Source: Solwaraspora sp. WMMD791 (lineage in GTDB: Bacteria; Actinomycetota; Actinomycetes; Mycobacteriales; Micromonosporaceae). From it: a stretch of 64,000 nucleotides of DNA. Under the pieces are notes generated by a model, which searched no databases, was not told where the DNA came from, and saw only the letters and a program-made list of their open reading frames with translations. The translations under genes and the position numbers were made by a program. The stretch is from contig NZ_CP120737.1 of NCBI RefSeq assembly GCF_029581195.1, positions 1,550,001-1,614,000 of the forward strand, in the 5' to 3' direction. Positions 1-64,000 of the stretch are shown piece after piece. Position 1 is the stretch's first letter. Every line of letters starts with the position of its first letter.

Positions 1-2007
1 CAGGACGATCAGGTCGGCACGGACGCGCCGCTGAAGTTGCCGGCGGCGTTGGCGCAGCTGGCCGCCGACGGCCGGCTCGACCGGTCGATGCTGATCGACG
101 GCACGCTCGGCCGGCTGCTACGCGGCGAACGGCCGGCCGCGCTGCGGGTCTTCGTCGCGCTGCACGAGGCGCTGGCACCGACCGCGGACGAGGTCCGTGA
201 CCGGCTGCCGGCCTACCTGCGGTTGCTGGCCGACGGGCCGTCGACAGCGGCCGCGGCGGCCCAACGGAGCCTGCGGGCGGTGCCGGACATCGACCTGGAC
301 GCGCTGCTCGACACCGCACCCGCCGTCCTGGTCCGGCCCGAGAAGACCCTGGTACGGGCCCAGCTGACCTGGCTGGACCAGACGGCCCGCCGCGACAGGG
401 CCCAGGCGGCGCGGATCGCCCGGGTGCTGGCGGTCGCCGCCGACCACCCGGAGATCGACATCGCCGAGCGGGCCAGCGCGCTCGCCACCCGGCACGGCCA
501 CCGGGTGAGCGCACCCGCCGAGGTGCGGCACGTCGGTGACACCCTGCCAGCGGTGGCGGCACCGGCGCCGCCGCCGCCGATCACCGCCCCGGACGAGTTG
601 GCCGAGCAGGTCGCCGCGATGTTCGCCGCCGAGTGGACCGCGCCGCTGGAGCTGGAGCGGATCCTGGCCGGCGTGGTCCGGCTGGGCCGCGCCGACCGGG
701 CAGCCGTCGCGGCCGCGCTGACTCCGGTGCTCAACCGGGCGCACGCGATGGTCTGGCCGTCGCTGCCCGAGACCAGGTTCGGCGGCCTCACCGTGGTGCT
801 GCGGGTCCTCGCCGGGGCAAGCGACCCGATCGTCGCCGGCACCGACCAGACGGTCTCGGCGCGCGCCTGGTCGTCGCTGTCGGCGGCGTGGGGCCGGGAG
901 CCGACCAGTGGGCAGCGGCCCGCCGACCCGCAGGGGGAGATCCTGCGCCGGCTGCTGCGAACCCGGGTGGCCGAGATCGGGCAGTTCGTCGCGGGGCACG
1001 GGACCACGGAGCGGGTCGCTGGACCGACCCTGGCCGCCCCGACCCTGGCCACCGGTGCGATCGAGCCGGAAGCGCTGTTCGAGCGGCTTGCCCGGCTCGA
1101 CGGGCAGCCGCCGTGGCCAGCGGACCTGGCCCAGGCGTTGCTGCGGCTGCCGGCCAACGTCGACGAGCCGTTGGCGGCGAAGGCGGCGGCACTGGGCACT
1201 CCTGCCGGGCAGGAGTTGGCAGCCTGGCTGCGCGCCGGCGGCCTGCCCCGACCGCGCTACCAGGTGGTGACGGTGGCCCGGCGCGACCGGCACGGCGGCT
1301 ACGACTACCGGCACGACCGGCTGCCGCAGCGGCGACGCCTCGTCGACGTGGCCGCGCCGCCGGGGGCCGGCGACCCGTACGGCCTGCTCGACGTGACGCC
1401 CCGCCCGGTCGACGTCAGGTTGCTGCTCGACGAACGGCTCTGGCCGGCGCAGCTACCCGGCTACCGGGGGCTGGTCGCCGCGTACACCCTGCCGTTGGTC
1501 GCCGGGTGCGCGGACCTCGACGAGCCGGGCGGTGCCGTGCTGCTGCCGATGCTCGCCGAACGCACCGGCGCCGCCGGTCCGGCGCTGGACCTCGCGGTGG
1601 CGTACGGGCTGGCCGCCCGGCACGAGGCCGACCGGGTGGCGACCGTCGACGCGCTGCTGATGCTGGCCGCCGACGGCGGGCTCGACCCGACGGCGGTCGG
1701 CACCCATCTGGGGTCGCTGACCGCCGACGGGATGATCACCCTGTCCCGGGTCGTCGGGCCGCTGCGGGACGCGACCGCCGCCGGGGCGCCGCTGACCGTC
1801 TGGCGGATCCTGGCCGCCGCGCTGCCGGCGTTGCTGACCTGCCGACCCGCGCCGCGCGGCCTGCCGGACCTGCTGGCGCTGGCCGCGCAGAACGCGGCGA
1901 CCACCGGTGTACGTATCGAGGTGCCGGGGCTCGCCGACGTCGCCGGCCGGGGCGGGTCGAGCCGGCTGGTCACCGAGGCCCGCCGGCTGCGGGACGCATC
2001 GGCGTGA
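1..2007 (+). CDS. C-terminal part of a large helical-repeat protein (DUF6493-like), 5' end outside the window
   Basis: The reading frame is open from base 1, so the gene starts upstream. About 668 residues are visible. They are rich in Ala, Leu, Arg and Asp and form amphipathic helices resembling HEAT-type repeats. There is no signal peptide, membrane segment or catalytic motif that I can recognise. The overall look (short helical repeats, a Pro-rich linker around residues 185-195 and a C-terminal block of Gly/Ala-rich helices) resembles actinobacterial DUF6493 proteins. Those often sit beside SWIM zinc-finger, MoxR ATPase and VWA genes, none of which is visible here. The stop codon overlaps the GTG start of the next gene (GTGA), which implies translational coupling to that membrane protein. 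The family assignment is from memory and only moderately sure; the role is unknown. Confidence 0.55.
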   Translation, partial: QDDQVGTDAPLKLPAALAQLAADGRLDRSMLIDGTLGRLLRGERPAALRVFVALHEALAPTADEVRDRLPAYLRLLADGPSTAAAAAQRSLRAVPDIDLDALLDTAPAVLVRPEKTLVRAQLTWLDQTARRDRAQAARIARVLAVAADHPEIDIAERASALATRHGHRVSAPAEVRHVGDTLPAVAAPAPPPPITAPDELAEQVAAMFAAEWTAPLELERILAGVVRLGRADRAAVAAALTPVLNRAHAMVWPSLPETRFGGLTVVLRVLAGASDPIVAGTDQTVSARAWSSLSAAWGREPTSGQRPADPQGEILRRLLRTRVAEIGQFVAGHGTTERVAGPTLAAPTLATGAIEPEALFERLARLDGQPPWPADLAQALLRLPANVDEPLAAKAAALGTPAGQELAAWLRAGGLPRPRYQVVTVARRDRHGGYDYRHDRLPQRRRLVDVAAPPGAGDPYGLLDVTPRPVDVRLLLDERLWPAQLPGYRGLVAAYTLPLVAGCADLDEPGGAVLLPMLAERTGAAGPALDLAVAYGLAARHEADRVATVDALLMLAADGGLDPTAVGTHLGSLTADGMITLSRVVGPLRDATAAGAPLTVWRILAAALPALLTCRPAPRGLPDLLALAAQNAATTGVRIEVPGLADVAGRGGSSRLVTEARRLRDASA

Positions 2008-2990
2008 CGCGGCTGCTCTTCGGCGGCGGTGTGTGGTGCTGCGCCGTCGTCGCGGGACTGATGCTGCCGCTGATCTGGCTGGACGCCGTCGGGCACGAGG
2101 GCTACCGCCCGGAGCGGGCGGAGCTGGCGACGGCGGCCAGGGTCGTCGCGGCCGGCCTCGGGCTGGGCATCGGGTACCTGGTCGGTGTCCGTTCGTCGCC
2201 AGGGCTGGGACGCGTCGCCGTCGTCCGCCGGTGGGCGATCACCGGCGGCACCGCCGCCGGTGCGGCCGTGGCGCACCTGGTGGCGGACGAGGCCACCTAC
2301 CGGTACGTGATCCCCGTGGAGTCGACCAGCGTCGACGGGGCAGACCCGGTGGCGGCGATGGCGTGGGCCTGGCTGGTCGGTGCGCTGCTGGCGGTCGGTG
2401 CCGCCACGGTCGGGTTCGGGATCGGGCTGCTCCGCCGGGACGACACGCGGAGCCGGGGACGTCGGTGGTACGCGGTCGCGGCCGCCGTGGCGGTCGCCGG
2501 TCTGCTCGCCGTACCCGAGTTCGTCCGCGTCGGTGCGGAGCTGGCCACCGCACGGTTCCTGCCGGCGGGGTTCGTCACGGTGCCGGTCGGGCAGCCGGTG
2601 CCGGTCGTCCTGCCCGTCGGGCGCAGCGCCATCTTCGGCGACTACGGCCAGGAATGGTCCGCCGAGGACTGCCGGGTCACCGATGCCGACGGCACCCCGA
2701 TCAGGGTGAGGGCGCCGTCGGTGCCGTTCACGGACAACAGCGACAGCATCGTGACGGTGGTGCTGGGCACCATCGAGGTGCCCAGCACCACGTCCGTCAC
2801 CGTGCAGTGTCAGGGCCTACCGGGGCGGATGTACCAGGTCGGTGCGGCGCCGACCGTCGACGGACCACTCGGCCCGCTGCTGTACGTCCCGGCCTGGGTC
2901 CTGCCGGTGGGCGGCGCCCTGCCAGGGTCGGTGCTGGCCGTGGCGGTGGCCCTGGTCCGGCGGGGTCAGTCCTCGGCGCGCCAGCGGTAG
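2004..2990 (+). CDS. Polytopic membrane protein of unknown function
   Basis: The gene starts at a GTG that overlaps the preceding stop codon and encodes 328 residues. Hydrophobic segments lie near residues 3-27, 45-62, 75-92, 118-145 and 155-172. A soluble, probably extracytoplasmic domain of about 110 residues follows (roughly 185-295, with two cysteines), and a final membrane segment lies near 300-320. No known family was recognised. The last 25 bp overlap, tail to tail, the 3' end of the cyclase gene on the other strand, so the two convergent transcripts share their ends and no terminator hairpin is evident between them. Coupling to the upstream helical-repeat protein suggests the two products act together, but nothing in the sequence says how. 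Confidence 0.6.
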   Translation: MTRLLFGGGVWCCAVVAGLMLPLIWLDAVGHEGYRPERAELATAARVVAAGLGLGIGYLVGVRSSPGLGRVAVVRRWAITGGTAAGAAVAHLVADEATYRYVIPVESTSVDGADPVAAMAWAWLVGALLAVGAATVGFGIGLLRRDDTRSRGRRWYAVAAAVAVAGLLAVPEFVRVGAELATARFLPAGFVTVPVGQPVPVVLPVGRSAIFGDYGQEWSAEDCRVTDADGTPIRVRAPSVPFTDNSDSIVTVVLGTIEVPSTTSVTVQCQGLPGRMYQVGAAPTVDGPLGPLLYVPAWVLPVGGALPGSVLAVAVALVRRGQSSARQR

Positions 2991-3643
2991 TACTCGGTGG
3001 CCACCGCGTCGACCGGTCCGCGCCAGGTGTCCTGGTTGTACGGGCTGATGTACGGGCTGAGCTCCTGCATGATCTTGCCGAACTTGGGCTTGTCGTGGAT
3101 TCGGGCGTCGTCAGCGGTGTGCGCGACCGAGCGTTCCAGCAGGTGCACGTAGACGTCGTCGATGGAGTAGAGCCACCGGGCCGTCACGCTCATCTCCACC
3201 GGCAGTGTGCCGGCGTCGGACTCGGTGAAGATCTGGGCCACGTTCTCCTCGGCGCCGGGCTTGATCCGCCCGACGATGACGGTCAGGTGCCGCTCGCCCG
3301 AGTCCGGTCGGGATCCGGCGTCGTCGGCCGGCGCCCACCGGTAGAACTCCTTGGCGACCGAGTGCGACGGGTTCTGCCAGTTGCGCGGGTACGGGGTGAC
3401 GTACGGGCCGATCGCCTCGGCGATCTCCTTGAACGCCGGCAGCCCCCGGTTCTGCCCGGAGATCGCCGGGTCCTCGTTGCGCTCCACGATGTGGATGTAG
3501 AGGTCGTGGTGGGACAGCAGGATGCGTCCGATCACGCCGAAGTCCTGTGGCCGGGTGGCCTTGTCGTAGTGGCCGAACACCTTGGCGATCTTGTCCTCGC
3601 TGCCCGGCACCATGCGGCAGACGATCACGTTGCGGAAGACCAT
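2966..3643 (-). CDS. Tandem-domain TcmI-family polyketide cyclase
   Basis: The 225-residue product contains two homologous TcmI-type cyclase domains, roughly residues 1-107 and 116-222. Both halves show the same order of motifs: an N-terminal VIV-R-PG strand, a central YIH-ER or YVH-LER strand, an 'SPY' or 'TPY' turn and a closing 'EFYRW' or 'EYYRW'. TcmI proteins of the tetracenomycin type are usually about 110 residues, so this is a duplication and fusion that may fold as an intramolecular version of the normal dimer. Family members catalyse late ring closures of aromatic polyketides. GAGGAG lies 7 nt upstream of the ATG. The gene is the last of the tailoring cassette, about 100 bp after the P450. 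The enzyme class is clear; the substrate is unknown. Confidence 0.85.
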   Translation of the reverse strand: MVFRNVIVCRMVPGSEDKIAKVFGHYDKATRPQDFGVIGRILLSHHDLYIHIVERNEDPAISGQNRGLPAFKEIAEAIGPYVTPYPRNWQNPSHSVAKEFYRWAPADDAGSRPDSGERHLTVIVGRIKPGAEENVAQIFTESDAGTLPVEMSVTARWLYSIDDVYVHLLERSVAHTADDARIHDKPKFGKIMQELSPYISPYNQDTWRGPVDAVATEYYRWRAED

Positions 3644-3741
3644 GACAAACTCCTCGCAGAACGGTGGGATCAGCCCGGGTCGGTACGCCCGGTGGTCGGG
3701 TGGTGGCTCAGCCGGGCCGGTTCGCCCGGTGGTCGTGGTGA

Positions 3742-4983
3742 TCAGCCGGCGGCGGTGAACCGCACCGGCAGCTCCAGCAGGCCACGGAACGGTGAGGCCG
3801 CCGGCAGCCGGGGCACCCGGTCGACCGGTACGCCCAGCCGCAGGTCCGGCAGTCGGCGCAGCAGGGTGCCGATGCCGATCCTCGCCTCGATGCGGGCCAG
3901 CGAGACCCCGAGGCAGTAGTGCACCCCGTGCCCGAAGCCCAGATGCGGACCGCGTTCGCTGGTCACGTCGAGCCGCTGCGGGTCGGTGAAGTGGTCCGGG
4001 TCGTGGTTGGCCGAGTTGAGCACGACGCCGACCGCCGCACCGCGTGGGATGCGTACGCCGTCGTACTCGATGTCCTCGGTGGCCACCCGGGGGCTGGCGA
4101 TCGGCAACGGCCCGTCGAAACGCAGCAGTTCCTCGACCGCGCCCGGCAGCAGGTCCGGCCGCTGCCGCAGCAGGTCGAGCTGGTCGGGATGGGTCAGCAG
4201 CGCCAGCATGGCGTTGCCGATGAAGTCGGCGGTGGTCTGGTGGCCGGCGAACAGCAGCAGGAACGCGGTGGAGACCAGCTCCCGCTCGGAGAGTTTCCCG
4301 CCCTGGTCGCAGGCGTCGATGAGGGCGCTGACCATGTCGTCGGCCGGCGCCACCCGCTTGGCCCGGACCAGCCCGGTCAGGTAGTCGTGCAGCAGCAGCT
4401 GTACCTGCTGCACGGCGGCCCGTTCCTGCTCCGGCGGCCGGCTGGCCGACCCGGAGGTACGGATCACCTGGGTCCAGCCGAGCACCTGTTCGTGGTCGGC
4501 CTTGGGCACACCGAGCAGTTCACAGATCACCACCATCGGCAGCGGTACGGCGAAGTCGTGCATCAGGTCCGCCTCGCCCCTGGGCACGAACTTGTCGATG
4601 AGGTCGTCGACGACCTGGGTCACCCGGGGCCGCAGCGCCTCGATGCGCCGGGGCGCGAACGCCTGGGACACCAGTCGCCGGAGCCGGCTGTGCTCCGGCG
4701 GGTCGGAGTTGAGCATGTTCTTGTTCAGCCCGTCCGAGTTCGGCCCAAAGAACCGCAGGTAGTGGCCTTCCGGGCCGTACAGGTCCTTGGACAGCCGGTG
4801 GTCGGTCAGCGCGGCGCGGGCGTCGTCGTAGCGGGTGATCAGGTAGGAGTCGAACCGGGGTGAGGAGACCAGCTGGACCGGATTCTGTTCGCGCATCCGG
4901 GCATAGGTGGGGTACGGGTCGGCGGCGTATTCGTCGGTGAAGAACTCCCCGGCCGGCACCGGTTGTTGCGCATCTGTGGTCAT
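3742..4983 (-). CDS. Cytochrome P450 monooxygenase
   Basis: This is a 413-residue bacterial class I P450. The I-helix reads AGHQTT (residues 246-251), the K-helix E-x-x-R is E285-R288, and the haem loop FGHGVHYCLG places the thiolate ligand at C357. The acidic residue normally found before the paired threonines of the I-helix is Gln249 here, which could affect proton delivery. The ATG at 4983 overlaps the stop of the upstream ABM gene (ATGA), and this decides the start over longer frames. No ferredoxin or reductase gene is nearby, so electron partners must come from elsewhere. The context with a flavin hydroxylase, ABM and TcmI domains suggests hydroxylation or oxidative coupling of an aromatic polyketide; the substrate is inferred, not shown. 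Confidence 0.93.
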   Translation of the reverse strand: MTTDAQQPVPAGEFFTDEYAADPYPTYARMREQNPVQLVSSPRFDSYLITRYDDARAALTDHRLSKDLYGPEGHYLRFFGPNSDGLNKNMLNSDPPEHSRLRRLVSQAFAPRRIEALRPRVTQVVDDLIDKFVPRGEADLMHDFAVPLPMVVICELLGVPKADHEQVLGWTQVIRTSGSASRPPEQERAAVQQVQLLLHDYLTGLVRAKRVAPADDMVSALIDACDQGGKLSERELVSTAFLLLFAGHQTTADFIGNAMLALLTHPDQLDLLRQRPDLLPGAVEELLRFDGPLPIASPRVATEDIEYDGVRIPRGAAVGVVLNSANHDPDHFTDPQRLDVTSERGPHLGFGHGVHYCLGVSLARIEARIGIGTLLRRLPDLRLGVPVDRVPRLPAASPFRGLLELPVRFTAAG

Positions 4984-5342
4984 CGCGTCTCCTCGGGCTC
5001 GCTCGGCACGCTGTGCAGCACCTGACTCGGCACGCTGTGCAGGACCTGATAGGTGTGTCGCTGCGCGGACTCCCGCAGGTCCCGGATGACCCGCAGCAGC
5101 CGGTCCCGCTGTGCGCTGCGGCCGAATGCGTCCAACCGGCCCCGGTCGGCCCAGTCGGTGACGATCAGGTAGCTGCGTGGGTCGTCGGCGTCGCGGAGCA
5201 GGTCCTGACGCAGGCAGCCGGCGAGGGTCCGGATCTGCTCGGCGATCGCCCGCCATTCGTCCTCGAACCGCTGCTCACAGCCGGGTCGGGTACGCATCGC
5301 CAGGATCGCGCGGACAGCGCCGTTCTGCGGTGGCGTGGTCAC
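4980..5342 (-). CDS. Stand-alone antibiotic biosynthesis monooxygenase (ABM) family protein
   Basis: The 120-residue product is one ABM (dimeric ferredoxin-like) domain with the typical pattern of 'ILAMRTRPGCE' near the N terminus and 'DPRSYLIVTDWAD' in the middle. Cofactor-free anthrone oxygenases such as TcmH and ActVA-Orf6 belong to this fold, so oxidation of an anthrone or naphthacenone to a quinone is the natural guess. The start overlaps the stop of the upstream hydroxylase gene and the stop overlaps the P450 start, so the three are co-translated. The C-terminal tail carries an in-frame duplication (QVLHSVPS twice) that comes from a 24-bp direct repeat at 5002-5049 with one mismatch. 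The family is clear; the exact reaction is not. Confidence 0.85.
   Translation of the reverse strand: MTTPPQNGAVRAILAMRTRPGCEQRFEDEWRAIAEQIRTLAGCLRQDLLRDADDPRSYLIVTDWADRGRLDAFGRSAQRDRLLRVIRDLRESAQRHTYQVLHSVPSQVLHSVPSEPEETR
5002..5049. repeat. 24-bp tandem duplication inside the ABM gene
   Basis: Two head-to-tail 24-bp units (5002-5025 and 5026-5049) differ at a single base (c versus g at the 17th base). They add eight residues in frame to the C-terminal tail of the ABM protein, outside the folded domain. Confidence 0.9.
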
Positions 5343-7618
5343 CGTGGACCGCCGCCGAACACCAGGTGCAGGTGGTGTCGCAGCGCTTCGGCGTCGATCG
5401 GCTGGCTGCGGAAGCCGACGTGCCCGTCCGGTCGGATCAGGTACGCGGCGGCACCGGTGATGCCGTACCGGGTCCGCACCGCCCCGTCGGTGTCGCGGAC
5501 CACCGGCGGGTGCAGCAGTGACGGCGTCGCCGCGTCCGGGCCGACGAGCAGGTACACCTCGACCTCGCCGTACGCCTGGTCCCGCACGTCGGTGCCGATC
5601 TTGTCCACCAGGGCGAGCGTGGTCTCGTCGGTGCTGTCGGCGTAGAGCAGCAGCGTGTGCCGGGTGCCCCGGGTCAGGTCCCGCAGCCGCAGCGGATGCC
5701 CGACCCCGGGGCGGTGCAGCCCGTACACGTCGGGGGCGCGGTCGCCGGCCGCCGGCCCGGCGCGCAGCGCGTCCGGGTCGGCCACCGCCTCGCCGACCAG
5801 CGGACTGTCCGCGTAGCTGACCAGCATCGACATCTCCTGCAGGAACTGGCCGGTGAGGTCCTCACGCTCCAGTTCGTCGGTGAACGCCAGCCGCACCGCG
5901 CGGCCGACGACCTGTTCACCCTGCGGTCGGCGTTCGATCTGGTAGCTGTCGAGCAGGCCGGGCGCGGCCAGGCCACGCACCGCCAGCGCCAGTTTCCAGG
6001 CCAGGTTCCAGGCGTCCTGGATACCGGTGTTCATGCCCTGGCCGCCGGCGGGTGGGTGCAGGTGCGCGGCGTCGCCGGCGACGAAGACTCGCCCGACGCG
6101 GTAGCGGTCGACGATGCCGTGACTGATCCGGAAGATCGACGACCAGCGCAGGTTCGACGCCGTCGTGCCGGGTGGGGCGAGCTGGTCCAGGACTGTCTGG
6201 ACGTCGGCGAGGGTGGGTTCGTCGAGTTCGGCGCTGAACCCGGGCGGGGCGTTCTCGCCCCGGGTGGCGGCGAAGTAGCGCGGCGGCGCCATCGTCGCGA
6301 TCCGGTAGCGGGACTCACCCCGCAGCGGTACGCAGACCAGCATGTTGTCCAGCTGGCCGTCGGTCTCGTGGATGAACCGCAGCAGGTGGCCGGGCGGCAT
6401 GTCCCAGTCGAGGTCGACGTCGCCGAGCATGAACAGTTGCGGGAACCGGCCCAGCCCGCCGGTGAAGGTCAGCCCGAGCAGTTGCCGGACGGTGCTGTGC
6501 GCGCCGTCGGCGCCGACGAGGTACCGGGCCCGGATGGTCCCGGTGGTGCCGTCGGCGTACGCGACGGTGGCGGTGACAACGTCGTCGTCGCTGGTGAAGC
6601 CGGTGAGCGCGGTGCCGCGCCGGGGCCGCACGCCGAGGGTGGCGAGCCGGTCGGTGAGGATCCGTTCGGTCTCGTACTGGGGCAGGCCCAGATGTGCGTA
6701 CGGCAGGTCCGGCAGCTCCCAGCTGCCCCGGTACACCTGGTGGCCGTTGACGAAGACGGCCTGGCCGGTCAGCCAGCTGCCGGCGTTCATCGCCTCCCGG
6801 ACGACGCCCTGGTCCTCCCAGATCTCCATGGTGCGGCAGTGCACGCCGATCGCCTTGTCCGCCTGGCTGGGCGGGCTGGTGAGCGTGTCGATCACCTGGC
6901 AGTCGACGCCTCGGCGGGCGAGTTCGATCGCGGCGGTGAGCCCGGTCGGGCCGGCGCCGACGATCAGCACGTCGGTGGTGTCGGCGGGTGCCGCTGGCGA
7001 GTCGGTCGGCACCGCTGGCGGGTCGGTCGGCGGGTCGGCGGGGTGGAAGATCCGGGGGCGGATCCCGACGAGGAACTCGGCGATCGGGCCGGCTTCGGCC
7101 CGCTCGTGGTCGGGGTCGGAGATCCACCGGCGGAACTGCTCCTGGCTGCGCCACTCGGCGAAGATGTGGTGCACCGGGCTGCCGGGTTCGCGCAGCAGCT
7201 CCTCACGCAGGTAGCCGTCCACCCCGGACAGCCGGGTGACGACCTCGGCGTGCCCACGGTGGAACTCGTCGACCCGGTCGGCCGGAACGGTGATCGCCAC
7301 GTCGACGTAGATCCGGGAGTCGGCACCGGCCCGGCCACGCATCACCCGGTAGCTGCCGGCGTCCGGTGGTTCGCAGGCGGCCGCTACGGCGTCGGCCCAC
7401 TGCCGGGCGAGGGGGCCGTCGAGGTGGTCGCGCAGCGCGTCGTCGTCGGCCCATTCGGTGACCGCGACGAAGGTACGCGGATCGGTGGCGTCGACGAGCA
7501 GTTGGCGCAGCCGGTTGCCGGGCGAGGCACCGATGCCGTCGGCGACGGCCTGCCACGCTGACTCCACAACCGTCTCGAATCCGCTGCGGGCGCGGACCCG
7601 GAGCATCGTCCTGATCAT
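5339..7618 (-). CDS. ABM-ABM-FAD aromatic hydroxylase fusion (polyketide tailoring)
   Basis: The 759-residue protein joins two ABM domains (about 1-95 and 102-190) through a Pro/Ala-rich linker (192-214) to a group A flavin hydroxylase. The flavoprotein part shows the dinucleotide fold GAGPTG (221-226), the DG motif (D371-G372) and the GD motif with ribityl contacts (G515-D516, then HPPAGGQGMN). It ends in the thioredoxin-like C-terminal domain typical of phenol-hydroxylase-like polyketide oxygenases (about 625-759). A GGGGGA Shine-Dalgarno supports the ATG at 7618 over an in-frame start 18 codons upstream. This is the first gene of the four-gene cassette. TcmG/PgaE-type relatives hydroxylate aromatic polyketides, and the duplicated N-terminal ABM pair is unusual. 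The substrate is unknown. Confidence 0.85.
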   Translation of the reverse strand: MIRTMLRVRARSGFETVVESAWQAVADGIGASPGNRLRQLLVDATDPRTFVAVTEWADDDALRDHLDGPLARQWADAVAAACEPPDAGSYRVMRGRAGADSRIYVDVAITVPADRVDEFHRGHAEVVTRLSGVDGYLREELLREPGSPVHHIFAEWRSQEQFRRWISDPDHERAEAGPIAEFLVGIRPRIFHPADPPTDPPAVPTDSPAAPADTTDVLIVGAGPTGLTAAIELARRGVDCQVIDTLTSPPSQADKAIGVHCRTMEIWEDQGVVREAMNAGSWLTGQAVFVNGHQVYRGSWELPDLPYAHLGLPQYETERILTDRLATLGVRPRRGTALTGFTSDDDVVTATVAYADGTTGTIRARYLVGADGAHSTVRQLLGLTFTGGLGRFPQLFMLGDVDLDWDMPPGHLLRFIHETDGQLDNMLVCVPLRGESRYRIATMAPPRYFAATRGENAPPGFSAELDEPTLADVQTVLDQLAPPGTTASNLRWSSIFRISHGIVDRYRVGRVFVAGDAAHLHPPAGGQGMNTGIQDAWNLAWKLALAVRGLAAPGLLDSYQIERRPQGEQVVGRAVRLAFTDELEREDLTGQFLQEMSMLVSYADSPLVGEAVADPDALRAGPAAGDRAPDVYGLHRPGVGHPLRLRDLTRGTRHTLLLYADSTDETTLALVDKIGTDVRDQAYGEVEVYLLVGPDAATPSLLHPPVVRDTDGAVRTRYGITGAAAYLIRPDGHVGFRSQPIDAEALRHHLHLVFGGGPR

Positions 7619-7756
7619 GTGGTCCCCCTGAACGGCGTGCGGTGGACCTGACCTTGGCCGACACCGCGTCACCCGGCCGTCAACGCCGTACGGGGCACAG
7701 TGGGTGGCCGGTGACGCGCCGGCTACCCGTCGGGAGAACGATCTGCAGGCGTGCGC

Positions 7757-9880
7757 TCAGCCGACCGCCTCGGCGGTGAACAGCGCCGCCTGTTGCGGGT
7801 GCAGCAGCGGCGCGGGCAGCCCGATCTCGGCCAGCACCCGGCCGGGCAGGACCGCTTCGCCCCGGTGCAGCCAGGCCGGCGGCCGCACCTGCAACGTCGC
7901 CGGCGGCGGGCCGATCCGCAGTGGACTCACCCGGTAGCGGCGCCGCGGGTCGAGGCCGGCCAGCCGCAGCGGCACCGGCAGCGCCGACCGCGCCGCGTCG
8001 AGCGCCACCAGGGCAAACACACCCGTACGCCGGTCGGTGTCGACGACCCCGTACAGCTGCCGGGCCGGATCGGGGCTGTCGGTGCGCACCAGCGTCCCGG
8101 TGTGCAGCAGCGGCCGCAGCCGCCGGTATGCGGCGACCCACTCGGCGACGTCGGCGCGTTCGGCCTCGGTCGCGGTGGTGAGGTCCCATTCGATGCCAGC
8201 GTGCCCGAACAGCGCGGTGGCGAGCCGGAAACCCAGATCGGTGGCCCGGCCGGTGACGTGCGCGGTGCCGGCACCCAGATGCCCACCGAGGTACTCCAGC
8301 GGCATCAGCACGCTGGTCCAGCGCAGGATCCGCTGCCGGTCGAGCGGATCGTTGGTGTCGGAGGTCCAGAACCGGTCGACCAGTTCACCGATGCCCAGGT
8401 CGATGCGGCCGCCGCCGGAGGCGCAGCTTTCGATCTCCAGGTCCGGATGGGCCACCCGCAGGTCGGCCAGGAGCCGGTACAGCGCCGTGGTCTGCCGGTG
8501 CGCGCCGCCCGCCGCGAGCAGGTCGCGGTTGTGATCCCACTTGAGGTAGGCGATCGGGTACGTGTCGAGCAGCGCGCCGAGCCGCTCCCGCAGATACCGG
8601 TAGGCGTCCGGATTGTCCAGATCGAGCACCCGCTGGTGCCGCCAGGTCGGGGCGTGCGTCGGCCCGAGCAGCCAGTCGGGGTGGGCGCGGGCCAGGTCGG
8701 AGTCGGGGCTGACCATTTCCGGTTCCACCCAGAGCCCGAAGTCCATGCCCCGGGAGCGGACCCGGTCGACCAGCGGCCCCAGACCGGCCGGCCAGCGCTG
8801 CGGGTCGACGGACCAGTCGCCGAGTGCCCGCCGGTCGTCGACCCGGCCGGTGAACCAGCCGTCGTCGAGGACGAAACGCTCGACACCGACCTGCGCGGCG
8901 GCGTCGACGAGCCGGGCCAGCCGGTCGAGATCGTGGTCGAAGTAGACCGCCTCCCAGGTGTTGAGCACCACCGGTCGGGGCCCGCGCAGCGGCCGACGTG
9001 CCCGGATCCAGCGGTGCAGCCGCTCGGAGAGGCCGTCGAGCCCGGCATCGGAGAAGGCGGCGACCGTCCACGGGGTGGTGTAGGTGCCGTCGGGCGGCAG
9101 GATCAGCTCGCCGGGGGCGAGCAGTTCGCCGGCACCGAGCAGGCTGTGTCCGGTGGCCTGGCGTTCGGCGTACAGCTGCTTGTCGCCGCTCCACGCCAGG
9201 TGCACCGCCCAGACCTGGCCGTGCCGGAACCCGAACCCGGCGGTGCCGGCGACCATCAGGTACGGGTCGTCGTGGCCTGGTCGGCCGTGGCGGGTCTGCC
9301 GGGTCCACGTGCCGTCGCGCATCCGGCCGCGCTGGGGGCGCCGCTCGTGGGCCCAGAGCCCGGTGAAGTCCAGCACCTCCTCGGCCCGGTCCGGCACCGG
9401 CAGCACGACGTCCGACGCGGCCAGGTGCAGATCGACCTCGGCGGTGTTGCGGACCTGGTGGCGGACCCGCAGGACGCCCTGCTCGCTGAGCGAGACGTCG
9501 GTGGTCACCCGCAGCCCGCCGGCGGCAGCGCCGCACTCGACCACCAGGTCGCCGGGGCCGGTCCGGCCGACCGTGTGCAGCCGCAGATCGTCGACGGGCC
9601 GCCCGGACCCGGGTGTGTCGTCGACGGGCCGAGCGGCCCAGTGTCCGGCGATGCCGGGCCGGCCGGTCCAGCCCTGACCCGAGGTGGGCAGCAGGGTCAG
9701 CCGCAGCGGCTGGTCGACCGCGCTGGGTGGCACCGGCGGGGTCGCCGCGTCGGCCAGGTCGGTCAACTCGGCCTCGGTGAGGTCGCCGAGGTCGCCGCCC
9801 CAGTGCAGGACGACCGGTGGGTACGGGCCACGGGCGTCCAGCACGAGGCTGGCGCCCGCGGCCCGCAGGTGCGCGATCAA
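7757..9880 (-). CDS. Alpha-galactosidase, glycoside hydrolase family 36
   Basis: The 707-residue enzyme has the GH36 layout: an N-terminal beta-supersandwich (to about 290), a TIM barrel (about 300-620) and a C-terminal beta domain. The barrel motifs LDDGWF (about 338-343), LWVEPEM (383-389), LKWDHNRD with nucleophile D449, SCASGGGRID (485-494) and FWTSD with acid/base D508 are all present. It removes terminal alpha-galactosyl groups from oligosaccharides, and the lack of a signal peptide places it in the cytoplasm. The start is a TTG four bases after the stop of the binding-protein gene, with GGAG lying across that stop. It is the last gene of the galactoside operon and would act on sugars imported by the ABC system. 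Confidence 0.92.
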   Translation of the reverse strand: MIAHLRAAGASLVLDARGPYPPVVLHWGGDLGDLTEAELTDLADAATPPVPPSAVDQPLRLTLLPTSGQGWTGRPGIAGHWAARPVDDTPGSGRPVDDLRLHTVGRTGPGDLVVECGAAAGGLRVTTDVSLSEQGVLRVRHQVRNTAEVDLHLAASDVVLPVPDRAEEVLDFTGLWAHERRPQRGRMRDGTWTRQTRHGRPGHDDPYLMVAGTAGFGFRHGQVWAVHLAWSGDKQLYAERQATGHSLLGAGELLAPGELILPPDGTYTTPWTVAAFSDAGLDGLSERLHRWIRARRPLRGPRPVVLNTWEAVYFDHDLDRLARLVDAAAQVGVERFVLDDGWFTGRVDDRRALGDWSVDPQRWPAGLGPLVDRVRSRGMDFGLWVEPEMVSPDSDLARAHPDWLLGPTHAPTWRHQRVLDLDNPDAYRYLRERLGALLDTYPIAYLKWDHNRDLLAAGGAHRQTTALYRLLADLRVAHPDLEIESCASGGGRIDLGIGELVDRFWTSDTNDPLDRQRILRWTSVLMPLEYLGGHLGAGTAHVTGRATDLGFRLATALFGHAGIEWDLTTATEAERADVAEWVAAYRRLRPLLHTGTLVRTDSPDPARQLYGVVDTDRRTGVFALVALDAARSALPVPLRLAGLDPRRRYRVSPLRIGPPPATLQVRPPAWLHRGEAVLPGRVLAEIGLPAPLLHPQQAALFTAEAVG

Positions 9881-9884
9881 ATGG

Positions 9885-11219
9885 TCACTCCGCTACCGGG
9901 ATGGACTGGGACTTCAGGGTATCCACGGTAGAGGTCTGGGCGGCGGTCAGCGCGTCCAGCAGGGTGCCCTGACCGGAGACTGCCGCCTTGAAGCCGTCGG
10001 AGGCGTCGGCGTAGGTCTGGGTCATCGTCGGGCCCCAGACGAAGTCCGCCGCGACCTGCTCCGACGCCTCGGCGAAGACCTCGTAGATCGGCTGGCCGCC
10101 GTAGAACTCCACCCCCTCGCGCAGCGCCGGCAGCTGGGCGCCGGCGACGGTGGCCGGATAGAGGTTCGCTTCGGCGTTGAGCAGGGTCAACGCCTCCTCG
10201 GAGGTGTTCAGCCAGAGGGCGAACTGGGCGGCCTCGTAGACGTGCTCGCTGCCCCGGAACACGGCGGTGGAGGAGCCGCCCCAGTTGCCGGCGGTCTGGT
10301 CGCCGGCGTTCCACTGCGGCATCGGCGCGACCGCCCACTTGCCGGCGGTGTCCGGCGCGCCGGAGCTGATCGAGTTCGCGCCCCACACCGCCGACACCCA
10401 GGTCCAGGCGGAGCCGCTGTTGTAGGCGTTGTCCCACTCGGTGGTCCACGGCGGCACGGTCGAGACGAGGTCCCGGTCGATCAGGTCCTGCCAGTACTCG
10501 GCGACCTGGGTGGTCTGCGGGTCGGTCAGGTCCACCGTCCACTGGTCGCCGTCGTTGGCGAACCACCGGCCGCCGGCCTGCCAGGCCAACCCGGCGAACT
10601 GGTTGATGTCGCTCTGCGAGAAGTTGGTGATGTAGCCGCCGGCGGCGCGGACGGCTTCAGCGGCGGCCGCGTACTCGGCCCAGGTGGTCGGCACCTCGAT
10701 GCCGTTGGCCTCGAACAGGTCCGCCCGGTAGAACAGAGCCATCGGTCCGGCGTCCTGCGGTACGGCGTACGCCGAGCCCTCCTCGCCGAAGCTGACCTGC
10801 CCCCAGGTCCAGTCGACGAACTGGTCCTGGGCGTCGAGCACGATGTCACAGGCGCCGAGGTCGACCAGGCCGTCCTGGACCCGGAAGCTGGGCAGCGCGT
10901 CGTACTCGATCTGGCCCAGGTCCGGCGCGTTGCCGGCCCGCAACTGGTTGAAGAAGTTCTGGTAGGTGCCGCTGTTGCCGTTCGGCCCGGTCTGCACCTT
11001 GACCTGGATGTCGGGGTTCTGTGCGTTCCACACCTCGACCACCTGCTCGATGCCGGGGATCCAGGAGGTGAAGTCGAGGGTGACCGGGCCCTCGGCCGGG
11101 CTGCAGTCGGTGGCGGCGTCGGTGCCGGCACCGGAGTCGCCGGAATCGCCGGAGGAGCAGGCGGTCAGTGCGAGCGTGCCGGCGAGCAGTACGCCGACCG
11201 TCGAGGCGGGGAGTCTCAT
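9885..11219 (-). CDS. Sugar ABC transporter substrate-binding lipoprotein
   Basis: The 444-residue protein starts with a lipoprotein signal peptide whose lipobox LTAC puts the lipidated cysteine at residue 21, followed by a Ser/Gly/Asp-rich linker. The mature part has the features of cluster-B (MalE/UgpB-like) extracellular binding proteins, such as 'GNAPDLGQIEYDA' and 'WGGSSTAVFRGSEH'. It would capture an oligosaccharide outside the membrane and deliver it to the two permeases encoded just upstream in the operon. GAAGGA precedes the ATG by about 6 nt. Given the flanking alpha- and beta-galactosidases, an alpha- or beta-galactoside is the expected ligand, but the binding residues cannot be read from sequence alone. 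Confidence 0.92.
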   Translation of the reverse strand: MRLPASTVGVLLAGTLALTACSSGDSGDSGAGTDAATDCSPAEGPVTLDFTSWIPGIEQVVEVWNAQNPDIQVKVQTGPNGNSGTYQNFFNQLRAGNAPDLGQIEYDALPSFRVQDGLVDLGACDIVLDAQDQFVDWTWGQVSFGEEGSAYAVPQDAGPMALFYRADLFEANGIEVPTTWAEYAAAAEAVRAAGGYITNFSQSDINQFAGLAWQAGGRWFANDGDQWTVDLTDPQTTQVAEYWQDLIDRDLVSTVPPWTTEWDNAYNSGSAWTWVSAVWGANSISSGAPDTAGKWAVAPMPQWNAGDQTAGNWGGSSTAVFRGSEHVYEAAQFALWLNTSEEALTLLNAEANLYPATVAGAQLPALREGVEFYGGQPIYEVFAEASEQVAADFVWGPTMTQTYADASDGFKAAVSGQGTLLDALTAAQTSTVDTLKSQSIPVAE

Positions 11220-11273
11220 CGAAATCCTTCTCTCGTTATCGGTGGGTGGACGAGGTACGGCGGAAAGCAGGGT

Positions 11274-12179
11274 TCACTTGACCGAGCCGGCCCCGAGGCC
11301 GGTCCGCCAGAAGCGCTGGAGCAGCAGGAACGCGGCGACCAGCGGCACGATCGACAGCAGCGCGCCGACCAGCACCAGGCCACGCAGTTCGGGCAGCTGG
11401 TTGACCTGGGTGTTCCAGGTGTAGAGGCCGAGGGTGACCGGGAACAGCCGCTCGTCGCCGAGCATGATCAGCGGCAGCAGGAAGTTGTTCCAGACCGCGA
11501 CGAAGTGGAACAGGAAGATGGTGACCAGGGCGGGCAGCATCAGCCGGGTGGCGACGGTGAAGAAGGTCCGTACCTCACCGGCACCGTCGAGGCGGGCCGC
11601 TTCCAGCAGCTCGTCCGGCACGCTCGCGGCGGCGTAGATCCGGGCCAGGTAGACCCCGAACGGGTTGACCAGGCTGGGCAGGAACACCGACCAGAACGTG
11701 TTGGTCGCCTCGAACCGGCTGAAGATCAGAAACAGCGGCAGAGCGAGCGCGGTCGCCGGCACCAGCACCCCGCCGAGCACCACGTTGAACAACGTCTCCC
11801 GGCCGGGAAAGCGGTACTTGGCCAGGGCGTACCCGCACATCGCGGCGAGCAGGGTGCCGATCAGGGCGGCGCCGCCGGTGTAGGCGAGACTGTTGAGGAT
11901 CCACCGGGGAAACACCCCGTCGCGGTAGGTCAGCACCTCGGTGATGTTGTCGACCAGCGCGAAGTCGTCGAACCACAGTGGCGCGCCCTGGGTGACCCGC
12001 CCGTCGGGTTTCGCCGAGGCGACCACCAGCCACCAGATCGGCACCAGGAAGTACGCGGTGCAGACCAGCATCACCAGGGTCGCGGCGGACCGCGACAGCA
12101 GCGACTCGCGGGTCGGCGTACCGGCGGACGTGCGACCGGCCGGTGAGCGGCCGGCAGCGGGCCGGGCCGGGGCGCTCAT
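11274..12179 (-). CDS. Sugar ABC transporter permease, MalG type
   Basis: The 301-residue product has a Pro/Ala-rich cytoplasmic N terminus (about 30 residues) and six predicted membrane helices. It carries the EAA loop characteristic of binding-protein-dependent permeases (ELLEAARLDGAGEVRTFF, with the conserved EAA-x3-G pattern). The ATG at 12179 overlaps the stop of the upstream permease gene (ATGA). It pairs with that protein to form the membrane channel. No ABC ATPase gene is in the operon. In actinomycetes such sugar systems usually share a multitask ATPase of the MsiK type encoded elsewhere, which I infer here. Confidence 0.92.
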   Translation of the reverse strand: MSAPARPAAGRSPAGRTSAGTPTRESLLSRSAATLVMLVCTAYFLVPIWWLVVASAKPDGRVTQGAPLWFDDFALVDNITEVLTYRDGVFPRWILNSLAYTGGAALIGTLLAAMCGYALAKYRFPGRETLFNVVLGGVLVPATALALPLFLIFSRFEATNTFWSVFLPSLVNPFGVYLARIYAAASVPDELLEAARLDGAGEVRTFFTVATRLMLPALVTIFLFHFVAVWNNFLLPLIMLGDERLFPVTLGLYTWNTQVNQLPELRGLVLVGALLSIVPLVAAFLLLQRFWRTGLGAGSVK

Positions 12180-13090
12180 CGCGCGTCCCGACGCTGGGTG
12201 AACTTCAGGAACGTGAACGACAGCGCGAAGGTCGCCAAGGCGAGCACCACCGAGAAGGCCGCAGCCAGGTTGAAGTTGGGGATCGACGAGGTCGAGTAGA
12301 CGGTCAGATTCGGGGTGTAGGTGCTGGACACCGCCGAGCTGAAGGTGCGGAACACCTGCGGTTCGGCCAGTAGCTGCAGGGTGCCGATGATGGAGAAGAC
12401 GGTGGTCAGCACGATCGCCGGCAGCACCATCGGGATCTTGATCGACCAGGCGATCCGGGCCGGGCCGGCACCGTCGAGCCGGGCCGCCTCGTAGATCTCC
12501 GGTGGGATCGCCAGCAACGACGAATAGATGATCAACATGTTGTAGCCGACGTAGACCCAGGTGACGACGTTGGCGATGGACCACAGCACCAGGTCCGCGC
12601 CGAGCAGGTCGACCCGGCCGGTGACGGCGGCGAACGGCGACAGGTTGGGCGAGTACAGGAAACCCCACATGATCGCCGCGACGACGCCGGGCACCGCGTA
12701 CGGCACGAAGAAGGCGAGGCGGAAGAACCGCCGCCCACGGACCAGGCCGGAGTCCAGCAGCAGGGCCAACAGCAGGGCGACGCCGAGCATCACCGGCACC
12801 TGGACCACGCCGAACAGCAGCACCCGGCCGATCGAGGACCAGAACGGGCCGTCGGTGAACACCCGCTGGTACTGGGCGAGCCCACCGAAGACCTCCCGAG
12901 CCGGCCCGAAGGTTCCGCTGCGCTCCACGACGTACAGCGACTGGACCACGGCGTAGCCGATGGGCACGGCGTAGAAGAGCGCGAACAGCGCCCCGAACGG
13001 CACCACGAAGATCGCGATGGCGCTCTTGTGCGGTACGGGCGCCCGGCGGCGGCCGGTTGCCGTCGCCCGCGCCGTACGGAATCTGATCAC
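12176..13090 (-). CDS. Sugar ABC transporter permease, MalF/UgpA type
   Basis: The 304-residue integral membrane protein has six predicted helices, beginning with 'IAIFVVPFGALFALFYAVP' after a basic N terminus. The EAA loop is 'EIYEAARLDGAGPARIAW'. The GTG start overlaps the stop of the GH42 gene (GTGA) and the stop overlaps the start of the MalG-type partner, so the three genes are translationally coupled. It forms the import channel for the galactoside recognised by the lipoprotein encoded two genes downstream. Confidence 0.92.
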   Translation of the reverse strand: MIRFRTARATATGRRRAPVPHKSAIAIFVVPFGALFALFYAVPIGYAVVQSLYVVERSGTFGPAREVFGGLAQYQRVFTDGPFWSSIGRVLLFGVVQVPVMLGVALLLALLLDSGLVRGRRFFRLAFFVPYAVPGVVAAIMWGFLYSPNLSPFAAVTGRVDLLGADLVLWSIANVVTWVYVGYNMLIIYSSLLAIPPEIYEAARLDGAGPARIAWSIKIPMVLPAIVLTTVFSIIGTLQLLAEPQVFRTFSSAVSSTYTPNLTVYSTSSIPNFNLAAAFSVVLALATFALSFTFLKFTQRRDAR

Positions 13091-15114
13091 CGGGCCGGCT
13101 CCTCTCTGACCACCCGGACCTCGCCAGGGCCGACCTGCAGCTGCCCGTCGACCGGGGTCCCGGTGACGAGCTCGTAGCCGGTGGCGGCGTGGCGGATCTC
13201 CCGACGGCCGTGGTTGACGACGAACAGGTAGCTGCGGTCGGCGCCGACGCGGCGGATGACCTCGACCGAGCCGTCGTTCTCCGGACCGTGCGGGATCACC
13301 CCGGCCCCGTCGACGGCGGTACGCAGCACGTCGCGCAGCCCGTCGGGGGCCAACGCGGTCGCCACGTACCAGGCGGTGCCGGCACCGTGGGCGTTACGGG
13401 TGACCGCCGGGGTGCCGGGCAGCGGGCCGTCGGCGTATCGGGCGAGGGCCGCGGCGGTGGTGGTACGCAACCGCTCGGTCCACCACCGGGCGCGGGCGCC
13501 GTTGTCCAGGGTGACCTCGGCATCGGGCGGCAGCGGGACGAACTCCTCACCGACCACGCCGAGCAGGTCACGGAAGGCACCGGGGTAGCCGCCGAGGCGG
13601 ATCCGGTCGTTTTCGTCGACGATGCCGCTGTAGAAGGTGACCACCAGGTGGCCGCCCGCGTCGACGTAGTCGGTCAGCGCGGCCGCCTGCTCGTCGGTCA
13701 CCAGGTGCAGACACGGCACGACGACCAGCCGGTACCCGGCGAGGTCGGCGTCGGGGCCCACCACGTCGCAGGTGACGCCGAGCTCGCGCAGTCCGGTGTA
13801 GGCGGCGTGCACCTGATCCAGGTAGCGGATCTGGGTCGACGGGCGGGCCGGCCCGTCGGCGGACCACCAGGACTCCCAGCTGAACAGCAGTGCCACGTCG
13901 GAACACACTCGGGTGCCGGCGACCTCGCCGACGCGGTCGAGGACCTCCGACAGCCGCAGCACCTCCCGCCAGGTGGTGGTGTCGGTGCCGGCGTGCGGCA
14001 GCATCGCCGAGTGGTACTTCTCGGCACCGGCGGCGGAGGCCCGCCACTGGAAGAAGCAGATCGAGTCGGCGCCCCGGGCGACGTGGGTGAGCGAGTTGCG
14101 GATCATCTGGCCCGGCTCCTTGGCGAGGTTCCAGGGCTGCCAGTTGACCGCGCCGGTCGCCTGCTCCATCAGCATCCACGGCGCTCCTGCGGCCAGGCCC
14201 CGGGTGAGGTCGGCGGCGAAGGAGAGTTCCGCGACCGGGTCGCCGAGCCGGTGGTCCAGGTAGTGGTCGTTGGCGACGACGTCCAGGTCGGAAGCCCAGG
14301 ACCAGTAGTCTAAGTTCCTGATATGGGCGGTTACCATCAGATTCGTGGTGATCGGCGCGGCGCTGTGCCGACGCAGCACCGCCGCCTCGGCGCGGTAGTG
14401 CTCCAGCAGCTGGCCGGAGCTGAACCGGTGGAAGTCCAGTAGCTGCGCCGGATTGGCCACCGACAGATTCGCCCGGGGTGGCGCCACCTCGTCCCAGTCG
14501 CCGTAGCGCTGACTCCAGAACGCCGTTCCCCAGGCGTCGTTGAGCGCCTCGATGCTGCCGTAGCGCTGCCGCAGCCAGCGCCGGAACGCGACCGCGCTGG
14601 TCTCGTCGTAACACAACGCGTTGTGGCAGCCGAGCTCGTTGGAGACGTGCCACAGCGCCAGCGCGGGGTGCCCGCCGTAGCGTCGGGCGACCTGCTCGAC
14701 CAGCGCCAGGGCGTGCTCGCGGAACACCGGCGAGCTCGGGCACCACGCCTGCCGACCGCCGGGGAACCGGGTGGTGCCGTCGGCGGCCTGCGGCAGCACC
14801 TCGGGGTGGCGGGTGGTCAGCCAGGGCGGCGGGGAGGCGGTGCCGGTGCCGAGGTTGAGCCGGATGCCGGCGTCGTGCAGCAGGCCGATCACCTCGTCGA
14901 GGGCGGCGAAGTCGTACTCGCCCGGCCGGGGCTCGATGCTCGACCAACCGAAGATGTTGATCGCCACCAGGTCGACGCCGGCCTGACGCATCAGCGCGAC
15001 GTCCTCGCGCCACACCGCCGACGGCCACTGCTCCGGGTTGTAGTCGCAGCCCAGTGCGATGCCGTGGATCGACGGCAGCAGTGGTGCGGCCGACCGGTCA
15101 CGGGGCGGTGTCAT
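13087..15114 (-). CDS. Beta-galactosidase, glycoside hydrolase family 42
   Basis: The 675-residue enzyme begins with the GH42 hallmark GCDYNPEQWP (22-31). The acid/base is E160 in WHVSNELGCHN and the nucleophile is E317 in MLMEQATGAVNW. The trimerisation domain (about 390-600) and C-terminal beta domain follow, so the length is normal for the family. The ATG at 15114 is preceded by GAGGA at a suitable distance; a longer frame would run through the operator region and is rejected. There is no signal peptide. It is the first gene of the operon and lies directly behind two palindromic operators shared with the divergent LacI regulator. It probably hydrolyses imported beta-1,4- or beta-1,3-galacto-oligosaccharides. 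Confidence 0.93.
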   Translation of the reverse strand: MTPPRDRSAAPLLPSIHGIALGCDYNPEQWPSAVWREDVALMRQAGVDLVAINIFGWSSIEPRPGEYDFAALDEVIGLLHDAGIRLNLGTGTASPPPWLTTRHPEVLPQAADGTTRFPGGRQAWCPSSPVFREHALALVEQVARRYGGHPALALWHVSNELGCHNALCYDETSAVAFRRWLRQRYGSIEALNDAWGTAFWSQRYGDWDEVAPPRANLSVANPAQLLDFHRFSSGQLLEHYRAEAAVLRRHSAAPITTNLMVTAHIRNLDYWSWASDLDVVANDHYLDHRLGDPVAELSFAADLTRGLAAGAPWMLMEQATGAVNWQPWNLAKEPGQMIRNSLTHVARGADSICFFQWRASAAGAEKYHSAMLPHAGTDTTTWREVLRLSEVLDRVGEVAGTRVCSDVALLFSWESWWSADGPARPSTQIRYLDQVHAAYTGLRELGVTCDVVGPDADLAGYRLVVVPCLHLVTDEQAAALTDYVDAGGHLVVTFYSGIVDENDRIRLGGYPGAFRDLLGVVGEEFVPLPPDAEVTLDNGARARWWTERLRTTTAAALARYADGPLPGTPAVTRNAHGAGTAWYVATALAPDGLRDVLRTAVDGAGVIPHGPENDGSVEVIRRVGADRSYLFVVNHGRREIRHAATGYELVTGTPVDGQLQVGPGEVRVVREEPAR

Positions 15115-15142
15115 CGGGGGGTCCTCGCTGCCGAAACGGATG

Positions 15143-15160
15143 TGTGTGCACGTGCACACA
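15143..15160. promoter_or_regulatory. LacI-family operator, perfect palindrome
   Basis: TGTGTGCACGTGCACACA is a perfect 18-bp palindrome 29 bp upstream of the beta-galactosidase ATG. The CG centre and symmetric half-sites fit a LacI-family dimer. It lies between the sugar operon and the divergent LacI gene. Confidence 0.8.
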
Positions 15161-15189
15161 TTTCGTCGCGTGAACAAGCGGCGAACAAA

Positions 15190-15207
15190 TGTGTGAACGT
15201 GCACACG
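15190..15207. promoter_or_regulatory. Second LacI-family operator, near-palindrome
   Basis: TGTGTGAACGTGCACACG matches the first operator at 16 of 18 positions. The two sites are 47 bp apart centre to centre. This one is nearest the LacI start, so it may serve autoregulation or cooperative looping with the first. Confidence 0.75.
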
Positions 15208-15249
15208 TTAGAGCCGCGTTCCGCCGCAGGTCAAGGGCCGGCCGCTACA

Positions 15250-16281
15250 GTGATCGGCGTGAACCGGCCGAGACCGACGACGAAGCGGGCCACCGTGCAC
15301 GACGTCGCCGCCGCGGCCGGCGTGTCCCGGGGCACCGTCAGCCGGGTCCTCAACGGCGGCTACGTCTCCCCCGCCGCCCGCGCCGCGATCCTCGCCGCCA
15401 TCGCCGAGGTGGGCTACGTACCGAACACCGCCGCCCGTAACCTGGTCACCCAGCGCTCCCAGGCGGTCGGCTTCATCGTGCTGGAACCGCACTCGCTGTT
15501 CCTGGAGGACCCGAACATCGGGGCGATCATGTTGGGGGCCAACGCGGTGCTCTCCACCGCCGAGCACCAGATGGTCAACCTGGTGGTCGACTCCGACCGC
15601 GACACCGAACGGGTCGCCCGTTACCTCAGCGGCGGCTTCGTCGACGGCGCGGTGATCGTCTCGGCCCGGGTGCACGACCCGATCACCCGGGTCGTCACCG
15701 ACCTGAAACTGCCGGCCACCTTCGTCGGGCATCCGCCCGACCTGGCGCAGGAGATCCCGTTCGTCGGTGTCGACAACGTCGGCTCGGCACGCGAGATCAC
15801 CACCCGACTGGCCGCCACCGGCCGGCGGCGCATCGGCATGATCGCCGCCGCCCTGAACCGCGACTCCGGCGCCGACCGGCTCACCGGCTTCCGCCAGGGC
15901 CTCGGCGACCGGTTCGACCCCCGGCTGGTCGTCGAGGTCCCGCTCTACGACTACTCGTGCGGCGTCAGCGGCATGCAGACCCTGCTGGAGCGGGCACCCG
16001 ATCTCGACGGCGTCTTCGCCGCCTCGGACGTGGTCGCTGCCGGAGCGATCCAGACCCTGCGCGAGGCCGGCCGGACCGTACCGACCGATGTCGGCGTCGT
16101 GGGATTCGACGACAGCGCCTGGGCACGACGCACCAACCCGCCGCTGTCCACCGTGCACCAGCCGGCGAAGGAGATCGGTGCCCGCGCCGCCGATCTGGTG
16201 CTGCGGCAGATCAGCGGGGCACCCGTCGAACCCGGCGGAGTGCTGCTGCCCACCCCCGTCGTCTGGCGCGGATCCGCCTGA
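15250..16281 (+). CDS. LacI-family transcriptional repressor of the galactoside operon
   Basis: The 343-residue protein has an N-terminal LacI helix-turn-helix (VHDVAAAAGVSRGTVSRVLN, about residues 16-35) with a hinge helix ending in 'NTAARNLVTQRS'. A periplasmic-binding-protein-like sensor domain follows, with 'GFIVLEPHSLFLEDPN' at its start and 'VGVVGFDDSAWA' near its end. The start could be the GTG at 15250, 12 nt after AAGGG, or the GTG at 15259. It is divergent from the GH42-ABC-GH36 operon and separated from it only by the twin palindromes, so it is the obvious repressor. The inducer is presumably galactose or a galactoside. A strong hairpin follows the stop. Confidence 0.92.
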   Translation: MIGVNRPRPTTKRATVHDVAAAAGVSRGTVSRVLNGGYVSPAARAAILAAIAEVGYVPNTAARNLVTQRSQAVGFIVLEPHSLFLEDPNIGAIMLGANAVLSTAEHQMVNLVVDSDRDTERVARYLSGGFVDGAVIVSARVHDPITRVVTDLKLPATFVGHPPDLAQEIPFVGVDNVGSAREITTRLAATGRRRIGMIAAALNRDSGADRLTGFRQGLGDRFDPRLVVEVPLYDYSCGVSGMQTLLERAPDLDGVFAASDVVAAGAIQTLREAGRTVPTDVGVVGFDDSAWARRTNPPLSTVHQPAKEIGARAADLVLRQISGAPVEPGGVLLPTPVVWRGSA

Positions 16282-16483
16282 CCAGGCCAGCCACCGCCGG
16301 TCGAACGACCATCACGGTGACCGGCACCGGGCCCGGCCGGGCCCGGTGCGTCGAACACCCCGAGTACGTCGGTCCGCCGCCACAGCACGGAACAGCCGCC
16401 CACAGGATGGCCCGGACCAGCAGGAAGATCCAGTAGAGCCCGAGGCCGGCGACCACCAGCGACAGTGGCGGATCCCCGCTCAC
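16211..16483 (-). CDS. Doubtful small membrane ORF
   Basis: A GTG 10 bp after the stop of the neighbouring small membrane gene opens a 90-residue frame. Residues 7-32 look like a real transmembrane helix (PLSLVVAGLGLYWIFLLVRA). The C-terminal half is Arg/Pro-rich, reads through the palindromic terminator and overlaps the 3' end of the LacI gene, which argues against it. No good ribosome-binding site is seen. It may be a shortened or decayed partner of the upstream small membrane protein. Confidence 0.25.
   Translation of the reverse strand: MSGDPPLSLVVAGLGLYWIFLLVRAILWAAVPCCGGGPTYSGCSTHRARPGPVPVTVMVVRPAVAGLVRRIRARRRGWAAALRRVRRVPR
16324..16349. terminator. Perfect 26-bp GC palindrome, likely terminator of the LacI gene
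   Basis: A perfect palindrome of 26 bp begins 43 bp after the LacI stop and can form a long GC hairpin. There is no T-run, as is common for actinomycete terminators. It could act in both directions. Confidence 0.55.
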
Positions 16484-16493
16484 GACGACCCGA

Positions 16494-16814
16494 TCAGCTC
16501 TCGTCGCCCAGTCCGGCCCGGTCGGTGCGTCCGGCCCGCAATCGCAGGTACGCCTCGTGCCGCAGCCGGTCGGCCCGGCGCTTGCGCCGTCGCAGCACGG
16601 CCGACATCACCAGCCCCACAACGGCGATCACCGAAGCGACGAGCCCCGGGTCGGTGTCACCGCCGGAGAACAGCAGCGCGGCGGCGAACAGGGCCCACCC
16701 ACTCACGGCCAGGGCCAGGCCCCAGAGCGAGTAGATCGCCGGCAGACCGTGCCGGGTGGCGAAGTCCTGGAACTGCGGCGGCACCTGCTCGCCGTCGTCT
16801 GTCTCCGCCACCAT
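16494..16814 (-). CDS. Small two-helix membrane protein, unknown function
   Basis: The 106-residue product has two hydrophobic segments (about 28-46 and 52-70) followed by a basic, Arg-rich cytoplasmic tail (RRRKRRADRLRHEAYLRLR). An excellent GGAGGTGG Shine-Dalgarno lies 8 nt before the ATG at 16814, which decides the start. The upstream in-frame sequence belongs to a decayed YceI gene, so a longer frame should not be annotated as one protein. No family was recognised. It was probably once in an operon with the YceI gene. Confidence 0.65.
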   Translation of the reverse strand: MVAETDDGEQVPPQFQDFATRHGLPAIYSLWGLALAVSGWALFAAALLFSGGDTDPGLVASVIAVVGLVMSAVLRRRKRRADRLRHEAYLRLRAGRTDRAGLGDES

Positions 16815-16869
16815 CGTGCCCACCTCCGTACCGGCACCGCCGGCGGCGGCAGGTCGACCCTGGCGGATC

Positions 16870-17095
16870 GTCTCGCCAGCGGTCTCGCTCAGCACCTTCT
16901 TGCCGACCAGGAAGCCGCCACTGTCCAGCACCACGTTCCAGACAAGACCGTAGTCCTCCCGGTCGACCTCGACGGTCGCGCTGAACCCGGAGGTCTCCTG
17001 CCCGTACGGGCGCCGGCGGGGCAGCACCGAACTCGACCCGCAGCTCGACCGGGCGGGTCACGCCCTTGACGGTCGGCTCGCCGGCGAGCCCGGAC
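16870..17095 (-). pseudogene. Decayed YceI-family gene fragment
   Basis: Two adjacent frames together spell the C-terminal half of a YceI-type lipid-binding (lipocalin-like) protein. One frame, about 17095-17022, reads 'PTVKGVTRPVELRVEFGA', matching the family's 'LTIRGVTRPVTLDVEFGG' strand. The next frame, from about 17020, reads 'SGFSATVEVDREDYGLVWN' and 'GGFLVGKKV', matching the family's final strands. A frameshift near 17005-17025 separates them, and the N-terminal half, including the usual 'H...DF' region, is missing. The frame then runs without a stop into the start region of the small membrane gene. I call it a pseudogene; a sequencing error could explain the shift but not the missing N terminus. 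Confidence 0.6.
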
Positions 17096-17289
17096 CGTCG
17101 GGCGCTGGCCTGCGTGGCCGGCGGTGCCGGTGCCGGTGCGTTGCGGCGCGGGACCGCTCGTGCCCGCCGGAACACAATTCCCTTTCTGGTTTGCTCCGAC
17201 ACTTGCCTCCCTTCTGGCGGGATCAGGATCAGATCCATGACGAAACGCTCGCCGCACCGGCATCCGCAACCAGGAATCGATGATTTCCC

Positions 17290-17310
17290 GTGCTACAAAT
17301 CCCGTAGCAC
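17290..17310. promoter_or_regulatory. Inverted repeat upstream of the secreted-protein gene
   Basis: GTGCTAC and GTAGCAC form perfect 7-bp arms around a 7-nt AT-rich spacer (aaatccc), 36 bp before the start of the secreted protein gene. The size fits a dimeric regulator site or a 5'-UTR hairpin. No regulator is known. Confidence 0.4.
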
Positions 17311-17346
17311 CTAGCCGTTGCGTGAAACGCGAAAGGGGCAACCTCT

Positions 17347-18396
17347 TTGAGGATCATTCGATTTTCCACACGCAGCAGAGTCGGCGCACACCGCGCCGTC
17401 GAACCACGTTCGGTGGGCAACCGAAAAAGGCGACTCGTCCTCGGATCCATTGTCGCGTCGGCCTTGTTCGCCGGTGCCACCATCGCACCGCAGGCGTACG
17501 CCACCACGGACTTCACCGGTCCCGGCATCCGCACGAGCGTGATCGACGCCGCGACCGGCGAACCAGTGGCCGACATCTGCGTATTCGCCGTACCGGTGTT
17601 CACGTTCAGCTTTGCGGACGTATGCCCGACCCGCAGCGACTCGCGTGGACGAGTCAATGTCCCGGTGCCCGGGACCGGCTCGTACAACCTGTTCGCTCTG
17701 CCCGATTCGGGCAGTCGGTACGGCGCACAATGGGTGGGCCAGACCGGCGGCACGGGCACCCAGAAAGAGGCACGATGGTTCACTTTCACCGCCGATGAGG
17801 TCAAGCCCGGCCCGACGATCCTGCTCGACGACCGGTCGGTCGTGACCGGCGTACTGATCGGGGCCGACGACACCGCGCTGACCAACGGCACGGTGGGCAT
17901 CGTCGCACCGGTCCCGGACGGTTCCCGGGATCCGCGCTACTCGCCGGTGGCCGAGGACGGTACGTTCAGCATCGACTGGCTGGGGCCGTACCAGTGGCCC
18001 CTGCTGTTCAAGGCGGACGGGTACCCGTACCAGTGGAGTGGCCACGTCGGGAACCGGCTGCGGGCCGCGCTCGTCGATGTGGACGTCAACGCTCCGCCGT
18101 ACCAGTACGAGTTGGAGGCGGGCACCAGCGTGACCGTCGAGATCGCCGAGCCGCCCGCCGGGCCGGGCCGGATCGTGCTGCACAACGTCAGCACGAAGGA
18201 CCCGGTCGGTGTGGTGGAACTCGACGACGCGGCGACCACCGCGTCGCTGGTCGTGCTCCCGCGCCAGCAGGTCAAGCTCCACTGTGTCTGCAGCGGGGAG
18301 CACCGGTGGCACGGTGGCACCGATTTCAGCAGCGCCATCGGCGAACCGATCCGCACCAACGGTCCGCAGTTCATCACGTTCGCCCAGCCCAGCTGA
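17347..18396 (+). CDS. Secreted protein with carboxypeptidase-regulatory-like (Ig-fold) domains, function unknown
   Basis: The 349-residue product has a long basic N region, a hydrophobic core (about 30-47) and a likely signal peptidase site after the AYA at 50-52. The mature part contains beta-rich repeats of the carboxypeptidase-regulatory type, for example 'IRTSVIDAATGEPVADICVFA' and later 'VTGVLIGADDTALTNGTVGI'. These are common in actinobacterial surface or matrix proteins. The start is a TTG eight bases after AAAGGGG; no better start is in frame. There are no catalytic residues or cell-wall anchor. It is followed by a very strong hairpin terminator and seems to be a single-gene unit. 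The role is unknown. Confidence 0.65.
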   Translation: MRIIRFSTRSRVGAHRAVEPRSVGNRKRRLVLGSIVASALFAGATIAPQAYATTDFTGPGIRTSVIDAATGEPVADICVFAVPVFTFSFADVCPTRSDSRGRVNVPVPGTGSYNLFALPDSGSRYGAQWVGQTGGTGTQKEARWFTFTADEVKPGPTILLDDRSVVTGVLIGADDTALTNGTVGIVAPVPDGSRDPRYSPVAEDGTFSIDWLGPYQWPLLFKADGYPYQWSGHVGNRLRAALVDVDVNAPPYQYELEAGTSVTVEIAEPPAGPGRIVLHNVSTKDPVGVVELDDAATTASLVVLPRQQVKLHCVCSGEHRWHGGTDFSSAIGEPIRTNGPQFITFAQPS

Positions 18397-18414
18397 GCGA
18401 CGGCAACAGCACCT

Positions 18415-18455
18415 GGTACGGCCCGACGGTCCACCACAGACCGTCGGGCCGTACC
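18415..18455 (+). terminator. 17-bp perfect stem-loop terminator
   Basis: Perfect 17-nt arms (18415-18431 and 18439-18455) with a 7-nt loop begin 18 bp after the secreted-protein stop. There is no T-tract, as usual for high-GC actinomycetes. Confidence 0.75.
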
Positions 18456-18553
18456 CGTTACAACAGAGCAGGCAATCACTCTAGAGATATGTTCGACTAC
18501 TTGCAGTAGACTTAACCGCCTACGATCACCCGGCCACGGGAGGACGTACGGCG

Positions 18554-19459
18554 ATGCGGCGTAGGTGGATCCGGCTGGTCCTGGCGGTCACAGTCCTGAC
18601 AGCGACGGCAGGATGTGGGCTCGCACCGCGTTCCGCAGGCAGCGAACTCACCGACGGCTGGGCCGTCATGCCGACTCCGAAACCGTTCGTGCCCGACGTC
18701 GGCGCCTGCCACCCGGTCGCCACCAACGGCACCGGTCACCGCGACGACTACACCCCCGTCGCCTGCGACCGGCCGCACGACCTGGAGACCGTCTTCGTCG
18801 GCATCTTCACCGGTACGCATGCCGTCAGCGACCGCGCCCCGGCACACGGCTCGGCCGCACGTCGCGTCGCCCGCCGCGACTGCGACCAGCGGGTCCGCCA
18901 GTTCCTCGGCGACGACTGGCAGGCCGGCCGGGTACGGCTGGACGTCGTCGTCCCGTCGGCACCCGCCTGGTCCGGCGGGGCCCGCTGGTACCGGTGCGAC
19001 GTCGGCGAGATGACCAGCATGCAGGACCGCAGCCTGGTGACCCGCACCGGCAGCCTGGCCGGTACGCTCGGTCCCGATGGTGAGCTGCGCTGGGGCTGCT
19101 TCAACCCTGGCTCGGTCACCGGGGGCGACGTGGACGTGCTCACCCCGGTCGCCTGCGCACAGCCGCACCGCAGCGAGTTCGCCGGCCTGTACGTCGAGAG
19201 CGACCTGCCCTACGACCAGTTCGCCGCCAACTCCGACCGGGTCCACGAACGGTGCCGGCGGGTGGTCGCCGAGTACGCCGCCCTCCCCGTCGACGACGAC
19301 CTGCGGCACCGCGTCGGCACCATCTACGACTACCCGTTCAAGGACGAGTGGGACGACGGCAACCTCACCGTACGGTGCCTGCTGTGGCGCGACGACCCGC
19401 CGCTGACCGGCTCGGTCCGGGGTGGCGGACCGGCCGCCCTGCCGGTCCGCCACGACTGA
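18554..19459 (+). CDS. Lipoprotein with two septum-formation-type domains
   Basis: The 301-residue protein has a lipoprotein signal peptide with lipobox TAGC (cysteine 21). Two repeated extracytoplasmic units follow, around residues 50-155 and 175-285. Each carries a Cys...PVAC..PH(D/R)xE pattern ('YTPVACDRPHDLETV', 'LTPVACAQPHRSEFA') and a later conserved Cys. This is the signature of the actinobacterial 'septum formation' domain (PF13845-like), whose molecular role is poorly defined. GGGAGGA precedes the ATG by 9 nt. It is a single gene between a terminator and the convergent rsmB. The domain assignment is fairly sure; involvement in division is not shown by the sequence. Confidence 0.75.
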   Translation: MRRRWIRLVLAVTVLTATAGCGLAPRSAGSELTDGWAVMPTPKPFVPDVGACHPVATNGTGHRDDYTPVACDRPHDLETVFVGIFTGTHAVSDRAPAHGSAARRVARRDCDQRVRQFLGDDWQAGRVRLDVVVPSAPAWSGGARWYRCDVGEMTSMQDRSLVTRTGSLAGTLGPDGELRWGCFNPGSVTGGDVDVLTPVACAQPHRSEFAGLYVESDLPYDQFAANSDRVHERCRRVVAEYAALPVDDDLRHRVGTIYDYPFKDEWDDGNLTVRCLLWRDDPPLTGSVRGGGPAALPVRHD

Positions 19460-19515
19460 TCCGCCCGGCGGCGGGCCACGACTGATCCGCCCGGCGGCGG
19501 GCCACGACTGATCCG
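19450..19515. repeat. 26-bp tandem repeat, 2.5 copies, spanning the lipoprotein stop codon
   Basis: Units at 19450-19475 and 19476-19501 are identical, and 19502-19515 is a partial third copy. Each unit contains CACGACTGATCCG, so the TGA stop context of the lipoprotein gene is itself repeated downstream. It sits between two convergent genes. Confidence 0.9.
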
Positions 19516-19526
19516 TCGGCGGTGCG

Positions 19527-20930
19527 CTACTGCTGATCCGTACGGCGCAGCACCGCGAGGAACATCGCGTCGGTGCCGTGCCGGTGCGGCCACAACTGGA
19601 CCGACGGCCCGTCACCGAGGCCCGGCATCCCCGCCGGCAGCAACGGCCGCGCGTCGACGAAGTCCACCGGTATGCCGCTGCGCCGCGCTGCCTCGGTCAC
19701 CGACACGTGGGTCTCCACCCGGTGCGGCGAACAGGTCACGTATGCCACCACCCCGCCCGGGCGGACCGCGCGCAGCCCGGCGGCAAGCAGCTCCCGCTGC
19801 AGCCGGGTCAGCGGCGGCAGGTCCGACGGCTGACGCCGCCAGCGTGACTCGGGGCGGCGCCGCAGCGAGCCGAGCCCGGTGCACGGCGCGTCGACCAGGA
19901 CCCGGTCGAAGGAGGCCGCCGGCAGATCCTCACCGGCACCGACCCGCCGGCCGTCCGTCGTCTGCACGGTCACCGGCAGCCCGCGGACCGCCTGCTCCAC
20001 CAGGCGGGCCCGGTGCTCGGCGATCTCCACCGCGGTGACCTGCGCGCCCCGGTCGGCGGCGAGCGCGCCCAGCAGCGCCGCCTTGCCTCCGGGACCGGCG
20101 CACAGGTCCAGCCACCGGGTGTCCTGGCCCGGCACGTCGGCGGCGGTCAGCGCCGCCGCCACCAGCTGCGAACCCTCGTCCTGCACGTGCGCCCGCCCCT
20201 GCCGGACCGCCGACAGGTCACCGGGCGCGCCACCGGACAGGTAGACGGCGTACGGCGAGAAGGCACCCGGAGCACCGGCGACCTCGTCGGCCAGCGTGGC
20301 CGCCTCGGCCCGACCCGGGCGGGCGCACAGGTGCACCGGCGGGCGCTCGTTGTCCTCGATCAACAACCGGGTCGTTTCCGTCAGGTCGTCGCCGAGCGCT
20401 TCGGCGAACGCCCGTACTATCCACTCTGGATGATGGAAGGTGACCGCCAGGTGACCGATCGGGTCGGCCTGCTCGTCGGGCGCCAGCTCCATCAGCCAGG
20501 TGTCCAGGTCGCGGCTGGAGATCTCCCGCAGTACGGCGTTGGCGAACCCGACCGCGCCCGTCGCCACGTTGTGCACCAGGTCCACCGTCGACGACACGGC
20601 GGCGTGCGCCGGCACCCGGGTGTGCAGCAGCTGGTACGCACCGAGACGCAGCGCGTCGCGGGCCGGCGGGTCTATCCGGTCGACTCCCCGGCCGGCCGCC
20701 CGGGCGATGATCAGATCCAGGGTGCCGACCATCCGCAGTGTGCCGTAGGTCAGCTCGGTGGCGAACGCCGCGTCCCGGCCGTGGATCTGCCGGTCCCGCA
20801 GGATCGTCGGCAGCACCAGATTGGCGTACGCGTCGTCGCGGTGCACCGCCGCGACCGCCTCGTACGCCGCGTCCCGCGCCGGGTCGACGTGTCGGCGGCC
20901 ACGCCGCGCCCGATCGGTGCCCACGCTCAT
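19527..20930 (-). CDS. rsmB: 16S rRNA (cytosine-967-C5)-methyltransferase RsmB
   Basis: The 467-residue protein combines an N-terminal NusB-like RNA-binding domain (about 15-150) with a Rossmann methyltransferase. Motif I is [10 protein letters not shown], motif IV is [16 protein letters not shown] and motif VI is [10 protein letters not shown]; the two cysteines in the last two are the catalytic pair of m5C methyltransferases. It methylates C967 of 16S rRNA using S-adenosylmethionine. The ATG overlaps the fmt stop (ATGA), so it is the last gene of a def-fmt-rsmB unit, the usual actinobacterial order. Confidence 0.95.
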
Positions 20931-21853
20931 TGGAAGAACTCGCCGGTGCTGATCCGGGCACCCCGGGCCCAGTCCGACGCGGACATGGCCTTCTTGCCGG
21001 CGGCGCGCACCTCGCCGAGCGCGACCGGCACGGTAGCGGTACCGGCCAGCAGGCGGTTGCGTTCGACCAGCAACTCACCCGGTTTCAGGGACGGACCGTC
21101 GGGCACCGGCCGGACCGGACCGAGTTTGACCCGCTCGCCGCGCAACGTCGTCCAGGCACCGGGTGCCGGCGTGCAGGCCCGGACCCGGCGGTCCACCGCG
21201 AACGCCGGGTCGGCCCAGCGCAGCCGGGCGTCCTCCACCGACAGCTTCGGGGCGAGCGACACCCCGTCGGCCGGCTGCGCGTGCGCCCGCGCGGTCCCGG
21301 CGGCGATCCCGTCCAGCACCGCCACCAGCAACTGGGCACCGCTGTGCGCCAGCCGGTGCAGCAGGTCGCCGGCGGTGTCGGTCGGTCCGACCTGATCGGT
21401 CACCGTGCCGAACACCGGCCCGGTGTCCAGCCCTTCCTCCAGCTGGAACACGCTCGCGCCGGTCACCTCGTCGCCGTGCAGCACCGCGTGCTGCACCGGC
21501 GCCGCCCCCCGCCAGGCCGGCAGCAGCGAGAAGTGCAGGTTGATCCAGCCGTACGCCGGGATCGCCAGCGCCACCGGCGGGACCAGTGCGCCGTAGGCCA
21601 CCACTGGCACGCAGTCCGGTGCCAAGCTGGTCAGCCGGTCCAGGAACTCCGGCTCACGGGGGCGCTGGGGTGTCAGCACCTCGACGCCCCGCTCGTCGGC
21701 CCAGGCACCGACCGGCGAGCGGACCAGCCGGCGGCCGCGGCCGGCCGGCGCGTCCGGCCGGGTCACCACGGCGACCAGGTCGTGGCCGCTGGCGGCGATG
21801 GCGTCCAACGCGGGCACGGCGACCTCGGGGGTGCCGGCGAAGACCAGCCGCAT
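20927..21853 (-). CDS. fmt: Methionyl-tRNA formyltransferase
   Basis: The 308-residue protein starts [17 protein letters not shown], the standard Fmt N terminus. The catalytic region reads '[21 protein letters not shown]' (Asn and His of the formyltransferase fold, followed by SLLP), and the C-terminal OB-like domain begins near 205. It formylates initiator Met-tRNA with 10-formyl-tetrahydrofolate. I use the ATG at 21853; a GTG three codons upstream overlaps the def stop and is less likely. It is co-transcribed with def, whose product removes the formyl group after translation. Confidence 0.95.
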
Positions 21854-21858
21854 CCCGG

Positions 21859-22449
21859 TCACCTGCCCAGCCCGAACGGGCTGGTGGCACCACCGGGGCG
21901 GAACAGGCTGCCCGACGAACGGTGCGGGCTGACCTTGATGGTCGGCGGAGCGGCCTCGTCGTACCAGTCCGACTGGCGGATCGCCCGCATCGCCTCCTTA
22001 CGGGTCACCGGGTCGAGCCGGTCGAGGAACAGCACCCCGTCGAGGTGGTCGGTCTCGTGCTGTACGCAGCGGGCCAGCAGACCGCTGCCGACGATCTGCA
22101 CCGGGTCGCCGTACTCGTTGAAGCCTTTCGCCACGACGTTCTGTCGACGCTTGGTGTCGAAGTAGAGCCCCGGGATGGACAGGCAGCCCTCCGGACCGTC
22201 CTGTTCCTCCTCGTCGGGAAAGTCCAGCACCGGATTCACCAGGTGGCCCAGCAGGTCGTCGACGTGGAACGTGAAGACCCGCAGCCCGACACCGAGCTGT
22301 GGCGCGGCGAGGCCGGCACCGTTCTGATCCGTCATGCTGTCGGTCAGATCGGCGACGAGCCCGCGCAGCTCGGCGTCGAAGTCGACCACGGGCTCGGCCG
22401 CAGTGCGCAGCACCGGGTCGCCGAAAAGTCGGATGGGCTGGACGGTCAC
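21859..22449 (-). CDS. def: Peptide deformylase
   Basis: The 196-residue protein has all three deformylase motifs: [10 protein letters not shown] (about 45-54), EGCLSIPG (about 87-94) with the metal-binding Cys, and QHETDHLDG (about 129-137) with the HExxH-type ligands. It removes the formyl group from nascent proteins in the cytoplasm. The C terminus carries about 20 extra residues rich in Ser/Gly/Pro. The start is GTG with AAGGAG nine bases upstream. It heads the def-fmt-rsmB unit. The expected upstream neighbour priA is displaced by the arabinan-enzyme pair. Confidence 0.95.
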
Positions 22450-22566
22450 GCGGTCAGGCTCCTTGTCGTGGACAAACGGTGCCTCCAGTCTACGGGCGTC
22501 CGCCGGTGGTGGTGACGGTCGTGGTGACGAGCCGACGGTCGTCCATGTGAAGCCGCGACGACGCTA

Positions 22567-22595
22567 TTGACGAAACGGTGATCCGGCCGTAATAC
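22567..22595 (+). promoter_or_regulatory. Sigma-70-type promoter of the GH51-GH43 pair
   Basis: TTGACG (22567-22572) and TAATAC (22590-22595) are separated by exactly 17 bp. This is one of the closest matches to the vegetative consensus in the window. Transcription would start near 22602, giving a leader of roughly 140 nt. Confidence 0.75.
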
Positions 22596-22603
22596 TCCGT
22601 CCT

Positions 22604-22617
22604 TGTTAACGCTAACA
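22604..22617. promoter_or_regulatory. LacI-type operator at the transcription start of the arabinan genes
   Basis: TGTTAACGCTAACA is a near-perfect inverted repeat (half-sites TGTTAAC and TGTTAGC) with a CG centre. It lies immediately downstream of the -10 box, where a bound repressor would block initiation. It differs from the TGTGTGCAC operators of the galactoside operon, so another regulator is expected. Confidence 0.7.
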
Positions 22618-22739
22618 TCGATGTCTTCGGGTCGGGCCGGAGTCAGAGCCGGCTGCCAGCGTCCCCACCGTCACCGACTCCCGTCACCGCCCCCGTCCGG
22701 ACGAACGCCCGCCATGGCTCGGCGATCAGGAGGCAGCCC

Positions 22740-25292
22740 ATGTTTCGACGAACCGCACGACCCGGGCTGACCGGCAGCGCTCTGCTGGTCGGATCACTCG
22801 TCGCCGCCGGGGTGGCGGTGGCCGGACCGAGCCTGGCCGACCCGCCACGACCGGAGCCGGAGTACACGATCACCGTCGACCCGGCCGGTGCCGGGGTGCC
22901 GATCAGCGACACCATGTACGGCGTCTTCTTCGAAGACATCAACTACGCCGCCGACGGCGGCCTCTACGCTGAGCTGGTCCGCAACCGCTCCTTCGAGTTC
23001 CTGCCAGTGGACAACCAGTCCTTCACCGGGCTGACCGGCTGGACCCCGAATGCCGAGGCCGGCGGGTCCGGCACCGCGACCCCGGTCGACGACGACAGCC
23101 GGCTCAACGACCGTAACCGCACCTACCTGCGGCTCGACCTGGACAACAGTGACGGCGGTCGCTACGGAGTGACCAACTCCGGCTACAACAGCGGGATCGC
23201 CGTCGAGGCCGGCGAACGCTACGACTTCTCGGTCTGGGCCCGCACCGACTCCGCCGGCAACCAGCTGACCGTCCGGCTGGTCGACGTCGACGGCCGCCGA
23301 CTCGCCGAACCACAACGGTTGCGCGTCCACGGCGACGACTGGACCAGGTACACGGCCACGTTCACCGCCCACCGGACCTCCGACATCGGCCGGCTGGCGG
23401 TGCTCGCCGGGGGCACCGGCACCGTACGGCTGGACATGGTGTCGCTGTTTCCGCAGGAGACCTTCCGGGGCCGGGCCAACGGCCTGCGCAAGGACCTGGC
23501 CCAGAAGATCGAGGCGTTGCGGCCGGGCTTCGTCCGTTTCCCCGGCGGCTGTCTGGTCAACACCGGCAGCATGTACGGCTACGACGCCGAGTCCGGCTGG
23601 GAGCGGGCCCGGTCCTTCCAGTGGAAGGACACCGTGGGCCCGGTGGAGACCCGGGCCACCAACGCCAACTTCTGGGGCTACAACCAGTCGTACGGGCTGG
23701 GCTACTTCGAGTACTTCCAGTTCGCCGAGGACATCGGCGCGATGCCGCTGCCGGTGGTACCGGCCCTGGTCACCGGCTGCGGGCAGAACCAGGCCACCGT
23801 CGACGAGGCCCTTCTGCAGCGGCACATCTCCGACACGCTGGACCTGATCGAGTTCGCCAATGGCCCGGCCACCTCCACCTGGGGCGGGCTACGCGCCGAG
23901 ATGGGCCATCCGGAACCCTTCGGCCTCACCCACGTCGGTGTCGGCAACGAGGAGAACCTGCCCGACGAGTTCTTCGCCAACTTCCAGCGCTTCCGGGCCG
24001 CCATCGAGGCGCAGCACCCGGAGATCACGGTGATCAGCAACTCCGGACCGGACGACCAGGGTGCCACCTTCGACCGCCTGTGGCAGCTCAACCGGGCTGG
24101 CGGGGTGGAGATGGTCGACGAGCACTACTACAACAGCCCGGCCTGGTTCCTGCAGAACAACGACCGCTACGACAGCTACGACCGCGCCGGCCCGAAGGTG
24201 TTCCTCGGCGAGTACGCCTCCCAGGACAACAAGCTCTACAACTCGCTGGCCGAGGCGGCATTCATGACCGGGCTGGAGCGCAACGCCGACGTCGTCGAGA
24301 TGGCCTCGTACGCGCCGCTGCTGGCCAACATCGACCACGTCCAGTGGCGTCCGGACCTGATCTGGTTCGACAACGACGAGTCCTGGGGCACCACCAGTTA
24401 CCAGGTGCAGAAGCTGTTCATGACCAACGTCGGCGACCGGACGGTGCCGAGCGAGGCCACCGGGCCGGCGCTCGGCACCCAGCCGATCACCGGCCGGATC
24501 GGCCTGTCCACCTGGGCGACGTCGGCGACGTACGACGACGTGCGGGTCAGCGCCCCGGACGGCACGGTGTTGTTCAGCGACGACTTCTCCGCCGGAGCGG
24601 GCCAGTGGACGTCGGTCGCCAACCGCGGCAGCTGGTCCGTGGTCGACGGTGCCTACACCCAGAGTGACACCGCCGCCCAGGACACCATGGTCGCCGCCGC
24701 CGAGATCACCGCCACCGATTACGACCTGTCGCTGACCGCCACGAAGAACGCCGGCGCGGAGGGATTCCTGATCGGGTTCGGCGTCAAGGACGCGGGCAAC
24801 TTCTACTGGTGGAACCTGGGTGGTTGGAACAACACCCAGGGCGCGGTCGAGAAGGCCACCAACGGGGCCAAGCAGACCCTCATCGCCAAGCCGAACCAGA
24901 TCACCGCCGGCACCACGTACGACATCACCATCAAGGTGCGTGGCGACAAGGTCACCCTGGTGCTGGACGGCGAGGTGTGGGGCGAGTTCGTCGACGACCA
25001 GGTCACCCGCCCGTTCGCCCAGGTCGTCACCCGCGACGACGCCACCGGCGACCTGCTGGTCAAGGTGGTCAACGCGCAGGAGAAGGCAGCCGTGACCCGG
25101 ATCGACCTCGGCGACCTGCCGGTCCGTTCGCCCGCCCGGATGACCGTGATCAGCGGCGACCCCGGACAGCAGAACACCCGCTCGGCCGAACCGATCCAGC
25201 CGTTCACCACCCAGCTCACCGGCGTCGCGTCCAGTTTCACGCACACCTTTGAGCCGTACTCCGTGACCTTCATCCGCATCCGCACCAAGTGA
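22740..25292 (+). CDS. Secreted alpha-L-arabinofuranosidase, glycoside hydrolase family 51, with inserted sandwich domain
   Basis: The 850-residue protein has a signal peptide (about 1-34). The GH51 barrel starts at 'DTMYGVFFEDINYAADGG' and is split by a carbohydrate-binding-like sandwich (about 105-240). Catalytic residues are E404 in VGVGNEEN (acid/base) and E491 in FLGEYAS (nucleophile). The C-terminal arabinofuranosidase sandwich begins at 'VQKLFMTN' but is interrupted at about 580-753 by a LamG/concanavalin-like domain ('LFSDDFSAGAGQWTSV' to 'GEVWGEFVDD') and then resumes. AGGAGG lies 7 nt before the ATG. The enzyme would release arabinose from arabinan or arabinoxylan outside the cell. 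It is co-transcribed with the GH43 gene (gap 8 bp). Confidence 0.9.
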   Translation: MFRRTARPGLTGSALLVGSLVAAGVAVAGPSLADPPRPEPEYTITVDPAGAGVPISDTMYGVFFEDINYAADGGLYAELVRNRSFEFLPVDNQSFTGLTGWTPNAEAGGSGTATPVDDDSRLNDRNRTYLRLDLDNSDGGRYGVTNSGYNSGIAVEAGERYDFSVWARTDSAGNQLTVRLVDVDGRRLAEPQRLRVHGDDWTRYTATFTAHRTSDIGRLAVLAGGTGTVRLDMVSLFPQETFRGRANGLRKDLAQKIEALRPGFVRFPGGCLVNTGSMYGYDAESGWERARSFQWKDTVGPVETRATNANFWGYNQSYGLGYFEYFQFAEDIGAMPLPVVPALVTGCGQNQATVDEALLQRHISDTLDLIEFANGPATSTWGGLRAEMGHPEPFGLTHVGVGNEENLPDEFFANFQRFRAAIEAQHPEITVISNSGPDDQGATFDRLWQLNRAGGVEMVDEHYYNSPAWFLQNNDRYDSYDRAGPKVFLGEYASQDNKLYNSLAEAAFMTGLERNADVVEMASYAPLLANIDHVQWRPDLIWFDNDESWGTTSYQVQKLFMTNVGDRTVPSEATGPALGTQPITGRIGLSTWATSATYDDVRVSAPDGTVLFSDDFSAGAGQWTSVANRGSWSVVDGAYTQSDTAAQDTMVAAAEITATDYDLSLTATKNAGAEGFLIGFGVKDAGNFYWWNLGGWNNTQGAVEKATNGAKQTLIAKPNQITAGTTYDITIKVRGDKVTLVLDGEVWGEFVDDQVTRPFAQVVTRDDATGDLLVKVVNAQEKAAVTRIDLGDLPVRSPARMTVISGDPGQQNTRSAEPIQPFTTQLTGVASSFTHTFEPYSVTFIRIRTK

Positions 25293-25300
25293 GGTGGCCC

Positions 25301-26806
25301 ATGACGTACGACGTGAACCGGCGTGCCCTGCTACGCGGCAGTCTCGGTGTCGCCGCCGCCGGCCTGGTCGGTGGACTGACGGCCGGTGCCGGTCGGCCGG
25401 ACGCGGCCGCCGCCGCACCGACCGCCGACGCCAGCCCCGGCCTGGTCGGCGCGCCCACCGACGCACAGGTGTACGGCGTACCGACGGTCGACCCGCTCGT
25501 CAGCCAGCGGGCCGACCCCTTCGTCACCTATCCGGTCGCCGGCATGTACTACTTCACCGGCTCGGTGCCCGAGTACGACCGGATCGTGGTCCGCGGCGCG
25601 TCCACCATCGCCGGGTTGGCCACGGCGGCCGAGACGGTGATCTGGCGGCGGCCGGCCAGCGGCCGGATGGGCGGCCACATCTGGGCGCCGGAGCTGCACC
25701 GCATCGACGGCAAGTGGTACGTCTACTTCGCCGCCGGTGACTCCGACAACGTGTTCCGGATCCGGATGTACGTGCTGGAGTCCCCACTGGACGACCCTCG
25801 CGATCCGGCCGGCTGGCAGTTGCGGGGTCAGATCGTCACCGAGTGGGACAGCTTCGCCCTGGACGCCACCACGTTCCACCACCACGGCCGGCGGTACCTG
25901 GTCTGGGCCCAGGGTGAGCCGGAGATCGCGGTCAACTCCAGCCTGTACATCGCCGAGCTGGCCGACCCGTGGACGCTGAAGACCAAGCCGGTGCGTATCG
26001 CCACCCCGACCCGCCCGTGGGAGGTCCAAGGGTACGCGGTCAACGAGGGCGCGGCGGTGATCGTCCGCAACGGACGGGTGTTCATGACCTTCTCGGCCAG
26101 CGCCACCGACTCCCGCTACTGCATGGGCCTGCTCACCGCCGATGCCAGCGCCGACCTGCTCGACCACCGCTCCTGGACCAAAACGCCCGACCCGGTCTTC
26201 GTCACCAACGAACAGACCAGCCGGTACGGCCCCGGACACAACTCGTTCACCGTCGCCGAGGACGGCAAGACCACCGTGCTGGTCTACCACGCCCGTGACT
26301 ACCGGGACATCACCGGTGATCCGCTGTACGACCCGAACCGGCACGCCCGGGTGCAGAAGCTCTACTGGGACGTCGACGGCAACCCGCTGTTCGGCATCCC
26401 CGTCGGCGAGGGCGGGCCGATCGTCCGCCTCTCCCCCGCCGACACCACCCGGGACGCGTTCGTCCGCCACGTCGGCACGACCGTGCTGGTCGACACCGAC
26501 TCCCGGCAGCTGGCCGACACCCAGTTCCGCATTGGTGCCGGGCTGGCGGGGGCGGAGACGGTGTCGATCCAGTCTGTCGACCTGCCCGGACACTACCTGC
26601 GGGCGGTCGACGGCACGGTGCGCCTCGACCCGGGCGCCGATGGTGCCGAATTCGCCGCCCAGGCGAGCTTCCATCGGATCGCCCGGGTGAACGGACGCAT
26701 CTCGCTGCGCCTCGCCGGGGTCCCGTCGGCCTTCGTCCGCCACGAGGACGGGCGGCTGGCCATCGGTCCCGCCGCCGGCGCGCAGTCAGCCTTCCGGCTC
26801 AGCTGA
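25301..26806 (+). CDS. Secreted GH43 arabinosidase/xylosidase-type enzyme with C-terminal CBM42 (AbfB) domain
   Basis: The 501-residue protein has a twin-arginine signal (NRRALLRGSLG, then Ala-rich to about 40). The five-bladed propeller shows D72 in RADPFV (general base), the WAPELH motif near 128-133, D188 in LDATTF (pKa modulator) and E249 in VNEGAAV (general acid). From about 395 the sequence matches an AbfB/CBM42 beta-trefoil that binds arabinofuranose side chains ('SIQSVDLPGHYLRAV', later 'FVRHEDGRL'). GAGGTGG precedes the ATG at 25301. The leaderless-looking longer frame is rejected. It acts with the GH51 enzyme on arabinan-type polymers. The exact bond cleaved cannot be told from sequence. 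Confidence 0.87.
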   Translation: MTYDVNRRALLRGSLGVAAAGLVGGLTAGAGRPDAAAAAPTADASPGLVGAPTDAQVYGVPTVDPLVSQRADPFVTYPVAGMYYFTGSVPEYDRIVVRGASTIAGLATAAETVIWRRPASGRMGGHIWAPELHRIDGKWYVYFAAGDSDNVFRIRMYVLESPLDDPRDPAGWQLRGQIVTEWDSFALDATTFHHHGRRYLVWAQGEPEIAVNSSLYIAELADPWTLKTKPVRIATPTRPWEVQGYAVNEGAAVIVRNGRVFMTFSASATDSRYCMGLLTADASADLLDHRSWTKTPDPVFVTNEQTSRYGPGHNSFTVAEDGKTTVLVYHARDYRDITGDPLYDPNRHARVQKLYWDVDGNPLFGIPVGEGGPIVRLSPADTTRDAFVRHVGTTVLVDTDSRQLADTQFRIGAGLAGAETVSIQSVDLPGHYLRAVDGTVRLDPGADGAEFAAQASFHRIARVNGRISLRLAGVPSAFVRHEDGRLAIGPAAGAQSAFRLS

Positions 26807-26824
26807 CCGCAGGTCGAGCCCTGC

Positions 26825-28819
26825 CTAGAGCAGGTCGAGCGGGTCGATCTGGATGCGTACCGGCTGACCGGTCCGACGGGCGGTGCGGGTGCCGGCCGCT
26901 ACCCGCAGTTGCCGGGCCAGCTCGGCCGCCTGCGACCGGCGGACCCGGATCAGCATCCGTTCCTGGCCGTCGGCCGCCGGCACCGGACCGAGCAGTTCGG
27001 CACCGTCCGGCATCCGCAACGCGGCCAGCAGTTCGGCCACCGCCTCGGTCGGGCCGGTCACGCTGGCCATCCGGGCCGCCGGCGGGAAGCCCAGCTCCCG
27101 CCGGTCGGCCAGTTCCCGGGCGGCGAACCAGCCGGGATCCCAGCGCAGCAGCGCCTGCACCGGGGCGAGCCCGCCGTCGGCGACCACCACCACCTGGCCA
27201 CCGTCGGCCGCCGGCCGGGCCAGCGCGGCGGCGGACAGCCAGCGGCGCAGCGCCTCCTCGGCTGCCCGCAGGTCGGCCCGGGTCAGCAACGCCCAGGTAT
27301 CCAGCAGCAGTACAGCGCCGTAGCCGCCGGCGGCCACCGGCTCGGCCCCGGGGGTGGCGACCACCACCGCCGGCTCGGCCGGCACCGAGGTGAGCACCTC
27401 GTCGCGGCCGGAGGTCCACACCGTGGTGCCGGGGAACGCCCGGCCGAGCTCCTCGGCGGTACGCCGGGCTCCGGTGACCGCCGCCCGTAGCCGCCGCCCA
27501 TGGCAGTGCGGGCAGGCGTAGCCGGCGGCCGGCCGGCCGCACCAGCGGCACTGTGCGGTGGCGGCCGCCGACGGCAGGGCCAGGGGGCCGGCACAGTGCG
27601 GGCAGCGGGCCGGAGTCCGGCAGTCCGCGCAGGACACCGCCGGCAGGTAGCCGCGCCGGGGCACCTGCACCAGCACCGGCGTCCCGGCCTGCAACGCCGT
27701 ACGGGCGGTGGCGAAGGCCAGGCTGGGCAGCCGGGCGGTGGCGGCACCGGCGTCGCGGGCCAGCTGGGCATCGTCGCCGGCCGGGGTGACCCGTGGGGCA
27801 CGTCGCCGGACGGTGGCCCGGGCGGCGACGATCTCCCGGGCCCAACCGGTCTCGACCAGCTGCTGTGCCTCGCCGGAGCGGGCGAAGCCGCCGAGCAGCG
27901 CCGCGACCCCGCCCCGCTGCGCCCGGGTGAGCAGGACCTCGCGGGCGTGCGGATAGGGCGCGCGTGGTTCGGCGTGCACGTCGTCGCCGTCGTCCCAGAT
28001 GGCGACCAGGCCCAGATCGGCGACCGGGGCGAACATCGCCGCCCGGGTGCCGACGACCACCTTGACCTGGCCGCGTCTCGCCGCGAGGAACGCCCGGTAG
28101 CGCCGGGCCGGGCCGAGCGCCGCAGTGAGCACCACGTGCCGGCCCGCGCCGAGGACCGAGCGCAGGGCCGCGTCGAGCCGGTCGACGTCGCGTCCGTCCG
28201 GTAGCACCGCGACCGCGCCCCGGCCGGCCCGTACGGTGGCGGCGATCATCTCGGCGTAGCGGGCCGGCCAGTCCTCGCCGGGTAGTGGTGCCCAGACGGC
28301 GCGGGCCGGTCGGCCGTCGGCGACGGCGCGGAGGAACGCGGGCCCCGCCGGGTACGCCGCCCATCCGTCGGTGCCGGTCGGCACCACGCCGCGGTCGACC
28401 TGCTCGGGACCCGCGCCACCGAGCTCCGGTTCACGGGGCTCCTGCTCGACGCGGGCGTGTCGGGGCGGCACCGCCAGCCGCAGTACGTCGGCCAGGTGAC
28501 CGGCGTACCGGTCGGCGACGGTGCGGGCCAGGCCGGCGATCTCGGCGCTGAGCACCCGTTCCGGCGAGACCAGTTTGTCGAGGAAGACGAGCTTGCCGTC
28601 GTGGCCGGAGTCGGCGACCCGGTCCAGCAGCCAGCCGCCGACGAGCTGGCCGGCGAAGCGGATCCGGACCCGGGTGCCGGGCTGTGCCGTCTCGTCGAGC
28701 TCCGCCGGGACCAGGTAGTCGAACGGCCGGTCGAGGTGCGCCAGCGGCACGTCGACACAGATCCGCGCGACCGGCAGCCGGTCGGCCGGCTGCCGGTCGG
28801 TGCGCGCGCGGGTGGTCAC
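26825..28819 (-). CDS. priA: PriA-type primosomal protein N', helicase motifs degenerate
   Basis: The 664-residue protein has the PriA N-terminal 3'-DNA-binding domain (PLAHLDRPFDYLVP) and the paired zinc-binding cysteines ('[13 protein letters not shown]', 'CRWCGRPAAGYACPHC'). The helicase core is degenerate. Where a Walker A lysine motif should be there is 'PGEDWPARYAEM', and the DEAH position reads 'IWDDGDD'. This loss is known for actinobacterial PriA, which is therefore thought to work without ATP-driven unwinding in replication restart. I prefer the GTG at 28819, since the longer frame reads through the metK hairpin. It lies downstream of metK, as is usual in the phylum. Confidence 0.88.
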   Translation of the reverse strand: MTTRARTDRQPADRLPVARICVDVPLAHLDRPFDYLVPAELDETAQPGTRVRIRFAGQLVGGWLLDRVADSGHDGKLVFLDKLVSPERVLSAEIAGLARTVADRYAGHLADVLRLAVPPRHARVEQEPREPELGGAGPEQVDRGVVPTGTDGWAAYPAGPAFLRAVADGRPARAVWAPLPGEDWPARYAEMIAATVRAGRGAVAVLPDGRDVDRLDAALRSVLGAGRHVVLTAALGPARRYRAFLAARRGQVKVVVGTRAAMFAPVADLGLVAIWDDGDDVHAEPRAPYPHAREVLLTRAQRGGVAALLGGFARSGEAQQLVETGWAREIVAARATVRRRAPRVTPAGDDAQLARDAGAATARLPSLAFATARTALQAGTPVLVQVPRRGYLPAVSCADCRTPARCPHCAGPLALPSAAATAQCRWCGRPAAGYACPHCHGRRLRAAVTGARRTAEELGRAFPGTTVWTSGRDEVLTSVPAEPAVVVATPGAEPVAAGGYGAVLLLDTWALLTRADLRAAEEALRRWLSAAALARPAADGGQVVVVADGGLAPVQALLRWDPGWFAARELADRRELGFPPAARMASVTGPTEAVAELLAALRMPDGAELLGPVPAADGQERMLIRVRRSQAAELARQLRVAAGTRTARRTGQPVRIQIDPLDLL

Positions 28820-28830
28820 CGCCTCATCCT

Positions 28831-28850
28831 GCCTGCCCGGTCGGGCAGGC
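28831..28850 (-). terminator. Hairpin between metK and priA
   Basis: GCCTGCC and GGCAGGC arms enclose a 6-nt loop, 36 bp after the metK stop and just before priA. It could be a weak terminator or attenuate read-through into priA. Confidence 0.4.
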
Positions 28851-28885
28851 GGCGGGCGGCCCGCCACCCGACGACACCGCTGGGA

Positions 28886-30082
28886 TCAGGCGCCAGCGGC
28901 AGACTTCAGATCCGCCGCCCGGTCCGTGCTCTCCCACGAGAACTCCGGCAACTCCCGACCGAAATGCCCGTACGCCGCCGTCGGCCGATAGATCGGCCGC
29001 AACAGATCCAGATCCCGGATGATCGCCGCCGGCCGCAGATCGAACACCTCACCGACCGCCCGCTCGATCCGCTCCACCGGCACCGTCTCCGTACCGAACG
29101 TCTCCACGAACAAACTCACCGGATGCGCCTTACCGATCGCATACGCCACCTGCGCCTCACACCGCTCCGCCAACCCCGCCGCGACCACGTTCTTCGCCAC
29201 CCACCGCATCGCGTACGCCGCCGAACGATCCACCTTCGACGGATCCTTGCCCGAAAACGCCCCACCACCATGCCGGGCATACCCACCGTACGTGTCCACA
29301 ATAATCTTCCGACCGGTCAGACCCGCGTCACCCATCGGACCACCGATCTCGAACCGACCCGTCGGGTTCACCAACAACCGGTAACCCTCCGTATCCAGAC
29401 CAAGACCCTCCAACTCCGGCCCGATCACATGCTCACGCACGTCCGGCGTCAACAACGACTCCAACGAGATGTCCGCCGCGTGCTGACTCGACACCACCAC
29501 CGTGTCCAACCGCACCGGACGCCACCCGTCGTACTCCACCGTCACCTGCGTCTTACCGTCCGGCCGCAGATACGGCACCGTCCCATCCTTACGCACCGCC
29601 GACAACCGCCGCGCCAACCGATGCGCCAACGCGATCGGCAACGGCATCAGCTCCGGCGTCTCCGCACACGCGAACCCGAACATCATGCCCTGATCACCCG
29701 CGCCCTGCGCGTCCAACGCGTCATCGGCCGACTCACCGACCCGCAACTCGATCGCCGTGTCCACCCCCTGCGCGATGTCCGGCGACTGCGCACCGATCGA
29801 CACACTCACCCCGCACGACGCCCCGTCGAACCCCTTCTTCGACGAGTCGTACCCGATCCCCAGGATCGTCTCCCGCACGATCGCCGGAATATCGGCGTAC
29901 GCCTGCGTGGTGACCTCCCCGGCCACATGCACCTGACCGGTGGTGATCAACGTCTCCACAGCGACCCGCGACCGCGGGTCCTGCGCCAGCAACGCATCAA
30001 GAATCCCGTCACTGATCTGGTCAGCGATCTTGTCCGGATGACCCTCCGTCACAGACTCGGAGGTGAAAAGGCGGCGTGACAC
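28886..30082 (-). CDS. metK: S-adenosylmethionine synthetase
   Basis: The 398-residue enzyme starts [21 protein letters not shown], with ATP-contact His in GHPDK. It contains the signature [10 protein letters not shown] (about 118-127) and the P-loop-like '[14 protein letters not shown]' (about 262-275). It makes S-adenosylmethionine from methionine and ATP. I choose the GTG at 30082 with AAGGAG just upstream; the ATG eight codons earlier lacks a ribosome site and would add a non-conserved extension. Codon use is odd: Leu is mostly TTG, Ala GCG, Thr ACG, Ser TCG and Gly GGG/GGT, whereas neighbouring genes prefer CTG, GCC, ACC and GGC. It is in the usual place between coaBC and priA. Confidence 0.96.
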
Positions 30083-30161
30083 GGTACTCCTTGATTCCGA
30101 AGTCATTGGTTCACGGCAGTCTAGTCACCAACGCGGGTGTCTGGCGCCTCGCTGAGCAACG

Positions 30162-31427
30162 TCACTGCGCCGGGGCCGGTGCCGGCGGCGGTGGACGGTC
30201 GGCCCCACCACCGGTGGGACGGGGCAGTCGGTCCCGGACGATGTCCCACACGTCGTCGGCGAGTCGGGCCTTGCTGCGCTCGTCGAGCACGGCGACCGTG
30301 CCATCGGCATCGAGCACGGTCGCGGCGTTGGCGTCGGCGCCGAAGACCCGGTCGACGCCGACCTGGTTGGCCACGATCAGGTCGGCGCGTTTGCGCAGCA
30401 GCTTCGCCCGGGCGTTCGCCATCAGGTCACCCGTTTCGGCGGCGAACGCGACCAGCAGCTGCCCCGGCCGTTTCGCCGCGCCCAGTTCGGCGGCGATGTC
30501 CGGATTGGTAACGAGTTCGATCACAGGAGGACGACCGGAATCGTCCTTCTTGATCTTTTCCGGCGTGTAGGTCGCGGGCCGGAAGTCCGCCGGTGCGGCG
30601 GCCATCACCACGACGTCGGCGTGCCGCGCGGCGGCGAGGGTCGCCACCCGTAACTCCTCGGTGCTGCCGACCCGGACCAACTCCACCCCGGCGGGATCGG
30701 GCAGCGTCACGTTCGCGGCGATCAACGTGACCTGGGCGCCCCGGGCGGCGGCGGTACGGGCGAACGCGTACCCCTGCTTGCCGGACGACCGGTTGCCGAT
30801 GAACCGGACCGGGTCGAGTGGTTCGCGGGTCCCGCCGGCGGTCACCACCACCCGTCGCCCGACCAGGTCGGCCCGGCGGGTGCCGGAGCGCTCCAGCACC
30901 TCACGCAGGACCTCGAAGATCTGCGCTGGTGCCGGCAGCCGGCCCTTGCCCGAGTCGGCCCCGGTGAGCCGGCCGACGGCCGGCTCGATGACCCGGACCC
31001 CCCGGGCCCGCAGCACCGCCACGTTCTGGACGGTCGCCGGGTGCTCCCACATCTCGGTGTGCATCGCCGGAGCGAGCACCACCGGGCAGCGGGCGGTCAG
31101 CAGAGTGGTGGTGAGCAGGTCGTCGGCGAGCCCGTGCGCGGCGCGGGCGAGCAGGTCCGCGGTGGCCGGCGCGACCACCACCAGATCCGCCTGCTGCCCG
31201 AGGCGCACGTGCGGCACCTCGTGGACGTCGCTCCAGACGTCGTCGGCGACCGGCTGCCCGGACAACGCCGACCAGGTCGCCGCACCGACGAAGCGCAGCG
31301 CGGCGGCGGTCGGTACCACGCGCACCTGGTGGCCCGACTCGGTCAGCAGGCGGAGCAGTTCGCAGGCCTTGTACGCGGCGATCCCGCCGCCGACGCCCAG
31401 GACGACCCGGGCCGGCCCACGGCCCAC
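30162..31427 (-). CDS. coaBC: Bifunctional phosphopantothenoylcysteine decarboxylase / phosphopantothenate-cysteine ligase
   Basis: The 421-residue bifunctional enzyme has an N-terminal flavin decarboxylase (CoaC) with 'GVGGGIAAYKACELLR', the catalytic His in 'HEVPHVRLG' and the substrate-binding 'PAMHTEMWEHPA'. Its C-terminal ligase (CoaB) begins near 190 with 'VVVTAGGTREPLDPVRFIGNRSSGKQG' and contains the 'KIKKDD' loop. It carries out two steps of coenzyme A synthesis. The C-terminal tail is Pro-rich. The GTG start lies 32 bp after the rpoZ stop, in the conserved gmk-rpoZ-coaBC-metK string. Confidence 0.95.
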   Translation of the reverse strand: MGRGPARVVLGVGGGIAAYKACELLRLLTESGHQVRVVPTAAALRFVGAATWSALSGQPVADDVWSDVHEVPHVRLGQQADLVVVAPATADLLARAAHGLADDLLTTTLLTARCPVVLAPAMHTEMWEHPATVQNVAVLRARGVRVIEPAVGRLTGADSGKGRLPAPAQIFEVLREVLERSGTRRADLVGRRVVVTAGGTREPLDPVRFIGNRSSGKQGYAFARTAAARGAQVTLIAANVTLPDPAGVELVRVGSTEELRVATLAAARHADVVVMAAAPADFRPATYTPEKIKKDDSGRPPVIELVTNPDIAAELGAAKRPGQLLVAFAAETGDLMANARAKLLRKRADLIVANQVGVDRVFGADANAATVLDADGTVAVLDERSKARLADDVWDIVRDRLPRPTGGGADRPPPPAPAPAQ

Positions 31428-31459
31428 GGTAGCGCCGTCAGGGCCTGCTGGGGCGCCGC

Positions 31460-31723
31460 TCAGGGCTGGTCGGTGGGCTCGGCGACGAGCAGGCCGGAGT
31501 TGATCTCCCGCATGGCGATGGAGAGCGGCTTCTCCTGCGGGGTGGTCTCGACCAGCGGGCCGACGTACTCCAGCAGGCCCTCGCCGAGCTGGCTGTAGTA
31601 GGCGTTGACCTGACGGGCACGCTTGGCGGCGAAGATCACCAGGGCGTACTTCGACGAGGTCTTCTCCAGCAGCTCGTCGATGGGCGGGTTGGTGATGCCT
31701 TCCGGGCTGGCGATGGATCCCAC
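31460..31723 (-). CDS. rpoZ: DNA-directed RNA polymerase omega subunit
   Basis: The 87-residue protein matches actinobacterial omega: '[35 protein letters not shown]' carries the conserved helix that binds beta-prime. The C-terminal part reads '[15 protein letters not shown]'. It stabilises RNA polymerase assembly. The start is GTG with AGAGG upstream. Its place between gmk and coaBC is the standard one. Confidence 0.96.
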
Positions 31724-31781
31724 GGATGCAACCTCTGTGTCGTCGAGTCAGGTGTGTCGCCGGGTCAGCCCGTGCCCTGAG

Positions 31782-32390
31782 TCAGGCCGTGTGCTGTGGA
31801 TGTGCCGGCGCCAATAACGATGAACCGAGCAATCCTACCAGCTCGGCGGCGGCCCGACCGACCTGGTCGTTGACCACGGTCACGTCGAACTCCTGCTCGG
31901 CGGCGAGCTCCTCGTCGGCGTGCGCCAGCCGGCGGCGGATCGTCTCCTCGTCGTCCGTGCCCCGACCGACGAGTCGCCGCTTGAGCTCCTCGACGCTGGG
32001 CGGGGCGAGGAACACCAGCTGGGCCTCGGGCATCGCCTTACGGACCTGCCGGGCACCCTGCAGGTCGATCTTGAGCAGGACCGGCTCACCGGCGCGCAAC
32101 CGCTGTTCGACCGCGCTACGCGGGGTGCCGTACAGGTTTCCGGCGAACTCGGCCCATTCGAGCAGCTCCCCGCTGGCGGCCATCCGCTCGAACTCGGGCC
32201 GGTCGACGAAGTAGTAGTGGACGCCGTCGACCTCGTAGTCCCGCATCGGGCGGGTGGTCACCGAGACGGACAGCCAGATCCAGGGCGAGCGCGCCCGGAT
32301 CAGCTCGATCACGCTGTCCTTGCCGACCCCCGAGGGGCCGGAGAGGACCGTGAGCCGAGCTGCCGGGCGCGCGTCGTCATACATGGTCAC
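31782..32390 (-). CDS. gmk: Guanylate kinase
   Basis: The 202-residue kinase has the P-loop GPSGVGKDS (about 18-26), the GMP-binding '[26 protein letters not shown]' region and the lid '[19 protein letters not shown]'. It phosphorylates GMP to GDP. The unusual Asp replacing the usual Ser/Thr after the P-loop lysine is a common actinobacterial variant. The start may be the GTG at 32390 or the ATG two codons later; neither has a clear ribosome site. It lies 26 bp downstream of the integration host factor gene, with which it is probably co-transcribed. Confidence 0.95.
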
Positions 32391-32416
32391 TGCTTGTTTC
32401 TACACCCTGCCGCGAG

Positions 32417-32734
32417 TCAGTTCGCGGCGAACTCCCCGAGCAGGGCCTTGCGCTGCTGGTCGCCGAGCCCACGGAGACGACGGCTGTCGGCGATCTTGAG
32501 CTTCTCCATGATCTGGGTCGCCCGGATCTTGCCGATGCCCGGCATCGCCTGCAGCACGGCGGAAACCTTCAGCTTGCCGACAACGTCGTCGGACTCCGCC
32601 CGGTCGAGCACGGCGGCGAGGGTGGTCTTGCCCTGCTTGAGCTGCTCCTTCAACTCAGCACGGGCCTTACGGATCTCCGCGGCCTTCGCCAGCGCGGCTG
32701 CGCGCTGTTCGGGGGTCAGTGACGGGAGCGGCAC
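32417..32734 (-). CDS. mihF: Mycobacterial-type integration host factor (nucleoid protein)
   Basis: The 105-residue basic protein matches the actinobacterial IHF family, including 'PSLTPEQRAAALAKAAEIRKARAELK' and the helix-two-turn-helix DNA-binding core 'MPGIGKIRATQIMEKLKIADSRRLRGLG'. It is unrelated to enterobacterial IHF alpha/beta. It binds and bends DNA and influences nucleoid structure, and in streptomycetes also development. The start is GTG with GAGGAG upstream. It leads the mihF-gmk-rpoZ string and has its own candidate promoter, separating it from the pyr operon. Confidence 0.95.
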   Translation of the reverse strand: MPLPSLTPEQRAAALAKAAEIRKARAELKEQLKQGKTTLAAVLDRAESDDVVGKLKVSAVLQAMPGIGKIRATQIMEKLKIADSRRLRGLGDQQRKALLGEFAAN

Positions 32735-32838
32735 CAGTTCTCCTCAGGTCCCTATCGCGACGGGCGGATCGCACCGCCGCATCTGTGAAACGTGGTGTGG
32801 CTGGGTCCCAAAGGGGCATGTGGTTCCCAGCGCCGGGA

Positions 32839-32867
32839 AAACTAGCGGTCAGCGACGTTTTCGGCAA
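32839..32867 (-). promoter_or_regulatory. Candidate promoter for mihF-gmk-rpoZ
   Basis: On the minus strand TTGCCG (32867-32862) and TAGTTT (32844-32839) are 17 bp apart, about 105 bp before the mihF start, in the 175-bp gap after pyrF. It is a moderate consensus match only. Confidence 0.4.
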
Positions 32868-32909
32868 CGTGGGACCCCCCCGATCACTGCCTGGTGATGG
32901 ATCGCTCAC

Positions 32910-33749
32910 TCAGATCGCAGGGTCCAGTGCAGCCCGGCACTTAGCAAGCGTCTGTTCGGCCGAAGCCCGCAACGCCGCCACTTCCGGCCCGCTGCGCAGC
33001 ACCTGTCGCGAGTACGAGGGCAGGACTGCGGAAAGCGCTTGCCCGAACACGGTCCGCAGGTCCTCGGGCCGGCCCCCTTGCTCACCAAGGCCCGGTGCGA
33101 GCAGCGGGCCATTGACGTTCGACAGTTCGTGACCGGTGTCGCCAACGGTCGCTCCGACCACCAGACCGAAACTGCCAATGGGCTGCGCACCCGCGTTGAG
33201 CTGCGAAATCTCATCGATCACCGTCTGCGCGACTGTGCGCCCATCGGACAGCCGTGCATGTTGCACCTGACGGCCTTCCGGATTCGAGGTCAACGCGAGC
33301 ACGAAGACGCCACCACCGTGTTCGGCGGCCGACTCGAACATCGGCGCCAACGCGCCGACCCCCAGAAACGGGCTGGCCGTGACGGCGTCGGCGGCCAACG
33401 GACTGGCCGGATCGAGATACGCCGAGGCATACGCGGCGGCCGTGGACCCGATGTCGCCCCGCTTCACATCGAGCAGGACGAGCACCCCGGCGTCGCGCAA
33501 CTGTCGGATAGTTGACTCAAGCACGGCGATGCCGGCGGACCCGAAACGTTCGAAGAACGCCGACTGCGGCTTGGCCACCGCGACCACGTCACCGAGCGCG
33601 TCGACCACCGTCGCGGTGAACCGCGCCAGGCCGTCGACATCGTCGGGCAGGCCCCACTGGGCCAGTAGTTGCGGATGCGGGTCGATGCCCACGCACAGCG
33701 GGCCACGGACGGCCACCGCCCGGTGCAGCCGCTCGCCAAAGGTCTCCAT
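32910..33749 (-). CDS. pyrF: Orotidine 5'-phosphate decarboxylase (long, type 2)
   Basis: The 279-residue enzyme belongs to the long PyrF class found in mycobacteria and streptomycetes. It starts with 'CVGIDPHPQLLAQWGL' and carries the catalytic 'VLLDVKRGDIGSTAAAYA' motif with the Asp-Lys pair, then 'VTASPFLG' and 'LVVGATVGDTG'. It decarboxylates OMP to UMP, the last step of pyrimidine synthesis. AAGGAG before the ATG at 33749 sets the start. It lies 55 bp after bioA, which separates it from pyrD, and it ends the operon. Confidence 0.95.
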   Translation of the reverse strand: METFGERLHRAVAVRGPLCVGIDPHPQLLAQWGLPDDVDGLARFTATVVDALGDVVAVAKPQSAFFERFGSAGIAVLESTIRQLRDAGVLVLLDVKRGDIGSTAAAYASAYLDPASPLAADAVTASPFLGVGALAPMFESAAEHGGGVFVLALTSNPEGRQVQHARLSDGRTVAQTVIDEISQLNAGAQPIGSFGLVVGATVGDTGHELSNVNGPLLAPGLGEQGGRPEDLRTVFGQALSAVLPSYSRQVLRSGPEVAALRASAEQTLAKCRAALDPAI

Positions 33750-33804
33750 CGGTTGTCTCCTTGTCCGGCGGTCCGGCACGCGGACCGGCGAAAGCCGGCC
33801 GGGG

Positions 33805-35232
33805 TCATCCTCGGCGCGGTACCGCTGCGGCCGCAGCCGCCATCGCGCGGGCGATCCGCGCGACGTCGTCGTCGTCGGTCAGGTAGGGCGGCATGGTGTA
33901 GATCAGATCCCGGAAGGGGCGTAGCCAGACTCCTTCGGCCACCGCCGCGTCGGTCGCCGCCGCCACGTCGACCGGACGGTCCAACTGCACCACCCCGATG
34001 GCACCGAGCACCCGTACGTCGCGCACCCCGGGCAGCGCCGCGACCGGAGCCAGGCCGGCCCGCAGGCCGGCCTCGATCCGCCGTACGGCGTGCCGCCAGA
34101 ACGGTCCGGCGGCCGGCCCACCGGTGGCCGCCGCCAGCGGACCGGTCGCCGCGCCGCCGGGTCCGGAACCCGCAGCGCCGCCGGGTCCGGAACCCGCAGC
34201 GCCGCCGGCGACCGGGGCCCGCAGCAGGTCGATCGAGGCATTGGCCACCGCGCAGGCCAACGGGTTGCCCATGAAGGTGGGTCCGTGCGCCAGCACCCCG
34301 TCGGCGGAGATGCCGGCAGCCACCTCGGGCGTGCACAGAGCGGCGGCCAGTGTCAGGTACCCACCGGTCAACGCCTTGCCCAGACAGAGCACGTCAGGGG
34401 TGACACCCGCGTGCTCTGCGGCAAAGAACGCGCCGGTACGGCCGAAGCCGGTGGCGATCTCGTCGAAGATCAGCAGTACGTCGTGCGCCGCAGTCACCTC
34501 CCGCAGCGCCCGCAGGTACCCGGGGTGGTGGAAGCGCATCCCGCCGGTGCCCTGCACCACCGGCTCGACGATCACCGCGGCGATCTCGTCGGCGTGCCGG
34601 GCGATCCCGTCGACCAGCTCGGCGAGATAGCTCTCGTCGGCAACCGCACCGAAGTCCGCCGGCGGAGCGGACACGAACACCTGCGCCGGCAGCACCCCCC
34701 GCCACAGGTGGTGCATCCCGCCCTCGGGATCGCAGACGCTCATCGGGTGGAAGGTGTCGCCGTGGTAGCCGCCCCGCCAGGTGGCCAGCCGCCGCTTACC
34801 GGGCCGGCCCCGGGCCAACTGGTACTGCAGACACATCTTGATCGCGACCTCGACGCTGACCGAGCCGGAGTCGCAGAGGAAGACGTGCTCCAGGCCGGGC
34901 GGGGTGATCTGCACCAGGGTGTGCGCGAGCCGGACCGCCGGCTCGTGGGTCAGGCCGCCGAACATCACGTGCGCCATCCGGCCCAGCTGGTCGGTGACGG
35001 CCGCGTCGAGCACCGGGTGCCGGTAGCCGTGCACGGCCGCCCACCACGACGACATCCCGTCGATCAGCTCCCGACCGTCGGCCAGCCGCAGCCGGACCCC
35101 GGCGGCGCTGTCCACCAGGTACGGCGCGACGGCCGGGGGCAGGGCGGCGTACGGGTGCCAGACGTGCCGGCGGTCGATGTCGAGCAGCTGCGCCGGCTGC
35201 CACCCACCGCGCACCGGCTGCTGCGCGCTCAT
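33805..35232 (-). CDS. bioA: Adenosylmethionine-8-amino-7-oxononanoate aminotransferase
   Basis: The 475-residue class III PLP aminotransferase has BioA-specific features: 'HVWHPYAAL' near the N terminus, '[15 protein letters not shown]', '[16 protein letters not shown]', '[14 protein letters not shown]' and '[16 protein letters not shown]' with the PLP lysine. It converts KAPA to DAPA in biotin synthesis using SAM as amino donor. A Gly/Ala/Pro-rich insert of about 40 residues follows '[11 protein letters not shown]'; it includes AAGSGPGG twice and makes the protein longer than usual. The ATG overlaps the pyrD stop (ATGA), so it is translationally coupled within the pyrimidine operon. No other bio gene is in the window. 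Confidence 0.93.
34153..34208. repeat. 24-bp tandem repeat inside bioA
   Basis: Two identical 24-bp units (34153-34176 and 34177-34200) are followed by an 8-bp partial copy. They encode AAGSGPGG repeats in frame in the low-complexity insert of BioA. Confidence 0.9.
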
Positions 35233-36295
35233 CGCCCCGGTACCCGCCGGACGATCGCCCGGACCAGCGCCGGCCCCCGGTAGATGAACCCGGTGTAGAG
35301 CTGCACCAGGCTGGCCCCGGCGTCGAACATCCGGGCCGCGTCGTCCGGGTCGAGGATGCCACCGACCCCGACGATCGGCAGCGCTCCGTCGGTCTCCCGA
35401 TGGACGAAGGAGACCACTTCGCGGGCCCGTTCGGTCAACGGACGGCCGGACAGCCCGCCGGTCTGCTGCGCCGCGCCGGTGTCAGCGACGGCCAGGCCGG
35501 TGCGGGACAGGGTGGTGTTGGTGGCGACGACCCCGGCCGCGCCCCGAGCAAGGCAGACCTCCAGCAGTTCGGCGATGGCCGGCTCGGACAGGTCCGGTGC
35601 GATCTTGACCAGGATCGGGCGCTCCCCCACCAGCGTGGCCAGCAGCGTGTCGAGGTGTTCCCGGTCCTGCAGCTGCCGCAACCCGGGGGTGTTCGGCGAG
35701 GAGACGTTGATCACAAAATACTGTCCATAGCCGCTGAGCGCCTTGTACGACGCCAGGTAGTCGTCCACCGCCTCCTCGATCGGGACGACCTTCGACTTGC
35801 CCAGCGAGATGCCCAGCGGCACCGGGCGGTCGGCGTACGCCGGGTGGGACCGGCCGAACCCGCGCCGCTGCTCCAACCGGCCGAGGACGGCGAGCCGGTC
35901 GGCGAGCGCCTCGGCACCGGCGTTGTTGAATCCCATCCGGTTGATCACCGCTTCGCTGGCCGGCAGCCGGAACAGCCGGGGCCGGGGATTGCCCGGCTGC
36001 GCGTGAGCGGTGACGGTGCCGACCTCGACGAAGCCGAAGCCGAGCGCCGGCCAGGCCGGCAATGCCAGGCCGTCCTTGTCCATCCCGGCGGCCAGCCCGA
36101 CCGGGTTGGGAAAGTCGACCCCGAAGACGGTACGCGGCGCGGCCACCGCGTACCGGGCCCGCAGCGCGGCCAGCGCCACCGGGTACCGCGACAGCGTGGC
36201 CAGCCGGTGCAGGGTCCACTCGTGGGCGGTCTCGGCGTCGCCGCCACCGAGGCGGAACAACGCCGAGCGGGCCAGCCGGTAGCCGCCCCCGCCGC

Positions 36296-36299
<4 letters not shown>
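35229..36299 (-). CDS. pyrD: Dihydroorotate dehydrogenase, quinone-dependent class 2
   Basis: The 356-residue flavoprotein has the class 2 N-terminal membrane-associating helix region ('[27 protein letters not shown]'). It also shows '[13 protein letters not shown]' and the active-site loop '[17 protein letters not shown]' with the catalytic Ser characteristic of class 2, then '[27 protein letters not shown]'. It oxidises dihydroorotate to orotate and passes electrons to menaquinone. The GTG start overlaps the carB stop and the stop overlaps the bioA start. Confidence 0.95.
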
Positions 36300-39629
<3,330 letters not shown>

Positions 39630-39637
<8 letters not shown>

Positions 39638-40769
39638 GTTTTCCCTCGATGAGCTCGACGAACCGGTCGAACAGGTAGTCCGCGTCGTGCGGGCCGGCCG
39701 CCGCTTCCGGGTGGTACTGGACGGTGAACGCCGGCACGTCACGTGCCCGCAGCCCCTCGACCACGTCGTCGTTGAGGCACACGTGGCTCACCTCGACGCC
39801 ACCGAAGTCGGTGTCGATCACCGTGTTCAGCGGGGCGTCCACGGCGAACCCGTGGTTGTGGCTGGTCACCTCGACCTTGCCGGTGGCCCGGTCGAGTACC
39901 GGCTGGTTGATCCCACGGTGGCCGTAGCCGAGCTTGTAGGTGCCGAAGCCCAGCGCCCGGCCGAGGATCTGCGAGCCGAAACAGATGCCGAACAGCGGGA
40001 TCCGGCGCCCCATCACCTGGCGGGCCAGCGCGACCGGATGGTCGGCGGTGGCCGGGTCACCCGGCCCCGGCGAGAAGAACACCGCGTCCGGGCTGGTCGC
40101 CAGGACCTCGTCCAGCGTCGAGGTCGCCGGCAGCACGTGGGTGGTCACCCCACGCTCGGACAACCGGCGCGGCACGTTGCGCTTGATGCCCAGGTCCAGC
40201 GCGGCGACCGTGTAGCGGTGCTCGCCCTGGGCGGCGACCGTGTACGGCTGGCCGGTCGTCACCTCGGCGGACAGGTCGGCACCGACCATCTGCGGGCTCT
40301 GGCGGACCTTGGCGAGCAGTTCCTGCGGGTCGTCGGTCAGGCTGGACACCCCGACCCGCATCACCCCCCGGTCACGCAGGTGACGGGTCAGCGCCCGGGT
40401 GTCGACCCCGCAGATGCCCACCACGCCGTCGGCGGCCAGCCGCTGCTCCAGGTCGCCGGTGGCGCGCCAGTTGGACGGGCGGCGGGCCGGATCCCGGACC
40501 ACGTAGCCGGCCACCCAGATCCGGTCGGACTCGTCGTCGTCGGCGTTGACCCCGGTGTTGCCGATGTGCGGTGCGGTCTGCACCACCACCTGTCGGTGGT
40601 AGGAGGGGTCGGTCAGCGTCTCCTGGTAGCCGGTCATCGCGGTGGTGAACACCGCCTCGCCGAAGGTCTCCCCGACCGCGCCGTAGCTCTCGCCCGGGAA
40701 GACCCGGCCGTCCTCGAGCACCAGCAGCGCCGGTACCCGCCGCGGCGCGGCGGTGGCGTCGTCGTTCAT
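39630..40769 (-). CDS. carA: Carbamoyl-phosphate synthase small (glutaminase) subunit
   Basis: The 379-residue subunit has the CarA N-terminal domain ('[19 protein letters not shown]', '[14 protein letters not shown]'). The class I glutamine amidotransferase domain has the catalytic Cys in '[13 protein letters not shown]' and the His/Glu pair in '[12 protein letters not shown]'. It provides ammonia from glutamine to CarB. The ATG at 40769 overlaps the pyrC stop (ATGA). It is in the pyrR-pyrB-pyrC-carA-carB-pyrD order typical of streptomycetes. Confidence 0.96.
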
Positions 40770-42064
40770 CGCACGGCCTTTCCGTCGAGCACGGTCGCGT
40801 CGCCGTGCAGGAAGGTGGCGACCACCTGGCCGGGCAGCACCATCCGCGCGTACGGGGTGTTGCGGCTGCGGCTGGCCAGCTCCCCCGGGTCGACGGTCCG
40901 GCTGGCGGCCGGGTCGACCAGGGTGAGGTTCGCCGGGACGCCCGGCGCGGGGTCGTGCCCGTGCGCGGTCAGCCCGGCGATCCGGGCCGGGGCCCGGGAC
41001 ATCCGCTCGGCGATCAGCTCCCAGTCTGGTACACCGTCGGCGTCGTGCAGGGCGGTCGTGAGCAGCACCACGGACAGGGCGGTCTCCAACCCGAGCATGC
41101 CGGGTCGGGCGTACGCCCACTCGCACTCCTTGTCCTCGACGGCGTGCGGAGCGTGGTCGGTGGCGACGATGTCGATGACGCCCTCGGCGAGCGCGGCCCG
41201 CAGCGCGGCGACGTCGGCGCCGGTACGCAGCGGCGGGTTGACCTTGAACACCGGGTCGTAGCTGACCGGCGCCTCGTGGGTGAGCAGAAGATGGTGCGGG
41301 GTGACCTCGGCGGTGATCCGTACGCCGCGCGCCTTGGCCTGCCGGACGATCTCCACGCTGCCGGCGGTGGACAGGTGGCACACATGCAGCCGGCTGCCGA
41401 CGTGTTCGGCCAGCAGCGCGTCCCGGGCGATGATCGCCTCCTCGGCGACCGCCGGCCAGCCGGTCAGGCCGAGCCGGGTGGAGATCTCGCCCTCGTGCAT
41501 CTGGGCGCCCTCGGTCAGCCGAGGCTCCTCGGCGTGCTGGGCGATGACGCCGTCGAAGGCCTTGACGTACTCCAGGGCGCGGCGCATCAACCGGGGATCG
41601 GCGACGCAGTGTCCGTCGTCGGAGAAGATCCGCACGGCGGCGGCGGAGTCGGCCATCGCGCCCAGTTCGGCGAGACGTTCACCGGCCAGACCGACGGTGA
41701 CCGCACCGATCGGCTGCACGTCGACCAGACCGGCCTGCCGGCCGAGCCGCCAGACCTGCTCGACGACGCCGGCGGTGTCGGCGACCGGCGAGGTGTTGGC
41801 CATGGCGCAGACCGCGGTGTAACCACCGAGCGCGGCGGCCCGCGACCCGGTCTCGACCGTCTCGGCGTCCTCCCGGCCGGGCTCACGTAGGTGGGTGTGC
41901 AGGTCGACCAGGCCGGGCAGGGCGACCAGGCCGTCGGCGTCGACCACCTGGGCACCGGCGGCACTCACACCGGGGCCGGCCTCGGCGACGACGCCGTCGC
42001 GCAGCAGCAGGTCGGTCCGCTCCCGGCCGAGGACGCGCACGCCCTTGATCAGGTACGCGCTCAC
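40766..42064 (-). CDS. pyrC: Dihydroorotase, class I
   Basis: The 432-residue amidohydrolase has the metal ligands H56 and H58 in [10 protein letters not shown], 'IFSDDGHCV' as in other class I bacterial dihydroorotases, '[12 protein letters not shown]' and 'IVATDHAPH' with the catalytic Asp. It closes carbamoyl-aspartate to dihydroorotate. The GTG at 42064, 8 nt after AAAGGA, is chosen; a frame starting 36 codons earlier overlaps pyrB and has no homologous extension. It lies 91 bp after pyrB, the only sizeable gap between pyrR and bioA. Confidence 0.95.
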
Positions 42065-42155
42065 AGCGAGATCCTTTCGTCGTACGCCTGAGGTCCGTGG
42101 TCCCCTCGGAGGTGCTGGTGCGATCGGGGTGACTGGTGCGGGTGACCCTCGTGGC

Positions 42156-43789
<1,634 letters not shown>

Positions 43790-43994
43790 TCACGCCGAAC
43801 GTTACCAGCGTCCACCGGTCGTCCCGATCAGGGGCGCTGAGTGTCGCATCAGTAGGACGAAATTCCGGGCAAGTCGTTACGATCTTGCTCACTCATTACT
43901 ATTCACCACTTGACCGCGCTTGCGAACCGCCGTACCGTCACGCTCCGTAGCGATCGCTGGGGAAAGCCCCGGGCAAAGCACTGGGAGAGTCCGT

Positions 43995-44483
43995 ATGCCC
44001 TCTGAGTACGCCAAGTCGTTGGGCGCCCGCCTGCGCTCCATCCGTCAGCAGCAGGGGCTGTCCCTGCAGGGGGTGGAGGAGAAGTCGAACGGGCGTTGGA
44101 AGGCTGTCGTCGTCGGTTCCTACGAGCGTGGGGACCGGGCTGTCACCGTCTCCCGCCTGGCTGAGCTGGCCGACTTCTACCGGGTTCCGGTGTCGGAACT
44201 GCTGCCCGACGGCAGCGGGGTACGCCACGAACCCACCAGCAAGATCGTCCTGGACCTGGAGCGGCTGTACGACGAGGTCGCCGACGACCTCGCCTACGTC
44301 GCCCGGTACGCCCGGGCGATCCAGCAGCAGCGTGGCGACTACAACGGTCGGGTGCTCTCCATCCGCGCCGACGACCTGCGCGCCCTGGCGATCGTGTACG
44401 ACTCGTCGCCGTCCGGCCTGATCGAACGGCTGAACGAGCACGGCGTACTGGTCGCCGACCCCCGGGCGTTCTTCGCCTCCTGA
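43995..44483 (+). CDS. bldD: BldD-type developmental master regulator
   Basis: The 162-residue protein has an N-terminal Xre helix-turn-helix (about 5-70: 'LGARLRSIRQQQGLSLQGVEEKS', 'SYERGDRAVTVSRLAELADFY'). Its C-terminal domain carries the cyclic-di-GMP signature RGD-x8-RxxD (R113-G114-D115 and R124, D127). In Streptomyces BldD dimerised by tetrameric c-di-GMP represses sporulation genes, and the intact motif implies the same control here. GGGAGA precedes the ATG by about 7 nt. It is divergent from pyrR and convergent with nusB, the same neighbourhood as in Streptomyces. A perfect hairpin follows. Confidence 0.95.
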   Translation: MPSEYAKSLGARLRSIRQQQGLSLQGVEEKSNGRWKAVVVGSYERGDRAVTVSRLAELADFYRVPVSELLPDGSGVRHEPTSKIVLDLERLYDEVADDLAYVARYARAIQQQRGDYNGRVLSIRADDLRALAIVYDSSPSGLIERLNEHGVLVADPRAFFAS

Positions 44484-44503
44484 CGCCAGCCGGCACACCA
44501 CAC

Positions 44504-44543
44504 GGCGACGGGGTCCGATCCTGCGGGATCGGACCCCGTCGCC
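44504..44543. terminator. 18-bp perfect stem-loop between convergent bldD and nusB
   Basis: Perfect 18-nt arms (44504-44521 and 44526-44543) surround a 4-nt loop. They lie 20 bp after the bldD stop and 69 bp after the nusB stop on the other strand, so it probably ends both transcripts. Confidence 0.8.
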
Positions 44544-44612
44544 TACGGGACAGCACGGCAGCGAACGCCAGCTCGCCGACGTGGCCCGGACAGCCGGAGA
44601 CGGCACGGCCGC

Positions 44613-45044
44613 CTAGTGCGGGGTGTACTCGGCGATCCGGTCCAGCAACCCGTTGAGGAACCGTGGCGAATCGTCGGTCGACATCTGCCGGGCCAGTTCC
44701 ACCGCCTCGGTGATGGCCACCGGGTCGTCGATCTCGTCGACGTAGAGCAACTCGAACACGGCAATGCGGGCCAGGTTGCGGTCGACCACCGGCATCCGTT
44801 CCAGCGTCCACCCCTCGGCATAGCTGCCGATCAGCTCGTCGATCCGGCTGCGGTGCCGGGAAACGCCCTCCACCAGACCGATCGCGTAGTCGAGGTGCTC
44901 CGGGCGCGGTGACAACCGGGCGACGTAGCCGACCAGCACCTGCTCCGGCGGGATGTCCCGCAGGTCCGCCTCGTAGAGCACGTCGAGGGCCCGCTTACGC
45001 GCCTTGCGGCGCGCCGGCATCGAGGTCTTCGGACCCTCGGCCAT
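44613..45044 (-). CDS. nusB: Transcription antitermination factor NusB
   Basis: The 143-residue all-helical protein begins with the basic 'PARRKARKRALDVLYEADLR' helix. It contains 'RMPVVDRNLARIAVFELLYVDEID' and 'AVELARQMSTDDSPRFLNGLLDRI', the NusB core. It binds boxA RNA with S10 in rRNA antitermination. Its ATG shares one base with the efp stop codon. It ends the efp-nusB string and faces bldD. Confidence 0.96.
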   Translation of the reverse strand: MAEGPKTSMPARRKARKRALDVLYEADLRDIPPEQVLVGYVARLSPRPEHLDYAIGLVEGVSRHRSRIDELIGSYAEGWTLERMPVVDRNLARIAVFELLYVDEIDDPVAITEAVELARQMSTDDSPRFLNGLLDRIAEYTPH

Positions 45045-45601
45045 CAGGCGCGGCCGAGGTAGCGGCCGTCGCGCGTGTCGACCTTGATCTTCTCACCGGT
45101 GGTGATGAACAGCGGCACCTGCACCGTCGCGCCGGTCTCCACCGTCGCCGGCTTGTTGCCCCCGGTCGACCGGTCCCCCTGCAGCCCCGGCTCGGTGTAG
45201 GTCACCTCGAGGATCACGCTGGTCGGCAGCTCGATGTAGAGCGGCACGCCCTCGTGGGTCGCCACGATCGCCTCGGCCTCGGGCAACAGGTAGTTCGCGG
45301 CCTCGCCGACCGTACCGCCCGCGACGGTGATCTGGTCGTAGGTCTCCAGATCCATGAAGACGAAGTCCTCGCCGTCGGCGTACAGGTACTGCATGGTCCG
45401 CTTGTCGACGGTCGCGGTGTCGACCTTGGTGCCCGCGTTGAAGGTCTTGTCGACGACCTTGCCGGAGAGCACGTTCTTCAGGGTGGTGCGCACGAAGGCG
45501 CCGCCCTTGCCGGGCTTGACGTGCTGGAATTCGACGACGGACCACAGCTCGCCGTCGAGGTTGAGAACCAGCCCGTTCTTCAGGTCGTTGGTGGTGGCCA
45601 T
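45044..45601 (-). CDS. efp: Translation elongation factor P
   Basis: The 185-residue protein has the three-barrel EF-P layout, starting '[20 protein letters not shown]'. The ribosome-contacting loop is '[13 protein letters not shown]', with the usual lysine at the tip. No epmA/epmB modification genes are seen, as expected for actinobacteria. It relieves stalling at polyproline, which is relevant here because several encoded proteins are very proline-rich. It lies 41 bp after aroQ. The pepP gene often found in this neighbourhood is absent. Confidence 0.96.
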
Positions 45602-45642
45602 TTCCTGCCTTGATCTTCAATTGGCGGACGGACCTGCCAAGT

Positions 45643-46104
45643 CTATCGGTCCGACGTCGTCGCCTCAGGTCGGCCTGCGGCGAGCTGGGCGATGTGCCGC
45701 AGCGCCAACTGGTAACCGTCCACTCCGAGTCCGCAGATCACCCCGGTCGCCACCGCCGACACCACCGAGTGGTGCCGGAACTGCTCCCTGGCGTGGATGT
45801 TGGAAATGTGCACCTCGATCAGCGGACCCCGCAGCATCGCGCAGGCGTCGCGGACCGCGTACGAATAGTGCGACCACGCGCCCGGGTTGAGCACCACCGC
45901 CGCCTCGGCGTCGGCTGCGGCGTGCAACCAGCCGAGCATCTCGTGCTCGGCGTCGGTCTGGCGCACCTCGACGTCGAGACCGACCTGCCGCCCGGTCTCG
46001 ACGCACATCGTCACCAGGTCGGCGTAGCTGACCTGACCGTAGACATCGACCTGACGGCTGCCGAGCCGGCCCAGGTTCGGCCCGTTCAACACGTACGCCT
46101 TCAC
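45643..46104 (-). CDS. aroQ: 3-Dehydroquinate dehydratase, type II
   Basis: The 153-residue enzyme starts '[18 protein letters not shown]', with the flexible lid and its catalytic Arg/Tyr ('VYGQVSY'). It continues with '[16 protein letters not shown]', '[18 protein letters not shown]' and '[17 protein letters not shown]' with the catalytic His. It dehydrates dehydroquinate in the shikimate pathway. The GTG overlaps the stop of the aroK-aroB fusion (GTGA), which fixes the start. It completes a coupled aroC-aroKB-aroQ operon. Confidence 0.95.
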
Positions 46105-47717
46105 GAGCCGGCCACCGACCGGTACGCCCGCGCCAACGTCTCGTCGTCCGGTCCGTCGAGGATCCCTGGGCGGGCCAGCCCGTCGAGCACCACCAGTCGC
46201 AGCCGGGCGCCCCGCGCCTTCTTGTCCACCCGCATGGCGGCCAACAGGTCCGGCCAGGCGTCGGCCCGGTACGTGGTCGGCAGCCCCAGCGCGGTGAGCA
46301 CCGCCAGGTGCCGGTCGGCGACCTCGGCGTCGAGCCGGCCGACCTGCCGGGCCAGCGTCGCCGCGTACACCAGGCCGACCGAGACGGCGTGCCCGTGCCG
46401 CCACCGGTAGCCCTCGACCTTCTCGATCGCGTGCGCCAGCGTGTGCCCGTAGTTGAGGACCTCCCGTACCCCGGACTCCCGAAGGTCGCCACCGACCACG
46501 TCGGCCTTGACCCGGACAGCGCGCTCGATCAGCTCCCGCACCGACGCGCCGGTGGCGTCGGTGGCGGCCGCCGGATCCCGCTCGATCAGCTCCAGGATCG
46601 CCGGGTCGGCGATGAACCCGCACTTGACCACCTCGGCCAGCCCGGCCACCAGGTCGGTCGCCGGCAGGCTGGCCAGCAGGTCCAGGTCGCAGATCACCCC
46701 GGCCGGCGGGTGGAAGGACCCGACCAGGTTCTTGCCGGCGGCCGTGTTGATCCCGGTCTTGCCGCCGACGGCGGCGTCGACCATGCCGAGCAGGCTGGTC
46801 GCGACCGGCACCCACCGGACCCCGCGCAGCCAACAGGCGGCGACGAAGCCGGCCAGGTCGGTCACCGCACCGCCGCCGACCCCGACCACCGCGTCGGTAC
46901 GGGTGAAGCCGGCCTCGCCCAGGGTCACCCAGGCCTGTGCCGCCACGTCGATCGACTTGCCGGCCTCGGCGTCGGGCACCTCGATCAGCAGTGGCTGCGA
47001 CCCGGCGGCGGCGCACGCCGCGGCGATCCGGTCGGCGTGCGCCTTCAGCGGGGGCGCGTGCAGCACCGCCACCCGGTGCGCGCCGGGCAGCAGCGTGGGA
47101 AGCGTGTCGAGCAGGCCCCGGCCGACCAGTACGTCGTACGGGCGGTCACCGGGCACCGGGATACGGGTCGTGGTGTCCATCGATGCCGAGCCTAGTCGCT
47201 GTCCGGCGTCGGCGGCGGCCCGCAGCAGCGTCGCGATCTCCTCGGCGACCTCCTGCGGGGTCCGGCCGTCGGTGACCACCTGGTGGGTGGCGACCTGTTC
47301 GTACAGCGGCCGGCGCTGCTCCATCAGGTGTTTGAGGGTCGCCCGGGGGTTGAGCGCCAGCAACGGGCGACCGGCGCCGAGCCCGACCCGACGGGCCGCG
47401 TCGGCCAGCTCGACGCTCAGGTAGACCACCGTCTGCCCGGCCAGCAGCGCCCGGTTCGCCTCGGCCAGGACCGCACCGCCGCCCAGGGCCAGCACCCCGG
47501 CGCAGGTGCGCAGCGCGTCGCGGACGGCGGTCTGCTCCAACTCCCGGAAGTGCGCCTCCCCGTCGTCGACGAAGATCTCCGGGATGGGTTTGCCGGCGGC
47601 GGCGACGATCTCCGTGTCGGTGTCGCGGAACTCGCAGCCCAGCAGCGCGGCCAACGCCTCGCCGGTGCTGGTCTTGCCGGCCCCGGGCGCGCCGACCAGC
47701 ACACACACCGGTGCCAT
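46101..47717 (-). CDS. aroKB: Shikimate kinase - 3-dehydroquinate synthase fusion (AroK-AroB)
   Basis: One uninterrupted frame of 538 residues carries both enzymes. Residues 1-170 are shikimate kinase: P-loop GAPGAGKT (9-16), 'RDTDTEIV', 'FRELEQTAV', 'LALGGGAVL' and 'RRPLYEQVA'. Residues 190-538 are dehydroquinate synthase: '[11 protein letters not shown]', '[14 protein letters not shown]', '[16 protein letters not shown]', 'AEVVKCGFI' and '[11 protein letters not shown]'. In most actinobacteria these are separate, overlapping genes. Here no stop lies between them, and the junction holds a rare CTA leucine codon. An internal ATG at 47180 (M180) resembles the usual AroB start but has only a weak ribosome site, so a separate AroB could also be made. 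The ATG shares a base with the aroC stop. Confidence 0.9.
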
Positions 47718-48895
47718 CAGCGGATCACCAGGTGGTCCAGGTAGCCGCCGAGGTTGCGGCGGATCTCGGCGACCGAGTCACCGCCGAACTTCTCGGTCAG
47801 CGCCTCGGCGAGCACCAGCGCCACCATCGACTCGGCCACCACCGCCGCCGCCGGGACGGCACAGACGTCGGAACGCTGGTTGATCGCCGTCGCCGGCTCA
47901 CCCGTGGCGACGTCCACCGTCGACAGTGACCGGTTCAGCGACGAGATCGGCTTCATCGCCGCCCGTACCCGCAGTGGCTCACCGGTGCTGATGCCACCCT
48001 CCAGGCCACCGGCCCGATCGGTCACCCGCCGGACCCCCGACGCGGTGGGGATGATCTCGTCGTGGGCCACCGAGCCGCGCGAGCGGGCCTGCTGCCAGGC
48101 GTCACCGATCTCCACACCCTTGATCGCCTGGATCGACATCAGCGCGGTGGCGAGCCGGGCGTCGAGCTTGCGGTCCCACTGCACATGACTGCCCAGCCCC
48201 GGCGGTACGCCGTAGGCGAGCACCTCCACGATGCCGCCGAGGGTGTCGGCGTCGGACTTCGCCGCGTCGACCTCGGCGACCATCCGGGCGCTGGCCTCCG
48301 GGTCCAGACAGCGCAGCGGGTCGGCGTCGACCCGTTCGGCGTCGGCCGGGGTCGGCTGCAGCCCCGGCTTGGCCGCGACCGACCCCAGCTCGACCACGTG
48401 CGAGACGATCTCGATGCCGAGCGCCTGGCGGCACAGCGCCCGGGCGACCGTACCGACCGCGACCCGGGCCGCGGTCTCCCGGGCGCTGGCCCGCTCCAGG
48501 ATCGGCCGGGCGTCGGTGTGGCCGTACTTCTGCATCCCGGCCAGGTCGGCGTGCCCCGGGCGGGGCCGGGTCAACGGGGCGTTGCGGGCCTGTCCGGCCA
48601 GCTCGTCCGGGTCGACCGGATCGGCGGCCATCACCGTGCGCCACTTCGGCCACTCCGAGTTGCCGACCCGGATCGCGACCGGGCTGCCCAACGTCACTCC
48701 GTGCCGCAGGCCGCCGATGATCTCGATCTCGTCCTGTTCGAAGGCCATCCGCGCACCTCGGCCGTAGCCGAGTCGGCGGCGGGCCAGCTCGCGGCCGATG
48801 TCGGCGCTGGTCACCTCGACGCCGGCGGGAACGCCTTCGAGGAGGGCCACCAGCGCGGGGCCATGGGATTCACCTGCAGTCAGCCAGCGCAACAC
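47717..48895 (-). CDS. aroC: Chorismate synthase
   Basis: The 392-residue enzyme starts '[20 protein letters not shown]' and contains '[35 protein letters not shown]', '[24 protein letters not shown]' and '[10 protein letters not shown]', the FMN- and substrate-binding signatures. It converts EPSP to chorismate. The GTG start is conventional for the phylum. It heads the aroC-aroKB-aroQ string, which couples through 1- and 4-nt overlaps. Confidence 0.96.
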
Positions 48896-48957
48896 GTCGG
48901 AAAGTCTGCCACGACCGGGCCGGTGGGCGGCACGGCGCGGCGCGCCCGTCCCGCCCT

Positions 48958-49014
48958 CCGGACACCGGGGCGTGACGCGGCAGGCACGCCCCGCCGGACA
49001 CCGCGGCGTGACGC
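48958..49014. repeat. 21-bp direct repeat upstream of the MFS gene
   Basis: CCGGACACCGGGGCGTGACGC-type units at 48958-48978 and 48994-49014 differ at one base. They lie in the 182-bp gap between divergent aroC and the MFS exporter, a position where a regulator might bind. Confidence 0.6.
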
Positions 49015-49077
49015 CCCACGAGACGGCGGCCGGCCCGACCTACCGTACGGTTGGTGGGATTCCGGGGGGTGGCCACC

Positions 49078-50268
49078 GTGCCGTACGACGTCCGCCGCCG
49101 ACCGGCGGCGCTGCTCGTCCTGCTGGGTGCGGTCACCGCGGTCGGTCCGCTGTCGATCGACATGTACCTGCCGGCGTTCCCGGCGATCAGCGACGACCTC
49201 GGTGCGGCGCCGTCGCGGGTGCAGCTGTCGCTGACCGCCTGTCTGATCGGCGTCGCCCTCGGTCAGCTGGTCGGCGGGCCGCTCAGCGACCGGTGGGGCC
49301 GGCGGCGGCCGGTGCTGGTGGGCACGGCCGGCTACGTCGTGGTCAGCCTGGCCTGCGCGCTGGCACCGACCGCCGAGGCGCTCGCCGGGCTGCGCCTGGT
49401 GCAGGGCTTCGCCGGCGGCATCGGGGTGGTGGTCGCCCGGGCCGTCGTGCGTGACCTCTACTCCGGCGCCGACGCGGTGCGGTTCTTCTCCCGCCTGTTG
49501 ATCATTTTCGGGGTGGCGCCGATCGCCGCGCCGGCACTCGGGGCGGTGGTGCTCCGGTTCACCTCCTGGCGGGGGATCTTCGTCGCCCTGGCGGTGATCG
49601 CCGCGCTGCTCGCCGTCGTGCTCGCCCGTTGGCTGCCGGAGACCCTTCCGGCGGCGCGTCGCAACCCCGACGGGCTGGCCGGGACCGCCCGGTCGGTGCG
49701 CCTGCTGCTGACCGACCGTGCCTTCGTCGGCTACGCGCTGACCCAGGGCCTGGCCTTCGCCGGACTGTTCACCTACATCGCCGGGTCGCCGTACGTGCTG
49801 CAGGACGGGTTCGGACTGTCCGCCGTCGCGTACAGCGTGGTGTTCGGGGTCAACGCGATCGGGTTGATCGGTCTCGGCCAGCTCAACGCCCGGCTGGTGG
49901 GCCGGTACGGGCCACGCCGGCTGTTCGTCGGCGCGCTGGTCGCCGGGCTGACCGCCGCCGGGCTGCTGGTCGCCGGGGCAGGCACCGGCGCGCTGGTCCT
50001 GGTGCTGGTGCCGCTGGCGGTGTACGTCGCCACCATCGGGATGCTGATGCCCAACGGCACCGCGTTGGCGTTGGAGCACCACGCCCGCCATGCCGGGACC
50101 GCCGCCGCGCTGCTGGGTGCCACCGGTTCCGGGATCGGCGCGCTGGCCGCGCCGCTGGTCGGGCTGGCCGGCACCGGCGACGCGCTGCCGATGGCGCTGA
50201 TCATCTGCGGCGCGGCCGGGTTGTCACTCGTCGCCGTGCTGACGCTGACCCGGCGCGACCCCGGCTGA
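49078..50268 (+). CDS. MFS multidrug exporter, Bcr/CflA type
   Basis: The 396-residue protein has 12 predicted membrane helices. Helix 1 reads 'LLGAVTAVGPLSIDMYLPAFPAI', the hallmark of the Bcr/CflA drug-resistance branch, and loop 2-3 carries 'GGPLSDRWGRRRP', the MFS motif A. It probably exports a drug or metabolite by proton antiport. I choose the GTG at 49078, 7 nt after GGGGGGT; upstream in-frame GTG and TTG codons are possible. The 3' end overlaps the 3' end of aroE on the other strand by 45 bp. It is an accessory insert in a core region. Confidence 0.88.
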   Translation: MPYDVRRRPAALLVLLGAVTAVGPLSIDMYLPAFPAISDDLGAAPSRVQLSLTACLIGVALGQLVGGPLSDRWGRRRPVLVGTAGYVVVSLACALAPTAEALAGLRLVQGFAGGIGVVVARAVVRDLYSGADAVRFFSRLLIIFGVAPIAAPALGAVVLRFTSWRGIFVALAVIAALLAVVLARWLPETLPAARRNPDGLAGTARSVRLLLTDRAFVGYALTQGLAFAGLFTYIAGSPYVLQDGFGLSAVAYSVVFGVNAIGLIGLGQLNARLVGRYGPRRLFVGALVAGLTAAGLLVAGAGTGALVLVLVPLAVYVATIGMLMPNGTALALEHHARHAGTAAALLGATGSGIGALAAPLVGLAGTGDALPMALIICGAAGLSLVAVLTLTRRDPG

Positions 50269-51132
50269 CCGGGCGGCGTGCAGCGCCGTCCGCATCGCCG
50301 ACACCGGCGCGGTGACCCCGGTGAACTGTTCGAACTGGCCGATGGCCTGGGCGAGCAGCAGATCGAGGCCGGAGACGACGCGACAGCCGGCGGCGCCCGC
50401 CGCCGTGGCCAGCGGGGTCGGCCAGGGGTCGTAGATGGCGTCGAAGCAGACCGTCGCCGGCGTCCAGCCCAGCAGGCCGGCGAGCGGGTCGGCGACACCT
50501 TTGGGCACCGTCGACACCACCACGTCGGCGACCTCGGCGAGGGCCTCGTGGTCGTCCCAGGCGACGCCGGCGACCGCGAGCCCGACGGACTCGGCGACCG
50601 GGGCCAGGTCGGCGATCGCCGCCGCCCGTCGGGCCACCACCCGTGTCGGACCGGCCCCGAGGGCGGCGGCGGCGGCCAACGCGGCCCGCGCGGTACCGCC
50701 GGCACCGAGGATGGTGAACCGCGCCCCGGCGGTGACGCCGGCCTCCCGCAGCACCGACACCATGCCGCCGACGTCGGTGTTGTCGGCCGACCAGGTGCCG
50801 TCGGGCCGGCGTACCAGCGTGTTGGCCGCCCCGACCGCGGCCGCCACCGGCGTGGCCCGGTCGGCCACCGCGAGCGCCGTCTCCTTGAGCGGCATGGTGA
50901 TCGACAGCCCGGCCCACTGCGGGCCCAGGCCGGCGATCAGGTCGGGCAGCTGCGACTCGGCGCACTCGATCGCGGTGTAGTGCCAGTCGGTCAACCCGGC
51001 GGCCCGGTACCCCGCGTTGTGGATCACCGGGGAGAGCGAGTGCGCGATCGGCGTGCCGAGCACCGCGGCCCGGTGCCGGTCGACCGGGCGGATCCCGGCC
51101 CGGGATCCGCCGGGCAGGTCAGAGGATGCCAT
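50224..51132 (-). CDS. aroE: Shikimate dehydrogenase
   Basis: The 302-residue enzyme has the shikimate-binding 'GTPIAHSLSPVIHNAGY' (SLSP), 'SITMPLKETAL' with the catalytic Lys, 'GAANTLVRRPDGTWSADNTDVGG', and the Rossmann 'ILGAGGTARAALAAA'. The NADP-site 'VARRAAAI' follows. It reduces dehydroshikimate. The ATG lies 14 nt inside the mltG gene. The C-terminal 15 codons overlap the convergent MFS gene. It is fourth in the alaS-ruvX-mltG-aroE string. Confidence 0.94.
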   Translation of the reverse strand: MASSDLPGGSRAGIRPVDRHRAAVLGTPIAHSLSPVIHNAGYRAAGLTDWHYTAIECAESQLPDLIAGLGPQWAGLSITMPLKETALAVADRATPVAAAVGAANTLVRRPDGTWSADNTDVGGMVSVLREAGVTAGARFTILGAGGTARAALAAAAALGAGPTRVVARRAAAIADLAPVAESVGLAVAGVAWDDHEALAEVADVVVSTVPKGVADPLAGLLGWTPATVCFDAIYDPWPTPLATAAGAAGCRVVSGLDLLLAQAIGQFEQFTGVTAPVSAMRTALHAARSAGVAPGQRQHGDE

Positions 51133-52315
51133 TCTGCCGGGCGATCTCGATGTTCTGGTTGTGCTGGTCGAGCGTCTCGGCGAACGCCGAACGGCCCTCC
51201 TTGTCGATGGCGACGAAGTAGACCCAGTCCTCGTCCGGCGGGTTGACCGACCCTTCGAGTGCGGCCTTGCCCGGGTTGTTGATCGGCGTGGGCGGCAGCC
51301 CGCTGTGGGCATGGGTGCTGTACGGGTTGTTCGCGTCGTACAGCTCCTCCCGGGTCATGTCCTTGGACGCCTTGGTCGGCTTGCCGGTCAGCTCCCAGTA
51401 GTAGTTGACCGTCACGTCGAACTGCAGACAACTGCAGGGGAAGGTCTCGCTGTAGACCCGGTTGTACGCCACCCGGGCGACCTTGGCGAGATCCTCGGCG
51501 ATGCCGGCCTCGGCCTGGGCCAGCGACGCCACGATCAACGCCTCGTACGGGCTGATCCCGCCCCGCTCCGCCTGGACCTGTTCGGCGTACTCCATCTCGC
51601 CGGTGACGGTGAGGAACCGGTCGACCATCAGTTTGAGGATCTCCGGGGCGGTGACGTTCGGGTCGAACTCGTAGGTGTCGGGGAAGAGGAAGCCCTCCGC
51701 CGACGCGGTGACCTGCTCGCCGTCGGTCCGGGTGAGCCACCAGTCGGGCACGCCGAGAGCCAGGGGGTCCTGCGCCGCGGCGGCGAACTCCTCGGCCGGG
51801 ATGTCGGTCGCTTCGGCCAGCGCCTGGTAGATCTGCTTGGCGGTGCGCCCCTCCGGGATGGTGACCCGGTTGGAGATCTTGTTCTCCAGGTCGAGCAGCA
51901 GACTCAGCGCGGTCGCCGCACTCATCTCCAGACGCAGGTTGTAGAAGCCCGGTTGGATGTTCTGGCTGCGGGAGTTCGAGCGCGCCTCGTTGGTGAAGGC
52001 CTTGGTGCTCTTGATCACCCCGGCTTCGACCAGGGTGTTGCCGATGTCGGTGGCGGAGTCACCGGGACGGACCTGCACGACAACCTGGCCGGTGCCGCCG
52101 CCGTCGTAGTCGGGGGTGGCGAAGTAGTTCTGCAGCCGGTCGAAGCCGTACCAGACACCACCGCCGAGCACACCGAGCATCAGCAGGGTGACCAGCAGAG
52201 CCGCGACGGTCTTGCCGCGACCGCCGCCGCCCGAGGACTTGCGGCGCGCGCCACGACGGTGCCGGCCCTTGTCGGCCCGGTCCTCGAAGGCGAGGTCCAG
52301 TTCGTCGATCATCAC
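51119..52315 (-). CDS. mltG: Endolytic murein transglycosylase MltG (YceG-like)
   Basis: The 398-residue protein has a basic cytoplasmic N terminus (about 45 residues), one membrane helix (about 37-57) and an extracytoplasmic YceG domain. The latter contains 'VTIPEGRTAKQIYQALAEA', 'AEGFLFPDTYEF', the 'IVASLAQAEAG' segment with the catalytic Glu, 'RVAYNRV' and 'NNPYSTHAHSGLPPTPINNPG'. It cleaves nascent glycan strands and sets their length. The GTG overlaps the ruvX stop (GTGA). The mltG-aroE neighbourhood is conserved in the phylum. Confidence 0.94.
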   Translation of the reverse strand: MMIDELDLAFEDRADKGRHRRGARRKSSGGGGRGKTVAALLVTLLMLGVLGGGVWYGFDRLQNYFATPDYDGGGTGQVVVQVRPGDSATDIGNTLVEAGVIKSTKAFTNEARSNSRSQNIQPGFYNLRLEMSAATALSLLLDLENKISNRVTIPEGRTAKQIYQALAEATDIPAEEFAAAAQDPLALGVPDWWLTRTDGEQVTASAEGFLFPDTYEFDPNVTAPEILKLMVDRFLTVTGEMEYAEQVQAERGGISPYEALIVASLAQAEAGIAEDLAKVARVAYNRVYSETFPCSCLQFDVTVNYYWELTGKPTKASKDMTREELYDANNPYSTHAHSGLPPTPINNPGKAALEGSVNPPDEDWVYFVAIDKEGRSAFAETLDQHNQNIEIARQNGIL

Positions 52316-52809
52316 ATCCGCCTCCGCTGCGCGTCCAGCCAGCTCTGCAGGATCTCCACGGCGGCTGCCTGGTCCACCACCGCGCGCTGGCGCCGTCCTC
52401 GTACGCCCCGCTCCGACAGCCTACGGCTAGCGACCACCGTCGACATCCTTTCGTCGGTCATCAGGACCGGAATCGGCGAAATCGCCACGCTCAGTGAGCG
52501 GGCGTACGCGCTGACGGCATCGGCCGCCGGGCCGTGACGACCGGCGAGGTTCACCGGCAGGCCGACGATAACCTCCCGTACCTCATGTTCGCTGACTATC
52601 TGGACAATTCTGGCAATATCGGCCGGAACGGGAGGGTCCCCAGTACCGGCGGTCGACAGGTCGCGCTGCACCGTCAGCAACGGAGTGGCCAGGATGCCGT
52701 CCGGATCGCTGATCGCCAGCCCGACCCGGACCTGACCCACGTCCACCCCGAGCCGGCGACCGCGGACGAACCCGTACGTCGCCGACCCGCCCGTCTCCGC
52801 CCGGGTCAC
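52312..52809 (-). CDS. ruvX: Putative Holliday junction resolvase / pre-16S rRNA nuclease RuvX (YqgF)
   Basis: The 165-residue RNase H-fold protein starts with the catalytic-Asp strand '[22 protein letters not shown]'. It contains '[18 protein letters not shown]' and ends with '[15 protein letters not shown]' and '[16 protein letters not shown]', which supply the other acidic residues. YqgF proteins mature 16S rRNA 5' ends or act on DNA junctions. The GTG overlaps the alaS stop and the stop overlaps mltG. Confidence 0.94.
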
Positions 52810-55490
52810 GGCGCCTCGGCGATCGCCTTCTCGACCGCGTCCAGCAGGCTCGCCGCCTCCGCCGACGGCAGGCCACCACCCTGGGCCAGGTCGGCGTTGC
52901 CGCCGCCCCGGCCGTGCAGCGCGCCCTTGACCAGATCGGCGGCGACCACGCCACGGGCCTTGGCAGCCGCGTTCACCGCCACCACGAGCGACGCCTTGCC
53001 GTTGGAGCGGGCCACCACCGCGACCACCCCCGGACGCGACGGATCGATCTTGCCCCGGATCTCCTGAGCCAGGGTGCGGACGTCGTTGCCGGCAGCGCCG
53101 TCGGGCGCCTCGGTGCCGACGTACGCCACCCCACGCAGGTCACGGGCCTGTGCCGCGAGCGCCGCCGCGCCGCCCAGCACCAACTGCGCCCGCAGCTCCT
53201 CCAGCTCCTTCTCCGCGTCGCGCAGTTGGGTGACGGTCTGCTGCACCCGGTCGGCCACCTGCTCGGACGGCACCCGGTACAGCTCGGCCAGCCGGGCGAC
53301 CAGCAGATGCTCCCGGGCCAGGAAGTTGAACGCGTCGATCCCGACCAGGGCCTCCACCCGCCGGACCCCGGAACCGATCGACGACTCGGACAAGATCTTG
53401 ACCAGGCCGAGCTGACCGGAGCGGGTGACATGGGTGCCGCCGCACAGTTCCCGGGCGTAGTCGCCGACCTCGACCACCCGCACCTCGTCGCCGTACTTCT
53501 CGCCGAACAGCGCCATCGCGCCGAGCCGCCGCGCCTCCTCCTGCGAGGTGATGAACGCGTTGACCTCCAGGTCGCGCAGCAGCACCTCGTTGACCTGCTG
53601 CTCGATGTCGACCAGCACCGACGGCGGCACCGCGCCGGGGGTGTTGAAGTCGAACCGCAGCCGACCCGGCGCGTTCAGCGAACCCGCCTGGGTGGCCGAC
53701 TCACCAAGGAAGTTGCGCATCGTCTGGTGCACCAGGTGGGTCGCGGTGTGCGACCGCGAGATCGCCCGTCGACGCGCGATGTCGATCTCGGCGTACCCGG
53801 TCTCCCCCGTGCGCACCTCGCCACGGACCACCCGCGCCTTGTGCACGACCAGCCCCGGCACCGGGGACTGGACGTCGAAGATCTCGACCTCGCCGGCGCC
53901 CACGGTCAGCCGACCGGTGTCCGGCTGCTGGCCACCGCCCTCGGCGTAGAACGGCGTACTGTCGAGCACCAGCTCGACCACGTCGCCCTCGCCCGCCACC
54001 GGCAGCGACACGCCGCCCGCGCCGAGCATCGCCCGCACCCGCGACTCCCGCGCGACCTCGGCGTACCCGGTGAACTCCACCGCCCCACCGGCGTCGAGCA
54101 CCCCCCGGTAGGCCGACATGTCGACGTGCCCGGTCTTACGCGCCTGCGCGTCCGCCTTCGCCCGCGCCCGCTGCTCGGACATCAGCCGGCGGAACCCGTC
54201 GGAGTCCACCGACAGCCCCTGCTCGGCGGCGATCTCCAAGGTCAGGTCGATCGGGAAACCGTAGGTGTCGTGCAGCTGGAACGCCTTGTCGCCGGAGAGC
54301 TTGACGCCACCGGCCGCCTTCGTCTCGGAGATGGCCAGGTCCAGGATCGTCGTCCCGGACCGCAGCGTCGACAGGAAGGCGTCCTCCTCGGCGTAGGCGT
54401 ACGTCGAGATCCGCTCGAAGTCCGCCGCCAGCTCCGGGTACGACGGCGCCATGCAGTCGCGGGCCACCGGCAGCAGCTCCGGCAACGCCCGGTCCTGCCA
54501 GCCGAGCAGCCGCACCGACCGGATCGCGCGCCGCATGATCCGGCGCAGCACGTAGCCGCGCCCCTCGTTGCTCGGGGTCACCCCGTCGCCGATGAGCATC
54601 AGCGAGGTCCGCACGTGGTCGGCGATCACCCGCAGCCGTACGTCGTCGGGGTGCGACTCGCTCGCCGCCTGACCGGAGCCGGCACCGTACCGCTTGCCGG
54701 TCAGCTGGGCGGCCCGGTCCAGGATCGGGCGTACCTCGTCGATCTCGTAGAGGTTGTCCACCCCCTGCAGGATGGAGGCGATCCGCTCCAGGCCCATGCC
54801 GGTGTCGATGTTCTTCTTCGGCAGGTCCCCGACGATGTCGAAGACCTCTTTGCTCTGCACGTTGGTGATCTCGTACTGCATGAAGACCAGGTTCCAGAAC
54901 TCCAGGAACCGGTCCTCGTCGACCTCCGGGCCGCCGTCGGGCCCGTACGCCGGGCCACGGTCGTAGTACAGCTCCGAGCACGGCCCCGCCGGGCCGGGGA
55001 TGCCCATGGACCAGAAGTTGTCCTTGTTGCCCCGGCGCACGATCCGCTGCGCCGGCACCCCGGTCTGTCGCCAGATGTCGGCGGCCTCGTCGTCGTCGAG
55101 GTAGACCGTCACCCAGATCCGCTCCGGGTCCATGCCGAACCCGCCCTGCTCCACCGGCTTGGTGGACAGGTCCCAGGCCAGCGGGATCGCGCCCTGCTTG
55201 AAGTAGTCGCCAAACGAGAAGTTGCCGTTCATCTGGAAGAACGTGCCGTGCCGCGAGGTCTTGCCGACCTCGTCGATGTCCGGCGTCCGGATGCACTTCT
55301 GCACGCTCGTCGCCCGCTGGAACGGCGGGGTGCGCTGGCCGAGGAAGTACGGCACGAACTGCACCATGCCCGCGTTGATGAACAGCAGGTTCGGGTCATC
55401 GATCGCGGGCAGCGGAGCGGACGGCACCACGGCGTGGCCGTTGGCCTCGAAATGCGCGAGGAACCGCCGCTTGATCTCCGCCGTTTTCAC
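52806..55490 (-). CDS. alaS: Alanyl-tRNA synthetase
   Basis: The 894-residue class II synthetase has the catalytic core ('[20 protein letters not shown]', '[13 protein letters not shown]', '[28 protein letters not shown]'). The editing domain has zinc ligands in '[11 protein letters not shown]' and 'CGGTHV', and the C-Ala domain ends with a Gly-rich segment ('[14 protein letters not shown]'). It charges tRNA-Ala and clears Ser/Gly mischarges. The GTG overlaps the stop of the upstream small protein (GTGA). The complete length is normal. Confidence 0.97.
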
Positions 55491-55792
55491 CGGACGTCCT
55501 CCTGGGGGAAAATCTCGTCGTCGCCGATGCGGGGGTCGCCCCGCAGCTCGGCGAACTGGTCATCGAACGCCACGCCCTCGGCGAACGCGGCCTGGATCTG
55601 TTGCTCACGCTCGGCCATGCCGTCACGGACGTCTTCCACGAAGGTACGGACCGACTCCACCAGACCACCAGCGGATTCCGACAACGACGAGGCGATCCCG
55701 GCCGGGGTGTACGACTGGGCGGTCCGGGTGAGTTTGCGCACCACCAGCGCACCGACCGCGAGGCCGACGCCGAGCCAGAGCAGGCGTTTCAT
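55487..55792 (-). CDS. Small membrane-anchored protein, DUF6167-like
   Basis: The 101-residue protein has one N-terminal membrane helix ('[18 protein letters not shown]') followed by an acidic, coiled-coil-like cytoplasmic part ('[35 protein letters not shown]'). A GGGGAGGA site precedes the ATG at 55792. Small proteins of this look lie just upstream of alaS in many actinobacteria, next to a DUF948 protein as here. The function is unknown. The strict coupling to alaS (GTGA) may only reflect transcription. Confidence 0.75.
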
Positions 55793-55808
55793 GACAGCGT
55801 CCTCCCCG

Positions 55809-56270
55809 TCATCCGGCGTTGCGCCGGGCCGCCCGGCGTCGCTGCTTGAGCTCGGCACGGACGTCGCGCTCGGCTTCGGCGTTGCGCCGGGCGGAGGCGG
55901 CCCGACGTACGCCGTACCCGAAGGCGGCGACCTTCACCAGCGGGTTGGCCGCCGCGGCCGAGACCACAGTGGCCAGATTGGCCACGTTGGCGGTCACGTT
56001 CTGGGCGTGCGAAGTCATCGTGTCGATCTTGGCAAGCTGGATGTTCACGCCGTCGAGAGTCGTGTGCATCTGCCCGAGAGCGGTGTTCACGTTCTCGACC
56101 GAGGCGTTCACCTGGCCGAGCAGCGGCCCGGTCCGGTCGTTGAGGTCGTTGATCGCCCGGGTGGCCGCGTCCACCGTATGCCGCAACCGCAGAATCGGCA
56201 CCGCCAGCACGAGCACGAGCATCAGGAACGCCCCAGCGGCCACCAGTGCCGCGATCTGTCCACCGTCCAT
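55809..56270 (-). CDS. DUF948 family membrane-anchored coiled-coil protein
   Basis: The 153-residue protein has an N-terminal helix ('IAALVAAGAFLMLVLVLAVPIL') and a long heptad-like stretch (about 28-95: 'TVDAATRAINDLNDRTGPLLGQVNASVENVNTALGQM'). It ends in a basic Arg/Ala tail. This matches DUF948, a family of general-stress-type membrane proteins. The ATG at 56270 has GGAGGA a little far upstream. It lies 16 bp before the DUF6167-like gene and 147 bp after the Pro-rich protein. Its role is unknown. Confidence 0.8.
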   Translation of the reverse strand: MDGGQIAALVAAGAFLMLVLVLAVPILRLRHTVDAATRAINDLNDRTGPLLGQVNASVENVNTALGQMHTTLDGVNIQLAKIDTMTSHAQNVTANVANLATVVSAAAANPLVKVAAFGYGVRRAASARRNAEAERDVRAELKQRRRAARRNAG

Positions 56271-56417
56271 GCCTGCCTGTCCTCCTCGTTCACCAACCAC
56301 CTGCCGTGCCGGCCGCGCACCCGGCACCCAGCGTCGGTCGTCGTCGCTGCTCCGCCGCAGTACGCACCGGACGCGGCGCCACCGGTGCAGACCCTACCGT
56401 CCGTGACGGGGGTCCGC

Positions 56418-58997
56418 TCACGACGGTTCGACGTCCAGGTCCAGCAGCGGGTCGTCGGTGTACACCGGGTCGGGATCCTCGCCCGTCAACGACGGGTCGA
56501 TGCTCGGTTGCGGCTTCATCCGGTCGTCGTCGATGGCGTTGCGCACTTTGATCGACACCACCGACCCGCTGCAGTCGTCGGCGGCCGGCGGCTCACCGGC
56601 CGGGTCTGCCTCGGCGGCGTCGCCGGCCGGCGGTTCGACCGTCGGTCGCTGCGCGAGCAGGTCCTCCGAGCAGGCCGGCGGCCGGACCCACAGATCCAAC
56701 GTGAGTTCGTCGCGGGTCCAGCAGGTGTACTGGCCGTCGACCGGCTGGGACGGGCAGAGTTCGACCTTCCACGGCAGCCAACCCGCGTCGGTGAGCGCCG
56801 CCGTGTAGACCTGGGCGGTCTCCTCCGGGCCGCGTTCGGAGGTCATGGTCCGCTCGCGGAACCGGCAGTCGATCAGGCACCACCGGCTGCCGCTGACGGC
56901 GTCGGTGCTCTCCAGCGCCGCCCAGCCGGGCACGTCGAGCCGGTCGAGGGAGTTGAACACCGGATCCCGGGTCGCCGCCCGGATCCCGAAGTAGAGCGGA
57001 AGCGCGGCCAGGACGACCACCGCGACCATGATCAGCGCCACCGCACGGAGGCGACGCTGTTGCCGCGTCGACTCGTCGTCGGCGACGCCGTCGGGCCCCG
57101 ACGCACCGTCGTCCGGGCCGGTGCCGGAGCGGATCGGGCCGGTGCCGGAGCGGATCGGGCCAGCGACTCCTGCGGCGTCGCGGCCGGCGCCGTCCCGGCC
57201 CGGTCCGTCGGGCCCGGGACCGCCGTGCGCCGTGCCGGCGACCGGCCTGGGTACGGCGGCCACCGCCGCCCGCCCGCCACGGTCGGCCACGGGTCCGGTG
57301 GCGCGCAGGGCGGCCGGATCCCGGGGACGGATCTCCGTCGGATCCTCCGGCGACGCCGACGTACGTCCGGGTCCGCCGTGGACCGGTGGTGCGACTGCGG
57401 CCCCGGTCACCGGTCGCGGCCCGTCCGGTGCCGGCCGGGGACCGGCCGACCCGGGTACGGGGCGTTGGCCACCGGCGCCTGGTCCCGGACGCGGACCGCC
57501 GTCCGGGACACCTCGGGTGGGCCCAGGGCCCACCGGCGGTCGCGGGCCGGCCGGTCCGGGCATCGGTGGTTGATCGGCGGGCCGGACCGGGGCAGCCGCG
57601 GCGGCCCGCGCCACTGGGGCGCTCGCCCCGGCACCGGAGACCGGCCGGGACGGACCGCCGGCACCCGAGACAGGCCGCTGCGGGGCACCGGAGACGGGCC
57701 CTCCGACGCCTGGACCTCCGGAGACCGGCCGGGGCGGACCACCAGCGCCTGGACCTTCAGCACCGGAGACCGGCCGGGGTGGGCCACCGGCGCCCGAGAC
57801 GGGCCGCTGTGGGCCGTCACCGGACGGCCGACCTGTGAACATGCCGCCCGGATGCTCCGGGTGGTCGAACCGCCCGGGGGCGGACGGCCGTGGCTGGCCG
57901 TGCATCGGTGGCCGCCCGACGCCGGGCGGTGGCGCGTCGCGGTAGCCGGCGGTCGGTGGATCCTCGTGTCCCGGCGGACGCACTCTGGCCGCGGCACCGG
58001 CACTGGGCACGCCGACCCGGGCCGCAGGCGGGGGGCCGGCCGGGCGGGCGGCCGGGCGGCCGGGCGGCTCGGCCGAGGGGTCGCGCCGAGCGTCACGAGC
58101 GGGCGGCAGTGCGCCACCGGGGCCGGGTACCACGGGCGCGGCCAGACCACCGCGGACCGGGCCGCGGCCTGGACCGCCGGGCGCCGGCGGCACCGGCCCG
58201 GCGGGGGGTGACGTGCCGGGGCGACCCGGCGGGGGACCACCGCCGGCCGGCGACACCGGTCCGATCGGCGACCCTGGGCCGGGCGTCGGCGCCGCCCCAG
58301 CCCGGTGTCGTTGGCCAGCGGGGGCACCCGCGCGGGGACCGGGGCGGTCCGACCAGGCGTCGGCCGGGTCGTCAGGCTCCGGGGCACGCCGTCGACCGCC
58401 ACGGGTCGGCGCGGGAGAGGGTCCCCGACCCGGCTCGGCAGAGCCCGGACCCGGCCGCTCACCCGGACCGAACCGGTCACCCGGACCCGGCCGCTCACCC
58501 GTACCGAACCGGTCACCCGGACCAGGCCGCTCACCCGGACCCGGTGCCGGTCGGGCGCCAGCCCGGCCGGGAGCGGGTGGGGCTGTCGCCGCCCGCGCAG
58601 ACGGCAACGGTGGGGCGTTGCCGGACTGCGGAACCGACACGCCCGGAGCCGGTGGCTGTGCCGGAGGTCCGTGCCGGTCTCGGCTCGGGGGCGGCGGCCC
58701 GGGCGGGCCAGGCGGCTCGGACCGTCGGACCTCCGACGGCACGGCTCCCCCGGCGGGCAGAGGCGGAGCGGGCCGCTGCGCGCGTGGCGGCGGCCCCTCG
58801 GGTGACGGGCGGTCACCGCCACCGCCGGGCCCGATGTCGACCTGCTGCTCCTTGGCGGTACGCAGGTCGTCCAGCCAGCCGGTCTCCTCGCCGCTGACCT
58901 CTTCCTCGACCTGTGCCCGGCCCCAGCGGCGGCCCTTGGCCTTGGCCTCACGACGCTCGTCGGGTGCATCCGGGCGGTCAGAACCGCGCGCTCTCAC
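56418..58997 (-). CDS. Giant Pro/Gly/Ala-rich repeat protein with single membrane helix and extracytoplasmic domain
   Basis: The 859-residue protein has a charged start (about 1-55), then about 590 residues of low-complexity Pro/Gly/Ala/Arg sequence. This includes 12-residue repeats of the type [11 protein letters not shown](T/P) (around 168-200) and about six 'RPVSGA' repeats (around 400-470). One membrane helix ('[24 protein letters not shown]', about 650-672) leads to an extracytoplasmic domain of about 185 residues with six cysteines ('[15 protein letters not shown]', '[14 protein letters not shown]', 'PPACSEDL', 'DDCSGS'). The GTG overlaps the rarA stop (GTGA). A Pro/Gly-rich membrane protein also lies near the rarA homologue in M. 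tuberculosis (Rv2560, from memory), so the link may be conserved. The function is unknown. Confidence 0.75.
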
Positions 58998-60463
58998 TGG
59001 TGTACCTCCCCGGCAGCCAGGCTGCCGCTGTCATCGGATGCGGTGGCGTTGTCGGACGCCGGGCCGGATGTCGCACGCACGATACGACGCAGCATCGGCA
59101 GCCGCGCGGCGACGGCGCGCTCCGCACCATGCTCGGTCGGCCGGTAGTAGTCGACACCGGCGAGTTCGTCGGGTGGGTACTGCTGGGTGACCACGCCACG
59201 GTGATCGTCGTGTGGGTAACGGTAGCCACGGCCGTGGCCGATCTGGCGGGCACCGGAGTAGTGGCTGTCGCGCAGGTGTGCCGGCACCGCCCCGCCCTTG
59301 CCGGCCCGTACGTCGGCGATCGCGGCGGCCAACGCGGTGGTGGCCGAATTGGACTTGGGGGCGGTGGCCAGGTGGATCACCGCCTGCGCGAGGTTGAGCT
59401 GTGCCTCCGGCAGGCCGACGTACTCGACGGCGTGGGCGGCGGCGGTCGCCACCGACAGCGCACCCGGATCCGCCATCCCGACGTCCTCGCTGGCGAAGAT
59501 GACGATGCGCCGGGCGATGAAGCGGGCGTCCTCCCCCGCGACCAGCATCCGGGCCAGCCAGTGCAGTGCGGCGTCGACGTCGGAGCCACGCATGCTCTTG
59601 ATGAACGCGCTGGTGATGTCGTAGTGCGCGTCGCCGTCGCGGTCGTAGCGGACCGCGGCGACGTCGATCGCCTGCTCGGCGGTGTCGAGGTCGATCTCGT
59701 CGACGTCGCGGGCGGTCGCGGCCGCAGCGGCGGCCTCCAGCGCGGTCAACGCCTTGCGGACGTCGCCGCCGGCGAGCCGGACGAGGTGGTCCTCGGCCGG
59801 TGCCGACAACCGGGGCGCGCCACCGAGCCCACGTGGGTCGGTCACCGCCCGGCGCAGCAGGTCGCGGACCGCGTCGTCGGTGAGCGGACGCAGGGTGAGC
59901 AGGACACACCGCGACAGTAACGGCGAGATGACCGAAAAGTGGGGATTCTCCGTGGTGGCGGCCAGCAGCGTCACGGTCCGGTCCTCCACCGCCGCCAGCA
60001 GCGAATCCTGCTGGGTCTTGCTGAAGCGGTGCACCTCGTCGATGAACAGGACGGTCGGCAGCCCGCCGGTGCGCCGCTGCCGACGGGCCTCGTCGATCAC
60101 GGCGCGGACGTCGCGGACCCCGGCGGACAGCGCCGACATCGCGACGAACCGCCGGTCGGTGGCCCGGGCCACCAGGTGGGCGACGGTGGTCTTGCCGCAG
60201 CCCGGTGGGCCCCACAGGATGACCGACATCGGTGCCGCCCCGGTCACCAGCTGCCGTAGCGGGGCACCCGGCGCCAGCAGGTGACCCTGGCCGACCAGTT
60301 CGTCGATGCTGGCCGGGCGCATCCGTACCGGCAGCGGTGCCTGCGGGTCAGGGTCGGCGCCAGCCGTGACGAGCCCACCTGGCACCACCCCGCTCGCGGC
60401 CGCCGGCGCGAGGCGCGGCCCACCGGGAGCGGGAAAGGAGAAGAGGGCGTCGGACTCCATCAC
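58994..60463 (-). CDS. rarA: Replication-associated recombination protein RarA (MgsA/WRNIP1 type AAA ATPase)
   Basis: The 489-residue AAA+ ATPase has Walker [10 protein letters not shown] (about 85-93), Walker B '[16 protein letters not shown]', sensor 1 '[13 protein letters not shown]' and the clamp-loader-like C-terminal domain. The RarA tetramerisation segment includes '[26 protein letters not shown]'. It acts at stalled forks. It has a Pro/Ala-rich N-terminal extension of about 45 residues and a Ser/Asp-rich tail. The start is GTG followed by ATG; both lack a good ribosome site. It lies upstream of the giant Pro-rich gene, with a 4-nt overlap. Confidence 0.94.
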
Positions 60464-60594
60464 GAAGACAGTACCGGCCCGATCTCGGCTGCCGGAAATG
60501 CACCGAGACCGGGCCTGGTAACCGCCCGAGGCGGGCCGGGCCGGCCCAGGTCACGGCCCTTCAGCCGGGACCTGCGGTCAGCCGGCGCGTCCGG

Positions 60595-60780
60595 TCAGCT
60601 CCGCCGACGCCGCGACCACCGGCGGCCCCGGCCGACGCCGGCGTGGAACAGCGCCAGGCAGAGCAACCCGACCAGCACCAACGTGTTCCAGTTGAACAGG
60701 TCCGGGGCACCCAGATCGGTGTTGAGCAGGTCGAGAAGCAGGGCGAAACCAAAGACGACTGCCGCGACGATGGCGAGCAT
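60595..60780 (-). CDS. 61-residue two-helix membrane protein
   Basis: A textbook AGGAGG site 6 nt before the ATG supports this small gene. Hydrophobic stretches at 1-18 (MLAIVAAVVFGFALLLDL) and 31-46 (NTLVLVGLLCLALFHAG) flank a short polar turn, and the tail is Arg-rich (GRGRRWSRRRRS). No family was recognised. It stands alone between rarA and the MFS gene, with 95-130 bp on each side. Confidence 0.7.
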   Translation of the reverse strand: MLAIVAAVVFGFALLLDLLNTDLGAPDLFNWNTLVLVGLLCLALFHAGVGRGRRWSRRRRS

Positions 60781-60875
60781 GACATCCTCCTGGGGGGTTC
60801 AGTGGGTCGCCTCTGCCATACCCGGCAGCGCCCTCGGCCAATCCAGGTAGGACCAGGTCGGCACCGCCAGGCAGA

Positions 60876-62162
60876 TCACGCCGACACCCCCGCCGCCGGG
60901 GTCGGCACCGGTCGCGCCCCGGGGTCCGACACCGGACGCGTGCGCCGGGCCACCAGGTACAGCGGCGCGGCCGCCGCCAGCACGGCCGCGCCGACCAGCA
61001 TCGCCAGGCTGACCGAGGCGGCGCCGGCGACACCCAGCAGCACCACCCCGCCGAGGGCACCAGCCGGTTGGGCGACCATCGAGTTGAGTGACACCACGCT
61101 GGTCCGGTGCGGGCCGTCCACCTGCCGGTGCAGCAGACCCAGGTGCACCGGATTCGACGCTCCGTGGATGGCGTAGCAGGCCAGATAGGCGGCGATCACC
61201 CCGACCGGCCCGGCGAGCAACGCCATCGCGACCACGGTCATCCCCTGCAGGACACGGAAAGCGGCGGCGGTCACCGGCGCGCCGAGCCGACGGCTGAGCG
61301 CCGGCACCAGCGCGGCGCCGGCGGCCGAGGCCAGCCAGGCGACCGCGCCGACCGGGCCGAGCAGCGCGGCCGCCCGGTCAGCCTCGCCGGTCACCTCCGC
61401 CAGCCGCACCGGCATCAGCGTCTCGAAGGAGATCATGCCGAACCCCCAGAACAGCTCGACCGCGATCAACGCGACGAGAATGCGGGAACGCCGCAGCAGC
61501 CGCAGCGCGCCGCGCACGACAGCGGGCACCTGCCGGACCGACGCACCCAGCGTCGACGCCCCGGCCGCCGGACGGACCTCGACCAGCAGCAGCACCAGGC
61601 CGAGCAGGCCGACGACCTGCAGCGCCCCGGCGATCACCACCGGGCTGGTCAGTGCGCTGACCGGACCGACCGGACCGAGCGCCACCAGCGCGCCGGAGGT
61701 CAGGGCCCCGGCGGCGATGGTCAGGCCGGCGACCACGCCACCGTGGCTCAGGCCGTCCTCGTACCGCGCGTCCGGGTCGGCGGTCAGCGTCGCGTCGACG
61801 TACCAGGACTCCAGGGGCCCGCTCTCCAACGCCCGGTAGACGCCCTGCAGCAGCAGCGCGGCGACGAACAGGACGAAGGAGTCCGCGACCGCGAGCACCG
61901 TCAGCGAGGCCAGGTTCGCGGTGGCCGCGCCGAGCAGCACCGGCTTACGGCCGACCGCGTCGGCCAGGCCGCCGGTGGGCAACTCCAACAGCAGTACGGT
62001 GAACCCCTGCGCGGCGACGACCAGGCCGATCTGCGGCAGGGCGAGACCACGTTCGAGCATCAGCAGCACCGTGACCGGGATCAGCAGCCCGGTGGGCGCC
62101 CAGCGCAGACCGTGCAGGACCAGGTAACGCCGGTGGATCTGGCGTACGGTCAGCGCGGTCAC
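60876..62162 (-). CDS. MFS transporter coupled to an ArsR-type regulator
   Basis: The 428-residue protein has about 12 hydrophobic helices, MFS motif A in loop 2-3 ('[15 protein letters not shown]'), and 'GVYRALESGPLESWYVD' after helix 4, which is common in drug or metabolite exporters of actinomycetes. The GTG start overlaps the stop of the regulator gene (GTGA). The pair looks like a self-contained inducible efflux unit behind a strong inverted-repeat operator. The substrate is unknown. Confidence 0.87.
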   Translation of the reverse strand: MTALTVRQIHRRYLVLHGLRWAPTGLLIPVTVLLMLERGLALPQIGLVVAAQGFTVLLLELPTGGLADAVGRKPVLLGAATANLASLTVLAVADSFVLFVAALLLQGVYRALESGPLESWYVDATLTADPDARYEDGLSHGGVVAGLTIAAGALTSGALVALGPVGPVSALTSPVVIAGALQVVGLLGLVLLLVEVRPAAGASTLGASVRQVPAVVRGALRLLRRSRILVALIAVELFWGFGMISFETLMPVRLAEVTGEADRAAALLGPVGAVAWLASAAGAALVPALSRRLGAPVTAAAFRVLQGMTVVAMALLAGPVGVIAAYLACYAIHGASNPVHLGLLHRQVDGPHRTSVVSLNSMVAQPAGALGGVVLLGVAGAASVSLAMLVGAAVLAAAAPLYLVARRTRPVSDPGARPVPTPAAGVSA

Positions 62163-62788
62163 CGCTGGTCTCCGACCGGCTCGTCCCCGCCGAACCCGTC
62201 CCGGTCCGCGCCGCCGCCCTTGACGACCCGTGGGAAGGCGTACCGGTAGAGCAGCACCTGCTCGGCCGCCCCGTCGCCGGGCCCAGGGTCGGTGCGGTAA
62301 CGCTCGACGACCTCGGCGATCTCGGCGTTGAGTCGACGCAGCTGGTCGGCGGTGAGAGTCAGCCGGGTGTCGGAGTAGTCGGCCGCGTCGCGCCACTGGG
62401 CGGAGTAGCCGTCACGGGCGGCGTGCCAGTCCTCGGCGCGCTGGACGAACACCTGCAGGAAGTAGCTGTTGAGCCAGTCGGCGGCGGCGCGCGCGTCCGG
62501 GTCGTCGTCGAAGGAGGTATTGCGCCACGAGGTGTTCTGGTGCACCGCCCGCCACCAGCGTTCCCGGCCGGTGCCCCGGGCCGGCTCCTCACGGACCAGC
62601 CCGGCATCGGCGAGTTTGCGCAGGTGGTAGCTGGTGGCGCCGGTGTTGGTGCCCAGCTCGTGGGCGAGGCTGGTGGCGGTGGCCGGGCCGTCCAGGCGCA
62701 GCGCGCCGAGCAGCCGCAACCGCAGCGGGTGGGCCAGGCTGCGGACCTGGTCTCCCGTGAGCCAGACCGTCGACAGTTGCTCGTCCAT
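62159..62788 (-). CDS. ArsR-type winged-helix transcriptional regulator
   Basis: The 209-residue protein has an ArsR-like winged helix at the N terminus (about 10-90: 'QVRSLAHPLRLRLLGALRLDGPATATSLAHELGTNTGATSYHLRKLADAGLVRE'). A longer C-terminal part of about 115 residues contains 'TADQLRRLNAEIAEVVERYR', as in actinobacterial HTH_20/ArsR proteins that sense organic ligands. No metal-binding cysteines are seen. The ATG at 62788 is chosen; the 36-codon longer frame would be encoded across the operator. It is coupled to the MFS gene and probably represses the pair. Confidence 0.9.
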   Translation of the reverse strand: MDEQLSTVWLTGDQVRSLAHPLRLRLLGALRLDGPATATSLAHELGTNTGATSYHLRKLADAGLVREEPARGTGRERWWRAVHQNTSWRNTSFDDDPDARAAADWLNSYFLQVFVQRAEDWHAARDGYSAQWRDAADYSDTRLTLTADQLRRLNAEIAEVVERYRTDPGPGDGAAEQVLLYRYAFPRVVKGGGADRDGFGGDEPVGDQR

Positions 62789-62804
62789 GGTCTGCACAAT
62801 AGCT

Positions 62805-62849
62805 CTGCAAAGATAGTATGCACAACTTCCGTGCATACTATCTTTGCAG
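62805..62849. promoter_or_regulatory. Perfect 19-bp inverted repeat operator of the ArsR-MFS pair
   Basis: Arms CTGCAAAGATAGTATGCAC (62805-62823) and its exact complement (62831-62849) flank a 7-nt spacer, ending 17 bp before the regulator ATG. The AT-rich arms contain TATACT-like -10 boxes, so binding would cover the promoter. It could also form a 19-bp RNA hairpin. Confidence 0.8.
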
Positions 62850-62871
62850 TCAGTCTCCTGCTCAAGACGCA

Positions 62872-62907
62872 GCTGGGCCCGGGTGCGGTACCGCACCCGG
62901 GCCCAGC
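62872..62907 (-). terminator. 36-bp perfect palindrome after aspS
   Basis: A perfect palindrome gives a 16-bp GC stem with a GTAC loop, 22 bp after the aspS stop. It is the likely aspS terminator and insulates the ArsR-MFS unit. Confidence 0.75.
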
Positions 62908-62928
62908 CCCCAACTGTCGATCAGCAGA

Positions 62929-64000
62929 TCAGGACGGCTCCACCGGGGCGGCCACCCCGGCCGTACCGGACGCCGGGGTCGGCGCCACACCGGCCGGCGG
63001 CTTCGGCTTCGCGTCCACCCCGGCCTCTGCCCGCTGCTGCGCGGTGATCGGCGTCGGCGCCTGGGTCAACGGGTCGAAGCCACCCCGGGTCTTCGGGAAC
63101 GCGATGACCTCACGGATCGAGTCCACCCCGGCCAGCAGCATGCAGATCCGGTCCCAGCCGAACGCGATGCCGCCGTGCGGCGGCGGGCCGTACTTGAACG
63201 CCTCCAGCAGGAAGCCGAACTTGTCCGACGCCTCCTGCTCGGTGATGCCCAGCAGGTCGAAGACCCGCCGCTGGACGTCCGCCCGATGGATACGGACCGA
63301 GCCACCGCCGATCTCGTTGCCGTTGCAGACGATGTCGTACGCGTACGCCAGGGCCTCGCCGGGCGCGCCGTCGAAGCGGTCCAGCCACTCGTCGGTCGGC
63401 GAGGTGAACGGGTGGTGCACCGCCGTCCAGCCGCCCTCCTCGGTCGGCTCGAACATCGGCGCGTCGATCACCCAGCAGAACGCCCACGCACTCTCGTCGA
63501 TCAGGTTGGCCCGCCGGGCGATCTCGATGCGGGCCGCACCGAGCAGCTCCTGCGCCTCCCGCCGGTTCGTCGACGCGGCGAAGAAGATCGCGTCACCGGG
63601 CTTGGCGCCGACCGCGTCGGCCAGCCCACCCAGGTGCTCGGCCGACAGGTTCTTCGCCACCGGGCCACGCGGCTCACCGGTCTCCGCGTCCAGCACCACG
63701 TACGCCAGTCCCCGTGCGCCACGCGCCTTGGCCCAGTCCTGCCAGCCGTCGAGCTCCTTACGGGTCTGGGTGGCACCGCCGGGCATCACCACCGCGCCGA
63801 CGTAGCCGCCCGCGTCGATCGCCCCGGCGAACACCCGGAACGCCGTACCGCGCAGGAAGTCGGTCAGCTCGGTCAGCTCCACGCCGTAACGCAGGTCCGG
63901 CTTGTCCGAGCCGTACCGGTCCATCGCCTCGTGCCAGGTGATCCGCGGCACCGGGCCGGTGATCTCGTGCCCGGCCAGCTCCCGCCACAACGCGCCGACG
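62929..64000 (-). CDS. aspS: Aspartyl-tRNA synthetase, C-terminal part (5' end outside the window)
   Basis: The frame is open to the window edge; 357 C-terminal residues are visible. '[21 protein letters not shown]' belongs to the catalytic core, and the bacterial GAD insertion domain follows. Class II motif 3 is '[29 protein letters not shown]'. '[18 protein letters not shown]' is typical of bacterial AspRS. It has an Ala/Pro-rich tail of about 35 residues. It charges tRNA-Asp (or tRNA-Asp and tRNA-Asn in non-discriminating forms, common in actinobacteria with GatCAB). Confidence 0.96.

Follow-up and report, generated by a model that had tools for sequence, protein, structure and literature searches.

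A detached cyclase and oxygenase cassette as the likely tailoring arm of a proposed split, SARP-co-activated WhiE-like type II polyketide pathway in Micromonosporaceae

According to the available excerpts of the papers cited here, whiE-like pathways have been reported from Micromonospora and Salinispora (PMC4255298), and the WhiE aromatase has been placed in a class without ketoreductase (PMC12664062). Pentangular and tetracenomycin pathways use the same set of cyclases as the synthase described below, and pentangular clusters carry two adjacent ABM genes together with a ketoreductase (PMC4383371). In pradimicin biosynthesis, an ABM protein and cyclases are jointly required for the formation of the later rings (PMC6689052, PMC4383371); an ABM protein with a non-catalytic, fidelity role is also on record (PMC6689052). 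The excerpts of the literature searched for split type II clusters contained no direct report of one.

The window analysed here is a stretch of 64,000 nucleotides, positions 1550001-1614000 of one 6.93 Mb contig from a member of the Micromonosporaceae. An initial annotation had described in it four minus-strand tailoring genes with three ABM and two TcmI domains between them, and both the gene set and the domain count are confirmed by Pfam and the sequence (Table 1). Read directly from the sequence, the hydroxylase and ABM genes overlap by 4 nt at 5339-5342 (GTGA), as do the ABM and P450 genes at 4980-4983 (ATGA), and the cyclase start follows the P450 stop after 98 bp, in agreement with the 4-nt overlaps and the gap of about 100 bp first proposed. 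Gene calls by script follow a simple codon-GC rule; in the list of open reading frames, the P450 frame runs through the ABM gene and stays open as far upstream as 5256, and that of the hydroxylase reaches 7672. We set the starts at ATG 4983 and ATG 7618, respectively, because the alignment of relatives begins at about these positions.

Table 1. Cassette genes and candidate promoter element, in coordinates of the window.
Feature	Position	Strand	Basis or remark
ABM-ABM-FAD hydroxylase, 759 aa	5339..7618	-	Pfam: two N-terminal ABM domains and class A flavin monooxygenase; FAD_binding_3 and two ABM stretches in frame 5339-7672
Single-domain ABM protein, 120 aa, GTG start	4980..5342	-	Pfam (one ABM) and sequence
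Cytochrome P450, 413 aa	3742..4983	-	Pfam: P450 in the frame ending at 3742
Tandem TcmI-type cyclase, 225 aa, domain present twice	2966..3643	-	Pfam: two Cyclase_polyket stretches, E 2.1e-70
Candidate promoter element GCGTCA-N31-ACG-N6-TGACG	7667..7717	-	49 bp upstream of the hydroxylase start

Among solved structures, the best relative of the hydroxylase is rifampin monooxygenase (5kow, E 2.7e-54), and those of the P450 are 8w6z and PikC (E about 1e-94). The single ABM protein gave weak PDB matches, one of them (E 0.0013) to a 42.8 kDa protein encoded in the whiE locus, and the N-terminal half of the tandem cyclase matched the TcmI structure 1tuw (E 1e-19). Judging from the alignment, the residues that we take to form the TcmI active site, Asp27, Arg40 and His51, appear to be kept in both halves of the tandem cyclase and in the single cyclase of the polyketide synthase (PKS) cluster described below; at the position of TcmI His26, the cyclases aligned here have Tyr and Ser instead. 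An AlphaFold model of the ABM-ABM-FAD protein computed from the single sequence had a mean pLDDT of 37.6 and was not used.

Upstream, the cassette is bordered by a GH36 enzyme gene (Pfam) and, judged by eye from the list of open reading frames, by sugar-binding protein and permease frames; downstream there is, again by eye, a membrane-protein-like frame. A ketosynthase (KS) scan of the whole genome returned 15 matches, the nearest at 1,972,591, which is 415 kb from the cassette; this rules out a PKS just outside the window and agrees with the initial description of a tailoring-only set between a membrane protein and a sugar operon, with no PKS linked to it. Type II KS/CLF pairs are seen at two places in the genome, 1.972-1.975 Mb (KS1) and 3.424-3.427 Mb (KS2).

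The KS2 core, at about 3.418-3.427 Mb and thus 1.87 Mb from the cassette, contains a SARP gene (BTAD domain), a single TcmI cyclase, acetyl-CoA carboxylase subunits, an ACP-aromatase fusion, a cupin, KS and CLF. By Pfam, the whiE-like set of KS, CLF, ACP, aromatase, cupin and TcmI cyclase is complete, and the closest solved relative of the KS is the actinorhodin KS. Pfam found no oxygenase among these core genes, and a ketoreductase is present neither among those scanned nor elsewhere in the stretch of listed genes that runs from SARP to CLF. Likewise, no SchA/CurD-type ABM protein or FAD hydroxylase lies beside the core, the ABM and FAD genes being those of the detached cassette; an adjacent PdmH/PdmI-type ABM pair was not found, and the vicinity of the core gave no ABM match at all. 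With these cyclases and no ketoreductase, the synthase fits the whiE kind. The same holds for the relatives as far as oxygenases are concerned: no match to the cassette oxygenases lies beside the core in any of the seven PKS loci of the host genus, and no match to cassette enzymes in 18 of 18 PKS loci of the genus g4 (12 cassette-negative, 6 cassette-positive). A luciferase-like gene further downstream was left out of the core because five of the six other host-genus PKS loci have one and none of seven further PKS loci examined does. From two named Micromonospora loci with a detached cassette, g4, which is the large genus of the family, is presumably Micromonospora.

In three other genera, Asanoa, g22 and g23, cassette genes and a type II PKS are neighbours, no more than about 12 kb apart; in a further three (the host genus, g2 and g4) they are unlinked. 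The g22 locus runs CLF, KS, cupin, ACP-aromatase, acetyl-CoA carboxylase, SARP, tandem cyclase, ABM-ABM-FAD, ABM and P450 (L065); in g23 the cassette genes adjoin the PKS (L144), and in Asanoa they are linked in all six loci (L064, L145, L161, L162, L163 and L165), where the separate ABM gene was not matched. At genome level, the cassette stands beside a type II PKS in G027 and G353 in addition to the six Asanoa loci, and a KS match falls in the roughly 20 kb around it in G024 and G027; no KS match occurs in this stretch in the six other host-genus loci or in G007 and G009. In G015, G025 and G184, a relative of the ABM-ABM-FAD gene lies beside KS/CLF and the tandem cyclase is absent. A scan of named genomes gave three cassette loci, two from Micromonospora with no KS match in the 20 kb covered and one from Asanoa iriomotensis. 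The separation, in plain contig coordinates and among the matches listed, is 1.9-5.3 Mb in the host genus and 3.3 Mb in G007; of the g4 pairs on one contig, again among the matches listed, 31 of 34 are 83-358 kb apart and three are 1.5-2.3 Mb apart. Of the two findings that were to mark the cassette as an ordinary cluster edge, a PKS just outside the window is absent, and in relatives the cassette is seen both beside a PKS and away from it.

Within the host genus, the arrangement is well conserved: the six other genomes searched have tandem cyclases of 88-99% identity and all six keep the four-gene order, so the cassette is not a chance arrangement. A search of 61 genomes with the tandem cyclase gave matches in 20 at E 1e-3 and in 11 over the full tandem length (seven of the host genus, G007, G009, G024 and G027); all 11 have a KS matching KS2 at 71% or above, as do G016 and G026, which have no full tandem match. 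At a limit of E 1e-40, only three genomes in a class-wide sample of 393 carry the tandem cyclase; these three belong to this family, and no characterised cluster of another family therefore came up. Of the 15 plasmid relatives listed for the FAD part, two records were inspected: one carries no annotated features at that place, and in the other no PKS gene is present among 22 features.

The family survey covered 346 genomes at limits of E 1e-50 for the tandem cyclase, E 1e-185 for KS2 (five KS candidates scored per genome) and E 1e-200 for the ABM-ABM-FAD protein, which were found in 76, 184 and 71 genomes, respectively. KS2 is present in 73 of the 76 tandem-cyclase genomes, the exceptions being G281, G300 and G353, and the ABM-ABM-FAD protein in 67. 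In G353, a KS at 64% adjoins the cassette, making it the 74th of the 76 with a PKS partner. Co-occurrence of cassette and KS2 has a Fisher P of 3e-20 over genomes, which are not independent; counted by genus, five of the six cassette genera have KS2, among 12 of 42 genera overall (P 0.005). Co-occurrence within g4 says little, since the PKS is present in nearly every g4 genome with data; the cassette accompanies it in 58 of 154 PKS-bearing genomes. The cassette is missing from 111 KS2 genomes, and therefore the core can do without it. Across 21 genomes, protein distances of cassette and PKS correlate at r 0.52-0.83, a level reached by none of 2000 permutations; shared ancestry alone could explain this correlation. 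G353 departs from it, its hydroxylase being g4-like and its KS of a different, distant lineage. The initial annotation had suggested looking for a co-occurring type II PKS without oxygenases of its own, and KS2 is such a PKS. Its term orphan has to be given up in view of these numbers and of the PKS beside the cassette genes in three other genera; its proposal of an undescribed enzyme system is likewise not supported, because that same linkage marks the cassette as a piece separated from a pathway whose kind is known.

A possible regulatory tie between the two loci comes from their promoters. An element matching that upstream of the hydroxylase precedes the PKS operon at 3,418,805. The search pattern, GCGTCA-N(29-33)-ACG-N6-TGACG, was chosen after viewing the promoters of 13 cassettes and 11 PKSs, many of which have it in common. 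In the host genus, the element is present at both cassette and PKS in seven of seven genomes, with a spacer of 31 or 32; in g4 it occurs at 12 of 19 cassette loci, at six of seven PKS loci of cassette genomes and at 11 of 12 PKS loci without cassette. Over 15 whole genomes, the pattern was found 49 times against three for the reversed pattern. All 15 have it before the cassette, and all 14 in which the PKS position is known have it before the PKS; in G001, G002 and G004 these two sites are the only ones in the genome. A further 44 genomes gave 136 matches against 11, before the cassette in 34 of 43 and before the PKS in 32 of 39. In a hold-out of 35 genomes not used to define the element, which are close relatives of the g4 genomes viewed earlier and not independent events, it lies before the cassette in 31 of 35, before the PKS in 26 of 30 and before both in 24 of 30; another 41 sites lie elsewhere. 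The hold-out PKS misses are G243, G277, G278 and G306; in the first three, the paired site lies on a different contig from the KS, possibly owing to a contig break. In the genome analysed here, three further matches compare with about 2.5 expected from a first-order simulation; thus the pattern by itself is unspecific and it is the position that is specific. The element is absent from all eight linked clusters and from six of six PKS loci of G007 (two), G015, G016, G025 and G026, and hence links cassette and PKS in two genera only.

Direct repeats at an 11-bp pitch precede both the cassette and the PKS operons, and this pitch, as seen in the sequence, fits the heptamer plus 4 bp rule described for SARP sites in the available part of PMC7040171. 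In three g4 genomes (L151, L152 and L154), a SARP gene whose product is 73-75% identical to the PKS SARP lies directly upstream of the detached cassette. We consider cassette and KS2 PKS to be probably co-regulated, and a SARP to be the putative protein that binds the predicted element.

We interpret the cassette as probably the tailoring arm of a physically split, SARP-co-activated WhiE-like type II pathway together with the KS2 core. An action in trans on a polyketide made elsewhere, a spore pigment for example, was among the possibilities raised at the outset, and it is well supported by the co-occurring PKS without its own oxygenases and by the common promoter element. We envision that the KS2 core would make a WhiE-like polycyclic aromatic of the spore-pigment type, on which the cassette enzymes would act in trans. 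By analogy with pradimicin, the ABM domains and the tandem cyclase may carry out late ring closure and quinone formation, after which the FAD hydroxylase and the P450 would add further oxygens; this order of steps, too, is borrowed from the analogy. A SARP activator, probably that of the PKS cluster, would switch on both loci via the shared repeat element. On this pathway, cassette and KS2 would share one substrate, and the product may be a spore pigment.

The cassette might instead act on a non-polyketide aromatic or an imported compound, its PKS link being merely ancestral. The sugar operon next to it in the host genus would suit this alternative, as would two draft genomes, G281 and G300, that have the cassette yet no close type II KS (best KS 40%), the former still carrying the element; we nevertheless regard it as unlikely, as TcmI-type cyclase domains belong to a family of polyketide enzymes, linkage to a PKS is kept in three genera and the promoter element is common to both loci in two. 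Service to KS1 is very unlikely, even though this second aromatic type II PKS lies nearer to the cassette (415 kb): the KS1 locus is already equipped with a TcmI, and it also shows two ABM matches, two P450 genes (matched at 40-43%) and, by eye, a reductase-like frame; its 20 kb are devoid of the common element, and, with the limit set at E 1e-100, a second KS was seen only in G000, G002 and G006 of the host genus, whereas all seven genomes have the cassette. Least credible is a decaying remnant with no present function, for which one may cite the nine of 76 tandem-cyclase genomes without an ABM-ABM-FAD match at E 1e-200 and the reduced g4 cassettes (L157, with ABM and cyclase only; L158, with only the ABM-ABM part of the hydroxylase; and L067), but which sits badly with the host genus, where gene set, order and element are kept in seven of seven genomes and the cyclase is free of internal stops.

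Returning to the split pathway, the cassette is found linked to a PKS in three genera, detached under a putative SARP-type operator in two, and next to a different KS lineage in G353. A broader reading, that it is an exchangeable tailoring module which WhiE-like synthases have gained, detached or dropped, is held tentatively, at somewhat below an even chance. If it were true, linkage-based mining would miss such a detached cassette, biosynthetic clusters being predicted mostly by proximity, and a plain spore-pigment scaffold would be turned into a new, more oxidised polyphenol throughout the host genus and in the 58 PKS-bearing g4 genomes with the cassette. Shared operators can reunite split pathways: in three genera the tailoring operon lies apart from its likely synthase, and in two of these both carry the promoter element. 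The cassette also offers a direct handle on the PKS found in 154 g4 genomes of the survey, for which the literature excerpts searched gave no product structure. The detached cassette thereby gains a probable partner and, probably, a regulatory link to it; the enzyme system itself is of a known kind.

Compared with whiE of Streptomyces coelicolor, the pathway shares KS, CLF, ACP, TcmN-type aromatase, cupin and TcmI cyclase, and the lack of a ketoreductase. It differs in that whiE is described in the available part of PMC4255298 as a single eight-gene cluster, whereas the oxygenases here are far from the core, the detached genes include those for a P450, an ABM-ABM-FAD fusion and a tandem cyclase, and the core has its own acetyl-CoA carboxylase and SARP. 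With the pentangular pradimicin, benastatin and frankiamicin systems, as far as the excerpts of PMC4383371 and PMC6689052 describe them, it has the same three cyclase types in common, and there ABM proteins and cyclases close the later rings; unlike those clusters, the KS2 core has neither a PdmH/PdmI pair nor a ketoreductase, and the ABM domains belong to the detached cassette, whose hydroxylase incorporates two of them. Auricin (aur1) is likewise a type II pathway with tailoring genes rather distant from the core, but these occupy the cluster's flanks, on a single plasmid, according to the available part of PMC6784081, whereas the tailoring genes described here are chromosomal, 0.08 to several Mb away from the core, and so placed in three genera.

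In the related genome G353 (genus g23), the tailoring cassette adjoins a PKS (locus L144) whose ketosynthase is only 64-65% identical to KS2, the ketosynthase of the presumed partner type II PKS in Solwaraspora sp. WMMD791. The hydroxylase of L144, unlike this distant ketosynthase, lies near the hydroxylase of g4 (the genus inferred as Micromonospora) in sequence distance, and its closeness despite the divergent ketosynthase suggests module exchange. Judged by sequence matches, the cassette also occurs in reduced form in three loci: L157 (G197) is cut down to the ABM gene and the tandem cyclase, L158 (G311) matches solely in the ABM-ABM portion of the hydroxylase, and in L067 (Micromonospora sp. 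MW-13) the hydroxylase was not matched within the locus stretch examined.

The g4 PKS loci (L126-L143) carry a second TcmI-like gene on the far side of the SARP gene, and in many of these loci the promoter element is present as two mirror-image copies, directed at both divergent genes. A further match to the element pattern in the WMMD791 genome is probably coding sequence and a false positive (table). The CdiA_C protein encoded in the KS2 locus, L010, is matched in only two (L100 and L104) of the six other own-genus PKS loci.

Features in the WMMD791 genome (G000) and its KS2 locus (L010)
Feature	Coordinates	Remark
CdiA_C domain protein (contact-dependent inhibition toxin C-terminal)	L010:13012-13740	directly downstream of CLF
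Element pattern match	G000:C1:1232496-1232546	sequence near-identical in many relatives

The other type II PKS of WMMD791, that of KS1, belongs to a distinct cluster (L009, 1.960-1.980 Mb) with two P450 genes and ABM matches. Its ORFs include some that by eye resemble a glycosyltransferase and a methyltransferase, and its product is perhaps a glycosylated aromatic polyketide.
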